Positions 1 to 64,000 of a stretch of DNA of 64,000 nt are shown one piece after another. A model generated the notes under the pieces. The model saw only the letters and a program-made list of their open reading frames with translations. It searched no databases and had not been told where the DNA came from. The stretch is from contig CM041202.1 in the NCBI GenBank assembly GCA_023078555.1, positions 3,964,022 to 4,028,021 on the forward strand. The letters are read 5' to 3'. The stretch is from Ulva prolifera. Taxonomy: Eukaryota > Chlorophyta > Ulvophyceae > Ulvales > Ulvaceae. Within the stretch, counting starts at the first letter, position 1. Every line of letters begins with the position of its first letter. The position numbers were made by a program, and so were the translations under genes.

Positions 1-2685
1 GTGAGGGCACGCGATGGAGATGTCGTTATCGCGATGCCGCGACTGCATGTCATTGACTACACATTCAATTTCATAAGTGGTCGTGTCCACAGTGGCCGAT
101 GACTTGGCAGCTTCAGGGCTGGTGGCGCATGCAACATCGAAGGACTCGTTGTAAGGTTTCAGCACAGAGAAGTGAAAGACATCATGTAGACCTAGGCGTT
201 GCAGCGTGGTCGGCAATGATATACGGGCAGCGGCCCGGCCCACTACCAGAATTTTACAGGGACCCAACCAGCGCGGAGTAAACTTCTTTCGGAGAGATGG
301 ATGATGCAGAGCAACCTTACGTATAGATAGCAGGACCAAGTCACCCACAGAAAAGGTTGGCCAAGCAGATTTCCTGTTGAAATCCGACCACATTGACTGC
401 TTGGCCTCTACCAGAGCTTGCTTTGCTAGGAAGTAGTACATGCGGTGCATCACGGCTGGAGCTGGTTGCTGATGCTGTGGCAATTTGAACGCAAGGGCTG
501 TGGGTGACAGTGGCGGAGTGATACGGTTCAATGAGAACGGCGTGCAGCCCGTGGTTGCCGACTTGGAGCTATTCATGCTGAACTCGATATGTGGCAGGAA
601 TGCATCCCAATCATCATGTGCAGGACCGATGAAATGCCGAACAGCTTCTTCCACAACGCGATTGTACCGCTCAACTTGCCCATTGGCTCTAGGATGGTAG
701 GAGAATGTCAGCTGCAATGTAATGCCTAGGTGATCACAAAGGGATGTGAAAATTTTATTGTTCCACTGCGTACCGCGGTCACTACAAATGCCAAGTGGCA
801 GGCCATAATGGGGGTATATGTGCTTGAAAAACAATGCAGCGAATCCGGGACCATTCAGAGTAGACACTGTGGGGATCAATCTTACCATCTTGCTGAATTG
901 ATCAACAAACACAACAATGCAATTGTGACCCGACGTGGAGTTAGGCAGCTGCGTGATCATGTCTACACTCACGACACTCCAGCACGCAGAAGGTACAGGT
1001 AGTGGGGACATGACTGCCTCCCGCTCCGACGGGGACTTCAGGGTCTGACAGCTATGGCATTGTGACATAATTTTTTTGACATCCTTGTGTATATCTGGCC
1101 AGTAGAATGAGTCTGTGATCAATGATGCTGTGCGAGAGACACCCATGTGTTCATGCCAGGGGTGTACGTGGTGCCACAACAGAATTTGCCGGCGCAAGTG
1201 ATCATGATCAGGGACAACAATCTTGTTCTTGTGCAGATGAATCTGGTGCTTAGGGTCGTAATGGTATGATGCAGGTGGCTCGGCAAAATCAGAATCATGT
1301 GCATAGCCACTACGCAATCGCTGCCAGAAGTCGTCCGCGTGCAGATCTAGAGTCAAGTATCTGTTGGATTGTTTCAGAAGCAGCTCTGCTTGTGAGTGCG
1401 TACCCACACGCTGTGCGTCGACTGCGCGGCCGTCACACACCAGGTCCTCCTGGTCGACCCAGTCCACCGCGGAAGCATCCGGCTGCGCGGTCGCTACGTC
1501 GTCCTCACGCGCGGGCTGTTGGTGGAGGGGTGAGGCCGAGGAATTCGGCCTCCTCCGCTGTAGGCGCGAAGTCAATGTCTGACATTGGAGATGGGGTGCG
1601 GAGGCAACCAGGAGCGGTCGCGGAGAACGGCGGCGGGTCGGCGTTGGCATGGGCCGGCGGGGAAGTGGGGATGGGGGCGGTGGCAGCGCTGGCGGAGATC
1701 CCGTTGGCATCAACACCGGGGACCGCTGAGACCCCAGCTGCTCGCCCATGCGGGGGCTGGACCCCGAGCTGATGGAAATCACTGATGGCGGCGGCTGCGT
1801 GGGCCGCCGTGGGTCCTGTGGCTGGGACAGAGGTGGAAATTGCGACTGGGAACGCAGGTCTGGCATGGGTGGGGACAGGCCGGGCGGGGGTGAACCGAAC
1901 TTCTCCCGTAGCCGGGAGTAGTCGCAGGGCTGGGGAGAGATTGTTGGCAACGTCTGGTGGTATGGGATGGCCTGATTCATCGGCGACATGCCAGATGATA
2001 TGGCCGTTGATCCAGTGCTGGCGATTGGAAGCTCGTATCCGCTTGGATCCGGGGATGGGGAAGAGTGGCATCTGCGCGCTGTAGCCGTGGTCAGACTTAC
2101 AGCCGGAAATGCATAAGACACTTGCACTGGAATGGCATTGCCCGCACGAGAGGCACAAGAAATGGGATGGTCATCATGCAGCTGCACTGTCATGGAAGGC
2201 AGGTGTGTGGCACGGGACACTGTGTCCGCCACCACGTTCTTGTCACCAGGCACGTACATGATGTGCCAGTTGATGCGGGACAGCGTCTCTACCCAACGCG
2301 CTTGCTTGTTATTCAAGCGTTGCTGGGTCTGCAAGTACCTCAGTGGATTATGGTCAGAGTGGACATACACGGGGTGGCCATTTTCCAGATAGCAACGCCA
2401 TTGGCGTGCAGCAAAAACAATGGCGCCCAGCTCTTTTTCAAAAGTGGCATGGTGGACCTCAGAGGAATTCATTTTTCGGCCTACCCATGCAATGGGATGT
2501 TGAGCTGCTTCATGGTCTTGCATCAAGACAGCTCCATAGGCTTAATCACTGGCATCTGTGTATACGCGGAAGGGCTGGTTGAGATTGGGATGGCGCAGGC
2601 CTGTGGCATTGATCAGAGCATGTTTGATGTCATTGAATGCTCGAGTGCATTGTTCAGTCCATGCGCTTTTTTTTGCCTTTGGCTT
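1..2685 (-). pseudogene. Gypsy 1 RNase H, integrase and C-terminal part
   Basis: Reading the minus strand from 2685 down, an RNase H domain is clear: a TDASDYG-type block, then HATFEKELGAIVFAARQW, then SDHNPLRYL (about 2620-2330). An Ala/Pro/Ser-rich stretch follows (about 2158-1500), which is unusually long for the link to integrase. The integrase has an HHCC zinc motif around 1190-1050 (HVHPWHEH, then CHSC). Its DDE core starts near 960 with an Asp in a D-M-I-T-Q-L-P context, followed by VDQFSKM and SDRGTQWN, and NGQVERYN for the Glu near 690. A chromodomain-like tail starts near base 50 and leaves the window. A frameshift separates this part from the RT block, near residue LSQPIPS. Confidence 0.82.
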
Positions 2686-3843
2686 TCATGCGCTCAAGCA
2701 GGGGGGCAGCAAGGGTGGGGAATTTCGGGATGAATCTGCGAAAATAGCCACCAAGACCCAAGAATGATCGGATGGTATTGGTTGACTTAAATCAGCCTCA
2801 GGCCATTGTTGCAACACTGAAACTTTGTGTGGGTCTGGCTTCACGGTATCTGCTGTAACAATATGGCCCAAGTATTTGACTTCTTGCATGGCAAATTGGC
2901 ATTTGACAGCATTGCAGAAAAAGTTGTGTTCATGCAGCCAAGTCACCACACGATCAAGATTGATGGCATGCTCCTCAGCAGTTCTGGAAATGATGATAAT
3001 GTCATCGAGGTATGCCAGGCAAATCTTGCCAATCAGTCCACGCTGAACCACGTGCATTGCTTGTTGGAAGACACTCGGTGCATTGGTAAGGCCGAATGGC
3101 ATCACCGTCCATTCGTACAGGCCATCAGGGGTGCGGAATGCTGTTTTTGGCAGGGATGTCGGGGCTTGTCTGATCTGGTGATATCCAGAAGCAAGATCCA
3201 ATGCAGAAAAGTATCTCTGGCCTTGCAATTTATCAAGCAAGGCATCTATGCGTGGTAACAGGTATGTATTCTTTACTGTGTTCTCATTCAGGTAGCGGTA
3301 GTCGACACACAGTCTCATTTTACCTCCGGGTTTGGGAGCAAAAAGGACGCTGCTTGCCCAAGGGGAGATGGACGGCTGAATCCAGCCCATGTCAAGCAAG
3401 TGTTGTACCTGCTTTTCCAGTTCAGAGTGTTCCAGTGGATTCAATCTGTACTGGCGGGCAGCACGCGGTCTGGTGCCAGGCAGATTCTCAATATTCATCT
3501 CAAAGCCTAAGGCTGTGGTATTTGGGGGTGCAGGCCCGAGCGTGCCTCCGGACTTGGAATGTTTGTGTACTATCTCTTGAACATACTGTGGGATGGTGGC
3601 TACATCTTGCTGGACTGGTGCTGGTACTTGCTGCTGGGACAGAAAACCTTTCTTTTTCGACGCCGCGCAGACATGCATATCGCTGGAAGGCTCGACGCAT
3701 GCATGTGCGGGTTTGACATGCACCACGTACAGAGGCGACTTACCACATTTAGCACGATTGACCATAGATTTCAGCTTACGGCTGGTGCATGCATACTCAT
3801 CTGATGTCCCCTGTGAAGCAGGTGTGCGTTTGGGTATGTGCAC
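2686..3843 (-). pseudogene. Gypsy 1 reverse transcriptase
   Basis: This open segment of 385 codons carries the gypsy RT fingerprint: VLFAPKPGGKMRLCVDYRYLN, FSALDLASGYHQI, FRTPDGLYEWTVMPFGLTNAP and the catalytic YLDDIII. A conserved KYLGHIV block follows. The frame is lost after VLQQWPEAD, where a frameshift replaces the expected RSFLGL-type motif, which can be seen in another frame just downstream. The YxDD active site is intact. The frame change means the copy cannot make a continuous Pol. It encoded the polymerase that copies the element's RNA. Confidence 0.9.
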
Positions 3844-3955
3844 GACATGCTACCAATCACGAGAATGCTTTCGGGGGCCAGCCTTACGGCCAGGCACGAT
3901 GATGCGAATGTCCGGATCATCAAACTCGAGCTTCATGTGCGTGACGGCAATCACA

Positions 3956-4666
3956 TCAAGACCCAATAGCGTGATTGGGTGCATGCCACTCTGCAGCCGG
4001 CAAACTTGCTACCACCGTGTACGTGACATCGTGACACTGGCGTCCTATGCTTGTGCATAGCGTGACAGTACCGAGGCAGGGTGCTGCACTCCCAGAGATG
4101 CCATGTGACGTGGATGTGCTTTGGTGATATGGTATGGCATTGGCCTGCAGGAATTCTACTATAATCATGCTGTGATTGGAGGCTGTGTCTAGAAGCGCCT
4201 TCAAGCGGCTGCCTTTGATCTGGATGGGGACTGTGCAGATCAGATCGACGGTATCACTTTTCTGACTAGCACAAGAAATAGGAGATGTATTTAGGCTCTG
4301 CTGGTTGGACATCAATCTCAAAACATGGAAAGTCTGGTGACCTTGCACAGGGCGGCCATCTGTGTAGGACAACAATGCATTGGCTTTGTCTACCGTGATG
4401 TAGCTGTGTCTGCTAGTGTATGGCACGAATGCGTCGCTATCAAACAAGCGGCCGGGGATTGCTACTGTGACATGGTGCCCATTCAGGTTGATGGCATGTA
4501 AATGTCTCAATGCCACGTGTGCATCATCAGTGTATGGCAAGGTAACAACAATAGGGCAGGATAGCGTGGAAATATCGAATAATGACTTGTCAGCTGTGCT
4601 GAGTGAGGAAGGAAAAACAATGCCGTGGCCTGAGGCGTGGTCAGCCGCTAGTACACAAGGCTCCAC
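3956..4666 (-). pseudogene. Gypsy 1 retropepsin region
   Basis: The 236-codon open segment sits between the zinc-knuckle segment and RT, where Ty3/gypsy elements carry their aspartic protease. The likely active-site block is LKALLDTASNHSMI, close to the end of the frame. The usual motif is D-S/T-G; here Gly is replaced by Ala (DTA), which may mark decay or divergence. The protease would cut the Gag-Pol polyprotein. The segment overlaps neither neighbour and is out of frame with the RT block. Confidence 0.65.
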
Positions 4667-4721
4667 CGCCCAAGATGCATCTTATCTCATATGGGCAGCC
4701 AAGAGGCGGCTTGCCAGTTTC

Positions 4722-5219
4722 TCAACGGATATGGTTGCCAGGGGCAAGTGCTCGTTTGTTCGGAGTCTGAGGGGTATCATCATACCGTTTGCGATTGCGG
4801 GGGCCCGCGGAATTTGGAGTGTTTGCTGCGCTCTGCGGCTGCGGCGGCGGGGGTGGTGGCGACGGTAGCTCGTCGGCGGGCTCCACTGCCATCAGGCACC
4901 TGTTCTTGTTGGCAGGGAGTTGCGCCCAGGTTGCGAGTGCCTCCGGCGCAATGGAACGCGCGGTAGGGCAGTCCGCGATGCGGTGGTACCTGTCGCTGTC
5001 AGGCATGGAGGAGGGGCAGATGCCGCAAACTCGCTTGCGGTGGTGGAAAGTTGCTTCCAGGAGGAATATCCCGACGGCCACGGGTGTGAATGGAAGGTAG
5101 TACGGGAGCTCTTTATGGCAGGCTGCCGCAAGACCGTGGATGGTGAACGGCGCGTTGTGGTTGGCAACTTCAAACGCATACACGTCTTTGATCCACTGTG
5201 GTACGGTGGGACTGCCCAT
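4722..5219 (-). pseudogene. Gypsy 1 Gag C-terminal zinc-knuckle segment
   Basis: The 165-codon open segment follows the main gag frame after a short gap. It has a Cys-His box, CGIC...H....C, with 10 residues between the second Cys and the His, longer than the four of the common CX2CX4HX4C knuckle. A proline run and a basic tail (PRNRKR, NKRALAPG) follow, as expected for a nucleic-acid-binding Gag terminus. A second frame (4892-5482) overlaps its start, so the gag join is probably a frameshift. Confidence 0.55.
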
Positions 5220-5231
5220 GGTATTATCGAG

Positions 5232-7085
5232 CTAGGCCTGCTTCTGTTGGAATGGAAGCTTACGGGCGTCCCGGAGGCCTGGTAAGCGCTCCTGGGTGAC
5301 GCTGGAAGATGGCGTAGATGGCTGCACATATGTTGAACGGTTGTTGGGAAATTGGCTGCGACTCTGGCCTGGTCTTTGGGTATTGGTATACGCCATGGCA
5401 ATCTGCAGCTGGCCTCGTTTTGGTGCTGATGTGTGGGCTGGTATCTTACGGGTGGGGGTGATATGGGTGCTGGTGGATGCAAAATCTACACCCTGGTAAT
5501 GGTTGGCAGAGAATGTGGCAAAGCGCTTGGCTGTGATGGCTGTCTCCTTGGCTGTGTTCAGCTTGTCCACACACCATGTGGCAAATGCTATGGCATGTGA
5601 ATTTGCGCGCTCGGTCGGCCATGTGTGGCTGTTCTCCAGATGTGTGGTCAATTTTTGCAGCAGGTCTGGTAGTGGCATGAACATTTTGACTGTGGCTGAC
5701 AACTCTGAGGTGCACTCGGGGGACATGAGGTGCTGCAACTTGTCAAACAAGTTCCATGCAAAATCTTGCAGGGACATTTTGCTTGGCAAGTCCACATAAT
5801 CGAGAAAGATCAATTGGTAATATATGCGGACATGATGCACCAAGTCATTGAAGTTGGAGGCTTTTCCAGCACGGTATTTGATCCAGGCTCCCTCGATATG
5901 CATTCTGAATTGCCCGTTGGTAAAGAAAAAGTCACGTATGGCATCGAGCCATTCACGAACGGTGCACTCAAGAGACATGGCTTTTTCTGTGGCAACCTGG
6001 TAGTGCATGGCATCACGAGTGAAACCCTTGGACAAATGTTTGATCACCTGGGCCTCACATAGTTTCATGCATAAGATGCGGTTGTTCAAAACTTCGCACA
6101 CGTAGCGATGCCACTTTCGCTCAGCAGATGCATCGCCGCGAACTGCATCAGACAAAGGAAAATGTATGGATGCGAAGAAATAATCAGCAGACCTAAACCA
6201 GGTTGCACTCGAGTCGTCTGTGAAGTTCGGGGTGTACAATGGCAGGCTGGACACGTGAGGCAGGGATGACAGTACCAGGTTCGATCGCACGATGCCGGCG
6301 TACTGCAGCGCGGGCGCTGCTGCCACCTGCGCGGATGTCGCGCGGAACAGCTGCTCCTCGAAGTAGTTCGCTGTAGTCCCAGCTAGGATAGACACTGCTG
6401 TGTACATGGACCGTACGATCGGCTCAATGGCGCTGACGGCGAGGGTGGCAAGCTGCGACACCATGGCCGCAGGGCTGGAGCTGGTGCTTTGTGCGCGATG
6501 CGACGTGACGCGCAGGGCGAGGGCAGGGAAGTCCAGGTGGGAGCGGTCCACATGACACTGTAGCCATACGGTTGCCCAGGCAGCAGCATCTGTAGAGAAG
6601 GAATATACGAAGTCCAGAATGGTGGCAGCGAGGGCGCCGCCAGTCCAGGTGCAGAAGGCCATCGCGCTGACGGAGAGAAGATCGCACACGCAGCCCACAG
6701 GTGGACCCCAGTTTGAGGCGCAGGTTGTCGCAGTGGCTGCTCGCAGCTGCTCGCGCACTGGATCGCCATTCAGGCGGGACCTTCGTCGAAGAGCTTCGAA
6801 CGGAGGGGGCGTCTGGTCGGTGGTGCTTTGGACGAGCATCTGGAGCAGGGTGCGGGAAGCCTGGCCGTACGACTTCAGCACCTCGACAGACGAGCGCCGA
6901 GTCGCTTCGAAGATAGCCTTCGTAAGCGTCAGCAGGAGGGATATGGCCAGGCGGATTGCCTCGCGCTCTGCTGCTTGCAAAGCGTCGAAGCCTGACACTT
7001 GGATGAGGTCGGGAGGTACGCCATCGTCATCTGGAGGCTGAACGATAGACGCATAAAACCGACTATACTCGCTAGGATCGGCCAT
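5232..7085 (-). pseudogene. Gypsy 1 Gag
   Basis: This is the first long open frame of the element (617 codons), starting at the ATG at 7085. It has no enzyme motifs. The central part (about residues 300-480) is helix-rich with Trp and charged residues, like the capsid of gypsy Gag proteins (for example ECTVREWLDAIRDFF). The C-terminal 100 residues are basic and rich in Thr, Ser and Pro. Position and size identify it as Gag; sequence alone would not. The frame ends just before the zinc-knuckle segment. Confidence 0.7.
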
Positions 7086-8554
7086 GGCAGAGAAGTCTCA
7101 CCAATACCTGTTGACTAGTCGGGTAGCGCAGGGAGCTGGGCACACTAGCGAGCATACAGAAACGACAGGAGAGAACGACACGGGTAACAATCACCGGTTT
7201 TCAGCCAAACTCGGGGTGTTGGAATCTCGCATGCAGCATGCGTCACGCGACACCACTCACCACACTGCACTACACAACAGCGTTGTTGACACCTGGATCG
7301 CAGATTTGCGAAGCACGCAAAAAAGCTGCTGGTGAATGCCTTTGTAGACTGAGACGGAGTGCATAGCAGCTTTCCGCACAAGAAACGGTGAAGCACACAG
7401 ATGTTCGGGGGTGATACCACACGCAGAATGCCATTTGGAGCTGGTGTGCAAAGTGAGAGGCTCTGCTTGCAGCAGGACATCACTTGAGGTAAGTATGAAA
7501 CTCTGGTCGGGCGGAATTGGGAGATGCAGCATGCTGGACATTTGGCCTTGAGGGAGTCAATTCTGACAACACAACCTCAGTGGGAATGCAATTCGGGGTG
7601 TTGCTTTTGCGTTATAGGAAAGGTGCACAGCCCAGGCTTGAAAATGATGATTTTTGGGGCGTTTTGGAGCCGCACAGCATGACAAATAGCAGCCATCAGC
7701 AGCAATATTTGCTTGTGGCACTCCTCTAGGCGCCACACAAGCCAATGACCTGTTGCATTTCGGGGCTGGCATGGCGGACTGCCCCATGGTCAGTCTGATC
7801 AGACACCTCAAGCCTGGCTGTGAACAGCCCGAATGTGTTTGCAAACTGGAGAATGCAGCACACAATGGAATGACTGGAACAAGAGCGCCCCAATCGACCA
7901 CAGGTAATTGTGTCGATCACAGCAAAACACTTGGAATGTATGTGCCCAGGCCTATCCCTGCTTTGTGCTGTCTTCGCTACTGATAGCTCTGTGGAACTGT
8001 GGAATCGCGCTGCTCGTTGATCTCTGTACGGATCAGGGTGCAGCATCCCACGAGATCTGGTGATCTTCTGCGGGCATTGGGATTTGGCATGTATCATCCT
8101 CCGTCAATCCAATGCAGCCACATCGTCCTGCATGGATACGCAGACGTAGACTGGCTGGCATGGTCTTTGACGCTGCATCCTTGGCGTGCGCAAGCGCAGA
8201 CCAGGGGTATGCATGCGCCGCATGCATGACGTGTCATGTACCGAGCTGGCACTTCGCACTGCCAAAAGGCTGTGGCATAAGGTGGCATGAGACATGGGAT
8301 TGGTATGTGAGATTATACATGTTGAGGAATGCTAGTGGCACTTTTGGGCATGTGGAATTACGCATGTAGCTGTATGCATGCAGCTCATGTGCACAGCTGT
8401 GACGTGGTACAGGCTGGCATTCTGAGGTATTCTTTGGTATACTTTCGGCTGGCTCAAGTTTGCAAGGCACTAGCCTGAGATACATACACATGTATCCACA
8501 ATTGGTGCCTGCATATCTGGAATATGTGTGCTTCTGAGCAGACAAATTTGGCCA
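7086..8554. other. No gene seen
   Basis: Short overlapping frames occur on both strands, but none has a recognisable motif, good splice context or a coding-like composition. The stretch presumably contains the 5' end of gypsy element 1 and unrecognised repeat sequence. Confidence 0.5.
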
Positions 8555-9181
8555 TTACAACAAAACGACTCCATAGTCTGTGGATTGTGGCTTCGGAGCT
8601 AAACCTGTACTTCGCAGTCAAATAGGCCCATGCTTCACACAGTTGTGACATGTGATAGCTAGTCGTCCTATCCGCATCAGGCAAAGAAGTCAGAACTTGA
8701 GTTCTTGCTCTAGCGTGGACACACAGTTCGTCTGCAGACGGTGTGTGCTGCAACAAATGATCTACCCGAATTGCCCCTGTGAGCAGGCATAAGTGAGCAG
8801 GCACACCACGACTTTCTGCTCGTACGCAAAGAAGCTTTCGGTCTTATAGTTTCATTCAGGTGACTTTCCTTTCGTCAAGTCAGGCTAGCTACGTCCCCAA
8901 GATGCACGCAGCGCTTCTGTCAAAGTCTCGAGCGTTATGTACGATTCAGTATTGCTGGCATCATTTACAACATGTGAGGTAGGAGGTTCCTGCTGACTGC
9001 TCTGCCCAGACTGGGAAGCATTCGGCAGAGGAAAAATCCGTCCGCCTCTGAGGTGCATGTCCGCATGATGTTCCTGTTTCACGCCCTCGAACTGCTCCTC
9101 AACGGGCAGCTCATGTTCTGTCTCACTAGATCCTTCCTCAAAACGAGGGTTGATGTTGGGAAGATCGGCGTTAGACATCAT
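8555..9181 (-). pseudogene. Copia C gag remnant
   Basis: Two minus-strand pieces match the start of the gag of copia element A (38572-44130). The piece at 9181-8885 carries the LRGGRI block and SLETLTEALRAS-like block. The piece at 8804-8555 carries HLLQH-PSADE, ARTQVL-SLPDADRT and LCEAW-YLTAKYR. A frameshift separates them. Similarity stops near 8555, after IHRLWSRF, so more than 85% of the coding region is missing. It is a 5'-end fragment attached to its LTR. Confidence 0.85.
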
Positions 9182-9496
9182 GTATTAGGATGAATCGATT
9201 CTTCGTGCACGCAGCAACCAGACCGATTGGTGGCTCGCAAGCCGACATGTTGAAAATCATCCAAAAAAAGAGCGAAAGCATTCCCAACGCTGATTATTTC
9301 AGCACATATCTCGCATTGTGTCGAACATCCATATGCAAAGAGACAGCTAAATAATTGCGCTTGTGGCCTTGCGCTTGTGGCCGCAGCCTAAGCGCTCGGC
9401 AAACAGTGGAATTCCTGTCGTGTCTGCGCACAGACTTTGGCCAACGCCTTCCAGAATTGACCTTATCAGACAAAACGCAACCATTCACCGATACCA

Positions 9497-9832
9497 TGTC
9501 AGAAAACAATCTAGTACAGGTCAGACCCGCAGTCTATTATTCAGGTCAGGTCTGGAGGCCAGTATTCCATACCTCTGTCTGCGCACAGAGGTAGAACCTT
9601 AAAATATTAAGAGGGAGATCTAGTACCATGAAACAGCAAGAACAATGGTTACATATCATAGTGTGCATTTCAGTATATGCACACTAACAGTCAAGATTAC
9701 GGCGGGAGATCCTCCCTCACTACTGTGGGACAATCCCACTGGCGAGTATCCCGCACACACGATCCGCGGATCAATCCGTGCATGGGCGCACTTGCCACCA
9801 CGTTGGTGCCCGCAGGCTCATGCATTGTGACA
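9497..9832 (-). repeat. Copia C 5' LTR
   Basis: This 336-bp block matches the 348-bp LTRs of copia A. It begins TGTCAGAAAACAATC and ends CATGCATTGTGACA, so it has the same TGTCA...TGACA termini. In the sense (minus) direction it is followed at once by TGGTATCGGTGAATG, the same primer-binding-site-like string seen beside the 5' LTRs of copies A and B, and then by the leader and gag. It differs from the A LTR at many sites, so this insertion is older. Confidence 0.85.
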
Positions 9833-10010
9833 AACGGACGATCGGGAACCGACAAAGGATGCACTAGAGGCTTAGGCTGCAGCGTGATCCTCGCACGCGG
9901 ACAAGTGGGACATCCCTTATGGTAGCATGGCATAAGCTGCGCCATCGGGTGTCACTCCTGTCGGCTGTTTGATGCGGGCCACAGTGTTGTGAGATATCTC
10001 TCACACTAGC
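9833..10010 (-). pseudogene. Gypsy integrase zinc-region remnant
   Basis: Next to the copia C LTR, the minus strand reads CYHKGCPTCPRARI followed by PLSVPDRPFV. These are the CxxC half of a Ty3/gypsy integrase zinc domain and the PLP-x-PDRPF block that normally follows it. Upstream pieces in another frame (HNTVARIKQ) fit the preceding part of the same domain. Copia C seems to have landed in this older gypsy copy. Nothing beyond this scrap can be assigned. Confidence 0.6.
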
Positions 10011-11318
10011 GCATGCTGGCACAATTTACACCTTTTCTTACATGCGTAGCGACTTGTCCAGCCATGTGGACGGTCGCACACGCATAGCTTTCGAATTACC
10101 GATCGAGTTGTATACAATGTGATCACACGTACGCTCAGTGGGCTTACGAGCCTGCACTCGCCACGTGTGACTGCACGCGTCCACCAGACTTACGTGCACA
10201 CTGCATCAGCACTGTGTACTGTTATAAACGAGAACCTATTATGTGTGCATTAGGAGGTTAGTAGTGCCTATACCTGGAGAGCCGCCAGGTCGTACGAAAG
10301 GTCACTACACAGATCAGGGAGTATACTGCACTGGATGCAAGACAATGCAGGAACCTATGGAAGATGTAAGAGAAAGGTTACTTCAGACTTGGACGCATAC
10401 GACTATATGCGACCATTCGTGCATGTCTACCGTGGCCCAATGACAATGGCCCGGGGCGAGCCGCTCACAGAGCGCCCCAAGTATGCTCATGCATACTATC
10501 CTAACATAACACGGGTTGGGCCCTGGCCACCATACCCCTGCGCAGACTTGCGCGTCATGCATTGCAGGTGTACCTAGACACTGATTTATGACAGTGTACA
10601 GCCTTCTCCCGGCACAATGTGTCCCGTCATAGGCTTAGTATGGCTTTATGCGGCCAGCCGAATTGTTACTGCACATATTACCTCTTACTGTGTGCATTAC
10701 CGCCGTTACACAGGGTCCGCCCGGCGGGCTCCAGGCTTGGCATGCACGATAATATCTGTACAGCCACCCAGAGGTGCCCACGAATTACGTGCGCAGCCTT
10801 GCTTACACTCATCTCAGGCTCTGTGAGCCACAATTTAAGATCTCCCGCGCTTATGCGGGATCTGGGATCAGTGTGGCAGTTATGCGGCAGGATTCGGCGA
10901 GGCCAGCTTTGACAGGGGGATTGATCTGGGCGCACACACCCCAGTATTTATACCGAGCGCTTGCTGGGACCCGACACGCTTGACAGTAGTCTGGTTGGGG
11001 CGCCATCCATTTCTGCACTGGCACGTCGCATCCTTGCGTGTGAGTGTACACCTGCTCTGCTTGTGCCTATACAGCCCTCGTGCTGCGGCAATCTTGACCC
11101 ATCACTGCTTCTTCTTACTGCCATCTAGGTCTGTTACCCAAGACCAGACCAATAGGTCTCAACACGCAGCCAGCGAGGACATTCGCTATGTATGTCCGCG
11201 CGTGCCTTGAAGGACCGTTGGTTATTCTTGCTCTATTTTGCATAGTGTTACACGTCGACGAAAGTAAGACTGTACTACATCTCGGGCTTCAGGGCCAAGG
11301 GTTGGATCACTCCATTCT
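10011..11318. other. No gene seen
   Basis: No open frame with a recognisable domain, no strong inverted repeat and no clear tandem repeat was found. The base composition resembles the surrounding repeat-rich DNA. Confidence 0.45.
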
Positions 11319-11505
11319 TGTTGCCCTGGACCGCTCCGGTTTCATTCGTGCCCAAGAAGGTGGACCCCGTTGCGGGCCAATGTTCATAGGGCATGTGCAT
11401 ATCGTATGTGAAATTGAACTCAAAAATTCTGATTTGAATAGCGTACCCGTTACCTCGTATTTACGAATTGCTTGACCATGTTAATGGGCAAACGATTCTG
11501 TGTCA
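11319..11505 (+). pseudogene. Gypsy reverse transcriptase fragment
   Basis: One plus-strand frame reads LPWTAPVSFVPKKVDPV, then after an in-frame stop ISYVKLNSK, then after another stop AYPLPRIYELLDHVNGQTI. These are the first blocks of a Ty3/gypsy RT palm domain (compare the VALNTK...YRLPRISELL block of gypsy element 2). Two stops and an abrupt end show a dead scrap of about 60 residues. It lies just upstream of the solo-LTR-like repeat at 11559, but no link between them can be shown. Confidence 0.7.
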
Positions 11506-11558
11506 CAGCGTTCTGAAGTGATGTGCAGCCGGTAGCCACTGTAGAGTTGCAAGCTGGC

Positions 11559-12348
11559 TGTCGTGAGATAGTACCTCAAGCTGGCGCGTGCGGTGGACAC
11601 AATGAATGTAAATAATGTATTGAGTCATGATATACACTCACATACATGTATCTTCACAGGTACACTTGTATACAGTAAGATGCTTGTGTTATACGAAGAT
11701 CACCACGTCTGACTCTTACATGATACTCACACGTGGCGCTTACGCCGCACACACATACAAAGTCACACAATCGACTTGCTTTCACAAAGTCAGCTCATAA
11801 CAGGTCGTGCACTTAACCGTGCACGCGTACACAAGCGACCACAACTTATGAGGCCGCTTGTACGACAAGTTACCAACATCCGCCATATCGGGCAGTCGCA
11901 TGCGTCGCGGAGACGGGTTGCTCCTGTGCGCTGTTAAACTCAGTTGTGCACGCCAAAATGTACACAGGCATGGACAAATCAGTAACGGCGCCCCTTGAGT
12001 TACACACTGTGGCGTTTAGGTCAAGATGCTGCACATGATCGCGCACAATCTCTTGAAGAGATCCAGCGATCAGCGTGTCAATCTCTGGTTCGACCAACGC
12101 TATGCCCGCTCATGGGGCTGCAACGTGCGCAACCTCACATCCTCATGCACCACGCACTGCGTACAGAGCTCCGTCAAGCACTCACGCAATTCAGCGTGCC
12201 ACCACATTTTATTTGAGATCCCTCATTTGGGGATTCCATGAGGTGACTGCGTAGGGTGCGCAACATCTTGGCGATGCCGGCCATATCAGGGGCTGGTCCT
12301 AGGCGCATCACAAGCAGCCTTTGTGTTGCGCGCTTGCTGAGTCCTACA
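11559..12348 (+). repeat. Solo-LTR-like dispersed repeat, copy 1
   Basis: This block begins TGTCGTGAGATA and ends GCTGAGTCCTACA. It matches, in reverse orientation, 35593-36467 over most of its length, with about 80-85% identity by eye and some indels. The second copy has termini TGTCG...CGACA, typical of retroelement LTRs. No internal coding region adjoins either copy, so solo LTRs are the simplest reading. No target duplication is visible here (CTGGC on the left, CAGTT on the right). A non-LTR origin, such as a long MITE, is possible. Confidence 0.6.
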
Positions 12349-14327
12349 CAGTTGACACTGGTTTGCATGCGGCGCTACTATTTGATCATTCCCTCCATTC
12401 TCCTGCGTCCACGCATCCAAATGCTTGTTTGTACTCTTGCCGCATAGGTCCTCGTGCGTGGCCGCAAGCCCAACTTGCACAGTCGTTCATTCCCAAGTAT
12501 TCCGCTTAGTGACCATGGACCTCGCGTCCTAGACATTGACAGCCTAACGTTCAGCGCGGAGCTATGGTAGCTGATTAAACTGCAAAGAATCCATATCAAC
12601 GCTTAATTAAAATGTGTAATTACACTATCAATTTATTGTAATCTTGCTGATCCAAAGCAACACAAGTTACAGTAATTGGCTTTTTCCAATTAATTAATTC
12701 ATGCAATTGCTGCTTAGGGCCATTAGCTGAACTAATGCACATATTCTGCTGACAACGCCAGTTGTGGCGGTAGCCGCAGCGGTGCCGATTTAATTCTTAG
12801 TGTACACTACCTCTGATAGCGTGCCAGCATATTAGATTTCAATGATGTCACGTCATGTGCAGGAGTCGTCTCTTCGCGACGTCGTCATGCTTAGTGCCAT
12901 GTCACCATGCCTGTTACCCCAGGCACGCGCATTACCCCTGAGCACCCTCGATGAGACTAACCAGCGTCTTGACAAGATCAGTATTCTTATGCAGAGACCG
13001 AATCGGGGCTTCTGTTCCACATCTTTGGCATATCGTCGCAAAAGCTAACCACTTCTTGTATTACTGTTCAAGTTTGATAGCAGCCTCCGAGCTGCGACGG
13101 CACGCAATACGTAGTTGTTCCACGCATCCACACTTACTGCCACATCGACGTACTCATCACTGCCACCCTCTCAATCCAGTCTCTCTTGACAATCCGGACC
13201 ATAAGGCCGAGAACCAACAGGCTGCCGCCGTGGGTATAGGCTGTCGTTGATTATGGAATATTCTGTTCTGACAGGGAATATTTCGCCCGTCAACAAAACC
13301 AACTGACGACCAGATTGCGGCGCGCTACATATTACCCCATGCGGTGTGTGCTCACCACTCCCGCGACCGTGGAATCTCGAGTCGAGATTCTCGACAGAAC
13401 TGATCACCATGATGACGCAGCTACCGTGGCGATGGAAGGCTTCCGATCGGATTGTTGCTCGTCAATCCGTCATACGTCCTCAACGTCATCATACACTTTA
13501 CTGGCCTCTTTGTAACCATGTAGACAGGCTGTATGTTCAAGCCGATTGGCTTGCATGGCGCGACCTCAACCACACTTCAACATGCTACAACCACTGCCCA
13601 CAACATTGCGCAGTCTCCGGGAAGACAAGGCTATATGACATTCAAAACGATCACTTGTGGCACAGCTGCGACTAATCAGCAAGCATATCTGCAGCTGGAG
13701 ATCTGCAACTAGCAACTCTGTGGGTTGCTGGCAAATCATCCGTGAGAGCGGCCGCTGGCTGCAATTTATAGCCCTCTTCCATTCTATATTTCAATGCCTC
13801 TGCAGCCTTTGCTGCTGACCTTCATAGGTTTGCGCAAACATTCCTTGTGGATGGGATCACTGCGATTCCCATGATGGTGCAATACTATGTACGATGGTCA
13901 ATGGGATGGTTGAGAAGCACCCGAAAATGCAGTTTGTATGTGCAACCAAATCAGGTCACTCCTCTGTAGCCATTTGTGCAGCGTGTGCCCCCCCGGCATC
14001 TTGCTTTTCTATGCTTGCTGTCCATCGGCTGGCCCGGCAATTGCATAGATCGGTGTGGTTCAACAAGGGGTTCTGACAAACTGCAGCATTAATTTGCATA
14101 GCCTACAGCTACCCCGCTGTTCCTCAGCGAGCTCAAGTTCTCAAGGACGTTGCGGACATCCTTACAACGAAGACACGCGGCAACTACTGTACGACCCTTG
14201 CGTGAAGCATGAGAACTCCGATTCCAGCGATGACTAAAATAAACATGGGCTTCTCACATTGTTGATGTTCTACATGTAAGTCTCGCCGTCCAGCGCAATG
14301 GACCTGTCCAACGCGACGCGGCACTAG
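12349..14327. other. No gene seen
   Basis: Only short frames without recognisable motifs occur. Bases 13345-13410 resemble the reverse complement of 16310-16380 (shared CAGTTCTGTCGAGAATC and GCGGGAGTGG), so a small dispersed repeat lies on both sides of the 14336-16211 element. The stretch 12600-12720 is AT-rich. Nothing else stands out. Confidence 0.45.
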
Positions 14328-14335
14328 TCGGAAGC

Positions 14336-16211
14336 AGGGGGGTCTGCGCTCGGGCCATGCACACGTCCACCGGGAACGCGATCCACTCAGACATCGCCCA
14401 GGGCCCTGGGCGGTGTCTATGGACTCACAATAACATACTGAATGCACACAGGCGGTCGTCTCACGTCGCTGGGCGAAAGCAGCCTTTTCGTCGAAAAGCG
14501 TATGCATGCCTGGGCAGAATGACCCATTTCGCCCAGGGAGCGCCTACAGCGCCCAGCGCGTGCCCAGAGCGCGCCCAGTGAGCCTAGGACACCCTTATTA
14601 TGTTTATATTCACCAGTGGGACGTTATCGTTGATGTTATCGATTGCTGTGGAAAGCGTCCTAGCCGTTGTGACTTGTGGGGTCATGTACTGTCACATGTA
14701 GGCAGCTGCTCTGCGCGATTGGAGCGCTACGAAGAATCAATACAAGTGTTGTTCACTCTTGGGGATGGGTTGTTTTGTCGCTCTGCGGTTGATTGCTTCA
14801 GCGGCTCTGACCCCATTTCGTTCTGGCGTGTCCAGTACATGGCATGAGTATAAAACGACAGGCTTCAATAGACGTGCATGCCCAAATTATGGTACAGTCG
14901 GGATACCTTCTACGATACCGACAGCTGTGATCGAGGCTGATCAAGCGGCTGTCCACATGATGAAGGTCATTGTATTGACACCACATGGATGCAGCTGGCC
15001 TGGTTGATACATCTGGCATGTTTGACAGTATCATTTAGTTGCATCTAGATTGTATTGCAAGCGATGTCACATCTGAAGGATGCCAGTCAGGTTAAATGCT
15101 GATTGCATGGTAGCATTGTGCAAGAGGCAGAAAACCGATGCAGTTGACTGTTTACTGCTGTGAAAAATAATGCAAAAGAGTATTTACGCGAGAAGAAATC
15201 AGAATGCGCTCTGCATCAATGTCATGGGATTCTGAACTGCATCAGAGGTGTAGGAAAGCAAGAATGCCTGACATACAGCCTCTTTGTGTGCTTGCATCTG
15301 TGACCTGCCACATTACGCCCACTGATGGCATCACGATTGACCACGACTCACTCACGTGGATCGGTGCTGGTTGAACAGCGATAAGTTATTGCGTAGCGCT
15401 GAATACATTTGTGTGAATGAACATGCTGTCGCGACCGTCACAGCCAGATTCGCAGCGCCTCCGTGCCCTCCATAACGAGGAAGGAGCTGATATACACAGG
15501 TGAAAATTATGACTGCAATTTGTAGATCGCGCAGGGATCATTCTTGCCGTGGCTTTGATAAGCCGGTGTACGGCAGCGTACTTTCAATCACTGTGACGGA
15601 AGAACAATGCTGCCTTCCCCACCGAGATTAGAGATCCTGAGCCATCTGGGGCAAGTGGTTTTTGGTATGTGTACGTATATGCCGTGGTCGATTGGAATGC
15701 TATGTTGCGTCTTTCCTGACACAGCTGTTTTGCGTCTTTGCAAACTCACGAGGTGCAGAAACTGCACGCAAGTTCCGGCAGAAACCAACAGCAAAGCCGT
15801 CAGTCACTTAACTTCACTCAATCGCTGAGTCTGTGGTAGCTAAGCCGGTCTAGGCCGGCGTGGTGTCCGCTCTCCATGACTGCATCACAGACACGTCGGA
15901 CATACCCGCACGACACCGGTTGATAGGTCACTGAACATCCATGAGACATATGATAGTGTTTTTGGGGTGTTCTCAACCCACTGTGCTCACTGGGCGTGCG
16001 CTGGGCGCCAAATCCGCGTCCATGGGCGAAATCAGCATTTGGGGCGAAAACAGGCCTTTCCCAGGGCACTTTTCTACGTTTCGCCCAAGTACCGCCTGTG
16101 TGCATTCAGTATGTTATTGTGAGTCTATAGACACCGCCCAGGGCCCTGGGCGATGTCTGAGTGGCTCGCGTTCCCGGTGGACGTGTGCATGGCCCGAGTG
16201 CAGACCCCCCT
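14336..16211. mobile_element. hAT-like non-autonomous DNA transposon, 1876 bp
   Basis: The element is flanked by the 8-bp direct repeat TCGGAAGC (14328-14335 and 16212-16219), read as a target-site duplication. It starts AGGGGGGTCTGC and ends GCAGACCCCCCT. The inverted terminal repeats match over about 122 bp with only about three mismatches and continue as a weaker match to about 250 bp. They contain the palindrome GCCCAGGGCCCTGGGC. Eight-base duplications are typical of hAT and also of P and Zisupton-type elements. No transposase reading frame is visible inside, so it would need an enzyme supplied elsewhere. Confidence 0.85.
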
Positions 16212-16219
16212 TCGGAAGC

Positions 16220-16620
16220 CCCATGGAATCTGCACGTGTATGAGCCGCAGGAGCGACAACGTCTATCATTTTGGTCAGGATTTCCCCATCTTCCAGCTGC
16301 TTATTTAATGATTATGGTGCTCAGTTCTGTCGAGAATCCAGGCTAGCGGGAGTGGCGAGGGCACACCGGGCGGTGTAACATAGCATGGGCGCTGCAACGA
16401 GGGGTGCCTGTCAAACAAGCACTCCACGACAGTACCACCTGCGTGCACATATGCACGTCCATCACATGAGACAAGCCATGGCACCGGACTGAAGTCCTGA
16501 TTTGACTGCCGCCTGAGCTCATCGTTGATTATCATCAATCCTGATTGCAGCTTTTCAGTTTCCAAGCGAGCATCAGACACGCGTCTCGTTGGGTGGTGTG
16601 TGCGACTGCGTCACACCATC
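16220..16620. other. Upstream region of the Alfin-domain gene
   Basis: These 400 bases lie between the DNA transposon and the start codon of the Alfin-domain gene and should hold its promoter. I see no convincing TATA box close to the start codon. The left part (16310-16380) belongs to the small repeat shared with 13345-13410. Confidence 0.4.
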
Positions 16621-18062
16621 ATGGCACATCCTCGCTCTGTTCACGAAATTTTGGACAATGTATCCGGCCGCAAAGATGGCCTGCGCAAAGCGCTGACTGT
16701 CGGTGTGCAGCTTGTTTGATCGTCACGACATACGCCATACTACAGCGCACAACATTGCACCACTGATCGCAGATGTGGATCGATTTTACAGAGATTGCAA
16801 TCCGGAGAAAGAGAATTTGTGCCTCTATGGTGAGATATCAACCACTCTGTGGCTCCAGCTCTTTTGCTCGAGGATGGTCATTTATGGCAGTCGTGCTATT
16901 ACATCATCGGCTTGACCTGAATGTCTGTCTCAGGGGAACCTAGTGGAGCTTGGGCTCTTGACTTGCCAGCGGAAGAGGTTCCTGCCGAGCTGCCCGAACC
17001 GTGCTTGGGCATTAATTTTGCGCGAGACGGCATGGCAAGAAAAGAGTGGCTTGCACTCGTGGCTGTGCATTCAGACGCTTGGCTCATGTCCGTAGCGTTT
17101 TATTATGGGGCGAAACTCAATTCGGATCAAAGGTGCGCATCCGACCAGACCAGCACGCCTCGTTATGCTCTCACAAGCTGTTTTTCTGCAACGCCCGCTT
17201 CTTGTCATCGTCTCATAGGCCTTTCTGATGAAAAGCGTCGCTGCATTTGCGTACTTGCTGCATGTAGCGAGAAGGAGCTTGGCTCCTTGCTTCCTTACGT
17301 TTTTCTCCGTCCAGTGACAGCATCAAGGGCTCACATGTAAATGCGACCAGTTGGCGAGCCATCGCTGTAATTTCTACCCACTCCCTTTTCTCAGAAGGCC
17401 AAAAACTGCGTACAACAGCTCCTTGACGCGTCTTCCTGCTTGACTCCTGATTATCTCCTGCATGCGGAGGAGAAAGTTCATGTTGCGATGCTCGGGCATT
17501 GATCAGTCTGAAAAAATGTTGCAGTACAGCTCTTTGAGTAGCGTGTGCTGAAGCAATGCATTTTGCCGACAGCGCCATGGTCTCTGCAACATGGTAGCAT
17601 AATTCCGTTGTTTAGCAATGCACATGCAGTTGTTCTGATACATTATCGTCGCTGTAGGGTTCATTGTCGTGCATGTCAATGCTACGTCGACGACTTTGGC
17701 ATGGCTAGCGTAAGTGCACTTCAGACCTTGCCTTCTGTGATTCCACTCATTGATAACTGCAGGTCCCAAAGTAATAATGCCACGTCATGTTGCATTCCAA
17801 AACAATTCTGCTTGGTTTGTCAAGCAATTTGTGTCTTGACCGTGCCGTTTGATAAAGTGAACCACAGGATGGATGTGTATGGTGACTTGTGGATCCGATA
17901 CAGCATGCCCAACACAGGGGGGGCACAGGAGGAAGGTCACAGCAGGTGAATATACGCAGGAAGCAGCTGTTCAATCTGATGAACACAGAGCCCACACTGT
18001 TTGAAACAGTCACAGGGAAACGAGATGCTCAAGTCGGAAAGAGAGGAAGGAACGCCTCATCG
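16621..18062 (+). CDS. Alfin-like protein, N-terminal (DUF3594) domain
   Basis: Four exons with GT-AG introns join in phase: 16621-16702, 16773-16829, 16934-17132 and 17960-18062 (introns of 70, 104 and 827 bp). The 147 codons read through the whole Alfin N-terminal domain: [76 protein letters not shown] and FETVTG. In plants these nuclear proteins bind H3K4me3 through a C-terminal PHD finger and take part in chromatin regulation. The start codon gives [11 protein letters not shown], matching the family's usual beginning. No PHD exon was found downstream up to 19.5 kb. The last exon runs into a basic/Ser linker and a donor (CG|GTATGT), so the gene continues. Confidence 0.93.
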
Positions 18063-19160
18063 GTATGTACCTATAGTGGAAACCCAATTGATGCTGTGCC
18101 AGTTGCAAGCTCTTCTTCAGTATGGCTTCAGTCTGCCTCTCAGACGCAGTTTGAGGGGGATTCTGACACGCCAAGCGCTGCAAGAGTTGTCTCATATATA
18201 GGGCTGGCCTACTGGTATAAAGGTTTACCCATACCCATATGCCGGCATAAGTTCAAAATCAACCAAATAAGGGGTCCAACCTCATTATGTTGGTATATCC
18301 TGTAGAGGGGTATATTCCGGCTGCGATATACCCTTGCAGAATAGTATTCCCCGCAGCAAATGCTGCTGGGGCGCTCCCGCACAGGCTGTTTCATGTCAGT
18401 ATGTGCATAAGGCAGATGTAGAAGTAGCTCAGTGACCATTGAGTGGGCAGAAATATTGCGCATGCATCAGGGACGCAGCTCCCGGGGTTTCTGCCATTTC
18501 AAGTCTCTTCTGTTACACTGTCTCTATTGTTTATGTCTCGGCTCCTTTTGTGCCAGGTCCCCGCTGGTCTGCACAGCCCTTTGCCTGATGTATGACTTGC
18601 GTTTGAATAATTATGTTCTTGCCGCAAGCTGAGCATGTCATGGCGTGGCGGCGGTGGGAATAATTGCCACTCCGCGTATGGATATCCTCACTAAAACTCA
18701 CTGTAGCACCGGCAAGAGTTGTCGAGATGCTTCATGGCCTAAGATCATGGCATGTAACATTTCTTGTGGCATATGCATCTGCTTCATCCCTATGACATAC
18801 CTTCTATTTCTCAGGGACACGCCTAGTAATGCCAGCCCCATCGTATCCCCGTCATTATGTATGATGTCAATCCACATGGGCTTATGGCGCAGCTGACTAG
18901 CTTTTACATCGATGTTGCCAGTGCTGGTTGCGCTGAAAGCATACACATTTCTTCCCATCCAGCAGGCCCTTCGACATACAGTGTTTTGCTATACAAGATG
19001 AATGCGAGTTGTCCACTGTCATTCCGTGACTGTCTATATGCACAACGTGATAATCCCACCAAGCAGTGTCCCGGCCCTCAACATTCATGAGCACGCCGGT
19101 GCAGCACGATTTCAGCCTTACCTTATCTCGATGACCGCAGGAAGGCTTGTGCTAGTGCAG
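18063..19160 (+). other. Probable intronic region after Alfin exon 4
   Basis: A possible small exon at about 18151-18195 (after CTCTCAG) would encode the acidic linker TQFEGDSDTPSAAR in phase with the previous exon. Otherwise no coding segment is recognisable. In particular there is no Cys4-His-Cys3 arrangement for a PHD finger on the plus strand. A lone C-G-I-C near 18755-18770 lacks the remaining ligands. Confidence 0.4.
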
Positions 19161-19553
19161 ACTAAACGGAAGCTCGTCACTGAAGCAGATATTTGCACAA
19201 GCTTGAAGGGCAGCAGAGCTGAGGCACGTAGCGTGTGATTTTGCTGAAGCTCACAATTGCAACCTTGTGAATGCATCATCTCCATCATGTTTGCAGTTGT
19301 TGTGGCCTGATGATGGAAATTGGTACTCTGTCCTCATCAATGCTGTCAACGCCAAGAAGAGGATGGCCACGTGCGTTCTAATGTATCTCAGCATGTCCAC
19401 CGTAACATCGATGTGCTTGCTGCCATTTCCTCACAACTCCGATTATGCCGACCGTCTTTGACCTTGTGCAGGATACAGTACGATACGGGGGAGATTGAGG
19501 AATTGGATCTGACCGAAGTGATCCATGATGAGCAAATGTATCTGATTGAGTAA
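19161..19553 (+). CDS. Tudor-like domain, terminal exons
   Basis: Three exons join in phase: about 19161-19232 (TKRKLVTEADIC...), 19297-19370 and 19472-19553, ending at TAA. Introns are 64 and 101 bp with GT-AG ends. The protein reads LLWPDDGNWYSVLINAVN, then TIQYDTGEIEELDLTEVI and ends MYLIE. This resembles a Tudor/Agenet-type barrel: an aromatic W-x-D-x-x-WY strand, then Y-x-T-G-E-x-E-x-L-D-L. Such domains bind methylated histone tails or similar ligands. The nearest upstream coding exons are those of the Alfin domain, on the same strand and phase-compatible, so these may be the C-terminus of that gene. A separate gene is possible. The first of the three exons is the least certain. Confidence 0.6.
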
Positions 19554-20702
19554 TTTGTCTTCAGATATATGGGTGTTATGGCTAGCTGATGAGGACCTGC
19601 TCGACTTGGGATGGCCAGAGGCTGACCATGGCTGCCACACTGGACTAACGTCCAGAGCAGGCTACAATTCAATGGCAATACATTTTATATAGTCGATTAC
19701 CAGCGAATACGCACACTCGCCACTCAGTGTGATGATATTCACAAACTGTGCACCTTCTCTCAACTTTGATGTCCTTGCACAAGCCAAAATCAAAGTGAAC
19801 CTCAAGAAAGCTTTGTTGTGATTTGTGTAGCTAGGTTGACGTAGTAAGGGGCATATGGACCAATGAGCTATGCTGGATTCGTTTACCATGATCATCTGAA
19901 TTAAAATTGTGTGGATGCATTCACTGGATTTGAGTCGAATTTGTGGTTTGAAACAGTGGCACTGGTACCATTAACGCATTTCATATGCACTCGGCAGTGA
20001 CGTCGGGCAACCCCTACAAGGCCTGCGTGCATCAGGATCCAGGTGAAAGCAATAATGATGCCTTTGCTGTGATGCAAAACTCTGGTGTCACATGATAACT
20101 TGAGACAGGCAGTTGTTAGTGATGATAGTAACTGAGCACCATATTTTAAAAACATGAGCAAGTAATAATGATAAGTCTGCGGACCTCTGAGAGAACAATT
20201 GCAGAAGAAACAATCCCGGTGACATGTAATACCACAAATCTCTTAGAGTAAATACACTTGTCTCGGGGTAACGCAGTTCAAATCCCCCCTGTGTAATCAC
20301 CTACGCCACTGTCACTCGACATAGTGCGAGCGGCACATACCAAATTGAAGCCTCATGTGTCCTGGAAACACATGTCGGGACGTGTAACCCGGGCCGCGTT
20401 TGTCAAGCATTCAAGGAATCGTCGAACCCGGTAACGCTTGGCCACCTCACGGATGTACTGGGGTTTGCAAATTGTAGAAGTCAAGATTGGTACATATCTC
20501 AGCGATACTCCAAGCACAGCTCCAAGTGGTTGCTAGGGACAAGAACTCGCCCGCAATGCATACGCAAAGAATTTGGACATCAACATATTTATTTAGATTC
20601 ATTGGTACAACCTCACGGGTTTAGGCGGGAGGTGATATGTAAATTGGAGCAGTTGGATTCAGAGGGACAGTTCAGAGGGCTGTAACAAAAGGGAGAAGAG
20701 TG
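19554..20702. other. No gene seen
   Basis: No recognisable coding segment. A string resembling a tRNA B box (GTTCAAATCCCCC near 20280) has no matching A box or acceptor stem. The stretch includes the downstream flank of gypsy element 2. Confidence 0.4.
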
Positions 20703-20867
20703 TTACAAATAAAGTCCGAAGCTGTTCGATAGTACATGTGTATTTATAGGCTCCACAATGAGGCCTGTAGTTCAAACACAAAAATATACCAGTCTCTTCA
20801 ACTTCTGAAACCCTTGATACCTCAATAGGTCATGATCTCACTAAGTCAAGGACGGAATAACATAACA
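20703..20867 (-). repeat. Candidate 3' LTR of gypsy element 2
   Basis: In the sense (minus) direction, the purine run AGGGGGAGTAGT (20869-20880) directly precedes TGTTATGTTATTCC. This fits a polypurine tract followed by an LTR start. A TATA-like CCTATAAATA lies at 20741-20750. The block could end at TTTGTAACA (20703), giving inverted TGTTA...TAACA termini. The matching 5' LTR is not in the window, so the inner boundary is a guess. Confidence 0.4.
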
Positions 20868-22808
20868 ACTACTCCCCCTGAAGTCCGCAGACTCACAGTG
20901 ATCCACTGGGGTAACAAGGCAATAGCACAGCGTCATGCTGGCTCAAATGAATCTTCAAGATCTTCTTTCAAAAGGGTCCTAAGGTCTTCGTCCAGACGTT
21001 ATTAAACAAACGGCTGAGGTCTTCTTCTTAGGCAAAACATAGCCTGAAGGAATAAATCCAACCCGGATCTACGGTCAAGCTCCTGGAGCAGCAGTAGGTC
21101 GACTTCATCATCAGAGTCCACTTTATGCTCCGCTGTAGCTTCAGAAATGTAGAAAGACACCGGGTAGCAAGATATCTCAGAACTCCTGGGGAACTTCTTA
21201 TACTTCTTTATTAATTGCTGATCTTCTGGCGCCAGCAGTACAGACTGCGGCAGCCACAGAGTAGAACCATCTTTGCTTACCACGAGATACCTCGCGGAGA
21301 TGTCCAGCAATGACTGTAAGTCAGCCGGGGTGCGGCCATGCCGTCGCCTGTCCAGCACCTGTACCAAAGGATTGAAGACAAGATGCAGTTCAATTGGCGG
21401 AACATCAGGATCAAATTCCCGATCTGATTCCACACAGGGCGAACGCAAACACTGAACATTGATCATAATGTGAATGCCTGAATAGGCATCTGGAAGCTGG
21501 ATGCGATAAGCATTTGGTCCGACTACTTCAGTGATAGAGAATGGTCCCACGAAACGTGGAAGCACTTGCGAACCTGCGTATCAACGCAGCGCACTCTCAG
21601 GAATGAAGAAGCAATCTTCACAGTATCACCAACCTGAAACGCGATCAAGAGTAGTGATGTTTTGTGGACAACAATCATTTGTCTGGAATGCTCTATAAAG
21701 CGTAGCCCCTGGCGCAGCATACTGCCACGCTGTCGAAGCCGAGCGCCAACTTCATGACACTCACGCGAAACAGACATCGAATCGCGCAATTCTCTAGGAG
21801 ACCATACAAATTTGAGTCGATGAGGGGTGAAAACCTGTTGCACTGTGCAGAGTGTTGTGGTATGCATACAAGAGGGAAGTAACAAGCTCTTCCGAGTCTT
21901 CTTAATGCTTGGACACGAATGCACGCAACATAAACAAGAATTTACGATGAATATTCTCAGTCAGACCATCCGTTTGAGGACGGTATGCAGTGGAATGAAT
22001 AGCTTCACAGCTATAGCGCGCGTAACACGCTTCATGCGAATAGCAGTCAATCGCGAGTCACGGTCGCCCAGATTGCAATCAGGCAGACCTACCACGACAA
22101 CACTTTCTTAAATCAATGAACTGCTGAGTGCTCATGTGCTTGGTGCATGGTAAGGCAATAGACCACTTCGTGAAACGATCTAGGATGGCGAGGTAGCCAT
22201 CATTACCGCACTTGGATTTTGGAAGACCGCATACCCAATCGAGGGTGATCCAGCCGAATGGTCGCCGGGGAATTGGCTGAGGGTGCAGCTCGGGGGTGGG
22301 CTGAGGCATCGACTCGCTCCGCTGGCAGATGGAGCGGCTCCGCTGGCAGACCTGCGTATGTACTCCTGGACGGCAGCTGACATGTCAAGCCAATAGAAAT
22401 ATGGACCAGAGCATGATTAGTCTTAGCATATCCAAAATGCGAAATGACAACCTATTTCAATGTCATGGTAGTCATGGATCAACTTGGCACGCAGGTTGCG
22501 GAAGAATGGGACAAACAGTCGATGCGACCCTCCACAGACGAAATAAACCAATATGTGTTTGAAGCTGAAGTCTTTGTAGCGGGAAAACGCGCTCTTGCAA
22601 TCATGCGCCTACCTTCCTTGGTGGTGTGCAGTCCCGCTGTAACTTCAGACAGGCCGGTGTCGTATGGCACACAAGAAGCGACCAGCATAAGACGCAGGTC
22701 GTCGCGCCTAGACAAACCGTCAGCAAATGAGTTGACAGCGCCGGGAACGTATTCAACCGACAGATTGAACCCTTACAGAAACTGCTGCCATCTGACCTGT
22801 CGAGGAGA
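20868..22808 (-). pseudogene. Gypsy 2 integrase half, decayed
   Basis: The minus strand from 22808 down continues the RNase H end (LSPRQVRWQQFL, stop, GFNLSVEYVPGAVNSFADGLSRRDD). An integrase follows: a zinc-region piece near 22400 (YWLDMSAAVQEYI), then the core PFGWITLDWVCGLPKS and YLAILDRFTKWS (22265-22150). Frameshifted pieces of the rest of the core lie at 21924-21523, and a C-terminal domain at 21565-21002 (RFVGPFSITEVVGPNAYRI...). Many frame changes and stops show an old copy. The tandem GCTCCGCTGGCAGA near 22320-22350 interrupts the zinc region. Confidence 0.8.
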
Positions 22809-22811
22809 CAG

Positions 22812-23170
22812 GTAGGTAGAGAAGGCAGGGTAGCCACCCAGCCCGCAATGTCACCGACCCCACTGAGCCACGAGAATAATGAGTCTAATGCATACCACAT
22901 GACGCCCATGCAAGTACCATCATAACGGTACGTCGACGTCGTACATGGCCATTATGACATGCAACCAGGAAGGTTCGTTCCTAGGACGACAAGACCACAT
23001 TGCAAATGGCACGCACTAATCCAGAGAGACACGCGCATTCACCATGGTAAGAGCTGTGTCGTCACGGTACTTAATACACATACGTGTGTTTGTTGTGAAC
23101 GTGACACAGAGTAGATGGGTGAACAACAGCGGACGTTTGTGCAAAGACTGCTGTAGCGTGGGTCGTAAGC
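22812..23170. other. 5' region of the HUH element
   Basis: These bases lie between the left border of the element and the start codon of its OTU-Rep gene and should hold its promoter and left terminal sequence. No inverted or tandem repeat and no clear TATA box were recognised. Confidence 0.4.
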
Positions 23171-25215
23171 ATGGATCGTCCTCGTGATACAGCGGAGACA
23201 GTGAACGCTCTGAAAGCGTGGTTGCAGAAAAGGCATTTGGTTGTGAGGAATATTGACGCAGAGAACTCAGGATATGATTGCTTTTTCGTGTCATTGAAGC
23301 ATGGCATTGGGAAGAATGTGATCGATACACTGAAAGATGAAGCGGTGGTGACGGTCGGTGAAATATTGGCCATGGATATTGCAACTCTGCGCGGGAGGGT
23401 CGTAGAGTATGCTGAAGCTATTTACAATCAACCGAACGATGATGATCACGATGTGCTGAAGGTAAGAGCAGCATCATGGTATTTGTTGAAGGCACAACAT
23501 GGTTGTGCAGGTATTTCAGGGCACATGCGCAGTTTCGTGTGCAAGCTGATGTCTGACATGATGTTGATCTGGTCGTATGGATATGCAGACACATCTATCG
23601 GTGAATTCTCGCGAGTTCATTAATGCGGATGTTGAAGAGTCTATCGATAGTCTGTTTGCGAAGTGGTTCACTGGAATGCGAAGGGGGGACATGGCCGACA
23701 ATCTGGCGGTCATTTGCGCAGCTCGAAGGTTTCGTCAAAAAATGTTCATATGGCAGCCTCCTACATCCGAAGGTTGGGACGCACGCGGCACCCGTCCAAA
23801 GGCGTTCCGACCGACGGTGTTCAACGAAAATGCACCAAATACGAAGCGAACATTTGTGTATATGGTGCAGTTCAATCTTGGTGTTGGACACTTTGAACCG
23901 GTCTTGCCTGCGGCAGGAAACTCCCACAGTCCGGGGCGATTCACAGCCATCGACAAGAACAGAGTCGGGATAGAAGGCTATGACCCAGTAATTGACGTAT
24001 CATACCGCACCACAGCCATGATCCAACGGGTGCGGTTGCAAGCTGTGACAACATGTGCACATGTTATGTTGCGTAACATGCACGTGAATGGAAAAACGTG
24101 CAGGAGAAACAGGACTTGATTGACAAATTGTTCCGCACCGAGCACCGACGTATTAGATGTTTGTCAGTGACATTCGGGAAACTGAAGGGGTCTTTGACGG
24201 AAGCCCAGATGGCAGTGCACCTTGAGTTTGCAAGAAGCATTGAAGAGTTTTGCGGCCGTGCAGCGTCGAATCTTGAGGGAGGTGATAAAAGGTTTCGAAT
24301 GCATATGCAAGGGATGTTCGAAATCAACATTGCGTCGGTTGCGGAAGCTCAGGATTGGATCAAGGAGTACATGCAGGCCGTCATGAAGGAGAATGAAGCC
24401 AACAACATCCGCATACATTGTCGGGTACGGTCATAAACACATATGGTGCATTGCAACAGTTGCAAGGTGTCAGTGTGGTGGTTGTGCAGATCCGGGATTT
24501 TGATGATAAGTTCACGGTGGAACGCGCAATCAACTATACTTTTAAAAATCATATGTCACGTGATTTCCGTGCCGTTCATTGTTGCAACATGACAGAACAA
24601 GACGGCATAGACTGTGCGGCATCATATTTACAGGTGGCTGGTCACAATGTGAACAAGAAGAATGTGGAGTTAACACCATTCAACTACTTCCACATTGTGC
24701 AGCGATGGGAGCACGCTAACGTGTATCCCATGAACGGTGTCATGAACGTGTACCAGGTGGTTCGCATCATGCTGCTTACCAATCATTATTGTTTGTCGTA
24801 CAAATGGGCATCTGGTAGCGCTGCCTTTGGCATACCACATGCTTCAGCGGAGGCTATGCGCAAAATTGACTTTCTGATGAGACGATGTCAGAATGTCATA
24901 TTTTTTTATGTAGTTTGTGCAATGACGGCAGGGAAATTCGGACCAGAAACAGCAGTAGGTGAAGCTTTACCAAAGCGTAAGACGTGCTTTGGCGAGATGT
25001 CTGCACAAGATGCAGTATGGTGTTCCAGGAAGATGATGCGTGGTATGGATAGCAATACGGAGCCCGAGTCAGTTCCAGTGGCTGTTGCTGACCTGCCCGA
25101 GGTAGCTGCACCTGGGATTCAGTTCGTTCAGGTTGATGAGGATCCACCTGCTGTTGACAATGTTGAGCCGGATGGCGATGATGGTAGTGATGCCAGTGAT
25201 GCTGAGGAGGGGTAG
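23171..25215 (+). CDS. OTU protease plus HUH/Rep endonuclease protein
   Basis: Four exons, 23171-23600, 23638-24029, 24104-24424 and 24490-25215, join without any stop. The introns are 37, 74 and 65 nt with GT-AG ends. The product is about 622 residues. Residues 25-260 resemble an OTU cysteine protease: the catalytic Cys37 in GYDCFFVSLKHG and the His near residue 227 in GVGHFEPVL. Residues 270-470 look like a Rep-type HUH nuclease: a strand motif RCLSVTFGK, then MHMQGMFEI (residues 339-347, His-x-Gln form as in circovirus-type Reps), then NYTFK with the candidate nucleophile Tyr397 in a Y-x-x-K motif. The C-terminal 50 residues are very acidic. The protein would nick single strands at the element ends for transposition. 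I know of no cellular gene with this pairing. The HUH assignment rests on motifs, not on a search. Confidence 0.75.
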
Positions 25216-25457
25216 GCAACATGCCAGGTGTCTATCTAATCTAAGTAGCTCTGTTGTAACACAGTAATGTTTGCGGTGGACAACATCATCAACATACTTG
25301 CGCATACATGTCATATGTATGGCAGTGAACATTGACAAAGAAAATGAAGTTTATTGCAGGACATTACACAACTTGGTTATTCCTTCCAACCAACTAGGGA
25401 CCACTTATTGCATATTGCATCTAGTCGATGGGTCGCAGTTGAAAACGTACACACGTC

Positions 25458-26674
25458 CTATTCCGGTGTGGATTGGGTTGGTGGGGCATCCTGGCGGGCA
25501 TTGTAACCGATGTTTGTTGCACTCGCAACAACAGCTGCACCGGTGGCTGTTGCACTGGCAACAGCGGCAGCACCACTGCCTGTTGCACTGGCAACAGGGT
25601 TTGCAGTGACCATAACGTTGGTGTGACCTTGCTGATTAACATGAAGTTGCACATGCGCTGCAGACACATTGGCAACGGTGCCCTGTGTCACAGACGATGG
25701 CGTGCCAACTGAACCTCTAGGCATCTTTGACATTGGCAACCCGAATTGGTGTGGCAATGTTCGTTTACCCTGTGAGGTGAAAAGGACTTCGTCATCCTCA
25801 TCGTCAGTATCATCTTCACTATCATTCAATATATCTTTTAATTTGTTCGCGAACTCATCATTGACTCGAGTCGAGTGAATACCTGGTCGCTCGATACCAC
25901 AGCCCGTGGCACCTGGTAGATTAGCGGGAATTTATCACCCCAAAACCTTGGGATTGCCTTGGCAAACCCAACTTTGGAGTTGTTGCGGCACTGTGGGTCC
26001 ACCACAATGCCAAGGTATTGTGTGACGATGTTGCGGAAGACAGTAAAAACCCCCACAGCATCTGCGGCTGCCACCTGCTGCATCTGCATGATGATGGCAT
26101 TCAGGGGACTAATCTGCTAAAATTACAATGATGGAATCGTTTAGTTTGAGGGAAAGGGGTACAACACCTCCGCCATTGATATACCAAAGTAGTGCAGCTG
26201 CATTACAGCCTGCAGCCCGTCAATGAAATTCTTGTTGATTTTATCATTCTCCCGAATAGGCTGCCAACCTTCACATGCTGACATGAGTGCCAACTGATAT
26301 TTGAATGTCTTGGGTCTGGCGCCCTGCTCATGCTTGTATTCCCGGCGAGCAGCTAAGAAGCTGGATAAAACCGGGTGCACGGGCCACGACTCTGGCACCC
26401 GGTCGCACAAGTTCGAGCGAACCTTGTAGGCGCCTTTAACTTCAAGGTCAATTGTGCTTTTCTTTTTCTTTGAAATCTTATTAACGCATTCATCTATGAC
26501 GTGGCTGTAAGCAGCGTCGTCAGAGAACATCTCGGGGATGATTTTGTCTGGTTTCACCCCCAAGGCACACAGATTCTCCCACCGAAAGAATGTTGGCAGA
26601 CAGTCGCCACGGAACTTGGCTGTGTGGTTGGCAAGTTCACGTAGCCTGTCTTCGCCCCCGGACATCTTGCACAC
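25458..26674 (-). CDS. Second gene of the HUH element, unknown function
   Basis: On the minus strand three exons, 26674-26171, about 26116-25883 and 25853-25458, join in phase without stops. The introns are about 54 and 29 nt (GTGTTG...TAGCAG and GTATTC...GATGAG). The product is about 377 residues. The N-terminal half is mixed charged and aromatic (for example FFRWENLCALGVKPDK). The middle has PRFWGDKFPLIYQVP. Exon 3 begins FANKLKDILNDSEDDTDDEDD, and the C-terminus is rich in Ala, Val, Gly and Gln. No family was recognised. It converges on the OTU-Rep gene with 240 bp between the stops and lies inside the same insertion, so it is probably an accessory protein of the element. The 29-nt intron is unusually short and could instead be a frameshift. 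Confidence 0.6.
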
Positions 26675-27211
26675 GTGTTTGTGAGTTGAAACAGAACAAG
26701 GACAGCGCAGGAAACAGAGAATTATGCCCGATAATATCTGAATGCGTTTCCTTTCCGGTGTATCTGCGACCGCTCCGGCGTGTCCCGGTGCAATGCGCTA
26801 TGTCGACGACCTGCCATCATCTCACAGTAGCTGCATCCATAGAGGTCACTGTGTGAAGCCCTTGATGGTCGCTCCCGTGCACTGCCGCACTGCTGTCAGG
26901 TGGCGAGTCGAACAAGTCGACGTGGCCACGAGGGTGCAGGCCGATCAGCATACATATGTGTCCTAGATATGCACTTGCTGAATATATTCAAAGCCGCTCC
27001 GTCCAGATTTTGATCATGCACGCGTACATAGTCAAGCGCGCGGTGATTGAGTGCTCATAGCTTGAGTATGGTGAGTATGTGTTTGCACACACGCATGTCC
27101 ATGAGCGTTGACAAGGGTAATATGACACTGCATGCATCGTTCGTCAAGCGGCGCGGCATGACATGTCATGCATGGTGTAAAATTATTATCAGCGGTCTCA
27201 CTGGCAAAGTC
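26675..27211. other. Right terminal region of the HUH element
   Basis: No coding segment is recognised. The segment should contain the promoter of the minus-strand gene and the right terminal sequence used in transposition, including the palindrome at 27156-27171. Confidence 0.4.
27156..27171. other. 16-bp perfect palindrome near right end of HUH element
   Basis: GCATGACATGTCATGC is its own reverse complement and lies 40 bp inside the right border. HUH transposons such as Helitrons carry a short hairpin near one end that acts as a terminator of rolling-circle transfer. A role here is inferred only from position. Confidence 0.45.
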
Positions 27212-27214
27212 AGA

Positions 27215-29216
27215 GCGTGTTAGCTTGCGACATGAAGTGTTGCAGAGGCCGATGGTCAGTGTTGCAAGTAATTGTGAATTCCGAGCTATACAATAGTGAC
27301 GCCATAACGCGAAGTGCCAACACAATAGCTAACGGCTCACGCTCGTGCACTGGGTAACTGTGTTCGCAATCAGCCAACTTATGCGCGGAAAACGCAACTG
27401 GTCGTCGACCAGTGAGTGTGTCATGCTCCAATGAGGAACCTACAGCGTAATCACTAGCATCGGAAAGTATATGGAAAGGGGATTCGGGATCTGGCCTTGC
27501 TAATACAGGCGCAGCAAGAATGCTGGCCTTCAGTTTTTGCAAAGCAGCTACTTCAACCTCCTCCCACCATCGCTAGGGAACATCGCTGCGTAACAAATTG
27601 ATTAGCAGCGCAGGAATGCGCGCATAATCTGCGATGTAGTCTCGTCAGAGACCGAATGTTCCTAGTAGCGAGTGGCAAGTCCTGCAGGACAGGTTATTGC
27701 TGCACTGCTGCAGCACGCTGGGGATTCACAAATTGGCCTGAGCCATCAACCAGATGCCCTAGGAACTCAATGGTATTCTGCAGCCATTCGCATTTGGAAG
27801 GCTTGACAAAAAAATGATGTTCTCTAAGACATTGAAGAACAGCGCGAAGGTGTATCAAATGTTCCTTTTCGGAAACAGAAAAGATACAAATATCATCAGG
27901 ATAGATTGCAATGAACGTCGCAACCGGAATAGTGCAGCCACTTGGTAGCGCAACATTTTCGCGAAACGTCTCATCTATCAAGCATTGGAACGTGCTAGGT
28001 GCACAACACAGACCCATCGGCAAAATGGTGAATTCATATTTGCCGTATGGAGTAGTGAAAGCAGTGTTGGATATATCTGCATCTCCGACCTGGACTTGAT
28101 GGAATCCGTCCGACAGGTCGAGTTTAGAGAAAAACTTCGCTTTCAACAGGCATGCAAGCAATTCAGAGATGCGAGGCAGTCTATAATCAATGCGATTATG
28201 CATCTTTGTATTGAGTGCCACATATGAAATGCGCGTGCGCCAGGAGCGCATTCCTGTGACTGGGTCAGGTTTCTTATGCACGAAAAACACGGGTACAGCC
28301 CAAGGGCATAGGCTGGGTTTGATCCATCCATTTCAACCTCAGCATCTTCATCTTGTATGAAAGGATGCAGGTTGCGCGCGTGCGGCTTTGCCGTGGGCGC
28401 GGTGTCGATGGTGTGCCCTATAACAGAGCCATCAGTGGCGTAGCGAATAGGCGGGAGACCTTCAGGGATCTTTGCCTTAAGAAAATCTGCATATTCCTGC
28501 AACAATGGAGCAGCCTTGGGATGGTCAGCTCCTTTGCCTGATGGCAAATCTGGGTCGCAGAGCTGTTGCTCTGGCAGTGCAACGCCTGCACACGCTTGCG
28601 CTGGATCAATGTCATCATTTGACGCAAGCGTTTTAGCGAAGGTATCAATGTTGCACAGCTCGATTTTATCACAGCATATGCTAGGGGATGCAGGGGCCTT
28701 AAAGGCCTTGATGCAACGTCGTTCACCACCGATATGAACCAACATGCAGCGTTTGCGCAAGCGCAATTGTGGTTCATGCTTAGACAGAAAATCTAAGCCC
28801 AAAATAACATCATAATCAGGTATATCGAACACCAGAAAGCGTTGCTTAACGGCCAGAGGGCCTATTCGCAACCTTACCTCTCGTGTAACACCGTCTGCAC
28901 TTGGTGTTGAATCGTCGGCCAGACGCGCGGGAGGAATATCCCGTGCAAGAACACTTACACCATGAGATTTAGCATTAGCAGATGAAATGAATGAGGCAGA
29001 AGCCCCGGGATCAACAAAAGCTAGGCCGTGTGCACCGGCAATAGTGCATTCGAAAGTGAGGAGGCGAGTACCAAAGGATGCTGCTGTCCTGAAGGCTGGC
29101 TTATAGGCCAAAAGGTCATCATCCTGTGGGTCCAGTGGCGCCCATTCTGGGCGAGGAATTGCTGGTTCCCGTTTGCGTGCCAAGAAACAAGGCTTTTTAC
29201 GGCCCATCAGCTGCAC
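27215..29216 (-). pseudogene. Gypsy 2 protease, reverse transcriptase and RNase H half
   Basis: The minus strand gives a protease region at 29216-28300 (LAFVDPGASASFISS as the active-site block, then DYDVILGLDFLSKHEPQL). RT is at 28290-27694 (RISYVALNTK, FFSKLDLSDGFHQVQV, FTTPYGKYEFTILPMGLCCAPSTFQ and IYPDD). RNase H is at 27542-27215 (FHILSDASDYAVGS, YPVHEREPLAIVLALR, TDHRPLQHFMSQANTL). The protease has DPG where D-S/T-G is usual, and RT has YPDD where the second residue is normally hydrophobic or Met, so both sites look mutated. Frames shift between protease and RT and between RT and RNase H. The frame stops at the HUH insertion. Integrase lies on its other side. Confidence 0.88.
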
Positions 29217-29237
29217 AAACAGAAGAAATGAAGAAAA

Positions 29238-29393
29238 GTCTGCGCCGAAGCGTTAAGAAAGAATAAGCTCTGCGCCGAAGCGGTACGAGCGGTCAGGCTC
29301 TGCGCCGAAGCGGTACGAGCTGGAATAAGCTTTGCAACCAAGCGGTGAGAGCCGGAATAAGCTCTGCGCCGAAGCGGTACGAGCTGGAAAGCC
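29238..29393. repeat. Tandem repeat, five units of about 30 bp
   Basis: Units share TCTGCGCCGAAGCGGTACGA and are spaced about 29-32 bp apart. The array stands immediately upstream of the protease region of gypsy element 2 in the sense direction. In the sense frame a unit encodes SYRFGAE repeats, so the array may be the remains of a repetitive gag segment. One unit is degenerate (TTTGCAACCAAGCGG). Confidence 0.75.
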
Positions 29394-29413
29394 CTTCAAG
29401 GCGGGTGGCCTTA

Positions 29414-32400
29414 CACAGGCAGGATCGACAAATGAGCAAACGGGAGGTAGCACGGTGGTAAAGTGGCATCGCTGGTAGTACCGTGTTGTGCCCGGCACCT
29501 CAGAGCCGGAGTTACCGGGCTGTGCGGGCTCATACGAGGGCCTTTACCCAATTTGCCCCAGTTACCATCGACATACCACGCTCGGCCGCGGTAGGTAAAT
29601 GCGTCAACAGGCACAGAGCAACAGATCGCCGCTGCACCGCTCCTACGCCCACGCATGTGATGTCAATGTTACAAATATGTTTATTGCGAGTCAAACAGCC
29701 GTCTGTGTGGCCATTTAGAAAAGTCCGTACCAGCCGCTGTGCGGCAGCGTACTGCTGAATACCATACGGTACGAATGCGCACGGCCAGGCCTCCCGACAG
29801 GAAACATCACCGCACCAGACCAACTTGCAGCACATAGTCTCCGTTATAGTCATCCGTTTCATTCTGTACATGAGTATGTGGCTGCTCGAGCGGTCCAGAA
29901 GATGTGCCAGATATGCACACATCTGCGCCTGAGGTACGTTGACATATTTTACAGCTGCTGAAGTCGCTGCATAGTTGCACACACATGACCTGCGGCTTAT
30001 GAAATGATTTATTCCGGCAGTTCATCAGGCTGCCGCTCTGCTGCCTCAGGTTGGTCTGGGGACGCTGTGCTGATCAGTCTTGTGATGAAGCCGGCCGCTG
30101 ACAAGACGTATCTCTCCAGAATGATTGCTGCATGGCTTGCAACTATGTCCGGCGCATCTTTGTGCGCGTGCCTGTGTGGCCTGCAATTATGAATGCTGTG
30201 AGATGCAATTGCTTGCCAAGAATTGCCGGGAACAATCAGAGGCCTGTCCGGAGGTGCGTGACGCCAGCATCATACAGTCGGGTTGAAGCACCTAATTTGC
30301 AGCTTCTTACTCTCATCATCGGGTATACGCCCAGTTCGATAATGTGATGTGATGTCGGGGAGCCGGTGTGTTTGACCGTGTTGACGTGCTCATCCCGTCG
30401 CAACCAACACAGTGTCCACGGACGTCCTCGAGTTTGCAGCTTATTGCGGGTATAAATCCCCATGTGCAAGCCGTCATGATCTCATGGCAGTTGAGTTTGA
30501 GTATCCACCAATGACTGCTGTGTCGAATTCATAGGTGCATCAGTGGTCACATTGCAAGTAGAAGTCTTTTAAGAGCTGCATCATGTACAGTACAAACCTC
30601 ATGCCTGCATCATGTGCCTAGTAAGATCACTCCATTGCTCAGGCATGCACCATTGTTGAATGTACTGGCGCCGACCTGTATGTGCAGGCTACTCGATAGT
30701 CCAAGGAAAACGCCCTGTCGTGTTGCTGTAGCGATTGTCTGTGTTCCACGCTGGTCGCCATGACTCTGTCCAATGTATTCCAATGGCTCATTGAGCTGCA
30801 CAGGGATCACCTATTCAATATGGGAGTTTCCGTGCTGCATGCCTCCACGATCCACATGCCGCAGTCTGCTTCCTCACCTTGTACTCATGTGTCAACAATA
30901 CTGTCCTTGAGCAGGGCGTAGAGCGGCACAGAACAACACTGGTAACACATCTGAAGTGAATGCTTCAGAGGATTCTGCTGCTTCCACGGTTGCCGCGAGT
31001 GGTTTTGTGCTCGAGTGCGTCTAGCTGCTTCACCAATCCAGCCTTCACTTCCAGCATTCCTCACAGAATTCGAAACAAGCAGCAGTTTGCATCTGTGCGA
31101 CGAAGATGCAATCAAATCGTCGAAAAACAAAGCTCGAGGTCATGCTGACCTTTCGCAGCGCGAAAAGAATGCTGTGGCGCTACATTCCGAGGGGCCTTGG
31201 GCTATCATATCGACGCAAAGCAAATAGGTACAGAATACTACGTAATGGACAGGGCGAGGTGGGGGCGCGACTGGGTACAAACAGCTATCGCGAAGCGTTT
31301 CAGCAGTGCACGGTCGAACAGGGTCAGTGTGTCTTAATAAAACTATCACGTTCAGCAGCGCTTTTGAAGTTCATTTGTGCATCTTGGTGTGTAGTTGTGT
31401 TGAAATATCTACGGAGCGCTTGATCAGCCGCTACCGCAGCGACATGCTGTGGCTACGAGGGTGTGCAATAACCAGCGACCAAAATTTCTGCCGGGGGCTC
31501 ATTGGACTGCAGCTCCAAGGGCACCCTGCTCATCAACCGGTCGCGCTCGGAGGAGCGGCACGGATGCCAACATCATCTATGTGGAAGTGTCTCAGTGCTT
31601 TGAATGGTTGCTTCGGGGTTGTGACAGAAGCATCTGGGTTTGGTGTGAGGCAGTGTCATGCTCAATCGCATTCCAAGTGTTGAGTGTTGAGTTCTCGATT
31701 CCTGTTTGCTTTGAAGAAAAACAAGGAACTACTGAACAACGCCAGTGTCCACACCATTGGCATTCATGGCTCTGTGCGGCGTGGCAAAAGGGCAGAAAAG
31801 CATTCTTGGTGTGAAAGTGCTCAGGCTGGATCTGGCTCACGCCATGGTCACGACCACATGGTCAGATGTTGTCCTTCACAAAATTCTGAGCACATCCCTG
31901 GATTCATATGTTCCCTTTTCAGCTCTTTACGAGCGGCCTCACGTACTTTCAGAGTAACGCCGTGTACGTGGACAAGACCCGAGCAGTCCAAGCTGCCGCT
32001 CATAGGCCCTAAAACTAGACAGAGTCACAGCTGAAGTTATATCGAAAGCAAATGTGGATGGCTTCTGTCAAAGAGATGCCCGATCAGGCTGGCCAAAGGC
32101 CTGATCGAGCTCTGTCGACGTAATTCAGCGGTACGGACGGGTAAGCGGGCACACTTGCAATACACCGCCACAACATACCAAGGCTCCAATTAGAGCACAA
32201 CCAACGCAATTGAGCACTCAACAGCAACAGCGATCCATTCGACCCGGTGTCACAATGAACCGGGGCGCTTGCACACTCTCCGGTGTACTCGAGCGGTAAC
32301 CCGACGTAAAGCGGCGTTCTCCATGACAGAGAAATTCATCGGGCTGCGTGCACAGACCTCACCTGAAGCCCGAAAAAACACCAATGTGAAGCGCAGAAGA

Positions 32401-32507
32401 TGAGGACTTGAACGCAAGTGGTTTTGCAGCGTTTCGTGTTTTTGCCGAAAATACCTAGGCTGCCACCGAAATACCTCCAGTCTGCTCATTTGTCGATCCT
32501 GCCTGTG
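29414..32507. mobile_element. PIF/Harbinger-like element, 3.1 kb, no transposase seen
   Basis: The element begins CACAGGCAGGATCGACAAAT and ends with the reverse complement of that string. The perfect inverted repeat is 25 bp (29414-29438 and 32483-32507). TTA flanks it on both sides (29411-29413 and 32508-32510), the target duplication expected for PIF/Harbinger elements (TWA). The left 390 bp recur at 49746-50580. The interior has only short frames and no recognisable DDE transposase or Myb-like protein, so it is non-autonomous or decayed. Confidence 0.72.
32040..32352 (+). repeat. Dispersed repeat F, copy 1
   Basis: The block matches 58055-58556 in the same orientation (shared CCTGATCGAGCTCTGTCGACG, CACACTTGCAATA, CTCGAGCGGTAACCCGACGT), except that the second copy carries an extra 173 bp plus a 14-bp duplication. 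It lies inside the right part of the 29414-32507 element. No coding function is evident. Confidence 0.8.
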
Positions 32508-32769
32508 TTACAGCGAATTGCAAGCTGACAAAAGAAACGCGATTACACGTAACAAATGGGCTGGCGCACGAAGCGGCGCCGCCTTAATCGATAACGTCAA
32601 CGACCCGAATGCACTCCAATGCCGGTACCTTGGCCAAGCTAGGATCCGGAGCTTCCGGAGGGTTAAAAGGCTGTGAAATCATGACCGTGAATTTGTTCGA
32701 ACGGACACGGCGGCTAGCAGAGGCGAGAGACGGTCTGTGCACGCACTGGCACGGAGACTGACCGTAGGG

Positions 32770-32869
32770 TATACATTCCAGTCCACGAGTGATTCATTCA
32801 CTGCATTCTGTCAATGTGCACGTTGACAGAATGCAGTGAATGAATCACTCGGGGACTGGAATGTGTATG
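32770..32869. repeat. 100-bp near-perfect hairpin
   Basis: Left arm 32770-32815 (ATACATTCCAGTCC...CTGCATTCTGTCAA) and right arm 32822-32869 are reverse complements with two or three differences, separated by about 8 bases. Transcribed, it would fold into one long stem. It may be a foldback MITE or a small-RNA precursor. No clear target duplication flanks it. Confidence 0.85.
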
Positions 32870-33510
32870 ATTAGGACAAGGTTGCCACCTGCAAATGGCC
32901 CTTGAACGCACTGATGTTCACCCGTAGTGTCGTGCAACTAGAATATTCCAGGTATCGCGGTTGAACTCAAATTGCCGCGGGGTTCATGGGCTTGAACCCT
33001 ACTCACGCGTGATGTGCGAATGTGCACATAGGAAAATCAAACGTGAGCGAAACCCGAGATAACTACAATGTGACGGGACTCTGTTGTCTTGCTCATGCAT
33101 CATATCATGGACAACCAGGCCAGGACTGATTGGCGACAATGCGAAGCAGCATGTGGCTTACGCGAGAAACAGGCGGCCTAGCCAGAGCCTGAATCTGCCT
33201 AGGGCGTCCGACTACCCTTAGTAAACCATAAACCCGACAAGGTGCGCGTCGGCTAATGGCAGCTACTCGTGATCCTAAAGGCGAGCAAGTGCCAAAACTG
33301 TAACGTAAAGGTCCACATGGCAAAAGAGCCAGGCGGGCATTGGGAGCATGGTGCCTGGTCACAACTCCCTATGCCCCCGACAAGGGACAATACAACATCT
33401 AAAACCTGTTCGAATGCAAGCGCGAGTGGAAGCGTCATACCGTAAGTTTAGTTGGGCGAAAGGTTAAGTATGTGTGCGGAGTACTCAGCACATGACGCCT
33501 GAGATCTGGG
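32870..33510. other. No gene seen
   Basis: Short frames on the minus strand (33105-33362, 33253-33438) lack recognisable domains. Nothing else is identifiable between the hairpin and the hAT-type element. Confidence 0.4.
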
Positions 33511-33518
33511 ATCACACC

Positions 33519-34404
33519 CAGTGCTCTACAGACCGATCAGTTTCCCGACAAAAATTGAAAAAAAAGGCGAAAACCCCGATGGCCAGCGAAGCGAGCCATC
33601 GGTTTTCCCGTCAAGCCACGGGGGGGCTGGCGGGCGAAGCCCGCCGGCCGCCACCGAAGCATGGCGGGAACCCCGACAGAATTCCGACAGCTCGGCGGGC
33701 CTGGTCAAGACTCGGGAGTCCCGACAGCTTGTCGGGCCTGGTCCGGCCACAAGAACACTAAACGGAATGAACTATTGCTGACATCGGTGTTGCATGTTGC
33801 TTGAGTGTTGCGAGAATGACCTTGCATAACTTCGGGTTTACCGGCCGAGTGCCCAAACGCACAGCTGATCATGATAATCATGATAATGCTTCATCATCAA
33901 CTGACAAAGACAGGAACGAAGCCAGTTGTTCGAAAAGAGTAGCTGCGGATGGCTCTGTCGTTCGGTAAAGGTTGTCTGATACCAAAGTGCACGCACGCCA
34001 GCTTGAGTTTCCATGGGTGGAATAAGAAGTACGATCACAAATTAGTGAACGGGAGAAGACAAAAACGAAGGCGTGGTCAACAATTCTCACCAGTAGCACT
34101 GTACGATATGTGACTCTTGTAAGAACAGCGACTTTACGAAGTGAAGGTTCAAAGATGCGCACAAAGATGCGCACAGAGTTGTGCCGCACCCATTTTTTAA
34201 TTGATTAGACTTCGTGCAATAATCAGTTTGCAAATGTTGTAATGCAAATGACCCCGAAATTTGGTTTGAACACCCCCGACAGATTGCCACAGCGTTGGCG
34301 GGAAACCCCGACATCTACCGACCGTCTTGGAGGGGGCAGCCCGACCAAAACAAGGGTTTGGCATCGGTTTTCCCGCCAAGAAAAAACCCAACTGTAGAGC
34401 ACTG
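33519..34404. mobile_element. hAT-type non-autonomous element, 886 bp
   Basis: It begins CAGTGCTCTACAG and ends CTGTAGAGCACTG, a perfect 13-bp inverted repeat of the hAT form. The 8-bp duplication ATCACACC flanks it exactly (33511-33518 and 34405-34412). Both subterminal regions are rich in CCCGACA/TGTCGGG and in GGCGGGAA-type motifs, which in hAT elements are often transposase-binding sites. No transposase reading frame is present, so it depends on a full-length relative. Confidence 0.92.
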
Positions 34405-34412
34405 ATCACACC

Positions 34413-34815
34413 TGCATGGTCAGTATCTGAGTCAGATACTTGAACTATGACCTTGTTCGACCTATACAGAGAGCTGGAATGTGTCTTCTCATTCGCGGGC
34501 TCGTGACTGCCACGTGTCACCCCGTGCGTGCATCCGTATGTGCACATGCCTTGTGCGCTACGAGGCACTTTCACAACACCTCAAAAGGCTTAATGGCTCA
34601 CCTAGGGGATGGGGGGCCACTTGATGCACTTCTCAATTTGACGGTTGCGCCTGACATGAAAGTCGTAGCGCACAGACTCCCGATTAACAGGCTTCAGTGC
34701 AGAAATCGTTTCGTCGAGGCTGACCGCCATGCATGGCGGGACGAACCCCAACCGGGGTTCATTGTCCTCGGCCTGCGCGAATTCTGTCTCGCCACCGATC
34801 ATTGCGTACGGCAGC
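34413..34815 (-). other. Flank of copia B with an uncharacterised open segment
   Basis: A minus-strand open segment at 34602-34802 encodes 66 residues (GGETEFAQAEDNEPRLGF...) without recognised domain. Copia B adjoins it directly. It might be an exon or remnant disrupted by copia B, but there is no support beyond its openness. Confidence 0.25.
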
Positions 34816-35165
34816 TGTTAGAAAGTCTATCCTTCATACAGGTCAGACACGCAGTCTTACGTCAGGTCAGGAGGCCAGCATCTCATACCCACTGCGCACA
34901 GAGGTAGAACCAGAGAGATGCTGAGGGAGAGACAGGATACTGCTAGTACCGTGAAACAGTGAGAAGAATGGTTACAGCTCTCTGTGTGCACATCCATATA
35001 TGCACACTGAATAGTCAAGATTACGGCGGGAAATCCTCGCAGGATCTCCCTCACTACTCCGGGACAATCCTACTGGCGGCTTACCCCTGCACCAGATCCG
35101 CAGACCGATCGTGCAAGGGTGCACCTGTCACCACGCTGCTGCCCGCAGGCGCATGCATTGTGACA
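34816..35165 (-). repeat. Copia B 3' LTR
   Basis: A 350-bp block beginning TGTTAGAAAGTC and ending GCATGCATTGTGACA, closely related to the LTRs of copies A and C. In the sense direction it is preceded by the purine tract TTTATGGGGGAG (35166-35177 on the plus strand as its complement), the same polypurine tract as in copia A. Confidence 0.88.
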
Positions 35166-35193
35166 CTCCCCCATAAACCCTGCTACGTTTCCA

Positions 35194-35592
35194 CTAGTTA
35201 GAGTTTATTACAAACTTCTTGTAAAGCGGGACCTTGGTAAACACATCCGCCAATTGATCGACAGTGCTAACCCATTCTACCTTAAGTTCATCCATCTGGA
35301 CATATTCCCGCACTCGCAAGTGCCGCACACGAATGTGCTTGGATCTGTCAGTGGACACAACATTCACAGCCAAGATATCGGCACTCTTATTATCACCCCA
35401 CAGAGTCGGCTTATGTGGGACGAGGTTCATATCGAGAAGCAACTGCTTCATCCACATGAGCTCGTTGGCTGTTGCACTCATCGCAATGAGCTCAGTCTCT
35501 GTTGTATCCCAGCCACTATACTCTGCTTCTTCGAACGCCAGAGAACACAGTTCCCATACACCCGAACAATCATACCAGACACACTCTTCAGA
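35194..35592 (-). pseudogene. Copia B RNase H end
   Basis: The minus strand reads TTETELIAMSATANELMWMKQLLLD, then LWGDNKSADILAVN and SKHIRVRHLRVREYVQM, then QLADVFTKV. These are the C-terminal blocks of the copia RNase H and match copia A. The frame is disturbed after VFTKV and, on the other side, is cut at 35592 by the solo-LTR-like repeat. Confidence 0.85.
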
Positions 35593-36467
35593 TGTCGGAC
35601 CCAGCAAGCGCGCAGTATATTTTACAAAAGAGTGAACGGGAGAAAACAAACACTGAAACCGAATCTCATCCGCATCAACATCAACACAGCGCGCAGTATA
35701 AATACTGCTTGTGATGCGCCCAGGACTACCCCCTGCTATGGCTGGCCTCGCCAAGATGCTGCACACCCTACGCAGTCATATGATGGAATCCCCAATAAGT
35801 GAGGGATCCCCAGTGACTTGTGGTGACACGCTGAAATGCGTGAGTGTTTGACAGTGTTCTGTGCGAAGTGCGTGGTGCATGAGGATCTCTGAGGAAGGCT
35901 GCGCACGATGCAGCCCCATGGGCGGGCATGGCGCGCGCCAGAGATCGACACGCTGAAAGCTGGATCTCATCCCGAGATTGTGCGCGATAATGTGCAGCAT
36001 CTTGACATAGCCGCCACAGTGTGTAACTAGAGGGGCGCCGGGACTGAGCTGTCCGTGCCTGTGTGCATTTTGACGTGCACAGCTGAGTCTGACGGCGCGC
36101 AAGCGCAACGCGTCTCCGCGACGCGTGCGACTGCCCGATCTGGCGGATGGTTGTAACTTGTCGCACAGGCGGCCTCATAAGCTGAGGTCACTTGTGTTCG
36201 CGTGCATGATTAAGTGCACGACCTTTTATAAGCTGACTTTGTGAAATGCAATAGAGTGTGTGACCATACAAGTGTGTGCGGCGCAAGCGCCACGTGTATG
36301 TATCTCGTGGGATTCTGACTTGGTGATCTTCGTGAAGCACGGGATCTTAGTATATACAAGTGTGCCATGACATGCGCATGTGTATGACTGTACATCATGA
36401 CTCAATGCATGAGTTTCATGCATTGTGACCACAGGCCTGCGCCAGCGTGAGGTGCCATCTCACGACA
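35593..36467 (-). repeat. Solo-LTR-like repeat, copy 2, inside copia B
   Basis: In the minus direction the block runs TGTCGTGAGATGG...GGGTCCGACA, with TGTCG/CGACA termini. It matches 11559-12348. A TATA-like TTATAAAAGG lies in the sense direction near 36224-36233, as expected for an LTR promoter. Compared with copia A, about 120 bp of host sequence (equivalent of 38997-39118) is missing at the site, and the flanks (TCAGA and GCAGA) differ by one base. The insertion was therefore followed by, or accompanied by, a deletion. Confidence 0.7.
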
Positions 36468-38206
36468 GCAGACCAATGTTCCTTCAGACTACTAGACATG
36501 TGCCGGGCCAGGGCATGTGCTACATAGCTCAGGTCAGGTCGTGTCACTCCTGCAATACCGTACTAAATTAAACCCATCGACACGTAACGCATAACCCAGG
36601 CCTGCAGTGGCGTTGAAACACCTCGCTGTAACGCATAACGGTGGCCAGATGGGTCGTATCTCCAGGAATATTTCGTACACCCGTAACGCTTGGGGCTCCT
36701 CACGTCACGTACTGCATGTCGCAGCTCACCGTCTAGCACGTTTGCAACAACTCCGAACAACAACGCGCAATTTGCTCATTCAATCATCCTCCTCATAGAA
36801 CTGCGTCTGTAATGTGTCATCATCAGCCAGCACCTGGTCTAGGTACCCCGCTGCAGCCATATGCTCTTGCGTCTCGTCCTCGCCAACCTCACAATCTCGC
36901 ATGAGCTCAAGCATAAAGATCTTGATCATAGTTGACGTACTCATCGTTATCGTAGTGATCATCACCGTCATGTTGTTCGTCTACGTCGGCAACATCTCCG
37001 ATGTTGTCACTGGGCGACATGTTTGCTAGACACACAACTTCACGCTTGGCGACAAAGCAGTTTCACTGTGCTCATTGTTGGCATAGAGACTCATCAGCTG
37101 ATGTGTCCTAGCTGATGCATGTCCCTTACATGTACTTCGGTGCTAGTTTTCAAACACGTGCCGTGTGTCACCGCGCTACAGCCCTGCACCGCTGCTGCAG
37201 CAGGTCGCGCGCTCTGCGCACGCGCCTTTGTCATGTGTAACGCTCAGTTGTACGCCGAGTCTTCAAAAAAATTAAAACAGCTATAACGCATAACGGTAGC
37301 CAAATTGTCGTGCCCCATATATATTTTGTACACAATAACGCTGGCCTCGATGTCGATGGGTTTAATTTAGTACGGTATACTGGATGCTCCCTACAGCACT
37401 CATGAACCTGGAATGCTCAGCAGCACTGGCTTTCTCAAAGTCAGGATGCTCCTTCACACTCCTTAGCTGTTGCCGCGGCACTAATGGAGTGGGAGATTTA
37501 CGACAGTCAGACATACTGCACTTGTCCAGCAAGTTCCGGATTTTGGTACGTTGTGTCATTGTGATTGTTTTGGCCTTTCGATCACGCATGATCTCAGTGC
37601 CAAGTGCCCAAGACAGGTCACCTAGATCTCTTCCTTCAAATTTCGTGAGAATGACACTGATGATTTCTTGCAGCCCCGCGGAGCAACTGACAATGAATAA
37701 ATCGACTGATCATCAACCCACAGAAAAATGAAACATCGCCCGGTATTTCTGACATACAGTCCAGGGTCACTTTGTGCGCACACAAACCCCGGTTCAGTCA
37801 AGACCTTTATTTAAGCTCTATGCCACTCGCGAGCGGCTTGCTTCAGGCCATACAGTGTTTTATGCAATTTCCATACACGTGCTGTCCCGTCTGTGAAGTG
37901 CGGGGGCTGTTCAACGAAGACCTCTACCTCCAGGTCACCGTTTAGAAAAGCACATTGTATGTCTATATGCCTAATCTCCAGATCCTCCTGAGCATCAGCA
38001 GACAACAACACACGCAGTGTTGCGTAACTACCGACAGGGGACCAAGTCTCGAAAAAATCTATCCCTTCCACCTGAGAAAAACCACGAGCTACATATCGTG
38101 CCTTGTAACGCTGAATGTCACCCGTAGGTCCGCGCTTGATCTTGAACACCCACTTGCCCGAGATAGCTTTCTTACCCGCAGGCAGATAGCACAACACAAA
38201 GGTCCC
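36468..38206 (-). pseudogene. Copia B reverse transcriptase part
   Basis: Two pieces on either side of the TA-flanked element belong here. From 38206 down to 37800 the minus strand reads SGKWVFKIKRGP, YKARYVARGFSQVEG, FFETWSPVGSYATLRVLLS and HIDIQCAFLNGDLE, ending LKQAAREWHRA. The piece at 37731-37378 continues with the connection domain (KIRNLLDKCSMSDCRKSPTPLVP). The RT catalytic stretch near 37700 is frameshifted. The segment 36557-36468 continues the same sequence. The N-terminal rest of this gene lies beyond copia A at 44785. Confidence 0.88.
36558..37375. mobile_element. TA-flanked inverted-repeat DNA element, 818 bp
   Basis: The inverted terminal repeats are 25 bp and perfect, beginning CCGTACTAAATTAAACCC (36558-36582 and 37351-37375). 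Comparison with copia A shows the empty site GCAATATACTGG, so a TA dinucleotide was duplicated (36556-36557 and 37376-37377). This fits the Tc1/mariner group or a related MITE. Subterminal copies of ATAACGCATAACGG occur near both ends. Inside, a minus-strand segment (37018-36780) encodes a very acidic sequence in two frames, ending DDTLQTQFYEEDD, which could be a piece of a transposase or another captured gene. Confidence 0.9.
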
Positions 38207-38554
38207 TGTCAGAAAAGCTATCATACGTGCAGGTCAGGACGCGCAGTCCTTGTTCAGGTCAGGTCAGGACAGCCAACATCTCATACCTGCTGCGCACAGA
38301 GGTAGAACCGAGAGATGTTGAAGGGAAGTGCTAGTACCGGGAAACAGTAAAGAGAATGGTTACAGATCTCAGTGTGCACATGCTTATATGCACACTGAAC
38401 ACTCAAGGTTACGGCGGGAAACCCTCGCAGGATCTCTCTCACTACATCGAGACAATCTAGGCTGGCGGCTTACCCCTGCACTGGATCCGCGGATCGTCCG
38501 TGCATGGGTGCACCTGTCACCACACTGCTGCCCGCAGGCTCATGCATTGTGACA
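38207..38554 (-). repeat. Copia A 3' LTR
   Basis: 348 bp, identical as far as I can see to 44437-44784. In the sense direction it starts TGTCACAATGCATGAG and ends CTGACA. It contains a TATAAG box at 38383-38388 and the repeated AGGTCAGG motif. Directly upstream in the sense direction is the purine tract at 38555-38566. Confidence 0.95.
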
Positions 38555-38571
38555 CTCCCCCATAAACCCTG

Positions 38572-41500
38572 CTACGTCTCCACTAGCTGGAGTTTATTAC
38601 GAACTTCTTGCAAGGCAGGTCCGGGCAGCACTTTAGTAAACACATCCGCTAACTGATCAACAGTGCCTACCCATGCTACCTTAAGTTCGTCCATCTGGAC
38701 ATATTCCCGCACTCGCAAGTGCCGCACACGAATGTGCTTGGATCTGTCAGTGGACACAGCATTAACAGCCAATATGTTGGCACTCTTATTGTCACCCCAC
38801 AGAGTCGGCTTATGTGGGACGAGTTTCAAATCGAGAAGCAACTGCTTCACCCACATCAACTCGTTGGCTGTTGCACTCATCGCAATGAGTTCAGCCTCTG
38901 TTGTATCCCCAGCCACTATACTCTGCTTCTTCGAACGCCAGAGAACACAGTTCCCATACACCCGAATAACCATACCAGACACGCTTTTCAGATCAGCAGA
39001 GTTCGCAAAATCTGCATCCGAATAAGCCTCTAACAAACACCCGTGTCCCTCAGAGCCTATAAACTTTATTCCTAAATTCTTTGTGGACTGCAGGTATCTC
39101 AGAACATGTTGCACGGCAGACCAATGTTCCTTTAGACTACTAGACATGTGCCGGGCCAGGGCATGTGCCACATAGCTCAGGTCAGGTCGTGTCACTCCTG
39201 CAATATACTGGATGCTTCCTACAACACTCATGAACCTGGAATGCTCAGCAGCACTGGCTTTTTCCAGGTCAGGATGCTCTTTCGCACTCCTTAGTTGTTG
39301 CCGCGGCACCAAGGGAGTGGGAGACTTGCGACAGTCAGACATACTGTACTTTTCAAGCAAGTTTCGAATTTTGTTTCGTTGTGTCATGATGATTGTTTTG
39401 GCCTTGCGATCACGCATGATCTCTGTGCCAAGTGCCCATGCAAGTTCACCTAAATCTCTGCCCTCAAATTTTGTGAGAATGATGTCGACAAGTTCTTGTA
39501 ACCCCGCAGAGCTACTAAATATGAACAAGTCATCGACCCATAAGAAAATAAAGCAGCGACCAGATGTTCTGACATACAGTCCGGGATCACTTTGTGCGCA
39601 CACAAATCCCATCTCAGCCAAGACCTTTATTAAAGCTTTATGCCACTCGCGAGCAGCTTGCTTCAGGCCATACAGGGTTTTATGCAATCTCCAGACACGT
39701 GCTGTCCCGTCAGTGAAGAACGGGGGCTGTTCAACGAACACTTCTTCTTCTAGCTCGCCATTCAGAAAAGCGCACTGAATGTCTATGTGCCTAATCTCTA
39801 AGTCTTCCTGAGCAGCAACTGACAGCAACACACGCAGTGTCGCATAACTACCGACAGGAGACCAAGTCTCAAAAAAGTCTACACCTTCTACCTGAGAAAA
39901 ACCACGAGCTACATATCGTGCCTTATACCGCTGAACCTCGCCAGCAGGCCCACGCTTGATCTTGAGCACCCATTTGCCCGAGATAGCCCGTTTGCCCGCA
40001 GGCAGATAGCACAACCCGAAGGTTCCGTGCTCACCCAGTGCATCTACCTCCTCCTGCATGGCACGCAGCCATGCATCCCTGTCAGCACTCGCGAGCGCTT
40101 CCTTCAAAGAAGGCATATCAGGGTCGGAGGCCTTCTGCTTCCTGGCGGCAGCTGCTCTGCGCGACCCACGACGCTGAGCATTCTGCTGCTCACCAGACTC
40201 CACATGCTGAGGCTTCAGGCCTGCACAGGACACTCCACAGTCAGCCGCGGCTGATGTGTCCTGATCGCAAGCTGAAGCATCCATAGCAACTACAACTGTT
40301 TCACTACTAGCAATGTCAGAGCCCGCAGGCTCATGCATTTGTACAGCTGCTACATCCGCAGCCAATGGAACAAGGCGTCTGCGTACAAGAGGATTGATTT
40401 TAATACGAGGTAAGGCAGCTGGAATGGCCCTCACCTCGTCAGGCAAATCAACCCCAACCGCGGCTGAGGGGTCCGGATCCTCTCCCCCTAATTCGGACCC
40501 GGTCTCCACCTCATCTGGCTCATCCTCCCAGAAGGGCCTCGGCGCCTCAGCTCCTCGCAAGGGCTGAGCAACTGCCCCCGCGCCAGATGCTGAGGCCGCT
40601 GCCGAATTACTCCCAGAGCGGACCCGCTGAGCCTCCAGATTCTGATGAGCCGCAGCTCTTTCATCATCTGAGACGGTGTAGTCCATGCGCTGTTCGTCAT
40701 CGTCGTCATAGATGCCAGGACTGTCATCATCGGACGGATCCTCCATGTCGTCATCAGACGCACTGACAGACATTCGAATGGGGAGCGCAACTTCTACACC
40801 AGGGTCGTGCAACACAGCATTGCGCGTAACAACATACCGCGCGGTGCGAGAGGGCGTGGCGACAGGATGATACACTTCGCCGGGAACACGAGGGGGAGCA
40901 GGGACGGCAGGTTGAGCAGCAGCTCTGGACATTGCACGCGTGCGATGCAAAGCTGTTCTGGCTATTTCCGGCGTTGCCCTAGCAGGGTCACGTCGGATAA
41001 TCTCCGCAGAGGAGCCAGCTCCAAATCGTGGAGAGTACGCAGTAGGATCAGGGTCAGGGTTGTCCTGCCGGAATGTCATTTCCATGACAGGAACCCTACC
41101 ATGGCCAGGGGGGGTGTGAAGCTGGTCACGCAGACGGCGCAACACTCCCCCATCATACGTGTGCTCTGCCGCGAAAGGAGGTACATCTGCGTCAGTCACA
41201 CGCTCACCCTCATCGTCCCCCTCGAAAGCAACCGTATAGGAGTTCGCAAACTCCTCAGGTTCCCTCTTGTCCACAACGGCGGACGCATCGTACTTGCGTA
41301 CGTGCCGGATCATCTGATCCGCAGTGCACATCACCTGACGCACAACAAAAACCCTACCCCCAGGAACGTCCTGGGCGTACACACGCTGCATGCTGGGGCC
41401 CAACCCAGCCCCGACCCAGTATGCAGGCACACCCCGCGGGGACAACTTCCGCAGCTTGTCATCCCTAGGGTATGCATACACTTCAACCCCCCATGGACGC

Positions 41501-44130
41501 TGCTGCCGCAGCAGATCTTGGAACACCTCAACGGAGGTGTCTCGGAAAAAGGCCATATAAGGAATGATATCCTTATCACAAGACCGCACCAAAAACTCAT
41601 CTAATTCTGTCGTCGCAAGCAACTTGTACTTGCGTTTCTCCTCATCCCTCAACTTATCGCGCTCGGCCTTTTTCATGCGCTTACCTTTCCCCAGGCTCTT
41701 CTCAGCTTCGTCAACGTCCGCAGACGCATTGACAGCATGCTGAGCTTTCAGGCCCTTGAGGATGCTCGCCAGTTTGTCATGGTACAATGCCGATGATGGC
41801 GTGAGATTGTGACCATGGACAACGCTGGCGAGGCATTCTATCCACAGGAACAGAGGCAGGCCGCTCGCGAGCAGCACAACACGGAGTGACTCAAAGGCCA
41901 CTCCGATCCTCCTCTCGATCATGCCATTACAGCGATGAGCGGCTGTGGGGGTCAAGCGGTGAGTGATGCCACGACGCTGGAGGTAGAGCTTTAAGGCCGC
42001 GACCATAAACTCTCCCCCTTTGTCGGTGTGTAGGATGCGCACACCCGGTTCACCTGGCTTCACCACATTCACCCGAATGCGTTCGATAATATAAGAGATC
42101 ATGGCCGCAGCCTCACTCTTTTTGCGCAGACCTACCACGAAAGTATAACGGGTAAAGGCACACATCACAAACAAAACATATTTCACACCACCAATTCCTA
42201 CCGGAGAGACAGGACCAGCTAAATCGGCGTGCAGTTGCTCACCAGGCCACTTGGCCTGACCCATGAGCTCACGATCATTGGCAGAAAACTTGCCCGCAGG
42301 CACTTTGCCAATTCTGCAGCCGTGACATCGATTCCCTAGTGGCTCGGAATCGACATCCAAATTCAAATGACCATAAAAGTCACTGTTAGACTGCATGCGC
42401 TTGAGGACCCAATTTGACTGGTGGAAAGACAAATGTGCTATAAAAGCAGGTTCCAGCAAGTATGCATCATATGGGACCTCAGCTCCCCCAGCATTGGGTC
42501 GCTTCAGGTCAACGGCCGCAACCGCCACATGATGCCACTGCTGTTGATCCTCAATAACTGAGGTCGGACTGCTCTGGTTAGACCAGACTACCCCCCTATT
42601 GACAGGCGCACCGACGAGAATGGGTTTCGTATCTACCGCCATTTTAAAGGCAAAAACAGGATGACCGTCTACATCTAGTTCCTGAAATTTGACGTTATCC
42701 TCTACGCCGGTAGCCATATCACCCAGACCAGGGACATATAATACATTCCTACGCGTGTCTAGGAACATTTGCTCTGATCTAAGACCCATCGTGCTGAGCA
42801 AGTTGTACGGACATTCAGGAGCATAGTAAACACCAGGGATTTCCACATCCAGTGGGTGCGTGTTCCCATGCTTGTCCACATAAGCACCCAGGTTCACCTG
42901 AATGGTTCCCCTACCCATGATAGAAAGCTGCCCTGGTCCCGCGAGATTGGCAACTTTCTGACACGGGCCGTACTCAGTGAACATTTCCCGATTTCCTACT
43001 ATATGCATGTCCGACCCACTATCAACAATGATGTTCCACGGCATGGACGCGTCCGGCTGTGGATACTTGGCAGGCATTTCAATAGTGCAAACATCTCTGG
43101 CCGCAGCCTGTTTGCGTTGGGGGCAGTTCGCACGCAAATGTCCCTTCTTCTTGCAGAAGAAACAGGTCCTGGTCTCCTCGCGAGGAGCCTGGCCAGCTGC
43201 GAGAGCAGCGACCAAAGGGCCGTCACCACGGTGCTGCTTGCGCCAGCCATGGCCTGGTTTGCCCGCGGGCGCCCCAGACCTAGCCTGCAGCGACCGCTGT
43301 TGTTTGAGCAAATCGGCATGCTCAGTCAAACGGGCTATTATCACATGAGGGGAGGAGTGTTGAACTTCGCCGCGCACAGCGTTGAACTCTTCCCCCACCT
43401 CTAACAGTTTCAATCGAAGCCATCGCTGGCCCACATCGGCACCTAGTGCCTCCAGTTGAGTGTACACACTCATCACCTCACCACAATATGTCGCGACATC
43501 TTTATTGTGTTGTGACAAAGAATTGAACCGACTCCACAGTCTGTGGATCTCGGCTTCAGTGCTAGGTCTGTACTTGGCAGTCAAGTAAGACCATGCTTCA
43601 CACAAATGTGACATGCGATAGACAGTCGTCCTATCCGCGTCAGGCAAAGACATTAGGACCTGTGTCCTCGCCCTAGCATGAACACGCTGTTCGTCCGCAG
43701 ACGGTGCGTGCTGCAACAAATGATCTAACTCGAACTGACCTAACCACAAAAAGACTTTCTGTTCGTACGCAACGAAACTTTCAGTCTTGTAATTCCAATC
43801 AGGCAATTTCCCTTTAGTCAAATCAGGTTCGCTACGTCCGCGAGATGCGCGCAGCGCCTCGGTTAACGTCTCGAGTGATATGAGTGACTCAGCGTGACCA
43901 AGATCGTCCACAGCATGAGAGGAAAAAGGCACCTGTTGACTGCTCTGCCCAGTGTGGGAAGAGGGTCGTGGCCGGACAATTCGGCCGCCCCGGAGCAACA
44001 TACCCGCAGGCTGTTCTCCGTCAGGGAGCTGCTGGTCAGCGTCCCTGTCGACGAGAGGCTGCTGGTCAGCATCGTCTCGCCTCTCTTCGCGAAGAGAGTT
44101 GGCGTTGGAGTTTGCGTTCGAGAGAGACAT
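38572..44130 (-). CDS. Copia A Gag-Pol polyprotein
   Basis: One uninterrupted frame of 1852 codons holds all copia domains in order. Gag occupies residues 1-330 with a knuckle CFFCKKKGHLRANC near 320. The protease has VDSGSDMHIV near 372. Integrase has an HHCC domain at about 560-605 (HLSFHQ...CHGCRIGK) and a core with LHADLAGP (about 633), HTDKGGEF (about 703) and GMIERRIG (about 737). A long acidic, low-complexity stretch covers about 1100-1330. RT spans 1370-1600 with ARGFSQVEGVDFFETWSPV and the active site WVDDLFIF (usually YVDD). RNase H is at 1700-1835 (AYSDADFANS, TTEAELIAMS, GDNKSANILA). Gag and Pol share one frame without a visible shift or stop, as in many plant copia elements. It could be active. 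Confidence 0.96.
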   Translation of the reverse strand: MSLSNANSNANSLREERRDDADQQPLVDRDADQQLPDGEQPAGMLLRGGRIVRPRPSSHTGQSSQQVPFSSHAVDDLGHAESLISLETLTEALRASRGRSEPDLTKGKLPDWNYKTESFVAYEQKVFLWLGQFELDHLLQHAPSADEQRVHARARTQVLMSLPDADRTTVYRMSHLCEAWSYLTAKYRPSTEAEIHRLWSRFNSLSQHNKDVATYCGEVMSVYTQLEALGADVGQRWLRLKLLEVGEEFNAVRGEVQHSSPHVIIARLTEHADLLKQQRSLQARSGAPAGKPGHGWRKQHRGDGPLVAALAAGQAPREETRTCFFCKKKGHLRANCPQRKQAAARDVCTIEMPAKYPQPDASMPWNIIVDSGSDMHIVGNREMFTEYGPCQKVANLAGPGQLSIMGRGTIQVNLGAYVDKHGNTHPLDVEIPGVYYAPECPYNLLSTMGLRSEQMFLDTRRNVLYVPGLGDMATGVEDNVKFQELDVDGHPVFAFKMAVDTKPILVGAPVNRGVVWSNQSSPTSVIEDQQQWHHVAVAAVDLKRPNAGGAEVPYDAYLLEPAFIAHLSFHQSNWVLKRMQSNSDFYGHLNLDVDSEPLGNRCHGCRIGKVPAGKFSANDRELMGQAKWPGEQLHADLAGPVSPVGIGGVKYVLFVMCAFTRYTFVVGLRKKSEAAAMISYIIERIRVNVVKPGEPGVRILHTDKGGEFMVAALKLYLQRRGITHRLTPTAAHRCNGMIERRIGVAFESLRVVLLASGLPLFLWIECLASVVHGHNLTPSSALYHDKLASILKGLKAQHAVNASADVDEAEKSLGKGKRMKKAERDKLRDEEKRKYKLLATTELDEFLVRSCDKDIIPYMAFFRDTSVEVFQDLLRQQRPWGVEVYAYPRDDKLRKLSPRGVPAYWVGAGLGPSMQRVYAQDVPGGRVFVVRQVMCTADQMIRHVRKYDASAVVDKREPEEFANSYTVAFEGDDEGERVTDADVPPFAAEHTYDGGVLRRLRDQLHTPPGHGRVPVMEMTFRQDNPDPDPTAYSPRFGAGSSAEIIRRDPARATPEIARTALHRTRAMSRAAAQPAVPAPPRVPGEVYHPVATPSRTARYVVTRNAVLHDPGVEVALPIRMSVSASDDDMEDPSDDDSPGIYDDDDEQRMDYTVSDDERAAAHQNLEAQRVRSGSNSAAASASGAGAVAQPLRGAEAPRPFWEDEPDEVETGSELGGEDPDPSAAVGVDLPDEVRAIPAALPRIKINPLVRRRLVPLAADVAAVQMHEPAGSDIASSETVVVAMDASACDQDTSAAADCGVSCAGLKPQHVESGEQQNAQRRGSRRAAAARKQKASDPDMPSLKEALASADRDAWLRAMQEEVDALGEHGTFGLCYLPAGKRAISGKWVLKIKRGPAGEVQRYKARYVARGFSQVEGVDFFETWSPVGSYATLRVLLSVAAQEDLEIRHIDIQCAFLNGELEEEVFVEQPPFFTDGTARVWRLHKTLYGLKQAAREWHKALIKVLAEMGFVCAQSDPGLYVRTSGRCFIFLWVDDLFIFSSSAGLQELVDIILTKFEGRDLGELAWALGTEIMRDRKAKTIIMTQRNKIRNLLEKYSMSDCRKSPTPLVPRQQLRSAKEHPDLEKASAAEHSRFMSVVGSIQYIAGVTRPDLSYVAHALARHMSSSLKEHWSAVQHVLRYLQSTKNLGIKFIGSEGHGCLLEAYSDADFANSADLKSVSGMVIRVYGNCVLWRSKKQSIVAGDTTEAELIAMSATANELMWVKQLLLDLKLVPHKPTLWGDNKSANILAVNAVSTDRSKHIRVRHLRVREYVQMDELKVAWVGTVDQLADVFTKVLPGPALQEVRNKLQLVET

Positions 44131-44421
44131 CCTGCATCAGGACAGATGGTTGTTTGTCGCGCGCAGCAACTAACCAGTGGGATTGCTCGCAAGCAAACAG
44201 GTTGAGAAAACAAACGAACGCGTTCGCTCTTCTCAGCGCTGATCATTAAAACAAGCTTCTCGAATTGTGTCTAACAACAATATGCTACGAGAGAGCTAAA
44301 TGATTCCTGCGCTTTTGACCGCAGTCTGAGCGCCGGCGGAACAGTGGAATGCCCGCCGTGTCTGCGCGCAGACATTGGCCGACGGCTTTCCTGAACAAGA
44401 CCATAAACAGACATAACGCTA

Positions 44422-44436
44422 ACATCACCGATACCA
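44422..44436 (-). promoter_or_regulatory. Copia A primer-binding site
   Basis: In the sense direction TGGTATCGGTGATG follows the last base of the 5' LTR. Copies B and C have TGGTATCGGTGAATG at the same place. A TGG start matches the CCA end of a tRNA primer. The first seven bases equal those of the initiator-methionine site common in plant copia elements, and the rest differs, so the tRNA used is not certain. Confidence 0.6.
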
Positions 44437-44784
44437 TGTCAGAAAAGCTATCATACGTGCAGGTCAGGACGCGCAGTCCTTGTTCAGGTCAGGTCAGGAC
44501 AGCCAACATCTCATACCTGCTGCGCACAGAGGTAGAACCGAGAGATGTTGAAGGGAAGTGCTAGTACCGGGAAACAGTAAAGAGAATGGTTACAGATCTC
44601 AGTGTGCACATGCTTATATGCACACTGAACACTCAAGGTTACGGCGGGAAACCCTCGCAGGATCTCTCTCACTACATCGAGACAATCTAGGCTGGCGGCT
44701 TACCCCTGCACTGGATCCGCGGATCGTCCGTGCATGGGTGCACCTGTCACCACACTGCTGCCCGCAGGCTCATGCATTGTGACA
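44437..44784 (-). repeat. Copia A 5' LTR
   Basis: 348 bp, the partner of 38207-38554. It should contain the promoter of the element; a TATAAG box lies at 44613-44618 in the sense direction. The base after its outer end begins the GTCCC target duplication (44785-44789). Confidence 0.95.
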
Positions 44785-47700
44785 GTCCCGTGCTCACCCA
44801 GTGCTTCCACCTCCTCCTCATGGCACGCATCCAAGCATCCCTGTCTGGACCCGCGAGTCCTTCCTTCATAGAAGGCAGATCAGGGTCGGAAGGCTTCTGC
44901 TTCCTGGCGGCAGCTGCTCTGCGCGACCCACGACGCTGAGCACTCTGCTGCTCACTTGACTCCCCATGCTGATGCTTCGGGCCTGCACCGGACACTCCAC
45001 AGTCAGCCGCGGCTGATGTGTCATGATTACAGCCTGGAGACTTGATGTCAGCTACTACTGTTTCACTACTAGCAAGATCAGAGCCCGCGGGCTCATGCAC
45101 AGCAGCTACATCCACAGCCAAAGGAACAAGGCGTCTGCGTACAAGAGGATTGATTTTGATGCGGGGAAGAGCAGCTGGAATGGCTCTTACCTCATCAGGC
45201 AAATCAACCCCAACAGCGGCAGAGGGGGCAGCCTGGATCTCTCCCCCTAATTCGGATCCGGAATCCATCTCAATTTCATCTGGCTCATTCTCTCAGGAAG
45301 GCCTCAGCCCCTCAGCCCCTCGCAGGGGCTTAGCTACTGCTCCCGCGCCAGATGCTGAGCCCGCAGCTAAATAACTCCTTGAGCGGACCCGCTGAGCCTC
45401 GCGATTCTGATGAGCCGCAGCCCGTTCATCATCGCTGATGGTGTACTCCTCCATCTCATCTGCATCGTCCTCACTGTAGATGCCAGGGCCGTCGTCATCA
45501 CCATCCTCGTCCATCGGATCATCAGACGACGGTGGAGGCATGGGCAGGACAAATGCAGCTTTGATGCCAGGGTCATGGAGCTGCGCATTGCGAGTCAGCA
45601 CATACTCGACAGTGCGTGCCGGAGGGGCCCCAGATAGGCGCGACTGGCCTGGGACCCGAGGAGGGACTTCAACGTCAGGGTGGGCAGCTGCACGAGCAAT
45701 CGCACGCGTGCGATGCATGGTGTGCCTTGCCACCTCCGGTGTGTCCCGCGCAGGGTCACGCCGAAGCACCTCAGCAGAGGAGCCTGCGCCGAAACGCGGA
45801 GAGTACACTGCCTCATCAGGCAGTGAGTCCTGTCTGAACGTCATGTCCATGACAGGGACCCTACAATGACCCTGGGGGGGCGTGCGAGAATTCACGCAGA
45901 CGGCGCAACACTCCCCCGCCATGTGTGGAGTCAGCCAGGAATGAGGGGACATTACTGTCTGTAACGCGGACACCCTCAATATCTTGCTCAAAGACAATCT
46001 GAAAAGAGTTCGCAAACTCCGCAGGTTCTCTCTTGTCCACAACAGCGGACGCATCGTACTTGCGTACGTGCCGGATCATCTGATCCGTGGTGCACATGAT
46101 CTGCCGCACCACCACAACCCTACCCCCAGGAACGTCCTGGGCGTACACACGCTGCATGCTGGGCCCCAGCCCAGCACCAACCCAGTATGCGACCATACCC
46201 CGCGCGGACAACTTCCGCAACTTGTCATCCTTGGGATACGCATACACTTCAACCCCCCATGGACGCTGCTGCTTCATCAAATCCTGGAACACCTCAACGG
46301 AGATATCTCTGAAAAAAGACATGTAGGGAATGATATTCCTGTCACAAGACCTGGTCAAAAACTCATCCAGTTCTGTCATTGTGAGCAAGCCCCACTTGCA
46401 CTTCTCCTCCTCCCTCAACTCAGTGCGTTCGGCCTTTGTCATGCGTTTATTGGCCTGCTCAGCCTGCTCTACATCCGCAGCTGTATTGGCATCACGCTGA
46501 GCTTTCCGGGCCTTCATCATTATTGCCAGTTTGTCATGGTACAGCGCCGAGCACGGCGTGAGTTTGTGACCATGGATGACACTGGTAAGACATTCAATCC
46601 ACAGTAACAGAGGGAGACCGCTCGCAAGCAGTGCATCCCGGACTGCTTCGAAGGCAATACCGATCCTCCGCTCGATCATGCCATTACAACGATGATCAGC
46701 TGTGGGGGTGGTGCGGTGAGTGATGCCACGACGCTGGAGGTAGAGCTTTAAGGCCTCAACCATGAACTCTCCCCCTTTGTCGGTGTGAAGGATGCGCACA
46801 CACACCCGGTTCACGTGGCTTCACCACATTCACCCAAATGCGCTCAATGATGTAAGAGATCATAGCCGCAGCCTCACTCTTTTTACGCAGACCGACAACA
46901 AAAGTATAACGGGTGAAGGCGCACATCACAAACAAAACATATTTCACACCGCCAATCCCAACTGGAGTGATGGGACCAGCCAAATCAGCATGCAATTGCT
47001 CGCCAGGGTATTTCGCCTGGCCTAAGAGCGCACGATTATTGGCTGAGATTCTGCCCGCAGGCACTTTGCCAATTCTGCAGCCATGACAACGATTCCCCAT
47101 TGGCTCGGGGTCAACTTTCAAATTCAAATCACCATAAAGATCACTATTTGACTGCATCCGCTTCAAGACCCAATTTGACTGGTGAAACGACAAATGAGCA
47201 AGAAATGCTGGTTCCAGCAAGTAAGCATCATGTGCTCCCCCCGCATTGGGGCGCTTGAGGTCGATCGCCGCAGCGGCCACATGACACCACTGTTGTTGAT
47301 CCTCCACAACAGAGGTCGGACTGCTCTGGTCAGACCAGATCACCCCCCTATTGACAGGATGACCCTCAAGAACAGGCTTCTTGATAGAACGTATTTTGAA
47401 AGCAAAGACATGACACTTATCCTCATGCAGCTCCTGGTATTTGGACTCATCCTCTATACCAGTAGCCATATCTCCGAAACCGGGGACATACAACACACTT
47501 CTACGTGTGTCTAAGTACATTCGCTCATGACGAAGACCCATAGTGCTCGGTATGTTGTACGGACACTCAGAAGCATAGTACACAGCCGGGATTTCCACAT
47601 CCAGAGGTTGCTTATTCCCATGCTCATCCACATAAGTGCCCAGGTTCACCTGAATGGTTCCCCTGCCCATAGTGGGGATCTTGCCTGGTCCCGCGGGATT

Positions 47701-48915
47701 GGCAGTCCTCTGGCACGGACCATACTCGGTAAACATGTCGCGATTGCCCACAATGTGTATGTCAGAACCGCTATCGATTATAAAATTCCACGGAGCCAAA
47801 GCATCGTGATCCGGGAACTCTTTAGGCAGTTGTACAGCACAAACATCTTTGGCCGCGGCGTGTTTGCGCTGGGGGCAGTTCGCACGCAAGTGTCCCTTCT
47901 TCTTGTAGAAGAAGCAGGTCCTGGTCTCCTCGCGAGGAGCCTTGCCAGCGTCGAGCGCGGCAACTGCAGGTCCTTCGCCTCGCTGTTGATTGCGCCAGCC
48001 TTGGCCTGGTTTGCCCGCAGGCGCCCCAGACCTAGCCTGCAGCCACTGCTGCTTGAGCAAGTCAGCATGCTCAGTCAAACGTGCAATGATAACATGAGGG
48101 GAGGAGTGTAGAACTTCGCCGCGCACAGCGTTGAACTCCTCCCCCACTTCTAAAAGTTTTAAACGAAGCCATCGCTGGCCCACATCGGCACATAGTGCCT
48201 CCAGTTGAGTGTACACACTCATCACATCACCACAGTAGGACCCAACATCTCTATTTTTCTGTGACAATGAGTTGAAGCGACTCCACGGTCTGTGGATCTC
48301 GGCTTCAGTGCTAGGCCTATACTTTGCAGTCAGGTAGGCCCATGCTTCACACAGATGTGACATGCGATAGACAGTGGTCCTATCCGCGTCAAGCAAAGAC
48401 ATAAGGACTTGGGTCCTTGCTCTAGCATGGACACGCTGTTCGTCCGCGGACGGTGCGTGCTGCAACAGATGGTCTAGCTCGAATTGACCCAACCACAGGA
48501 AGACTTTCTGCTCGTACGCAACGAAACTTTCGGTCTTATAATTCCATTCAGGCAGTTTTCCTTTCGACAAATCAAGCTCGTTACGTCCCCGAGATGCACG
48601 CAGCGCTTCGGTTAATGTTTCGAGTGTGATGAAAGACTCAGTGTGACTTTGATCGTTCACAACATGAGAGGAAAAAGGCACCTGCTGGCCACTCTGCCCA
48701 GTCTGGGAAGACGGACGTGGTCGGATAACTCGTCCGCCACGAAGTAACATGCGCGCGGGCTGTTCTCCTTCAGGGAGCTGCTGGTCAGCGTCCCCGTCGA
48801 CGATTGGCTGCTGGTCAGCCTCATCTTGCCTCTCCTCGCGAGGAGAGTTGGCATTAGAGAGACCGAGGTTAGACATCCTGCAGTAGGACGGACGGTTGTT
48901 TGTTGCGCGCAGCAA
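44785..48915 (-). pseudogene. Copia B gag, protease, integrase and RT start
   Basis: The minus strand from 48915 carries 719 open codons: Gag with a changed knuckle CFFYKKKGHLRANC (second Cys is Tyr), the protease IIDSGSDIHIVGN and the integrase up to the first Asp. The start equivalent to copia A is the Met near 48876 (MSNLGLSNAN). Near 46800 a CA run is four bases longer than in copia A and shifts the frame. The integrase continues at 46814-45861 and the acidic spacer at 46054-45293 and 45268-44785, each in a new frame. The last bases join, across copia A, to the RT part at 38206. The copy cannot make a working polyprotein. Confidence 0.9.
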
Positions 48916-49175
48916 CTAACCGATGGGATGGATCGCAAGCCGACAGGTTGAGAAAAAAGCGAACGCATTCGCTTTTTCCCAGCGCTGATCATTAAAGCAA
49001 GCTTCTCGAATTGTATCTATTAACAATGTGCTACACTTAATGATGCCTGCGCTTATGACCGCGGTCTGAGCGCCGACCGAACAATGGAATGCCCGCCGTG
49101 TCTGCGCACAGACTTTGGCCGACGGCTTCCTGAACAACACCGTAAAAGACATAACGCAAACATTCACCGATACCA

Positions 49176-49434
49176 TGTCAGATATTCTATCCTTCGTACA
49201 GGTCAGACACGCAGTCTTACGTCAAGTCAGGAGGCCAGCATCTCATACCTACTGCGCACAGAGGTAGAACCGGAGAGATGCTGAGGGAGAGACAGGATAC
49301 TGCTAGTACCGTGAAACAGTGAGAAGAATGGTTACAGCTGTATGTGTGCACAGCCATATATGCACACTGAATAGTCAAGATGACGGCAGGAGATCCTCGC
49401 AGGATCTCCCTCACTACTCCGGGACAATCCTAGG
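49176..49434 (-). repeat. Copia B 5' LTR, truncated
   Basis: Begins TGTCAGATATTC and follows the B 3' LTR until GGGACAATCCTA, then similarity stops. About 85-90 bp of the outer end are missing. TGGTATCGGTGAATG adjoins its inner end. Nearly all the remaining positions agree with the 3' LTR at 34816-35165. Confidence 0.85.
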
Positions 49435-49745
49435 TTGCTTGGGCAAGACTCCCTAGCGGAATCGTCACGAGGTGTGCTTGCGTTGGAGCAATGATCAGTT
49501 GTTGAGTGACAGACATCATAATATTTTACTGAATTATCAGGTGTTCAAAGGCCTCCTGGCGTCTGCTTGCAACTCTGTGTGTGCGCGGTAACAGTTGCAT
49601 TACCCATCCGGCTGTACGCTTCTCAAGCTCCGCATGGTCCAGTGTGAAGCGATGCCAACGCATATAGGTCGACCTTTCGGTCGCGGACGGCCACGGGCGC
49701 CCAAGGCCACCGCCACGGCATGTCGCAGCTGTGTGCGGCCCTACC
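49435..49745 (-). other. Uncharacterised open segment
   Basis: A minus-strand open segment (49771-49526) encodes about 80 residues with a helical, charged C-terminal part (TLDHAELEKRTAGWVMQLLPR). No family was recognised. It lies between the truncated LTR and dispersed repeat G, so it may be a relic. Confidence 0.25.
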
Positions 49746-50580
49746 CACAGGCAGGATCGACAAATGAGCAAAGTGGACGTATCACGGTGTTAAAGTGGCA
49801 TCGCTGGTAGTACTGAGTTGTGCCCGGCACTTCAGAGCCAGAGTTACCGGGCTGTGCGGGCTCATACGAGGGCCTTGCCCCAGTTGGGCCGTGTTCAGTG
49901 GAGTGACGTCGCGAAACAAAAAAGTTGCAACAGACCTGAACGAAGCATAAACTACACTTATGATCATGATTTAAGTCTCGCTGCATCGATAATTTGTCCT
50001 GATTCGCTGGCGTTGAAAGGTTATTTGATGATACGTGATGTCGGGTATGTGACCCCCTCCGAGGGGGGTACACATTGCCGAGACACATTGCACGAGGACG
50101 CGACCGGGGACACATACCTTTGACTGACTGGAACATCATCGCGAAGCACTTCAGAACATCATTTTTGTCAATCAATACCACATCTAGAATGCACGAGTGC
50201 TTTTCATTGTGCCCGAGCAGGTTCTGCAGTACGTGGTGCTGTCCTCCGGTGCGACACCAAATTGCTCTAAACACAGCATGCAATGTGACCGGTCACATCA
50301 CCCGCGTCCGCCCCATGCACCCTACTTCAGGCGCACCCCACTGAACACGGCCTTACCATCGACATACCACGCTCGGCCGCGATAGGTAAATGAGTCAAAA
50401 GGCACAGAACAACAGATCGCCGCTGCACCGCTCCTACGCCCACGCATGTGATGTCAATAATACAAAGATGATTATTGCGAGTCAAACAGCCGTCGGTGTG
50501 GCCATTTAGCGAAGTCCGTACCAGCCGCTGTGCGGCAGCGTACTGCTCAGTACCACCAGGCCCCCCGACAGGCTGCTACC
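49746..50580 (+). repeat. Dispersed repeat G, second copy of the left end of the 29414 element
   Basis: The block starts with the terminal repeat CACAGGCAGGATCGACAAAT and matches 29414-29800 (shared AAGTGGCATCGCTGGTAGTA, TACCACGCTCGGCCGCG, AACAGATCGCCGCTGCACCG). It is interrupted by the 466-bp element at 49887-50352. No partner terminal repeat was found to the right, so this copy is truncated. The left flank does not show a clear TTA. Confidence 0.85.
49887..50352. mobile_element. Inverted-repeat element, 466 bp, inside repeat G
   Basis: It begins GGCCGTGTTCAGTGG and ends with the reverse complement. The repeat G copy at 29414 shows the empty site (CCAGTTACCATC). The borders are TTG on the left and TTA on the right, consistent with a TTA duplication with one base changed, as for PIF/Harbinger elements, whose termini often begin GGCC or GGGC. 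No coding sequence is visible, so it is a MITE. Confidence 0.8.
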
Positions 50581-50932
50581 GCTCTGGGCCGCTAGCGTAT
50601 GGGCCTTGAACTTCGATTGCATTCATCAGAGCAGCCCGCTCTTCGGGTTGTAGCTTCTTTAGCACGTCGTGCAAGGCAGAAGCATGCCCGTCGGCTCCCA
50701 TGCTCTGGCTTGGCTGGCGAGGAGTGTGCTTCTTCAATAGCACCTGATCTTTAGACTGTGACTATGACCCTTGTCTCATGCAGTAGCTGACAGGAGGAAC
50801 TGTACATGTGGTTGCCGATCCGTGCGTGCTGGTGCGTCTGTTCCGCCTTTCACTGCAAAACTCTGTATGGTCTTGCTCCTCTTGATGGGCTCTTCCTTCT
50901 GCACACCAAACGCCTGACACCGCAATCATGCT
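50581..50932. other. No gene seen
   Basis: No recognised coding segment or repeat, apart from a short minus-strand continuation of the neighbouring gene's low-complexity region. Confidence 0.35.
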
Positions 50933-53132
50933 TCATCGTGATGTATATACATCAGGGCCTGGAGATGAGATGCATCGCTGATGGCAAACCTGGTTCGGTG
51001 GTTCCTGACGAGATCTCTTGTTCTTGTTGTTGGTGTGAAGTTTAGCTTGAGGCGTCTTCTCACGTTGACGTGCAGGATCCTGCTCAGACCGCAGCGGTGG
51101 CTTTGCAGTCCCCTTCTGCCTGATTCCGCCACTAGGTCGGGCCTGTGGAGCGTTCTCAGGCTTCCAGCGGGAAGCCTGCTCATACCGCCGTGGGGGCTTT
51201 GCAGACCTCTTCTGCCTGATGCCGCCACTAGGTCGGGTCTGTCGAGCGTTCTCACGTTGCAGTGTGCTCTCTGCAGAGCTCTTTTGCCCCTTGCTGTGGG
51301 TCGATTGCATATGAGTGTTACTGCCTCAATGAACCTCCTGTAGATCATGCATCACAGCAAATTGTTCTCGGCTGTTCACGAGGCCTTCAAGAAGCGATGC
51401 TCTGTTGCGCACCTGTGCATGCGGACGGGGTGAGCAAGGCTGCAATGAGGGACGCTGGCTCATTGTTTCCTTGGCACACTCACTGGCCGACCTGCTTTGA
51501 GAGGGAGTCGTTTGCTTGTTCTCAGCCCATGTGTGCTCATCATCAGACATGACACACGCATGTCGTGACACAGCGTGCTGCTCCAGGGCGGGGATTTCGC
51601 TGAGAGTCGGTTGAGGAGTCAGCTGCGATGAGTCATTCTCCTCCGGTGAGTCGAGCGGATTTTCATCCTCCAGTCCCCTTAAGCTTGAGACCGGGTCTTC
51701 AAGCTCGAGTTTTGCCCGCAATTGGGTGGACATCTTGACCTGCCACTCATATTTCAAGTCAGCATACAACGCCCATAACATGTCCAGTGCATTGTACCTG
51801 ATCCATGCTACGTTGTATCGCTGTAGAGGCTTGTTTGTAAATTTGTTTTTATTATTTTTCTTCACATTGTACACCCTGTTTCTGATACCCAATTGTACCT
51901 TAAATTGCAATTAATTATAGGCCGAATTTTTGTAATGTGTGCAAAAAAATTTGTACACACCCTGTTTCTGAATTCAAGCTGCACACGTGGTAGGCTCAGC
52001 AAATGTGGGATGCTCATACCACAGGGCATATATCCAACAATGTATTCCTGTTGACGTGCCTGAATGTCATCCACTGTCGGGTGTGGAAGATCGTGATCAT
52101 CACAGCAAGAGCAAACTGAGTCTGTAGCCTCTTGATTCAGGTCAAAGTGCAGCTTGCACAGTGAATCGGGCTGACACTACATGCTAATATCTGATCCATC
52201 CTCTTCACGTAGAATTTCTTTCGATACAAACTTGTACAGCTGCACCTCCGAGCTAAATATCAGTGGAGGTGCTTTCTGGGCTTCTGTCATTGCGGCTGCT
52301 TCTCGCCGGTCCTCAGAGATATTTTCAAGACACAACAGGTTTCCAACGTTGATCAGGTTTCCAAAAACCGTGATGTTGGACCTGTGTCTTCATTGAAGTC
52401 CGCTGTATGATTGTGACCAACTTATTCTATTTCGGAAAAATACGTTTGTAAGGCCAATTCCAATTCCAAGTCACTGACGTACCGGGGTATCAGGCAGAGT
52501 CTAGCTTATGCTTCCACCATGAGTGATCTCTGTCGCTTTTGCGTTTCAGCATTCACAGTCACAGCTGGTTTGTCCACAGTGGGTGCAGCCATGATCCCCA
52601 TCTTTGGCTGCTTTGTTGTGCTGGTCATCGTGGCTATCTCGTTCATCATGTGCACCTCCATTGTGCTGACGGATCCCTCGCTGTCACTCACACATCTGCC
52701 TTGAACAAACGCTTAGGGATCTGCTCCTGCAAGGCGGCAATCAATGTGAATGCACATAACGCATACTCGCTTGGAACCAAGGAACCTCACGTCATTATTC
52801 ACGTAATTCTTGAGTTCGCTGATGTCTTTGTGAAGCCTCCAGTGCGTCCTCGTTTTCCTGGGCAAGCCTGTGGCGGGATCTGGGACATCCTTGTCCGTAG
52901 GATTGCGCCATGTCTTTTGCACAAGACTGCTGGCCACCCAAGTAGACTTGCACGACCAGCACAGTGGATCGCGCTGTGTGGAATAGCTGATGGCTGCGAC
53001 CAACGCCTCGACGTCCTCGTCGGCTTCGACCACCATGGTCAGTGCTGATCGATCGACATGATACACAGCGGATTTGTTCTCCGACTGTCGAGCTAAAGGG
53101 TACACGTGCAAACGAGCTTGTCGCAAGGTCAT
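50933..53132 (-). CDS. Spliced gene of unknown function, divergent to the transposase-like gene
   Basis: Several minus-strand open blocks look like exons of one gene. 53132-52770 includes DPATGLPRKTRTHWRLHKDI and ends at KR|GTATGCG. An exon after CTTGCAG near 52725 reads EQIPKRLFKAD. 52390-52187 reads NITVFGNLINVGNLLCLENI and ends DGSDISM. 52130-51960 reads DIQARQQEYIVGYMPCG. 51910-51326 reads RYNALDMLWALYADLKYEWQV, then an acidic Ser-rich tail. 51310-50933 holds basic repeats. I recognise no domain, and not all joins could be put in phase. It starts about 200 bp from the plus-strand tnp2-like gene and points away from it, so both may belong to one two-gene transposon. A host gene is also possible. 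Confidence 0.4.
51061..51290 (-). repeat. Two tandem units of about 120 bp, coding for basic repeats
   Basis: Two units share CTTCTGCCTGAT-CCGCCACTAGGTCGGG and GAGCGTTCTCA. In the minus frame each gives about 41 residues containing RPSGGIRQK-(R/G)-(S/T)-AKPP. The in-phase period suggests that this strand and frame are, or were, translated. Confidence 0.6.
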
Positions 53133-53337
53133 CGTGGCGCAGCGCCGAGTACAACACTACTAACAACACTGCTGAAATGCACTATGACAAGGTTACTCTG
53201 TGCAGCTACTCTGCAGACTTTTTGTCATGGCTTCTCGTTTCGGCATCGCGTTTGTGCCGCGATGAGTTCGGTGGTGTTGCATGCGAAACCTGTAGACACT
53301 GTCAACACAGAAAACAACCAGCCTACAGAGCCAACAG

Positions 53338-56300
53338 ATGTTGATCACTGCTCAAAATCCTGATACGCTCTGTGACTGCGATTCAGTGTCTGTTTTGCTT
53401 CAGATTCAAGGGCTGAATATGGTTGAAGACATGGTTGAAGACACAAGGTCAACCCCACAAGGGCACTATTCCGAAATACGGCATGTCCAGGTCAAAGACG
53501 TGTCCTTCAGAGTGAATTGCACTAACATTAGAGCAAGAATTGGGTACGAGTATCTCAGGGAAGAATACTATTGCTGGTGTGGGGCGTATTTCACTAGCAG
53601 CAGATCAGCACGACGCCATGTGGACAACGACTTGGTCAACGGGGTACAGCACCCACCGGTGCCTCCAGGTAATCACTACACGTATGCTGACATTGATGTG
53701 TGCATTTGTGCTGCGTGGTCTCCCTTGCTTGTCAGATTGTCACTGCTCCATCGTACAGACGAACCGGTGTATGAACCAGCCCACGACACGGAAGAACTTC
53801 GTGAGCCACACTCCACAAATTTACAAGTTCATCAGAACATTCCGAGCTCAGTATGCGTCGCAACGGCTTTGGAGACTTTACTAGCTAGAGGACAAACAGA
53901 TGTAGCAGATGTGCCTAGGATCAACGACATACTGCACCAGCTTGCAAACGTAGAGCCATGTGAGCCAGGCGAGCAGTACCATATACGCCGCCTGTACGAT
54001 GGCAGTGACGATGTACGGGAGGCGCTTGACGACGAAGAGTAGACATGAGACGAAGAAGACCAGGGACCTGAGTTGCGCCAAGTCATGTCTCAGCCCAACC
54101 TGCAAACTGCATCAGATTGGTACGAAGCGGGGATGAAACAGCAGTCATGGCAAATGCTCCAGATTCACGCAGTGTATGGGCATGGTCGGCGATGATGCTG
54201 GCGGCATTTTTGCAGGGCTCAATAACCTTTGCCACATTTGAAGTGCTACTAAAGAATGTGCCGAAACTCTTTAAGACTAGCAGAGGGGCATGCAGCCCAC
54301 ATAATCCAAACCTGCGGTTTCCTCAGAGCAAGAAGGCAGTCGAAGCATGTCTAGGAGTCCCACCGCTGCAGCAGTATGAGATCCATGTTTGCTGGAATGA
54401 CCGGTGCACACACTGGTGGCCGTACGTCCGCAAAACCAACCACCACAACCCAGAACAGAACAGGCCATGCACGGGTCGATGCAAAGTTTGTGTGTGCCCA
54501 TGCTGTGGAGAACCAAGGTGGAGGGGTGGACGCAAAAAAGGTGTGGCAAGCAGATGCTACTTCTTCCCATCGGTCCTCGGCCAGTTCATTCTGGATGACA
54601 AGCTGTGCCTTGGCATATTGGCAGCTAGGCATGCTGGCACAGCCACATTTCACAAGACCGCAAGGTACCAGCAACTAGTGCAGTCATGCACTGAACACGG
54701 CCTTGACAAGCAGCAGGCACGATCCGGGGCAGACCACAAACATTTGCATGTCAATATGCAATGTGACATTGAGCTCAACGCAGCCAATGATTGCAGATGA
54801 TGTGCCTGGAGATAGCATCAGACGGTGGCCGGATCCGGGGCTGTCACACCACTGTGCAGTACCTTATGCGATGTCTGGATGCACCGGCAGAGCTGATGAT
54901 GTCAAGGCGTAATGTAAAACCTTTGCTGATTGTGCCCGGCCCGAGAGCCCCGAAAGACAGTGGAGTGTACTGGTGCATCATCCTGGAATGGCTCACGCAA
55001 ATGCTAAATTTTGCGCGTGCGCATCCCCGCCTACGTCAGCTCACAGCTTCCAAGTATACAGCAATGTGTATCCATGGGCACTAGTAACACCATCATCTAC
55101 GAGGATTACAGGCAACGGACAAGGAACACCATTTACTGTGGAGATGGGTGTGGCAGAACATAAGTTGCCCGACTATGTACAACAGCATCTTGAGCCGCCC
55201 GAGGATGGGAACCTGCCACGAATGAGAGTGCAGCCTGTGTTCATGACTTGTGTTGCGGATTGGATGGAAAGGTTCAAAACATTCAAGATGCTAGGACCCT
55301 GTGCAAACCACCCCGCCGGTTGTAACATGCACATCCGCAGGGCCAAGGTGAAGCATGAGGGACGTGAGGTATGTTTTCCTCAAAACCCAGCTCTCATGTA
55401 CTTGGTGACATTTGAAATCGTGTGCATTCTCCGGCTGGAAGTGTACAGGTGGCTATAGCGGGAGTGACGCGGAAAATTGTTCAGCCATTTCTTGGCGGTG
55501 CTGAAGATTATGTTACGGCCTCTGAACTGCACCTGTCCCTTGAAGAGTTTGAGAGAGCTGGAAGCATCGCCCCTCGCAACGAGCGACTGCTTGGTGAGTT
55601 GACCTGTCACTCTGCATTGAACTAGCTCCAACGCAACTTCAATGCGGCCTGATCAGATTGTGCTTGTGTGCAGAGCGGGCTGATCTCCCAAATGGTGTGA
55701 CCAGGGCCGAGCTGAAGGATGTGCGTACGCAGCTGGGGCGTTATGGAAAGGTGCCGTGGCTGAAGAAGCGGTACCGGCGGATGTTACCTTACATGCATGG
55801 CATGCGGGAAGCTTTGATGCCAATTTCGCATATGCTCCTGCATGGACCATCGAAAGACGATTTCCAGTTGGGACTCTGGGGCGATTGGATCGACGGAAAC
55901 CTGTACATTTCAGTGGTGCACAACTCAAAAACGTGGACGACATGGACCCTCGCATTTGCCTGTCCCACTGCCACTGTCGAACCTATAAAAACATTCGTAA
56001 ATACGTTGGCAACTACACGATCGAAGAGCTTGCAAATCTCATATGGATCGGAGGACTGTTTGCTGAACGTGGCCCGCCCGGCTTTCAGAAGCTATGGTGT
56101 TACCTGAGGCCGGCATTGCAGCACTGTGTGTATGGCAGAGGTGAATACACACAGCACCACATCGACCATGGTTACAAGCAGTTATGGGAGTATGCCGCAG
56201 AAGTGGAACGCGCTGTTTTGGCAGGACGGGTGCGTTTCCACTGGGCATGTGGCAACACACCAGGTTGATAGAATGGTGCGAGCAATATGTATATACAGGT

Positions 56301-57443
56301 GCCATCGAGAATGCTGAACCCCAACCTACTTGTAGCATTGTGCATGCTGCCCCGACAAGAGGAAATCTACAATGAAGCAGCTAATTTCAAGGAGCTGTAT
56401 ATGGAACGGTGTGGGTACATTAAATGAGATTCAGGCATTTCTGCCTTGAGTTTGCTCACAACAGCTTTCACATACAGGGCGATGAATGCACTGCACCAGC
56501 ATCCGGATAGCGGGTCAAAAACAAAGCCAGAAGTCAAATTCGTCGGTGAATACATAATTCCGAGGATGACATTGGCTCGAGTGACAGCCAAATGCAGGGT
56601 GCTTGGCATACATTTAGACGACGATCTTCCCGACCCGGATGAAGCAGATGAGGAACATGACCTTGGGCTCGAGGCTCGTGCCAACGTGTGGATGCCGGAT
56701 GGCCATGCAGATGGCCTGGTGGATTGCATGCGTCCCTCCGATTCACAAACAGTTTCGGACACACCCCCTCTAGGTGACGTGTCAATGGCAAGCTACGATG
56801 GTAGCGACATCAACGACATGAGTATGTGAGGTGATTTTGTGGGCCAAGAAGACATCGCCCATGAAATAATGTGGGTAAGCATTCCTCGCATACTACCATA
56901 TTGTGTCGGGGCTGGTCCACGCTTCTCAAAGCTGACGAGAAATTTCGCCAGATTGACTGCGGGACCGTGCATACTGTTGTGGTCGCAGCACACAGGCTAC
57001 TAGAGTGCACAGCTGCAAGACATGATCATGTGCCGGTGCTGGATGCTACGTCCAGCACCAGTGTCTTGGAGAACGTCCAGTATGCCCATTACACGCAACT
57101 GAGGTTGACCAAGTGGTGCTTGCTGTCCAGCACCACCGCTGCGGAGGTCCAGGGGGACACCAGCCGCATCACTCCGAGCTCATTTGCCCTTGCAGAGTTG
57201 CCACGCCACATTCGAGAGGCTGGTGTCTGCTCCACGGACTGCTCGTTGCAGCCTGTGCTCATACGATGCTATGCAATGTTGCAGTGGCCAGGTGTTTCCA
57301 AGCTGCAGAGAGTGGCTTACGTGAAAGTGCTACCATTCGTGTACCGGGATGTTGTAGAAGGCAGTGGTCAGCGTAGCATGAACATTATGAATTACCATGT
57401 GGGGGAACTTGGGATCAGTCAGACAGGCAGTTCTGTATTTTAG
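53338..57443 (+). CDS. tnp2-like (Transposase_21, CACTA/EnSpm-type) transposase gene
   Basis: A series of plus-strand blocks forms one spliced gene. Block 53338-54042 has a zinc-finger-like CWCGAYFTSSRSARRHVD. Block 54117-54749 has YEIHVCWNDRCTHWWPYV and more Cys pairs ending CPCCGEPRW, like the start of tnp2 proteins. A 47-nt intron (54750-54796) leads in phase to 54797-55080, with NVKPLLIVPGPRAPKDSGVYW, close to the tnp2 signature (pGPk.P...y). Block 55090-55440 has VFMTCVADWMERFKTFKMLG then NHPAGCNMH. Blocks 55756-56268 (YTIEELANLIWIGGLFAERGP) and 56446-57443 follow. The D of CVADW may be catalytic. Transposases of this family cut and paste CACTA elements. I could not phase every join or find CACTA ends. 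Confidence 0.6.
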
Positions 57444-58054
57444 TTGACAGCTTAAAACGCCCCGTAGCTGTGGTGAAACCTGAGGATGGGCATATGAGAT
57501 GGGCACTGGCACAGTGGAGATTCATTCCCTTTGAAGGCAGGGGATTGGGCATAGACTATGGAATGGGCGAATAGCAAGTGCAAGCAGTTATGCGACAACC
57601 GTTGCAGTGATTGCCTATACTTGCTTGTCACACTTCGTGAGATAGAGAGAGGACCAGCTGATGCCAGGCTTCACCACAACCATCCCATTGCATGGAAGGG
57701 GCTGCTGTGACGACCCGCTGCTCATGTGACAGCTATGATTGATTGCTGGATTCCGAAACAAATAAAATTTGACCATGTTCTGCCAATGTGCGTACCACTG
57801 GCGGCGGTGGTATGGTGTGGCTTCATACAGGCAAGCACAGCAGCCGCACCAAGCTGTGGCCTTCAGCCTGACCGGAATCAGTCCTCCACAAGGATCTGAG
57901 CACATCATATATTCAATCCGCCATGATCTGCAACCGTTTCGGAACAGGCTCAGGTCTTTCGGAGGTATGGCTAGGTAATTGGACAGGCTGCAATCCGCTC
58001 ATATTACCGCCCAAGCGCCTTGAAACTACACACCAACACTGACAACGCTACCAC
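57444..58054. other. 3' flank of the transposase-like gene
   Basis: No coding segment is recognised. An AATAAA string at about 57761-57766 could serve as a polyadenylation signal for the preceding gene. Confidence 0.3.
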
Positions 58055-58556
58055 CACTGAAATCAAAGGCAGACTCGGTCAAAGAGAGGCCCGATCAGCC
58101 TGGCCAAAGGCCTGATCGAGCTCTGTCGACGTAATTCCGCGGTACGGACTGGTAGCGGACACACTTGCAATAGACCGCCACAACAAACCATGGCTCCAAT
58201 TGCAGCGCAATTAACGCAGTCGTGCACTCAACAGCAACATCAATCCATTTGAACGGGTTTCACAATGAACCGCGGCGCTTGCACACTCTCCGGTGGGCGT
58301 GAGCGTGTGGGCGTGGGCGTGTATGTGGCTGTGTGGCTGTGACCGGCGCGGGTGCTGCCGTTGCGTGGGTGTTTTGGCGTGCGCTTCGTGTGGCTTGCTG
58401 CGTGGTGTGCAGTTCCCCTGGTTCTTGCTTGCGGTGCTACCTGCCTCGCTTGCTTTGTCCTTGTAACACACACTCTCCGGTGTACTCGAGCGGTAACCCG
58501 ACGTAAAGCGGCGTTCTCCATGAGAGATAAATTCATCTGGCTGCGTGCACAGCGCT
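58055..58556 (+). repeat. Dispersed repeat F, copy 2
   Basis: Matches 32040-32352 in the same orientation, with about 85-90% identity by eye. It is split by the 173-bp insertion at 58296-58468. A small inverted motif (GATCAG...CTGATC) lies near its left end in both copies. A 303-codon minus-strand frame crosses this repeat and continues to 59122, but it has no recognisable domain. Confidence 0.82.
58296..58468. mobile_element. 173-bp insertion with 14-bp flanking duplication
   Basis: Copy 1 of repeat F has a single CACACTCTCCGGTG. Copy 2 has it twice (58282-58295 and 58469-58482) with 173 bp between. The insert is GTG- and GGCGTG-rich at the left and ends CTTGTAACA. A 14-bp duplication is longer than DNA transposons make and suggests target-primed reverse transcription (SINE-like) or a tandem-duplication mechanism. 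No poly(A) tail or tRNA-like start is evident. Confidence 0.65.
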
Positions 58557-59435
58557 GAAACGTACGTTGCAGTTGCTTTGTAAAGGTACGACGATATTCC
58601 GAACACTAATGTCGAGATGCAGTCGTCCGATGCCAACAAATTACTACATTCCAGCCGCGAAACATATGGCAGCCGGAAAACCGCTCGCGGTCTTGCTACT
58701 ACCTTGATGTTTGTGGAATGAGTGGTGACGACATTGCGTGCTACCGAAGGTGGCGTGGTGTACACAAATTTACGCGGGAGAAGGTACGCGAATCCCGAAG
58801 GTCTCCGAAGGAGGGCTGCTTCCCGTCTAACGGGATAATCGACAGTCACAAAAAACGAGCGCTTCCAACGAACGCGAAACACACGAACGCGAAACACCTC
58901 ACGGCGACGTTCTCTTTTTATTTGCGGCATGCTGGCAAATCCCTGGTACGACATGTATTCGCAGAGTCTCCTTGATTGCAAATTTACCGTCGCAGGCAGC
59001 AGCGCCACGACAAGCAGCGGTACCACGACAGTACCACGACAGGCAGTATAGATAACACCTTCGGCTTGATTGGGCTCTGCAGATCTCGGCATACATCGGA
59101 ATGGGTTTCTTCGCCAGGGCAAAAGTCTCGAAGGTGAGCCTACGAACTATCGTGATCTTCTCAGCGCACCTGGCCGACTAAGACATTACGGACCAAACAC
59201 AGCAACAATGTGAAAGCCTTTTATCGCGCATTTTGTTTTTTGTGGTATTTGCCTGGGAGTCCTGATCAAGTTGGCAAATGCTCAGGTTTTGTCGTCTTGT
59301 CCGGCAAACTGAGCGAATTCAAGTGCCCCTGCATGATCCCACAAAACATATTCAACAGGGTGTCTTGCAGTCACTAACTGATGTTCTGCATCGCAGCCTC
59401 AGACGTTCCATTTTAGGGGTTCAAGTTAACAACCA
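58557..59435. other. Upstream region of the SAM/p25-alpha gene
   Basis: No recognised coding segment. Direct repeats ACGAACGCGAAACAC occur near 58873-58900, and GTACCACGAC is duplicated near 59021-59041. The promoter of the downstream gene should lie in the right part. Confidence 0.4.
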
Positions 59436-62400
59436 ATGCAGCCTGAAACTGCAAGATGCTTCGTTGACATGGCACCAGTCCCAAAAAATGCAGCAAGGGA
59501 TCCGGAATGTATGAATGCTTCCGTCGCTGTGCAGGCACCTGTTGAGCAGTGGGACCACAACGATGTTCAAGCCTGGGCTAAACGTGTTGCAGGACTTCCA
59601 AAGCCTTGCCGAATGGCGCTTAAGGCAGTAACAGGCAAAGTCCTCATGGGATTCACATCAGAGGTAGGCCTAGTAAAATCCATTCTGCTTTCTGGCCTGC
59701 ATTGCTGTCAAAAGAGACTGTTTCATGCAGGATTTGGATGTGATGTTTAAGGGGCGCGCCACCACCATCGAGAAGGCTGAATTTCTTGAGCACTTAGATT
59801 CTCTCCGGGTAAGACAAATTAATTTTTAGGCCGATGCACGCCTGTCAAGCCAGCATTCTCGCGTGTACACTCAAGGTCATGTTGGCGAGACACTGTCTCA
59901 GCCCACTATACTGCAGGCTGACAAGACACCTAGTGAATGCCCCAGCCCACCGAACAGCGCTGACGAAAATGTTGCTATCAACACAATGGAATCCGGTAAC
60001 TCTCATATTTCCGAAGTATGCTCCAAGGAATGCTTCCGACAGTCAGGATTTGTCTCCGGCCTTAAACATACAATAGCCCTTCAGGGGTGTGCTGTGGAGC
60101 CGCAGCGAACGTCACAGGCAACAGAGGGCAGTCCATCAGGTTCACAAGGCCGTCGCTGTCAGTGCGCTGCAACATATGAGACAGTCGAAGTTTACACAGA
60201 ACTACGTGAAGATGCAGATTGTAAAACAATGTTTGCTGCGGCTGACCCTGCTTTTCAAGGCTCCACTGGTCTTGTGGTCGATCAAGATCTTTCTGTTCAA
60301 GAATTGTCTCAGGCTACTGCCAAATTTCCAGTTGACTCTTCGGTATATCTTGGAATGGACAATGGGGACAGCACCATGAAACATGCATGCCCATCCCAAG
60401 ATTCAAGCGTGAGTGTGCTGGAGCCACGCCAACCCATACAACCCGATTCCCTGGTAGCGCTGGAGCAGGACTTGCTACAGGTGGAGCACATTTCAGTCCA
60501 GCCTGCATCTTTATACATGTGTGATACGTTGCCTGCCATTGGCTACAAGATGAACGCTCTGTCAGGTGAGCTCGAGTTGAAACTGCCTTTGTGGCTGGTG
60601 CCCTGGACCTAGCTCACAAGCTCTATGCTGAATGTTTTCGCAGTTGATCGTTCATTGTCTGTGTCATTCCTGCAGCGCGCATGGAGTTGCGCAGAGATCG
60701 TGGAGGGGCTACTGAAACTCGCTTACAAGAGCAGTTCCAGGCGTTCGCAAACTTCAGCAATCGTGGAGAACATCTTATAGACATGGACGGGGTCCATTTT
60801 GCAAAGTTCTGCTCAGACACGCGCAGTATTGGCAATGGGGTGACACGCATCGATGTGGACCTTGCTTTTGCGGGAGCCAAGTCCACAGGCACAAGGCGTA
60901 TCAGTTTTGACCAATTTGTTGAAGCCCTGAAGTCCCTTGGTGAGCGCAGAGGCAGTTCGCTGTCCGACATGGTAGATGCGTGTCTAGCACACAGAGGCCC
61001 AGTTAATCACAGCGGAAGCAAAGCGTCAACTGTCCGCTTACACGATGACAAGGTGTGATGGTCCGTGAGAATTTGCAACTTACCTACAGACCATTTGGTC
61101 CTGGCTTGTTATCGTGGATGTGCCACCTGCGCTGTACTTGGGTAAGTGAGTGTGTGTTTTGCCATGTGCGGTTCCTCTCGTTGCCTGCTCCAGCCCCAGA
61201 CCACAGGCGCAATGCCATAGCGGTATTGTACAGGCAGGTCTATATGGTGTGTTCTCAAACCAAACATGAAAAAGGCAACTGCCCGTAGTGTAAATCCTGT
61301 CCTGTGCTGTTATGCAGTCCACATACACAGGTGTCTATAAGCGCGGAGGCCCAGACATGCTGGATGGAGGAGCGAAGAGCTTGCAGCAGATAACAAACAG
61401 GAAGCCTGCTGATGCAAGGGGCGTACAGCTGACTAAGCCTGGATCTCTTGTTGAGAATGTGTCAATGCGCCATCAAGGTTTCAACAACTCAGCACATACC
61501 AAGCGTATTGGCGGCATGTGCAAGCTGACACCGCCGTCGATGCGTGGGTTTGCCATTGCGCTGGCCTTGCCTGAAGCAACTACCAGGAAGCGTTTTGTAT
61601 CATCTGGAAATGCCATCAAACTGTGTGAGACGTCCACGGGCACAAGCGGCAATCAGACTCAAGGCGTGGACGACCTGGGTATGTTCTTCTGGTCGCTAGT
61701 ACCACGAGTCAGTTGTGTCAGGCATTCACATTAGCTGTGACAATTCTGTGCAGATCGATTGAAACACGTTTTTGCTGCATTTTCTGCATTTGGAAAAGGC
61801 CATGGGTTCAACATTGCTACTGATGAGATGAAGATGGACAGCAAATCATTTGCCAAGCTCATGAGGGAGGCAGGTCTTATGTATGGAAAGTTGAACTTGA
61901 TCAGGGTGGACCTCTGCTTTGCCAAGTGCTGTGACAAGGTGGGTTCACTTTCAAACATGATGTTGAGCTGACTCACCCATCTGATGCAGATGACGTGTGC
62001 AGATCAGCAAACGCATGTCGTTTGAGCAATTTCAACATGCTCTGGAGGAGTGTGCAGCAGTAAGGGGCGATGACGTGCATTGCTTGGAACACGCGGTCAC
62101 TCAATGCAAGCCCATAGCACATGGCACAGTAGCTGGACGCATAAAGTGGTGTGCTTATGGACCTGATATGGATTTGACATATGTTGACAGTCTGAAAGTT
62201 TCGATAGAGACAATGACAGAAGTATGTATATATGCATTTTCTGACAGGCATGACCATTTGGACACGACAGCTTTGAAATTTGGGATCAATAAGTAATTTT
62301 CATTTCTTGAAATCATTCACGGTTACGCAGGCACGATGACCGCTCGTTGTATACTGGTGTTTATGCACATGGCGGCCCAACAAATGTTGACAAAAAGACA

Positions 62401-62478
62401 ACCTTCAGAGACATTGTCAATCGTGATGCTAGACCTGCAAGCAGCCGCCAAGCCGGAACCCGTGCCTGGACAAAGTGA
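59436..62478 (+). CDS. SAM domain plus two p25-alpha (TPPP) domains
   Basis: Eight exons join in phase to about 752 codons: 59436-59663, 59731-59808, 59830-60565, 60676-61052, 61318-61678, 61754-61938, 62003-62148 and 62331-62478. Residues 36-102 form a SAM-like domain (VEQWDHNDVQAWAKRVAGLP, then FTSEDLDVMFKGR...FLEHLDSL). A long disordered linker follows. p25-alpha domain 1 starts near 349 (FAKFCSDT, TRIDVDLAFAGAK, RRISFDQFVEAL) and ends with HDDKSTYTGVYKRGGPD. Domain 2 starts near 594 (SFAKLMREAGL, KRMSFEQFQHAL) and ends SLYTGVYAHGGPTNVDKKTT. p25-alpha/TPPP proteins bind tubulin and bundle microtubules, and algal members occur in flagella. Start codon choice (59436 or the Met at 59469) is open. 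Intron 2 would be only 21 nt, or 45 nt with the next acceptor. Confidence 0.9.
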
Positions 62479-63582
62479 TATGCCCTTGGAACCTTTGGAG
62501 GAAAGGAAGTTCTTGCCCACATACTGGCCGTCAGTGTAGGTGCTTGCTTCAAGAGTGAAAGTTGATGCTGTTGCATACCTACTGTTTCGTGTATTGAGTT
62601 TTCCAGCGTGTGGCAGAATTGCATTTAAAATGTGCTTGATGAAGCGTAATGAAGCATGGCTAATGCTAGTTCGGCCTTCTGCGTCTACACATGCCGTTCA
62701 TGCCGTCCTCCTCAGCTTTGCGATCGTTTTGGGGATTTCTGTCTTCATTTGGGCAGTACGGAGTACATTTCTTTCCGTCCATGCATGTTTAGCATATTGG
62801 GCGACTTCACAGCCGCCCCCAGAGCTGTGTGGGACAGCTTCAGTGATACAATCATGAACGCAATGGAAAATTGCTCGTCTTTCCGAACAGCTGGGATATT
62901 GGGATGTTGGCGACTTTGAACATCACCATGAGGGAGAGCCTGTCCGTAGGAAACTCAATCAGGTTTCACTCGGGCGTTGAGTTGCGTTGAGTTGCATACT
63001 TCAGTCACAATGTCTAAAAGTTTCCCGTTCGAAATACTATGTCTACTTTCATGGCATGAGCATGAAGATCAGCAATTGATAGTACCTTCACCTGTTCCAA
63101 TACCAACACATTTTCAATGTGAGAGAAACATAAAGTCCATGCCATTCCTGAGCACATAGGAACTCCTGACGCTGCTCTGCCATTGGCATCACAGCTGCTG
63201 TGGCAGATGTGAAAGTGAAGCTCTGTCCACAGCATATTGGCGATCCATTGCCTCAACTCAATTCTTAAGCCTTAGTTGTCAAACAGTGACGTGTGAATGG
63301 CTTCAGCAGTATGCTTGGTTGTTCCAGATTCCGTGTGGTCATATGTACAGCCAAATACCTCGGAGTCCGAGGTACTCCACCGGTGACTGCGGTGATGTGC
63401 CGACCAGTTGTTGTCCATCCATCAGAGCATGTATGCTAAAGAACGACGTCTTGACAAAGAAGCACGTGTCTTGCCCCCCACCACCGCAGAGATAGCTTAA
63501 AGTGCAGCCACCACAGTATACCTAGTCGGATCGGCGAAACTGTGCCCTGAAACAATGGCAGAAAAGAGACAAAGCTGACATT

Positions 63583-63584
<2 letters not shown>
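62479..63584 (+). other. Downstream region with one possible exon
   Basis: At about 62866-62962 a plus-strand frame reads KIARLSEQLGYWDVGDFEHHHEG and ends VRRKLNQ before GTTTCACT. It looks coding, but its family is unknown and no joining exon could be found. The rest shows no recognisable gene. Confidence 0.3.

Positions 63585-63665
<81 letters not shown>
63585..63665. repeat. CA dinucleotide microsatellite, 81 bp
   Basis: An uninterrupted (AC)n run of about 40 units. Apparent open frames across it are artefacts of the repeat. Confidence 0.98.
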
Positions 63666-63670
<5 letters not shown>

Positions 63671-63744
63671 AATGTAAAATAAAACAGCAATCCCCTTACA
63701 CAAGTGTACATGCCAGAGGCTGATCACTGTTGTACTTGCCTGTG

Positions 63745-63999
63745 TCAAGGAAAGACTGTGATCACTCGGCTTATGCTGATTTGAATGCACACCCCCCGGC
63801 AGTCGATTGAGGCGGTCCTGAACATCCTTGGGTTTTCAGGTTTCAGTATGGCAATATACCGTGCAGGGACTAATAGATGTGTCTTGAAGTCTGTGGCGGG
63901 CTTGTACTTGTGGGTGTGATCACAATGTTTGCACTTCAAAGCTGCATAAGCTTCAGAATCCCGAGTCCGAACATCACATTTTCCAACAGATCTATTCCA
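63745..63999 (-). CDS. Zinc-finger (BED-like) exon, open at right edge
   Basis: The minus strand from the window edge reads through to a stop near 63745. It contains LKCKHCDHTHKYKPATDFKTHLL, a C-x2-C...H pattern like BED-type or related C2H2 fingers (KCKxC...T..L..HL). BED fingers are common at the N-terminus of hAT-family transposases and of genes derived from them. The tail is short after the finger, so either an intron follows or the frame is broken. The start lies outside the window. The function is not established. Confidence 0.4.
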   Translation of the reverse strand, partial: WNRSVGKCDVRTRDSEAYAALKCKHCDHTHKYKPATDFKTHLLVPARYIAILKPENPRMFRTASIDCRGVCIQISISRVITVFP

Positions 64000-64000
64000 C

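Follow-up and report, generated by a model that had tools for sequence, protein, structure and literature searches.

We identified a 4,407-bp insertion (22812..27218, without strand assignment; each end ±2 bp) in a 64,000-nt stretch of the Ulva prolifera genome, hereafter the window, and conclude that it is very probably a full-length member of a divergent family of Replitron-like HUH transposons. Replitrons carry a single tyrosine and no fused helicase. A Replitron-like HUH transposon had been proposed by the sequence-only reading, and the proposal is supported by the top Pfam match of the protein encoded by gene A, by repeats at the element ends and by a two-gene layout found in two families of the same genome.

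A Ty3-type LTR retrotransposon (21005..29252, minus strand, placed by annotation only) is split by the insertion within its RNase H region. Comparison across the 88.9-Mb eukaryotic genome yielded shared ends, further copies and uninserted sites. Nine other left ends (one truncated) and seven other right ends were compared with those of the window, and four copies of the host site lacking the insertion (L027-L030) were contiguous across it, reading GACAAGTT in three cases and GACATGTT in one. These four contiguous copies therefore place the ends at about 22812 and 27218. The other element ends and the uninserted host sites together confirm the inserted two-gene element described by the sequence-only reading, while its ends, previously set at 22809 and 27211, are corrected.

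Gene A is predicted to comprise four exons on the plus strand. Exon 1 (23171..23461) holds the start ATG and a putative catalytic Cys codon at 23279, and is followed by intron 1 (23462..23588; GTAAGA...TGCAG; 127 nt). Exon 2 (23589..24029) contains a putative catalytic His codon at 23889; its end is uncertain (23963, 24029 or 24044), giving an intron 2 of 140, 74 or 59 nt according to the donor chosen. Exon 3 (24104..24424) encodes TFGKL (24170), HMQG (24302) and the Replitron_HUH match, and exon 4 (24490..25215), beyond intron 3 (24425..24489; GTACGG...TGCAG; 65 nt), encodes YTFK (24535), a conserved C-terminal region and an acidic tail before the stop.

The splice sites of gene A were found by enumeration of candidates. 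The three predicted GT-AG introns would join the exons into one stop-free frame, and comparison with relics and with a second family in the same genome supports introns 1 and 3. Where intron 1 lies in the window, the second family reads straight through and can be aligned with the joined window frame across the junction; there, one relic has a gap of 144 nt with a GTAAG donor. For intron 3, another relic has a gap of 48 nt, and the second family has a predicted intron at the corresponding position. The intron 2 acceptor agrees with the second family, and there are at least three candidate donors; gene A accordingly has 570, 592 or 597 codons rather than the roughly 622 first estimated. The Cys/His pair, HMQ and YTFK occur in the joined frame in the order originally described.

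Replitron_HUH (PF21859) was the top Pfam match of the spliced window A protein (E 1.8e-4, 22.3 bits) and of the A protein of the second family (E 3.6e-5, 24.5 bits), spanning the H and Y motifs in both; exon 3 on its own gave E 0.0012. All three matches lie below the curated cut-off of 28.5 bits, which counts against the Replitron-like reading, whereas the selection of one and the same family by two proteins only 29% identical counts in its favor. A six-frame search with this profile (E≤10) returned two matches in the genome, both from the window family, and none in 14 control genomes. The second family, whose domain is split by introns, was missed by this search.

Alignment of the two A proteins revealed three invariant motifs, S-x-T-F-G-K-L, R-x-H-x-Q-G-M and Y-x-x-K. 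H-x-Q and Y-x-x-K each occur exactly once per whole A protein and occupy matching positions in the alignment; Y367 of the 592-aa window form aligns with Y390 of the second family, giving each protein a single putative catalytic tyrosine (Y1). H-x-Q is retained in both relics that cover it (C1:10647041 and C6:1743352), while for Y-x-x-K the C1, C6 and C7:5021807 relics keep the motif and the C7:4192320 relic has lost it. No Walker A motif was present in A of either family or in gene B of the window, and none of these proteins matched a helicase family in Pfam.

Several searches weigh against the Replitron-like reading. The exon-3 structure predicted from a single sequence reached a pLDDT of 47, PDB sequences contained no HUH relative (the one match was an antibody at E 0.89), and whole protein A had no scoring relative among 5.8 billion proteins. 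Prokaryote genomes yielded no relative.

Searching the genome with protein A recovered relics of its own family and a distant family on C3 and C7, and protein B matched the same C3 and C7 places weakly (E 0.026, whole-genome search). The C3 and C7 copies are 99.83% identical over 4,142 bp, with unrelated flanks on both sides; a third copy, on C1 (95.7% identity over 3,338 bp), has stops where these two have none. In the C3 copy, splicing gives a stop-free A protein of 677 aa, and a homologue of B lies on the opposite strand (30.8% over 78 aa; E 9.6e-11 when two small peptide sets were compared). The convergent arrangement of A and B is common to both families. We regard this second family, with the same layout and near-identical copies, as decisive for the Replitron-like reading.

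The window family is also represented by elements that share only its ends. About 70 bp of the left end and about 80 bp of the right end recur elsewhere, and nine left and seven right places of this kind were read. The 5′ terminal region (22812..22880, plus strand), shared with nonautonomous copies at 82-96% identity to nine other places, contains a predicted hairpin and CGCAATGT at 22844-22851; the 3′ terminal region (27136..27220, plus strand) is shared with nonautonomous copies as well, its last GT (27219-27220) belonging to the target. Four nonautonomous copies are complete (L016, L017, L018 and L025; 1,306-1,433 bp), and their middle parts do not match the window element. L019 and L020 look like nonautonomous copies split by later insertions, and the remaining end-sharing places are partial. 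Pattern searches of the genome found the left end at nine places (window included) and the right end at eight (window excluded), against zero for the reversed patterns used as a control.

The nonautonomous copies L017 (C7) and L018 (C2) were reported to be 100% identical over 1,308 bp. Both families have been recently active as families, since near-identical copies occur in each. The earlier description of the element as recently active thus holds at the family level; for the window copy itself activity is unproven, and the 3 bp missing from its 3′ repeat count against the Replitron-like reading.

Pairwise comparison of the window copy with relics, in alignments that include frame breaks, revealed purifying selection over most of gene A, in keeping with a Replitron-like element. 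Exon 1 gave dN/dS values of 0.10 and 0.12. In exon 4, comparison with older relics showed changes at 70-92% of the synonymous sites but at 11-39% of the non-synonymous ones (92% versus 17% in one comparison), and in exon 3 the corresponding figures against the C6 relic were 85% and 12%. The exception is exon 3 against the youngest relic, on C1, where dN/dS was 0.98, with 0.57 for exon 4; both values rest on few changes, and they count against the Replitron-like reading.

Both families carry a short direct repeat, CRNAATGT, with one copy close to the 5′ end and the other at the 3′ terminus. The second family has it as the exact 8-mer CGGAATGT, found at nt 27 and again at the 3′ terminus; the window family has CACAATGT or CGCAATGT (CRCAATGT) at nt 33, with CGCAATGT at its 3′ terminus. 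As background, 0.21% of 58,990 window positions have an 8-mer repeat with comparable spacing. Among the eight right ends found by pattern, seven finish in CAATGT and one in CAATGG. Seven other right ends read ...CAGAGCGCAATG, compared with ...CAGAGCG TGT in the window copy, where CG is followed directly by TGT and the repeat is 3 bp short.

Terminal inverted repeats of at least 7 bp were absent from the very ends of the window copy, L017 and the second family, and subterminal inverted repeats of 7-10 bp occur in L017 and the second family. Ahead of the 5′ repeat, a predicted hairpin has fold z values of -2.1 in the window copy, -2.1 in L017 and -1.5 in the second family; before the 3′ end the fold z values were -2.4, -0.4 and -0.2, respectively.

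Three insertion sites could be compared with empty counterparts. At the window site GT is present in all four empty copies. For L019, scoring covered 40 of 166 candidates, and 32 of the 40 rows listed align with a repeat that runs across the joined flanks; the empty copy L074 reads GGGAT^GTGAAC versus GGGATA-element-GTGAAC when filled (one copy read). At the L017 site the empty copies have TC (two of three spanning copies read), compared with GTGTG after the element when filled; this site therefore does not fit the GT rule, which speaks against the Replitron-like reading. Target duplication ranges from 0 to 2 bp, with GT at the window site, where a 2-bp duplication is possible, and none clear at the two others. 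At two of the three readable sites, then, the element appears to have inserted immediately 5′ of GT, with no classical duplication.

Helitrons insert beside a fixed dinucleotide without duplication and have a hairpin before the 3′ end; in Helitrons and Helentrons the Rep domain is fused to a helicase and carries two tyrosines. The element could accordingly be viewed as a Helitron or Helentron relative, that is, a rolling-circle element that has shed its helicase and inherited an OTU-like part from a Helentron. The lack of a clear duplication, the fixed adjoining dinucleotide and the possible hairpin before the 3′ end agree with such an origin, as do the OTU-type proteases that Helentrons encode according to PMC4067079 and PMC5148889. 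We nevertheless consider this improbable: neither A nor B has a Walker A motif or a helicase match, A has one Y-x-x-K tyrosine rather than two, and Pfam favors Replitron_HUH, with no Helitron family up to E 10.

The motifs H-U-Q and Y-x-x-K are also those of CRESS-DNA virus Reps, and gene A might descend from a replication gene of CRESS type that was captured or endogenised and now travels with an unrelated cut-and-paste element. This origin appears more improbable still. Protein A lacks Walker A and therefore an SF3 helicase, two scans of viral contigs, both restricted to sequence patterns, recovered no relative, and the element has neither terminal inverted repeats nor a classical target duplication. 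Furthermore, the A and B layout and the end motif are common to two distant families.

The nature of the N-terminal region of A is a question separate from the Helitron and CRESS alternatives. In both families, at 33% sequence identity, this region contains the blocks G-x-D-C-x-F, G-D-x-A and G-V-G-H-x-E-P in the same order, with a Cys/His pair at C37/H198 in the window protein and C56/H226 in the second family, an arrangement that we take to be the pattern of an OTU protease. The OTU assignment of the sequence-only reading has, on these motifs, about an even chance of being correct: the motif order is present, but Pfam (five N-terminal sequences, up to E 10) and PDB sequences gave no OTU match, and the structure model built from five sequences reached a pLDDT of 37. 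Profile searches of the joined protein returned Replitron_HUH as its top family, below the cut-off, and no OTU profile.

An N-terminal region of some other fold, with Cys and His conserved for other reasons, is only slightly less than evenly probable; the missing OTU matches and the pLDDT of its model favor it, and the ordered blocks kept at this level of divergence argue against it. A homologue search with the two-sequence N-terminal alignment found three proteins. P0001 differs by one residue from the second-family exon in the letters compared, P0002 is a 280-aa JGI protein, and P0003 matches the window protein at 62% identity across 55% of the query. P0002 and P0003 keep the G-x-G-H-x-E-P block, a further point against a non-OTU fold, although neither covers the Cys block; none of the three matches OTU in Pfam. 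The phages searched contained no relative of the region. Its best PDB match, an NAD synthetase (6kv3, E 0.0011), was rejected as probably due to chance because it is short and lacks the His block.

Comparison with known systems places the element closest to Replitrons, with which it shares a PF21859-matched HUH domain, a single putative catalytic tyrosine, no detected helicase, no terminal inverted repeats, short direct repeats at or near the ends and a photosynthetic host. The light-harvesting family PF00504 had 38 matches in the genome and the phycobilisome linker had none, which fits a photosynthetic organism that is probably not a red alga with phycobilisomes. A review (PMC10741241) describes Replitrons as lacking terminal inverted repeats, with direct terminal repeats of 5-11 bp, a length of 0.9-4 kb and duplications of 2-8 bp. 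Relative to that review, our elements are slightly longer (4.1-4.4 kb) and show no clear duplication of 2-8 bp, the latter counting against the Replitron-like reading; their Pfam scores below the cut-off are a further difference. The N-terminal OTU-like fusion and the convergent second gene also set them apart, although such forms may already be described in the founding Replitron paper (Craig 2023, PNAS, doi 10.1073/pnas.2301424120).

Helentrons and Helitron2 are likewise HUH elements with an OTU-type protease feature. They differ in having a Rep-helicase fusion, often with an endonuclease, where no helicase was found here. In PMC4067079, rolling-circle replication is given as a Helentron feature and the OTU-type proteases as additional ORFs, whereas here a single predicted protein combines the OTU-like region with the HUH domain. 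No report of an HUH-OTU transposon fusion appeared among the titles and abstract openings found, the founding Replitron description lying outside that scope. Tentatively, and with less confidence than for the Replitron-like reading, the two families may form a distinct eukaryotic HUH branch, in which an OTU-type deubiquitinase would be fused to the nickase, a convergent partner would be obligatory, and duplication-free insertion beside GT would complete CRNAAT^GT; this would be a third organization beside Helitrons and classic Replitrons, though we think it unlikely.

Under the Replitron-like reading, gene A would encode a transposase consisting of a cysteine-hydrolase-like N-terminus (possibly OTU), a single-tyrosine HUH nickase with the motifs TFGKL, H-U-Q and Y-x-x-K, and a conserved C-terminal region without helicase motifs. 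Most likely, this protein would nick a single strand at two points, AAT^GT in the 3′ repeat and the 5′ end. One strand would then be peeled off or copied using host replication, with a consequent rise in copy number, and the freed strand would be joined just 5′ of a target GT. Protein A may also act in trans on the 1.3-kb nonautonomous relatives that have the same ends, with gene B as a conserved partner. Eukaryotic HUH transposons are few and their mechanism is little known. With two distant families in a single genome, near-identical copies, short nonautonomous partners and empty sites that can be read, direct tests become feasible of where A nicks, how targets are chosen and whether gene B and the N-terminal region are required.

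Gene B (25458..26665, minus strand) is convergent with gene A, with its ATG at 26665, its stop at 25458-25460 and at least two predicted introns, one near 26206-26068 and one between 25931 and 25838, whose exact sites are uncertain. A second convergent gene is thus present as first proposed, in the form of three frames that need joining rather than a single open frame. Neither Pfam nor NCBIfam gave a match, and the one match in PHROGs (E 0.099) has no assigned function. A homologue occupies the same place in the second family and in relics. Gene B is kept in both families and is therefore probably needed; perhaps, as a guess, it serves as a DNA-binding or assembly partner. Against relics, the stretches with a finite dN/dS gave 0.29, 0.35, 0.39 and 0.50, with 1.07 in one short stretch, and comparison with the second-family homologue gave 0.37.

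Near the 5′ end of the distant second family of Replitron-like elements in this genome, an extra GT directly after the 5′ direct repeat CGGAATGT distinguishes the copies on contigs C3 and C7, and this dinucleotide is perhaps the trace of a nick-and-join step. A further relative of the gene B protein, encoded on the minus strand of the same genome (G000) at C3:2277279-2278366, shares 31-33% identity and is split between two open frames, one 313 aa and the other 117 aa long; this homologue possibly represents a third family.

Near the 3′ end of the window element, positions 27156-27171 form a perfect 16-bp palindrome, GCATGACATGTCATGC, the centre of which is also carried by several nonautonomous copies. 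The complete nonautonomous relative at locus L017 (L017 1004-2309) contains a 10-bp subterminal inverted repeat, ATAATAATTT, positioned at nt 62 from its 5′ end and 35 from its 3′ end. At L019, where what looks like another such copy is split by later insertions, the insertion target is itself a repeat, with at least 32 copies genome-wide among the matches listed (89-97% identity).

The window also harbors two further retrotransposons, both on the minus strand. A copia-type element at 38575-44136, with gag, integrase and RVT_2 matches, has a single open frame of 1,854 codons and is apparently intact. Positions 1-3849 are occupied by a Ty3-type element, the second of its kind in the window, in which domains for RT, RNase H and integrase are recognizable.
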